A stretch of 13,077 bases of DNA. Source: Gammaproteobacteria bacterium (GTDB taxonomy: Bacteria > Pseudomonadota > Gammaproteobacteria > SZUA-229). Within the stretch, counting starts at the first letter, position 1, and each line of letters opens with the position of its first letter. The stretch lies in NCBI GenBank assembly GCA_013138755.1, contig WTCC01000240.1:1-13077 (forward strand). Direction: 5' to 3'. The notes below the pieces were generated by a model. That model searched no databases. It was not told the DNA's origin and saw nothing but the letters and a program-made list of their open reading frames with translations. The position numbers and the translations under genes are program-made. This document shows, piece by piece, positions 1 to 13,077 of this stretch.

Positions 1-687
1 AGGGCGAAGTGGCGTAGCCTTTGAATGTCCAGTGGGACTCATTGTTAGGGTTTTCTTATATTCCTTAACATAATCCATAATACTATCAGCAGTTAATTTA
101 AAGGTAGGAGATATGTCTATTCCTGCACTTTTTAGCCCTTTAGCAGTCCATTTATTGCATGTGTTCATAAGATAAAAGCCACCAACTCCTTTATAAAACT
201 GACTGTTTCCATATATTCCACCCTTAAGCTCTAAAATTTTACCATGCTCATCTTTATAAAAGCTTTCTGAAATAAATCGTAATAGAGAAGAGTACTCTCT
301 TCCACTAAGGCATAATATCTCGACTATACTATTTGCGAAATACTTATCAACCTTCTTAGGCACAGCCACTGCATGAATAACCGACTCCGTTGGCCAAAGT
401 ATTGCATTTATAGTTAGTCCTGTTGTTACTTCTTTAGCCTGGTAGAAATCTTTATCACCCCATCCGAATTCAATATAAGGTACATCCCCGAACCTTTTCC
501 TTAACTTAGGAAGTTGATTTTGAATTTTTTTGGCAGGGACAACAAATCCAGTATGCCAACCGTGGTTTACTATGTATATTTCTTCTTGTCCAGTCACAGC
601 AGGCATTTCAATGTATTTAACCGCATATGGCTTTGACGAGCACGCTGTCAACAGAGATAAAATGACGATTAATAATTTAACCTTCAT
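1..687 (-). CDS. DUF2459/TIGR02117-type lipoprotein, 3' end beyond the window
   Basis: Translating the minus strand from the ATG at 687 gives 229 codons with no stop before the window edge. Residues 1-16 form a lipoprotein signal (hydrophobic stretch, then lipobox L-T-A-C with Cys16), so the product should be anchored in the membrane facing the periplasm. Residues 38-51 contain H-G-W-H-T-G (42-47) and residues 175-180 contain N-T-C-N-K-W (Cys177). These are hallmarks of the DUF2459 family, first named from urease regions. The order His motif then Cys resembles a circularly permuted papain/NlpC fold; that is my inference and the activity is unknown. The family is usually slightly over 200 aa, so only a few codons should be missing. 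The tail after about residue 215 looks unlike family sequence. No strong ribosome binding site is visible. Codon use is AT-richer than in the cbb genes, which fits an accessory region. Confidence 0.8.
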   Translation of the reverse strand, partial: MKVKLLIVILSLLTACSSKPYAVKYIEMPAVTGQEEIYIVNHGWHTGFVVPAKKIQNQLPKLRKRFGDVPYIEFGWGDKDFYQAKEVTTGLTINAILWPTESVIHAVAVPKKVDKYFANSIVEILCLSGREYSSLLRFISESFYKDEHGKILELKGGIYGNSQFYKGVGGFYLMNTCNKWTAKGLKSAGIDISPTFKLTADSIMDYVKEYKKTLTMSPTGHSKATPLRP

Positions 688-906
688 AGCATGATTGACT
701 GTGAGTCCTAACAGTTGCTACACGGACCCGTTGGTCCCTATAGCATATATCAGAAACATCTAATGTTTAAATGTAAATTATTGTTTCTACTGGAGATTAC
801 ACAACCCTTGGATCATTATCAATTTAAGTAAATCAAGACGACTCAACTCACACAGAAAAACACTATATGAACGGCTGTTATGGGTCGTTAACGGGCACTA
901 CAGCAT

Positions 907-936
907 AAAAAAACGGCAGCCAAAAAGACTGCCGTT
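907..936 (-). terminator. Rho-independent terminator-like hairpin, minus strand
   Basis: AACGGCAG (912-919) pairs with CTGCCGTT (929-936) across a 9-nt loop. Read on the minus strand the stem is followed by seven T (907-913). No minus-strand gene ends just to its right, so it may be left over from a lost gene. Confidence 0.5.
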
Positions 937-1163
937 AAAGGGATAAAAATATGAAAAAAATCACTCGAAGTGATGGCGTTAAGTTGAACATAGTAAAAGT
1001 TAAACTAAATTGATTAATATCAGTTTTTAGTAATTTACTAATACTTGCAAGCCATTGCTCAAGCAATGAAACTTAATTGGCGATGACAGCCTGCTTTGGG
1101 TCGTGAACTGACCTTCACAAACTCCAAGTATTTGATGTTCGAGTAGTGATAAAAAAAATAGAG

Positions 1164-1185
1164 TGTACCAATTTTGTACCAATTT
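1164..1185. repeat. Tandem 11-bp direct repeat, pair 1
   Basis: TGTACCAATTT occurs twice back to back (1164-1174 and 1175-1185) without mismatch. It lies about 90 bp left of the tRNA-Met fragment, the side where element DNA would be. Direct repeats with one-helical-turn spacing are typical of arm-type binding sites of tyrosine integrases; that function is inferred. Confidence 0.8.
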
Positions 1186-1276
1186 AAGGTCATTTTACTG
1201 CTATTTACAGCTAATTACTGGCGGGCAAACGCCATAAGTGATTGATTAATAAGGAGGGGTGTTTCTCAGGTTCATT

Positions 1277-1321
1277 TTCATAATGCCGGGGTCGGTGGTT
1301 CAAGTCCACCCATGACCACCA
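1277..1321 (+). tRNA. tRNA-Met (CAT) 3' fragment, probable att scar
   Basis: This is the 3' part of an elongator-type tRNA-Met, from the anticodon loop TTCATAA (anticodon CAT at 1279-1281) to the encoded CCA (1319-1321). After the 3' anticodon stem strand TGCCG (1284-1288) comes a 5-nt variable loop. The T arm is GGTGG-TTCAAGT-CCACC (1294-1310). The 3' acceptor strand CATGACC (1311-1317) and discriminator A follow. The 5' half is missing: upstream DNA has neither the CGGCA needed for the anticodon stem nor a D arm. It is not a working tRNA. A 3' fragment like this is what remains when an element integrates in a tRNA gene; the intact copy should lie to the left, outside the window. Confidence 0.85.
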
Positions 1322-1324
1322 TTT

Positions 1325-1338
1325 TTTCAATAAGTTAC
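1325..1338. repeat. 14-bp repeat after tRNA-Met CCA (copy 1)
   Basis: TTTCAATAAGTTAC begins four bases after the tRNA-Met CCA. The same 14 bases follow the tRNA-Leu CCA at 1464-1477, so the two scars share more than tRNA sequence. Confidence 0.8.
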
Positions 1339-1363
1339 GATAAAATAATATTGCGAAATATTC

Positions 1364-1385
1364 TCTGGGTCGTTTCTGGGTTGTT
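1364..1385. repeat. Tandem 11-bp direct repeat, pair 2
   Basis: TCTGGGTCGTT (1364-1374) is followed directly by TCTGGGTTGTT (1375-1385), 10 of 11 identical. The pair lies 19 bp left of the tRNA-Leu fragment. The core TGGGTCGT also appears at 881-888 and 1097-1104. Probable integrase arm-type sites, by inference. Confidence 0.75.
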
Positions 1386-1404
1386 TCTATATTAAAGCAA
1401 ATGA

Positions 1405-1459
1405 TTCAAAATCCGGTTTCCTCACGGAAGTGCCGGTTCGATTCCGGCCCTCGGTACCA
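1405..1459 (+). tRNA. tRNA-Leu (CAA) 3' fragment, probable att scar
   Basis: This is the 3' part of a class II tRNA. It has the anticodon loop TTCAAAA (anticodon CAA at 1407-1409), the 3' anticodon stem strand TCCGG (1412-1416), and a long variable arm with TTCC/GGAA paired (1418-1421, 1426-1429). The T arm is GCCGG-TTCGATT-CCGGC (1432-1448), then acceptor strand CCTCGGT, discriminator A and CCA (1457-1459). The long variable arm and anticodon identify tRNA-Leu. The sequence upstream of the loop lacks the CCGGA partner, a D arm and a 5' acceptor strand, so it cannot fold as a full tRNA. It is read as the chromosome-side remnant of a second integration event. Confidence 0.85.
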
Positions 1460-1463
1460 ATTA

Positions 1464-1477
1464 TTTCAATAAGTTAC
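1464..1477. repeat. 14-bp repeat after tRNA-Leu CCA (copy 2)
   Basis: Identical TTTCAATAAGTTAC, starting five bases after the tRNA-Leu CCA. See the copy at 1325-1338. Confidence 0.8.
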
Positions 1478-1516
1478 AGCAAACTCTTCCAGCCCGTATA
1501 TTTCCAATAATTCTTG

Positions 1517-1538
1517 TGTAGACACAGTGTAGACAACC
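1517..1538. repeat. Tandem repeat of period 11, pair 3
   Basis: TGTAGACA occurs at 1517-1524 and 1528-1535, again exactly 11 bp apart; the longer shared form GTGTAGACA is at 1516-1524 and 1527-1535. It lies right of the tRNA-Leu fragment. No third tRNA fragment follows it. Confidence 0.65.
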
Positions 1539-1737
1539 GAGTAAGTAATACACACATACTCTTATGTCCATCAAACCGTGCAAGACTAAGCAAGGGACAG
1601 TTGAACTTAGGTTTAACTCAAAACCTCACTGACCGGCTACCTTCGGTCAACAAGAGACCTTCGCTATTCTCACTGTAACTTCGGCATGCAATCATAAGGT
1701 GACCTTGAAGGTTTTTTTCAGACAATGAAAAGTTGTT

Positions 1738-1760
1738 AAAAAGCAGACGTTCAAGTCTGC
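1738..1760 (-). terminator. Terminator-like hairpin, minus strand
   Basis: GCAGAC (1743-1748) pairs with GTCTGC (1755-1760) around a 6-nt loop. On the minus strand the stem runs into five T (1738-1742). The nearest minus-strand gene is the AraC-type regulator, ending 338 bp to the right, so its target is uncertain. Confidence 0.4.
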
Positions 1761-2097
1761 CATGCTATTTAACTCACATATCATTATTTTTTAACGTTTA
1801 AGTTAACTTGACAGTGCCGCGCAGACTATTAATAAACCTTATTGGGCGGGTGAGTTTTGTCGACAGCAATGAGCTAAAGGGAGCACCTATCAGGCGGCGG
1901 TGCGAGCCTTAGCCTTTAAATGGATATGTATTCTTTTTCGTTGTTGGCAAACACGAACACCATACGATGAGGTGATTTACCTTAAAGCTTTGAAACGGCG
2001 TAGTTCACCACTGCTCACTGTGGCTAAAGTGGCTTGACCGAACACCTCAGGGCGTGAAGCGGATGCTCATGATTGCTTAAGTTTTAATCCTTCCACT

Positions 2098-3051
2098 TCA
2101 GTTTGCGGACACAAGTTGTTCTTTTGCTACCCGACGCACCATACCCGGACCAACACCAAATTGTTTTTTGAATGCTTTACGGAATGCAGCCTCGCTTTGA
2201 TAACTACTGTCCTCGGTAATCTGTGTAACTGATTTTCCGTTTGAGGTCAGTTCATCATAGGCATGTTGCATACGCCAACCCGTGACATATTCCATTGGCG
2301 ACATATCCACCATCTGTTTAAATTTATCAGCAAAAGCGGAGCGTGACATTCCAGCTTCTTCAGATAATGTTTGTACTGTCCAGGTATTTTCAGGTTGTTT
2401 ATGAAAGCTCGTCAGCGCCTTACTTAACCGTGAATCTTTCAAAGCGGCAATATAACCCTGATTATTATTCTGCAGTTGTATGTATTTTCGAATGGCTTCA
2501 ATAAACAAAATATCTGATAAGCGATCTATGATTGCATTTGTACACTCACCGGCAGACTCTACTTCAGCGATCATCAGCTTGATGACACTCGCCAGGTTTG
2601 ATCCCGCAGAGTCTGCGGTCGGAATCACCATGATGTTCGGCATCGCTTCCAACATCGGGTTCCAGTAATACTGAAGGAATTCGCATTGGCCACAGATCAA
2701 CGACGTTGATGGACCCGGTGTTTCTTCTGTCGTTGGGCTATTGCGCGGCAAATCATCCGGCGGCAGTTCCGGGCTATTGGTTACATAATGAGGCGTGTTG
2801 CGTAAACAGATGACCAGGTCGCCGGCATGCAGCGCAGTGGGTGTCGGCGCTTTTTTCGTGTGCAACCAGCAATCACCATGGGCGATGACATGAAAGCTGA
2901 CCTGCAGGTTTAGTGGCTCAATATCAATGACCCAATGCTCGCAAAACTTCGCATGTAAAAAAACCTTCGAACTCAGGCGCAGCGTTTTGAGTACATCATT
3001 CAGGATATCCATGAGAATCAATCTAAAGGCAATGCCTGGACGATAAGACAT
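2098..3051 (-). CDS. AraC-family regulator with N-terminal cupin-type domain
   Basis: The C-terminal ~95 residues form the AraC/XylS double helix-turn-helix DNA-binding domain: first HTH near 224-246 (W-T-V-Q-x-L-S-E-E-A-G-M-S-R-S-A-F), P-M-E-Y-V-x-x-W-R-M at 252-261, second HTH near 275-297 (V-T-Q-I-T...Y-Q-S-E-A-A-F-R-K-A-F). Residues 14-150 fit the cupin-like ligand-binding domain of regulators that begin M-D-x-L-x-D-V-L. That family feature favours Met14 (ATG at 3010-3012) as the true start. No ribosome binding site separates the two choices. The gene diverges from the cysteine hydrolase gene across 125 bp containing two dyads, so it probably controls that gene and the sulfurtransferase behind it. 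The inducer is unknown. Confidence 0.88.
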   Translation of the reverse strand: MSYRPGIAFRLILMDILNDVLKTLRLSSKVFLHAKFCEHWVIDIEPLNLQVSFHVIAHGDCWLHTKKAPTPTALHAGDLVICLRNTPHYVTNSPELPPDDLPRNSPTTEETPGPSTSLICGQCEFLQYYWNPMLEAMPNIMVIPTADSAGSNLASVIKLMIAEVESAGECTNAIIDRLSDILFIEAIRKYIQLQNNNQGYIAALKDSRLSKALTSFHKQPENTWTVQTLSEEAGMSRSAFADKFKQMVDMSPMEYVTGWRMQHAYDELTSNGKSVTQITEDSSYQSEAAFRKAFKKQFGVGPGMVRRVAKEQLVSAN

Positions 3052-3068
3052 AAATTATGGGTGACTGG

Positions 3069-3087
3069 ACATATTTTGTGCATATGT
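3069..3087. promoter_or_regulatory. Dyad ACATAT-N7-ATATGT, candidate operator
   Basis: Perfect 6-bp arms at 3069-3074 and 3082-3087 lie in the divergent region between the AraC-type gene and the hydrolase gene. The position suits autoregulation. The assignment rests on symmetry and location only. Confidence 0.35.
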
Positions 3088-3105
3088 ATCTCCCTATGAT
3101 TGTAG

Positions 3106-3137
3106 TTACTCACCAAGTCAGACGATTTGCTGAGTAA
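3106..3137. promoter_or_regulatory. Dyad TTACTCA-N18-TGAGTAA, candidate operator
   Basis: Perfect 7-bp arms at 3106-3112 and 3131-3137, ending 39 bp before the hydrolase start codon. It could be a regulator site or part of the leader. Inferred from symmetry. Confidence 0.3.
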
Positions 3138-3176
3138 TGCATACCTTAAACCAAAAATGTTATAGGAGCAATAAAA

Positions 3177-3941
3177 ATGAAAACTATAAAGATAAATATG
3201 AAAGCAAAACAGGCACTTATATTGATCCTAATGATAAGTGCAGTAGCTAATACTTACGCTGGGCTACCCAACCCGGGCATGGCATTTGATCCAAAGCGTA
3301 CCGCAGTGGTGATAACCGACCCGCAAAATGATTTTCTCAGTGAGAAAGGCGTGACCTGGGGTGTCGTCGGCAAAAGTGTTGTCAAAAACAATACGGTCGA
3401 AAACATTGAAAGTTTATTCAAGGCGGCAAAAAAAAGTAATGTGCCGGTATTTGTATCACCGCATTACTACTATCCAACCGATCATGGCTGGCACTTTGAA
3501 GGCGCATTGGAGAATCTGATGCACAACATCAAGATGTTCGACCGTAAAGATGCCTTAAGCCTGGACGGTTTCAATAACTCGGGGGCTGACTGGCTAGAAC
3601 AATATGACCCCTATATCAAGGACGGCAAAACCATCATCACCAGCCCGCATAAAGTATACGGTCCTGAAACAAATGACCTGGTATTGCAATTACGTAAACG
3701 CGGTATCGACAAGGTCATCCTGGCGGGCATGTCTGCCAACCTGTGTGTCGAATCACATCTGCGTGAATTACTGGAGCAGGGTTTTGAGGTGACCGTTGTT
3801 AAAGACGCCACTGCAGGTGCCCAAGTGCCAGAAGGTGATGGTTATGAGGCGGCCCTGGTGAACTTCAGATACCTGGCGAACGCCGTTGTTACAACCAAAG
3901 ATGCAGTCAAGGCAATCACCAATAAGACCGCACTTAAGTAA
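3177..3941 (+). CDS. Exported isochorismatase-like cysteine hydrolase
   Basis: This is a cysteine hydrolase of the isochorismatase superfamily, which hydrolyses amide, imide or vinyl-ether bonds. The catalytic triad is readable: Asp48 (V-I-T-D-P-Q-N-D-F), Lys159 (S-P-H-K-V) and Cys190 (S-A-N-L-C-V-E-S-H). Residues 1-28 look like a Sec signal peptide, with basic residues, a hydrophobic core at 12-24 and a likely cut after N-T-Y-A. A periplasmic site is unusual, since most relatives are cytoplasmic. The start is supported by AGGAG at 3164-3168. The gene is divergent from the AraC-type regulator and only 38 bp before the sulfurtransferase gene, so the two are probably co-transcribed. The substrate cannot be told from sequence; similar exported proteins are often annotated only as cysteine hydrolase. 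Confidence 0.88.
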   Translation: MKTIKINMKAKQALILILMISAVANTYAGLPNPGMAFDPKRTAVVITDPQNDFLSEKGVTWGVVGKSVVKNNTVENIESLFKAAKKSNVPVFVSPHYYYPTDHGWHFEGALENLMHNIKMFDRKDALSLDGFNNSGADWLEQYDPYIKDGKTIITSPHKVYGPETNDLVLQLRKRGIDKVILAGMSANLCVESHLRELLEQGFEVTVVKDATAGAQVPEGDGYEAALVNFRYLANAVVTTKDAVKAITNKTALK

Positions 3942-3979
3942 ACCTGAAAAACATAAATCACCAAACTGAGGATGAAATC

Positions 3980-4840
3980 ATGTCAAACAAAATATTATAT
4001 ACACCAAAAGAAGCACAAGCACTGGTTAACGAAGGCAAAGCAATAATAATCGATGTACGCGATGCCGAAGATTATGCTGAAGACCATATTCCTAGCGCCG
4101 TTAACATTTCAGACATGTTTTATGAACTCTCTATGACAACCAAAGAAGGTTTGAACGAGATGACAAGCAAGTTCAAAAAACTGTTTTCAGAAGCAGGCAT
4201 TACGAAAGATAAACTTGCCATCATCTATGAAGACAACTTGAGTACCCGCTATGGTGGCTCATGCCGTGGATACTTTCAGTTAACCTATTTGGGCCATGAA
4301 AACGTCGGCATTCTAGATGGCGGCCTTATCGACTGGAAGCGAGATGGCCTGCCGACGAACGATGAGGTGGTTACACCCGTGCCAACAATATTCACACTCA
4401 ACATCAACGACGCTATCATGGTCACCAAGGATTCGATGGCAGAAGCGCTTGGTAATCCAGACATCAAATTACTGGACAACCGTGACAAAGTTGAATGGAT
4501 CGGCGAAAGCTCATCACCTTACGGTGTCGACTTTGCACCGCGTAAAGGCCGTATTCCCGGTGCACGATGGATCGAGTGGTATAACTTCATGGAAAATGAT
4601 GCTAGCGGTTATATCTCACATTTCAAATCACCAGAGGCTATCCGTGAGATATGTGCAGAGCTCGATCTGCATCCTGAAGATGACATCATTATCTATTGCT
4701 TCAAAGGCGCGCGTGCGGCAAATACCTATGTCGCGTTGAAGATGGCCGGTTTTAAGAACATCCGTAACTACTATGGCTCATGGAATGAATGGTCACGCGA
4801 TATGTCATTGCCTATTGATGACACAGTTCTTGCTGCCTGA
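3980..4840 (+). CDS. Two-domain rhodanese-type sulfurtransferase
   Basis: The protein has tandem rhodanese domains: an N-terminal one (about 6-125, with I-I-D-V-R-D-A-E-D-Y and H-I-P-S-A-V-N) and a C-terminal one (about 147-278, with L-L-D-N-R and R-I-P-G-A). Only the second carries an active-site cysteine, Cys240, in loop C-F-K-G-A-R. The first has no Cys at the matching place, the normal arrangement in thiosulfate:cyanide and 3-mercaptopyruvate sulfurtransferases. The reaction would be sulfane sulfur transfer through a Cys240 persulfide. The loop is not a clear match to either the thiosulfate or the mercaptopyruvate type, so the donor is open. There is no signal peptide, so it should be cytoplasmic. 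GAGG at 3967-3970 supports the start. It is probably the second gene of the operon with the exported hydrolase. Confidence 0.9.
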   Translation: MSNKILYTPKEAQALVNEGKAIIIDVRDAEDYAEDHIPSAVNISDMFYELSMTTKEGLNEMTSKFKKLFSEAGITKDKLAIIYEDNLSTRYGGSCRGYFQLTYLGHENVGILDGGLIDWKRDGLPTNDEVVTPVPTIFTLNINDAIMVTKDSMAEALGNPDIKLLDNRDKVEWIGESSSPYGVDFAPRKGRIPGARWIEWYNFMENDASGYISHFKSPEAIREICAELDLHPEDDIIIYCFKGARAANTYVALKMAGFKNIRNYYGSWNEWSRDMSLPIDDTVLAA

Positions 4841-4882
4841 TGTGTTACCTGATTAATCATTAGTAGTAGTGTAAGGTGATAT

Positions 4883-4920
4883 AAACTGTCGGAGTGATTA
4901 CACAATCACTCCGACAGTTT
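4883..4920. terminator. Perfect 17-bp stem hairpin after the sulfurtransferase gene
   Basis: AAACTGTCGGAGTGATT (4883-4899) pairs without mismatch with 4904-4920 around the 4-nt loop ACAC. It lies 43 bp after the stop codon. The arm ends in TTT on either strand but no longer T run follows, so termination is likely but not certain. The perfect symmetry would also fit a mobile palindromic repeat. Confidence 0.65.
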
Positions 4921-4928
4921 CAACAATA

Positions 4929-5060
4929 TTAATTTACCCACCCCATCACCAATTCTGCAATTTGTTTATCTTTCAGCTTTTCGCTCTTCAGTGATTGCCA
5001 GGTCGTAAACCGCAAACAATGGCGTAATGTAAGCGATAACTGCTGTTTACTTTTACCTTT
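4929..5060 (-). pseudogene. TetR-like regulator, C-terminal remnant
   Basis: A minus-strand frame of 43 codons ends at TAA (4929-4931). It contains L-R-H-C-L-R-F-T-T-W-Q-S-L followed by L-K-D-K-Q-I-A-E-L-V-M-G-W-V. The pattern of F-x-T-W-x-S-L, a helix break, then a final helix with A-E-L-M-V resembles the last two helices of TetR-family ligand domains. The frame breaks at a TAA at 5061-5063, the edge of the tandem GGGGTCAG repeat. Neither a DNA-binding domain nor a start codon is present. I read it as the tail of a regulator gene cut by the repeat; the family match is from memory and moderate. Confidence 0.45.
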
Positions 5061-5061
5061 T

Positions 5062-5093
5062 TAATGTTTGGGGTCAGTAATGTTTGGGGTCAG
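5062..5093. repeat. Tandem 16-bp repeat TAATGTTTGGGGTCAG
   Basis: Two perfect abutting copies (5062-5077 and 5078-5093); the second continues as AGTAAAA. The string GGGGTCAGAGTAAA recurs near small Y1-type transposase genes and their repeats in gammaproteobacteria, as I recall. No transposase gene is intact here. Confidence 0.7.
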
Positions 5094-5277
5094 AGTAAAA
5101 ACTGAACTTCAATCATTCTAGCTTTCTCGGCAATTTTTTTTGTGTTTCTCTTCCGCCTAAGTCTTGTAGGTGACCCACTAGGAGAAGGGGCGGGCTGCTA
5201 AAAATCATCGGGCGTTTCGTAATCAAATAGTTTCAGGTGACCTTGTCTATTGCATCCGTACTTAGTATTTTTTAATT
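5090..5277 (-). pseudogene. Decayed reading frame with internal TAG, origin unknown
   Basis: On the minus strand a frame opens after the TAG at 5278-5280. It reads K-Y-G-C-N-R-Q-G-H-L-K-L-F-D-Y-E-T-P-D-D-F and meets a TAG at 5206-5208. It then continues in the same frame through a basic stretch (R-L-R-R-K-R-N-T-K-K) to a TGA at 5090-5092 inside the GGGGTCAG repeat. No start codon or ribosome binding site is seen. It could be the end of a mobile-element protein, but I do not recognise the family. Confidence 0.3.
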
Positions 5278-5283
5278 CCTAGC

Positions 5284-6396
5284 TTAGTCATCATCGACAT
5301 GCAACAGGATCTCAGGCTCACTTTCCATCTGATGGATGGCGGCTGTTAGGTCAATCTTGTGCGGGTTATCTGTACTCTGTTTTCTCAGTGCAGTATCTAG
5401 TTCGTGTTGTTCCAGCGTGTACCCCTCACCATTTTCATTTTGAATATATGCCGCCCATGGTACGAATTTTGTAAGTGGGAATAGTTGTCCTGCTGATGGA
5501 GATATGTCGATGTGGATACCGGAAATGAAGATCACTTTTTTCCTGCGGTAAGATTTTTCTTTTACGATTGTTCTGAACGTGCGGTCAAACTCTACTTGTG
5601 AATTTACTTTAGCAGCGGTTAGAGCTGGTGAATGACTGCGGAGTATTTCAGGCATAGCTTTAATCAGATTGCGATTTAGAATTCCGCTTGCCACTGTGTC
5701 ATCGGTTACGCGTTTGAAGTGAAACAGGTCGGCAAATAAGAATTGGTTGATAGGCGTTTTTGTGTCTGGCCAATTTTCCCCGATGCGTTTGATTAGTTGA
5801 TCAGAGGCAATAAACGATTTGGCTGTGCTGTAGGAATGTACTACATTGAGGTCACTAACAATCTGTGGCATGTTGAGAAACATTCCCTCATTTCTATCTT
5901 GATTTAATAACTGATTGTCGATGGTGACAACTTTTCTCTCTTTTTCTCTATCAAGTGATATCTGTTGGCAGGTGAAATCGTATTCTTCTTTATACCAGTC
6001 GAGTACGCCACATAAGGCGCCACAGTCTGTCGATAATTCATGATTCTCAGTTTGTAAGCGGCGATAAACGCCAAATTTCTTGTTTTCAGGATTGTAACCA
6101 ACATGACTAGCCTGAATGATGACCACATCTTTGCCGTGATCAGAGTGCGGGCCGTGGCGGTCGGTGGCCACTACACCGCCAACGCGTCCATGGTTGAAAG
6201 GGAAAGTGCCAAAATGTTTGGCGAGTAATATTATCGGATAACCCTGATTTTCATCTGAGCAGAAAGCACGTGAAGGCATAATGTCATTAGGTTTCATGCC
6301 GAGTGATAGGCAGAAGTTAAATAAGCGCGGTGCGAAATCACTGTAGCGCATGGCAACAGTATCGACTTTAAAATTGGATGTGTTGTATTCAGGCAT
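5284..6396 (-). CDS. Probable LCIB/LCIC-family (theta-class) carbonic anhydrase
   Basis: This 370-aa protein has the ordered metal-site motifs of the limiting-CO2-inducible B/C family: Cys46 in R-A-F-C-S-D-E (43-49), His98 in Q-A-S-H-V-G-Y (95-101) and Cys125 in S-T-D-C-G-A-L-C-G (122-130). In that family Cys, His and Cys bind zinc, and a nearby Asp (here Asp48) and Arg assist hydration of CO2. Algal members have C-R-D-E where this protein has C-S-D-E, so Arg43 may stand in. The last ~150 residues lie beyond the catalytic core and I cannot assign them. No signal peptide or membrane segment is visible, so it should be cytoplasmic. Met16 is an alternative start; neither has a strong ribosome binding site. 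It lies 2.2 kb from cbbO, fitting a role in bicarbonate/CO2 balance for RuBisCO. It could have lost activity or act as a sensor. Confidence 0.7.
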   Translation of the reverse strand: MPEYNTSNFKVDTVAMRYSDFAPRLFNFCLSLGMKPNDIMPSRAFCSDENQGYPIILLAKHFGTFPFNHGRVGGVVATDRHGPHSDHGKDVVIIQASHVGYNPENKKFGVYRRLQTENHELSTDCGALCGVLDWYKEEYDFTCQQISLDREKERKVVTIDNQLLNQDRNEGMFLNMPQIVSDLNVVHSYSTAKSFIASDQLIKRIGENWPDTKTPINQFLFADLFHFKRVTDDTVASGILNRNLIKAMPEILRSHSPALTAAKVNSQVEFDRTFRTIVKEKSYRRKKVIFISGIHIDISPSAGQLFPLTKFVPWAAYIQNENGEGYTLEQHELDTALRKQSTDNPHKIDLTAAIHQMESEPEILLHVDDD

Positions 6397-6518
6397 GGTC
6401 TATGTGGTGTGCTTTTGTTATTGCAGTGAAATAAGTCATAAAATTTACTCTATAAAGAAGTTAAGCACAAAACATTGTTAGAGTCTTCTGTAAATAAATT
6501 TCAAGAGTTAAGTTATCG

Positions 6519-6764
6519 ATGTCTGATTGGAAAAGTATGCTGGATATTGCCGTTTCAGGAAATGTACCTGAAGATAAGCTCGCACCTTATATAAATTTCT
6601 TATCATTGCCGATGGTTAGCCGATGGCACGATAAAAGCATCTACATCGATTGGCAAGCAACAGCTGAAGCACATCAGGGAAGTGGGGTGGTGTTTGGCGG
6701 ATATATTTCTGCGCTAGCTGATTATGCAGCAGGTTCAGCAATGTTAACTATTCTGGAAGAGTGA
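6519..6764 (+). pseudogene. Hotdog-fold thioesterase (PaaI-like), N-terminal half
   Basis: Residues 52-79 carry the PaaI/YbgC-type hotdog signature: H-Q-G-S-G-V-V-F-G-G-Y-I-S-A-L-A-D-Y-A-A-G-S-A-M, the central helix with its preceding catalytic loop. Family members hydrolyse acyl-CoA or acyl-carrier-protein thioesters. The frame stops at TGA (6762-6764) just after this helix, before the beta strands that complete the fold. Those strands continue in another frame from 6761 (F-F-T-K-K-L-E-I-E-F-K-C-P-I). One extra base near 6761-6764 would join the two, so this looks like a one-base frameshift. A GTGA overlap with the next frame also exists, but half a hotdog fold is unlikely to work alone. It starts 122 bp from the divergent carbonic anhydrase gene. 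Confidence 0.65.
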
Positions 6765-7252
6765 GACGTTTTTTTACTAAGAAGCTAGAGATAGAGTTTA
6801 AGTGTCCCATCCGATCAGAGAAAATTGTTATACAAGCCGAAGTGGTTAAACGTGAGGGCATTAACGTTGTGGTGTCTCCGGCAGGCGGGCATTGTGTATT
6901 ACTCAATGTTGAGAAATACATGGATGTGGCTTTGTATAAAAATCCAGTGACGACTTTTACGGCGCACCTTTATGCCAAAACTGGCATCCGGGGTGGTATA
7001 CATCTTAGCGGGATGGTGAAAGAGTATTGCAAAATATTTTATGTGCGATTTGCGTTACCACTATGTATATCAGACAAAACTGTTGATGAAATCATTGTCG
7101 CGTTTGTCGATGTGCTTATTAATCTTCCTGTATTATCTGATATGGAAAAAACATCGTCTCTACCAGGGCTTGCGGGTATGCTAAATGCTCGATACGAACC
7201 GATTCCGGTATGCACAGAATCTGAAGATATTAAGACTGAAGTTCTGGTTTAA
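6761..7252 (+). pseudogene. Chimeric remnant: thioesterase strands joined to a tryptophanase-like C-terminus
   Basis: Residues 4-30 continue the hotdog thioesterase of the preceding frame. From about residue 33 the sequence matches the C-terminal third of tryptophanase/tyrosine phenol-lyase (PLP beta-eliminating lyases). G-I-x-V-V-x-x-P-A-G-G-H is at 33-44, then x-L-Y-x-x-x-G-I-R-G at 70-79, V-R-F-A-L-P at 95-100, a helix through I-I-V-A-F-V-D-V-L, and A-R-Y-E-P-I near 143-148. In tryptophanases these elements occur in this order. The lyase's N-terminal two thirds, with the PLP lysine, are absent, so no lyase activity is possible. A deletion joining a thioesterase gene to a lyase gene explains it best. 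The GTG start overlaps the upstream stop. It is followed 36 bp later by the phosphopantetheinyl transferase gene. Confidence 0.6.
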
Positions 7253-7288
7253 TATTAACTATTTTTAGTAAATAAGATATTAATAGAA

Positions 7289-8080
7289 ATGCAATGCGGT
7301 ATTATTAACTGCATGAGTAGCGATTATATCGAAAAAAATTTACTATCAAGTCTGCAATCAGAATTTCATGTCTGGTACTGTTGTCCTGATGAGGTAACAG
7401 ATAAAAATATACTTGATGAATATCATTCGATATTGTCAACAGAAGAGTGCGATAAATTTAAGCGTTTCCATTTCGATAAAGATCGACATAGTTATCTGAT
7501 ATCCCATGCTCTAGTTAGAAAAGTATTGTCGTCGTACTGCAATGTTAAGCCGGATGCATGGAGCTTTACAGGCAATCAGCATGGAAAACCGAATATCTCA
7601 CCTGAAATAAAATGCCCGGCGCTTAAATTTAATCTTAGTCATGCGGATGGCATGAGTGTCGTCGTCGTTTCCTTAGATAATGACTGTGGTATTGATGTAG
7701 AGAATACTCAGCGAAAGAGTAGGGCCTCTGCAGTTGCCGAGCGAATGTTTGCTCCTGCAGAGGTTGCAGCCATGCAATCAGGCAACGATAGTGAAGTTCA
7801 GCGTAAGTTTTTTGAATTTTGGACGCTACGTGAAGCTTATGTTAAGGCAATAGGTACTGGGCTTGGGGGTTCGTCTAAAGAATTTTATTTTACTGTTGGG
7901 GGGCAGGAGAGAGGGGAGCAAAGAATGTCAAAGATTCACTTTGTTCCGGATGATAGTGAACGATCATCAGCATGGCAATTCATATTGTTAAATCTCTCAT
8001 CGGAGCACATCTCTGCAGTTGCACTCAAAGTGGAGAGTATTAGAGAAAAAATGTTAGTGAGCTACAAATTTACACCTTAA
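7289..8080 (+). CDS. 4'-phosphopantetheinyl transferase, Sfp type
   Basis: The enzyme moves phosphopantetheine from CoA to a serine of acyl or peptidyl carrier proteins. The Sfp/HetI motifs are present: K-F-N-L-S-H-A-D (113-120), G-I-D-V-E (134-138, with Mg-binding Asp136 and Glu138), and F-W-T-L-R-E-A-Y-V-K-A-I-G (177-189, with Glu182 and Lys186). A length of 263 aa is normal for the two-lobed Sfp subgroup rather than the short AcpS type. ATG at 7313 (Met9) is an equally plausible start because neither codon has a clear ribosome binding site. No carrier protein or synthase is in the window. Next to a broken thioesterase-lyase fusion, the gene may be the survivor of a reduced biosynthetic cluster, or it may serve carrier proteins elsewhere. 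Confidence 0.9.
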   Translation: MQCGIINCMSSDYIEKNLLSSLQSEFHVWYCCPDEVTDKNILDEYHSILSTEECDKFKRFHFDKDRHSYLISHALVRKVLSSYCNVKPDAWSFTGNQHGKPNISPEIKCPALKFNLSHADGMSVVVVSLDNDCGIDVENTQRKSRASAVAERMFAPAEVAAMQSGNDSEVQRKFFEFWTLREAYVKAIGTGLGGSSKEFYFTVGGQERGEQRMSKIHFVPDDSERSSAWQFILLNLSSEHISAVALKVESIREKMLVSYKFTP

Positions 8081-8116
8081 TTAAATTAGTAATTAAAGTA
8101 ATCTATACTGATACTA

Positions 8117-8572
8117 ATGACTAATACCGTAACAGAGACTTTTTTTCTGCCTAAAGAAGTTGATCGCAAGTCGTGGCTAGTCCCGGCAGAGATCTATAAT
8201 CTTTTTCACTCTTTGCAGGCGCGAAATCATGTGGGGCATGTATTTGTGCCGATTCGCATAATGCAGTTTATGGCTGTGCTGGATAAAAACGAGATTGTAT
8301 TTGTAGATGGCCAGTCTTATGCGGTGTCTGAAAATAGCAGCGGTGAAAATGAAGGCGGTCGTTTAATATTGATTTCCTGGAAGTTTCCTACGTCACATGA
8401 CCGTGATTCACTCGATGAGCCAATGCCTTGTGAAGTGATTTATTATGATAAGAAAAACAGTGATCTGCAGTTGCGCCTGATCTTGGCATTTAGAGAAGCG
8501 ATGGAATTGATGGATCAGCGTTATCGCGATAAAGAAATACCTGTGCAAGGTGCCCAGATACTTACATTGTAA
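8117..8572 (+). CDS. Conserved-looking protein of unknown function, 151 aa
   Basis: I do not recognise this family. The protein is soluble, without signal peptide or membrane segment, mixed in charge and rich in predicted strands in the middle (M-Q-F-M-A-V-L-D-K-N-E-I-V-F-V-D-G at 49-65; R-L-I-L-I-S-W at 82-88). A C-terminal helix follows (L-R-L-I-L-A-F-R-E-A-M-E-L-M, about 119-132). Codon use is like its neighbours and the frame is open throughout, which argues for a real gene. It lies 36 bp after the phosphopantetheinyl transferase gene on the same strand and ends at a hairpin shared with convergent cbbO, so it is probably last in that operon. A link to carrier proteins or to carbon fixation is possible by position only. 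Confidence 0.7.
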   Translation: MTNTVTETFFLPKEVDRKSWLVPAEIYNLFHSLQARNHVGHVFVPIRIMQFMAVLDKNEIVFVDGQSYAVSENSSGENEGGRLILISWKFPTSHDRDSLDEPMPCEVIYYDKKNSDLQLRLILAFREAMELMDQRYRDKEIPVQGAQILTL

Positions 8573-8596
8573 TTCCCTCTCCTGAGGAGAGGGAAT
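8572..8596. terminator. Bidirectional hairpin between convergent genes
   Basis: ATTCCCTCTCC (8572-8582) pairs perfectly with GGAGAGGGAAT (8586-8596) around TGA. It starts within the stop codon of the 151-aa gene and lies 18 bp from the cbbO stop, so it can serve both. T runs are lacking. Its CCCTCTC/GAGAGGG arms recur in the hairpin at 10996-11016, which suggests a dispersed repeat family. Confidence 0.6.
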
Positions 8597-8614
8597 ATGT
8601 CTTTTGACTCGACT

Positions 8615-10966
8615 CTAACCCGTCAGTGAAGCAAACAAGGTCGGTAGCTTTTCAGGCAGACGATCTACATTATCCACGATCGTATAATTATTCTCACCAA
8701 AGATACGTTTCACATAAGTGTCTGCATGTGGATCCAGCGTCAAACAATACGTTAATACACCCGTGCTATACAATTCTTCAACAGCCTTCTTGGTGTCGTG
8801 ACGTAAATGCTGCGGATCTGTTTCATCGATATCAGCGGGTTCGCCATCAGTAACCAGTAGGATTAACTTGCGTCGTTCCTGTTGCTTCATCAGATGGCTG
8901 CCTGCGTGGCGTAGTGCTGCGCCCATACGTGTTGATAGGCCGCCTTTCATGCCGGCGAGACGCGCTTTTGCTTCATCATCATAATGCTGAGAAAAGTCTT
9001 TGAAACGGTAGTACTGCACATCGTGGCGACCGTCAGAGGCAAAACCATGTAATGCAAAAGGGTCGCCGATGCCATCAATCGCAGTGGATACCAGCGTTGC
9101 TGCTTCACGCGTTAGCTGTAATACAGTCTTATCGGAACCATCCATCGTCTCATTGGTGGATTCAGATAAATCCATCAGCAATACAACGGCAAGGTCACGT
9201 GTTTTTAATATGTTACGCATGGTGATGCGTGGATTAGGCTGTTCACCCATACGAATGGATATCATCGCATCAACGGCTGCATTCAGATCGATTTCATCAC
9301 CGTCTTCCATGTTTCGTTGGCGCTGTACGCCTTGTGGTGTGAGCATATCAATAATCTGTTTGATACGATGTGCCACCGGACGATATTCGGTAAGAATATC
9401 GTGGATGTCTTCAGGGTTACCCATCGGTGAGCGACGCTCGTATACGGTTGCCCAGTCTGGACGGTGCAACTGAATCTGGTAATCCCATTCCTGATAATGA
9501 TAAGGATCAGATACCGGTTCTTTACCCCACATATCATTGAAGCTGGCCTGATCATCGGTCAAGTCGTCTTCGTAGGGGCGCATGGTATCGCTGCAAGTCC
9601 AGATTTCCTGTGCATCATCACCTGCCAGTTCGCAATCGACTTCGTGAGCCATCATTAGTGCGCTAACCTCGCGACGTACCTGTCTCTGACTTGCCGGTAC
9701 ATAATCAAACTCAACGTCTGCATCTAATTCTTCAAATTCCCATATGAAACGGTTATCGTCACGATAAGGAATACGTATTCGCTCTAAAATACGTAGACTG
9801 GGCACTGCTTTGCGAGACTGGAATAAATGAAAGACTTCTAAGCCCATGTCCCAGCAAAATTGATTATTATCCTGATTGCCTTCTATTTCTGCATGGAACT
9901 TAACCGCAAAAGCATTTAGTTCTTCATCGTTTGAACTTTCATTACTATCTAGTAGCATTAAGGAGAAGTGTTCGATAACTGGCATTGTTGCATGGTCAAT
10001 CTTTTCTTCAGATTCCAGTACTAATAATGAGCGCCATAATTTAAATAATCCTGGAAAGTCTTTCATGGCTTTATATTCGATTCGGGCGTCTTCGATTAAG
10101 CCGATAAAAAACATTTGTGCAGGGCTTAATGCTTCAGCTGAAATAGATGAAGTCGAATAACACATGTGTGAAGCCATATGTGCTGCAGTCGCACGGTATA
10201 GTTCCAGGCCTGGAATTTTTCCGCCTTCAGGACCTACGTCATCGACGGCATCAGGCATGTGCAATACTCGATGTTCGATGAATGGCCTAAAGTCATCAAA
10301 GTCTGCACCGGTAGGGCGGATGAAAAAATCACGGCCCCATAAAGCACGCAGATAAAAGTTTAGTTTACGTTGTACTTTGTTAAACAGAATACCGGCACGC
10401 TCTTTTTGAAACATCGCTTTTGAATCAGCGGATTCAAGATTGAAGTAAGAGGTTAAGTTATTAAAGTCGCGACGATAAGCCTGTGCACCAAAATTCGCCC
10501 AGCGACGCAAACCACTTAAAGTTAGTTTGCCGAGTAACTCATCAATGTGATTGAGCATCGGGCGTAAACCGCGTGCTGCAGTAGATGCTAATTGATGAAT
10601 GAATAAAAGATAACCGCGGAATAATTCTGCATCACCTAAATTACGTGCTGCAGTTGGCAGGCTAGCTAGCAATAATGAAATCACTTCACCAGAGGTCATG
10701 GAAGACAATTTCATGGCTGCGGTAACGCAATCCAGAATAACGTCCTCACCAACTTCTTTGACCACTAAGGGGATTTCTTCAATATAGGTAATTACGACAT
10801 CGCCGCCTCTACCTAGGTTGTGCAAAGATACTGCACCGTCCATGTAAGTTTGCAGGCCGGTTGGTGACATGATGCGGGCAGCATCATGAAATGTGCTTTC
10901 TAGAATATCGCGTATCTCAGGTACGTTTTCTAGAAATTCTTCGTAATCTTCGAGTTTTATAGACAT
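8615..10966 (-). CDS. cbbO: RuBisCO activase subunit CbbO (von Willebrand A protein)
   Basis: CbbO is the adaptor of the CbbQO-type RuBisCO activase: one copy binds a CbbQ hexamer and docks on RuBisCO so that inhibitory sugar phosphates are released. The 783-aa length is typical. Residues ~590-780 form a von Willebrand A domain with a full metal-ion-dependent adhesion site: D-L-S-E-S (Asp599, Ser601, Ser603), Thr679 in L-S-T-R, and Asp707 in V-T-D-G-E-P. The N-terminal ~580 residues are the helical CbbO/NorD-like region. Related NorD proteins exist, but downstream of cbbLS and cbbQ the CbbO call is safe. It is the last gene of the cbb cluster, 109 bp after cbbQ, with a repeat element in the gap. 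The ribosome binding site is weak. Confidence 0.93.
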   Translation of the reverse strand: MSIKLEDYEEFLENVPEIRDILESTFHDAARIMSPTGLQTYMDGAVSLHNLGRGGDVVITYIEEIPLVVKEVGEDVILDCVTAAMKLSSMTSGEVISLLLASLPTAARNLGDAELFRGYLLFIHQLASTAARGLRPMLNHIDELLGKLTLSGLRRWANFGAQAYRRDFNNLTSYFNLESADSKAMFQKERAGILFNKVQRKLNFYLRALWGRDFFIRPTGADFDDFRPFIEHRVLHMPDAVDDVGPEGGKIPGLELYRATAAHMASHMCYSTSSISAEALSPAQMFFIGLIEDARIEYKAMKDFPGLFKLWRSLLVLESEEKIDHATMPVIEHFSLMLLDSNESSNDEELNAFAVKFHAEIEGNQDNNQFCWDMGLEVFHLFQSRKAVPSLRILERIRIPYRDDNRFIWEFEELDADVEFDYVPASQRQVRREVSALMMAHEVDCELAGDDAQEIWTCSDTMRPYEDDLTDDQASFNDMWGKEPVSDPYHYQEWDYQIQLHRPDWATVYERRSPMGNPEDIHDILTEYRPVAHRIKQIIDMLTPQGVQRQRNMEDGDEIDLNAAVDAMISIRMGEQPNPRITMRNILKTRDLAVVLLMDLSESTNETMDGSDKTVLQLTREAATLVSTAIDGIGDPFALHGFASDGRHDVQYYRFKDFSQHYDDEAKARLAGMKGGLSTRMGAALRHAGSHLMKQQERRKLILLVTDGEPADIDETDPQHLRHDTKKAVEELYSTGVLTYCLTLDPHADTYVKRIFGENNYTIVDNVDRLPEKLPTLFASLTG

Positions 10967-10995
10967 ATATAACTAATCTCTTACTCAGTTTCGTT

Positions 10996-11016
10996 CCCTC
11001 TCTCTTTGGGAGAGGG
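10996..11016. repeat. GAGAGGG-type hairpin in the cbbQ-cbbO gap
   Basis: CCCTCTCTC (10996-11004) pairs with GGGAGAGGG (11008-11016), with one T-G pair and a TTT loop. On the plus strand five T follow soon after; on the cbb transcript it is a stem without a U tract. It resembles short palindromes scattered in gammaproteobacterial genomes. It could temper cbbO expression or stabilise the cbbQ message. Confidence 0.5.
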
Positions 11017-11041
11017 CGTTTTTAAGATACCCTCATCCCAG

Positions 11042-11061
11042 CTTTCTCCCAGAGGAGAAGG
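11042..11061. repeat. Second hairpin of the cbbQ-cbbO repeat element
   Basis: CTTTCTCC (11042-11049) pairs with GGAGAAGG (11054-11061), one T-G pair, loop CAGA. With the CCCTCATCCCAG string just before it, this looks like a widespread gammaproteobacterial intergenic repeat (CCCTCATCCC...CTTCTCCC...GGGAGAAGG), as I recall it. It begins 15 bp after the cbbQ stop codon on the transcript. Confidence 0.5.
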
Positions 11062-11075
11062 AGCTTGTGCTGTAT

Positions 11076-11891
11076 TTAGCCGAAGAACGTTTGTACTGCA
11101 GCGTTTAAGGTGTCGCGCATATCCGGATCATCAGTTAACGGCGTAACCATTGTCATCATACAAGCCGATTGAGGTTCAACACCTTTGCTGATGAGTTGTC
11201 CTGCGTATACTAATAAACGTGTAGAGATGCCTTCGTCCAGGCCGTGACCTTTAAGGTTACGTGCACGATGTGAAATCTGTACTAACTTTTCAGCGGTTTC
11301 TTTATCAACACCAGACTCTTTGACAACAATCGCAACTTCGATGGTTTCTTCAGGGTAATCAAAATCCAAAGCACCAAAACGTTGTTTGGTTGATTGTTTA
11401 AGGTCTTTCATCAAACTTTGGTAGCCCGGGTTATAAGAAATAACTAATTGGAAATCAGCGTGTGCTTCTACCAGTTCGCCTTTTTTATCTAATGGTAAAG
11501 AACGACGATGGTCAGTTAATGGATGTATTACAACGGTAGTATCTTGGCGTGCTTCCACTACTTCGTCGAGGTAACAGATAGCACCGATACGCGCTGCCGT
11601 TGTAAGTGGACCGTCTTGCCATTTAGTACCATCTGCGTCTAATAAGAAGCGACCTACTAAATCAGAAGCAGTCATATCTTCGTTACAAGCGACAGTAATT
11701 AAAGGACGACCTAGTTTGTAAGCCATGTGTTCAACAAATCGTGATTTACCACAACCGGTTGGACCTTTAAGCATCATAGGCATGCGAGCGTTATAAGCCG
11801 CTTCATACAAGGCAATCTCATCACCGACTGATTCGTAATACGGCTCGTCTTTAATTATGTATTGTTGTGGATCTACTGTGTTTTCTGACAT
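11076..11891 (-). CDS. cbbQ: RuBisCO activase AAA+ ATPase CbbQ
   Basis: CbbQ is a MoxR-group AAA+ ATPase that forms hexamers and, with CbbO, remodels RuBisCO to free inhibited active sites. Readable motifs are Walker A G-P-T-G-C-G-K-S (43-50), Walker B I-C-Y-L-D-E (105-110), the S-Y-N-P-G sensor-like stretch (152-156) and S-T-K-Q-R-F (167-172) with a likely arginine finger at Arg171. Residues ~190-271 match the CbbQ/NirQ/NorQ C-terminal domain. NirQ and NorQ are close relatives, but the RuBisCO genes upstream decide for CbbQ. The 271-aa length is normal. AAGGTG, five bases before the ATG on the minus strand, supports the start. Confidence 0.95.
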
Positions 11892-11925
11892 GACACACCT
11901 TTTTTATGGTTTGTAGTTTTCTTAA

Positions 11926-11962
11926 GAAGCCCGATTACGATTATAAATTATAGTCAGGCTTC
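11926..11962 (-). promoter_or_regulatory. Hairpin in the leader of cbbQ
   Basis: GAAGCCCGA (11926-11934) pairs with TCAGGCTTC (11954-11962), with one wobble pair in RNA form, and the AT-rich inside can extend the stem. It lies between the stop of the 103-aa gene and the cbbQ start. No U tract follows, so it is more likely an RNA processing or stability element than a terminator. Confidence 0.4.
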
Positions 11963-11996
11963 CAGTTTAATTTAGTCTGGACAATCTTGAACCAGC

Positions 11997-12308
11997 TTAT
12001 GATTCGTCGTCCGTTTCGAACTCGCCACTCCATCCGGCAGCGCGCGCGACCTCTAATGCTTTATTGTGAATCTCTTGATGACGTTTAAATAAATCTTCAG
12101 GTAAATGGCTGACTAAGCAACCATATTTATCCCATTCGTTATTTACTTTTTCCAGCAAACCATCAATGCCAGCATAGTTCCAGCCTTCGCATGTTTCAGC
12201 ATCGTCTATAAGGCCAAAAACTTTTGCGTCGCGTATTACTTTACCAATGGAGGTCATGCCACCATTAACTTCGTTATCTATACCAACATAGGTTTTCTGT
12301 CTTGACAT
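11997..12308 (-). CDS. Small protein of unknown function between cbbS and cbbQ, 103 aa
   Basis: I do not recognise a named family. The protein is small, soluble and acidic at the C-terminus (E-F-E-T-D-D-E-S). It begins with a basic-polar stretch, then V-G-I-D-N-E-V-N-G-G-M-T-S-I-G-K-V-I-R-D-A-K-V-F-G (8-32). Later come several aromatic residues (Trp43, Tyr45, Trp59, Tyr62, Trp93) and probable helices at 48-62 and 71-91. It has neither a CbbX-like ATPase motif nor a CcmM-like repeat. Its place, after the cbbLS terminator and 105 bp before cbbQ on the same strand, suggests co-expression with the activase and perhaps a role with RuBisCO or CbbQO. That is inferred from position alone. No clear ribosome binding site is seen. 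Confidence 0.72.
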   Translation of the reverse strand: MSRQKTYVGIDNEVNGGMTSIGKVIRDAKVFGLIDDAETCEGWNYAGIDGLLEKVNNEWDKYGCLVSHLPEDLFKRHQEIHNKALEVARAAGWSGEFETDDES

Positions 12309-12335
12309 AATATTTTTCTATCTTAATAGGTTTAT

Positions 12336-12425
12336 GCTTTTTTCATGTTGCCTTAAATCAATATAATGCATCAATATTTTATATATTAATGCTCTAATGT
12401 CGGCATAAAGCAACATGAAAAAAGC
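12336..12425. repeat. Perfect 16-bp inverted repeat with AT-rich 58-bp centre
   Basis: GCTTTTTTCATGTTGC (12336-12351) is the exact reverse complement of 12410-12425. The right arm overlaps the T tract and first stem bases of the cbbS terminator, so arm-to-arm pairing and the terminator hairpin compete. The centre is very AT-rich and could hold the promoter of the 103-aa gene and cbbQO. Confidence 0.7.
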
Positions 12426-12453
12426 CCCTGTCTGCAATGCAGAGCAGGGGCTT
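12418..12453 (-). terminator. Strong Rho-independent terminator of cbbLS
   Basis: On the cbb transcript AAGCCCCTG pairs with CAGGGGCTT (12445-12453 with 12422-12430). An inner stem TCTGC/GCAGA closes a 3-nt loop with one bulged base. Six T follow (12418-12423 read on the minus strand). It lies 38 bp after the cbbS stop and should make cbbLS message far more abundant than the activase message. Confidence 0.88.
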
Positions 12454-12491
12454 CTGCTTGTGTTACAAGCGGGTTTTACCTAAGGCCATTC

Positions 12492-12851
12492 TTATACAGA
12501 AACGCCGCGGTAAATAACCATTGATGCACCAGCAGACTGTGCAAAGTTGTCAAAGCCTAACAGACGAACGTGGTTGTCTGGGTGGGCTTTATGACAAGCT
12601 TCTAGTTCAGCAAGGATAGCGTCTACGTCTGTTTCACCAAACATAGGCAGTTTCCACATGTACCAGTAGTTGCTAGATACATGTTCTGGTTCTGTGTGCT
12701 CGATACCTGGGTTCCAGCCTTTATCAACGATGTATTGAATTTGAGCACGTGTAGACTCTTTGCTCAATGGTGGCAGGTATGAAAAAGTTTCATATTTACG
12801 GCTTACGGCTGCATCGCCTAAGCTTGATTCGTAATCTTGTACATCACTCAT
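12492..12851 (-). CDS. cbbS: RuBisCO small subunit, form IA
   Basis: This is the small subunit of form I ribulose-1,5-bisphosphate carboxylase/oxygenase; eight copies cap the large-subunit octamer. Conserved parts include the F-S-Y-L-P-P-L region near 23-29, [11 protein letters not shown] (41-51), [11 protein letters not shown] (62-72) and V-R-L-L-G-F-D (95-101). A length of 119 aa is normal for proteobacterial form IA, and this version has no long N-terminal or C-terminal extension. GGAG (12861-12864) supports the start. It follows cbbL after 133 bp, a gap enlarged by a long palindrome, and is followed by a strong terminator. With cbbQO nearby and no carboxysome shell genes in view, it is probably the non-carboxysomal type; this is inferred from the window alone. 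Confidence 0.97.
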
Positions 12852-12890
12852 TGTGATTTACTCCAAAAAATAATTGTATTAGAAAAGTGT

Positions 12891-12979
12891 TAGATAGTGC
12901 GATCTGGCAAGGCGCGAAAAGGTGAGTGTATTAATAATACACGATCCTTTTCAGCAACGCCGCCAGAGCGCGCTAGATG
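12891..12979. repeat. Long imperfect palindrome between cbbL and cbbS
   Basis: The arms meet at GTGTATT-AAT-AATACAC (12926-12942). They stay paired outward through GAAAAGG/CCTTTTC (12916-12922, 12946-12952) and TCTGGC/GCCAGA (12903-12908, 12962-12967) to partly matching outer parts. The whole is about 89 bp with arms of roughly 40 bp. It fills most of the cbbL-cbbS gap and would form a large stem in the message. It may be a dispersed palindromic element or an RNA stabiliser for cbbL. Confidence 0.7.
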
Positions 12980-12984
12980 ACGCT

Positions 12985-13077
12985 TTACTTGTGTGCTACG
13001 TCAATCTTGTCAACGGTATCAAATTCAAATTTGATCTCTTTCCAAGTTTCCATTGCAATCTTAAGCTCTGGGCTATG
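12985..13077 (-). CDS. cbbL: RuBisCO large subunit, C-terminal end only
   Basis: Thirty codons and the TAA stop (12985-12987) are present; the rest lies beyond the right edge. The translation, [23 protein letters not shown] onward, matches the C-terminal tail of form IA RuBisCO large subunits (E-L-x-x-A-x-x-x-W-K-E-I-x-F-E-F). With cbbS directly downstream the identity is secure. The active site is outside the window, so nothing can be said about catalytic residues. Confidence 0.93.

Follow-up and report, generated by a model that had tools for sequence, protein, structure and literature searches.

Tandem 3' fragments of tRNA-Met and tRNA-Leu as integration scars on a gammaproteobacterial contig

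In attachment sites of the lambda type (attP), the core is followed by the IHF H' site and by contiguous arm-type repeats. The consensus for IHF binding is WATCAANNNNTTR. Behind a tRNA 3' fragment that was simply displaced by an integrating element, the host flank comes next.

Genomic islands in tRNA genes have been collected in the Islander database, where Table 1 gives an anticodon-centred site for 2083 of 3919 islands and a 3' fragment for 3760 (PMC4383910). The locus described here resembles the anticodon-centred islands of this collection, which, in the cited part of that work, combine 3' fragments spanning anticodon loop to CCA with a tyrosine integrase and a restored intact gene. Tandem islands at one tRNA gene are described there with an integrase and a fragment for each island, whereas our locus contains two different targets within 183 bp and no adjoining integrase (PMC4383910, cited part). 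Chimeric att sites, CIMEs reduced to their att sites and recombination in spite of very different integrases are likewise known (PMC5704250). The likeness to such tandem accretion and to CIMEs lies in a core that stands between arms from two elements whose integrases differ, and in the loss of the integration genes while the att sites were kept. In the cited sections of that paper accretion and CIMEs are described at a single target gene, whereas here a Met and a Leu core occur in tandem (PMC5704250).

The two tRNA fragments and their intact counterparts

The analysed stretch of 13,077 bp, in the following called the window, is the complete contig C281 of the source genome G000, a draft of 2.15 Mb in 368 contigs with a completeness of 73%. 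It had been predicted from the sequence that two tRNA 3' ends, Met-CAT and Leu-CAA, stand here in tandem without their 5' halves. Comparison with the intact genes bore this out. The tRNA-Met(CAT) 3' half (1277..1321, plus strand) is exactly identical to the intact gene G000:C222:15581-15657, with a common stretch of 47 nt (1277-1323, E 1.2e-17). The tRNA-Leu(CAA) 3' half (1403..1459, plus strand) is identical over 57 nt to the intact gene G000:C300:3273-3359 (E 4.4e-23). The match of both fragments to intact tRNA genes is far beyond chance. The predicted extent from the anticodon loop to the encoded CCA agrees with the alignments: in the Met fragment identity begins with the opening base of the loop (TTCATAA), and in the Leu fragment it sets in 2 nt earlier than the loop (TTCAAAA at 1405). 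Both fragments lack the D arm and the 5' acceptor strand, and both end with an encoded CCA. They are separated by 81 bp (1322-1402), and each of them is closed by an 18-bp near-repeat (17/18), whose register lies within 1 bp of the CCA.

ARAGORN detected no tRNA in the window, and Rfam gave no match at the gathering score. Matches below this cut-off (HPnc0260, RsaOG, tmRNA) were rejected as chance or as similarity of the T arm only. Matches of plasmid and phage DNA covered 8-10% of the query and were set aside as short similarities to tRNA 3' halves. Both fragments are real and represent scars of integration at tRNA genes. The intact genes, for which a search of the genome had been proposed, were thus found with identical 3' parts on C222 and C300. 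The expectation that these genes and the elements lie to the left of the window received no support, as the window is a whole contig and C222 and C300 end at the tRNA.

The related element and the arm-like sequences

With the window as query, some match was obtained in 17 of 18 genomes of the same genus. In G012, C37:2895-3061 is 92% identical to window positions 1161-1327, including the Met fragment. This region forms the fragment-side end of a 5.6 kb element, in which an intact tRNA-Met, the integrase-side arm, the integrase, an excisionase-like gene, the far arm, the exact Met fragment and the flank follow each other. The intact tRNA-Met lies on the same strand as the displaced fragment, 5.6 kb away, and the joint of far arm and Met fragment is located inside a contig of 121,782 bp. 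The integrase (PF00589, 4.8e-36) points with its C-terminus toward the tRNA. The excisionase-like gene matches phrog_2907 (1.1e-9), and a further protein is weakly similar to a replication initiator (E 0.00028). Relatives of the integrase occur in phage records with up to 47% identity and in 8 of 54 family genomes, and a truncated relative was found behind the tRNA-Met of G013. None was detected at E <= 1e-12 in G000 (73% complete), nor was the body of an E1-type element found in this bin. Because of the 92% match to the end of the G012 element, positions 1161..1276 (plus strand) are regarded as the far-end arm (P arm) of such an element, here called E1. The prediction that the 3' ends were displaced by integration at tRNA genes is supported by the intact donors in G000 and by the G012 element, where the integrase lies between tRNA-Met and the fragment on one strand; the G000 donor contigs end at the tRNA.

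Sequences resembling attachment-site arms were found on both sides of the Met core and behind the Leu core. The E1 arm contains a tandem pair TGTACCAATTTTGTACCAATTT with 11-bp period (1164..1185, plus strand; 11/11, shuffle p 0.005 uncorrected), whose motif TGTACCA is shared by the two G012 arms, the P arm and the integrase-side one, and a strict match to the IHF consensus, AATCAATCACTTA (1235..1247, minus strand). Just after the Met CCA follows an IHF-like site, TTTCAATAAGTTA (1325..1337, plus strand; one mismatch, p 0.052 alone), and then, in the arm named E2, the pair TCTGGGTCGTTTCTGGGTTGTTTCT with 11-bp period (1364..1388, plus strand; 10/11, shuffle p 0.010 uncorrected). This pair begins 42 nt past the CCA; the distance is 44-54 nt at the other sites where p <= 0.05. 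The E2 arm stops 14 bp before the Leu match, and the spacer in between (1389..1402, plus strand), part of a tract without a significant match in the genome, is the probable joint of a deletion or rearrangement. Behind the Leu CCA, the integrase-side arm E3 (1460..1528, plus strand) was assigned from the 81% identity of window 1403-1528 to the tRNA-Leu 3' half and downstream sequence of G012. It is associated with an IHF-like site TTTCAATAAGTTA (1464..1476, plus strand; p 0.064 alone) and a pair TTGTGTAGACACAGTGTAGACA with 11-bp period (1514..1535, plus strand; 9/11, shuffle p 0.030 uncorrected). Thus TTTCAATAAGTTAC follows closely after both CCA ends, with one mismatch to the IHF consensus. 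The pair motifs differ by unit: TGTACCA in E1, GGGTYGTTTC in E2 behind Met and TGTAGACA in E3 behind Leu. All three pairs are putative arm-type integrase sites.

The arms of the window read as the lambda-type order of core, IHF site and arm sites, with tandem repeats of about 11 bp on the integrase side as putative binding sites. Unlike lambda-type attP, the motifs vary from element to element. We infer from the sequence patterns that the arm motifs would bind IHF and integrase, and that E2 and E3 probably belonged to different elements.

A tandem pair with 11- or 12-bp period at 42-54 nt past the CCA was found at 7 of 18 sites at an uncorrected shuffle p <= 0.05, namely both window units and L039, L045, L145, L153 and L169 (5 of 16 other sites); at 11 of the 18 sites it was not significant. 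Among 12 other tRNA ends of G000, no pair with p <= 0.05 was detected (C222, C300 and C353, where the contig stops at this place, were left out). The pattern of a tRNA 3' end followed by TTTCAANNAGTTAC occurs in 10 of 369 genomes of the class, G000 included, and not in the backward control. Eight of the nine matches outside the window follow an intact tRNA according to ARAGORN; the remaining one (L167) is, by eye, a Thr fragment starting at the anticodon loop. The exact pattern CCANTTNTTTCAATAAGTTAC was found in 10 stretches of a public genome collection, and an intact tRNA ends at the match in 3 of these and not in the other 7 (ARAGORN). The three are L039 and L045, titled Deltaproteobacteria, and L044 (Sodalis). 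It is absent from 57 other relatives and from the viral contigs. A 360-aa integrase faces the tRNA in L039. In L039 and L145 the C-terminus of the integrase is directed toward the tRNA, and the same orientation was seen by eye in L168.

Origin of the two-target joint

We consider it probable, at about 60%, that the fragments are att cores of stacked tyrosine-integrase elements, which were later brought within 81 bp by deletion or recombination between islands. Tyrosine integrases would cross over in the anticodon loop, and each fragment would be the core of their attachment site. An integrating element would give its target a new 3' half and displace the old one to the far end of the element. 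Entry of a second element into this tRNA would turn the displaced 3' half into the joint of two elements, in the order far-end arm (newer element), tRNA 3' half, integrase-side arm (older element). At the Met copy these would be the E1 far arm (TGTACCA), the Met core and the E2 integrase-side arm (GGGTYGTTTC). The Leu copy would have kept its core and the E3 integrase-side arm (TGTAGACA) and lost its own left, far-end arm. A deletion or recombination between islands may then have moved the Met and Leu sites together.

At neither core was the arrangement of a plain attR found: arm-like sequence, and no recognisable host flank, comes next, so the fragments were not assigned as plain attR. The stacked or successive integrations considered in the original prediction fit this finding. 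To the left of the Met core the far-end arm of another element is present (E1, 92% to G012). The Leu core is preceded by 14 bp and then by the E2 arm, so that a far-end arm is missing there. To the right, an IHF-like site and a tandem pair with motifs unlike E1 occur at both cores as a sequence pattern. The different motifs in the left and right Met arms and the arm behind each fragment are as tandem accretion predicts. Stacked integration is supported at the Met core and probable at the Leu core. Since no integrase gene adjoins the Met or the Leu site, the two look like dead scars within a mosaic island. In 12 relatives in which both flanking regions were matched, all of them drafts, tRNA-Met and tRNA-Leu are located on separate contigs, so the link requires either deletion or recombination between islands or recombination across targets. 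We favour a deletion or rearrangement between islands as the way by which two targets came within 81 bp. The double scar is the uncommon outcome of an ordinary and well-known process. A history with stacking at both loci and a rearrangement takes more steps than the evidence documents.

An alternative reading of the order of the units is a switch of the assembly at the 47- and 57-bp tRNA repeats, by which the outer neighbours of the cores would have been misassigned. The true order would then be an intact tRNA-Met with the E2 arm, an intact tRNA-Leu with the E3 arm, or both, while the E1 far arm and the Met fragment would lead elsewhere. Contig C222 breaks off 2 nt and C300 0 nt past the CCA, each at the point where its identity with the window ceases, which suggests that the assembly graph branched there; the tRNA-Met contigs of G002 and G017 likewise stop 2 nt past the CCA, and the E3-like arm of G012 follows an intact tRNA-Leu. 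Nevertheless we regard such a switch as unlikely, since the same joint of far arm and Met fragment stands inside the long G012 contig and the tract between the cores is unique. In a BLAST search of 1201-1620 against the whole G000 genome, the only other match inside 1324-1402 was 21 bp long (1327-1347, E 0.78), and no 15-mer within this tract is shared with the G000 stretches that were compared. The link of Met, 81 bp and Leu is therefore not explained by a repeat and is more secure than the outer neighbours.

Somewhat less probable again is that one integrase family switched targets and recombined Met and Leu sites, giving an element with Met at the left and Leu at the right that later shrank to the 81-bp tract. 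Both joints lie at the anticodon loop, the loops TTCATAA and TTCAAAA agree in 6 of 7 positions, and the 81 bp resemble a single integrase-side arm ending at the Leu core. There is also a parallel in Thermococcus, where an integrase inverted the DNA between two mismatched tRNA-Gly genes, and where inversions ending in different tRNA genes have likewise been attributed, as a proposal, to integrases (PMC5495485, cited part). Recombination with an intact tRNA of the other kind would destroy that tRNA, however, so that only displaced copies could be used, and an intact element with two targets was not found. Very improbable is the decay of tRNA genes from a former cluster without any integration. 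The occurrence of tRNA 3' fragments at five places on four G000 contigs might point to it, but all five begin at, or at most 3 nt from, the anticodon loop, and those of the window are base-perfect from the loop to the CCA, with a 5' half that is absent rather than decayed. The separate contigs of tRNA-Met and tRNA-Leu in the 12 draft relatives speak against a cluster as well, and the Met fragment has a direct explanation in the G012 element.

Against the stacked elements joined by a rearrangement count the tandem pairs without significance at 11 of 18 sites, the weak p values of the IHF-like matches taken singly, the results for the exact pattern CCANTTNTTTCAATAAGTTAC, the missing relative of the G012 integrase in G000, the three other G000 fragments without an arm and the lack of a second such tract in the genus. 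A second tract of Met, 81 bp and Leu was not detected in 18 same-genus genomes, nor, with three exact patterns, in viral contigs, and the G012 element carries only one tRNA fragment. The proposed element family that collects tRNA ends thus found no support, and of the integration interpretation as a whole the displaced 3' ends and the stacking remain. The 81-bp tract showed no significant similarity to the tRNA-Met arms of G007 and G012, and the element to which E2 belonged did not turn up in the scanned viral contigs. One viral contig with a GGGTYGTTTC pair is phage-like, with no tRNA and, by eye, no integrase nearby, and was taken as a chance match.

If the two-target joint is true, it would be a record of exchange between islands at different tRNA genes. 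Target switching, if true, would mean that the ends of two tRNA islands were fused, and it could have moved island DNA, or rearranged the chromosome, between the tRNA-Met and tRNA-Leu loci. The basic picture of tRNA-targeted integration is unchanged. The displaced tRNA ends of the window keep an integrase-side arm without an adjoining integrase, and the layout of CCA, IHF-like site and tandem pair might reveal borders of integrase-less islands that are missed by integrase-based finders.

Displaced tRNA ends and islands in the genome and genus

A scan of G000 for the tRNA 3'-end pattern gave 24 matches compared to 3 for the backward control. The T stem is fully paired in 17 of the 24; 12 of these are intact tRNAs (ARAGORN) and five lack the 5' half, so displaced 3' halves are common in this genome. 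Besides the window pair, the five comprise a tRNA-Lys fragment on C88 and fragments of a second tRNA-Met(CAT) on C200 and C324. The C324 fragment, which has diverged, is separated by about 2.6 kb from the intact second tRNA-Met(CAT) gene upstream of it, with a 723-aa ORF in between. No arm with IHF-like site and tandem pair was found behind the fragments on C88, C200 and C324, and an accretion joint is therefore not true of every displaced fragment in G000. At G000:C324:1125-1168 and 3757-3833 and on C200, the intact second tRNA-Met(CAT) gene and both of its 3' fragments have a similar downstream sequence of about 70 bp (GGACCCACGGACTAT..AGTCGG), of which a partial look-alike also follows on C200. 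Were the fragments plain attR sites, this common sequence would have no explanation.

An integrase gene beside the tRNA ends, as expected, was found in G012. In G000, PF00589 gave 9 matches on 6 contigs but none on C281, C88, C200 or C324, which speaks against a tight link to integrases. In the flanks on five of these contigs (C288, C80, C278, C9 and C135, with C192 left out) no tRNA end with an arm was recognised. On C9 (1080-3522, L131) three tyrosine recombinase genes are arranged consecutively on one strand.

In the genus, the stretch from tRNA-Leu to the conserved gene after it, assigned by eye as msrB, is a hotspot of insertion, with a length of about 0.1-0.15 kb in G013 C22 and G010 and of 3.5, 5.4 and 5.8 kb in G004, G007 and G012, respectively. 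Behind the intact tRNA-Leu of G012 an E3-like arm leads not to an integrase but to an HD/dGTPase-like gene, another ORF and an AIPR gene. In G007 an IHF-like site lies behind tRNA-Met; in the remaining contig of about 0.6 kb there is no integrase, and an ORF resembles HsdR by eye. These two contexts suggest that islands which kept their arms but have no integrase recur at the Met as well as the Leu target. A location of the window itself at the tRNA-Leu/msrB locus found no support, as the msrB region of G000 lies on C209, where neither a Leu fragment nor any long similarity to the window is present. On C209 the msrB region is preceded by a gene which reads, by eye, as GGDEF/EAL.

Both hotspots of G012 contain defence-like genes. 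These are the HD/dGTPase and AIPR genes behind the G012 tRNA-Leu (G012:C5, L146) and an AbiEii-like gene beyond the displaced Met fragment (G012:C37, L145).

The left 2.1 kb of the window are a mosaic. A DUF2459 gene occupies 1-690 on the minus strand, and 5-777 is 88% identical to G000 contig C108. A 184-bp repeat (708-891) has copies or parts with 74-86% identity on G000 contigs C26, C284, C227 and C334 and in G012 and G011. Positions 1565-1589 carry a GTCCATCAAACCGTGCAAG-type sequence, possibly a transposon end, which is also present on C85, on C121 and right at the end of C173. A 256-bp repeat (1808-2063) has copies of 90% and 85% identity on G000 contigs C153 and C196. Genes for an AraC-type regulator, an isochorismatase-family protein and a rhodanese follow at 2098-4840 and are 87-90% identical in G001 and G002. 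The left neighbour of this block differs in these two genomes, and the block may move as a unit. The right part of the window contains genes that look RuBisCO-associated (CbbQ_C, RuBisCO small chain, VWA protein), and an LCIB-type beta carbonic anhydrase domain protein is encoded close to the cbb genes (5284-6396).
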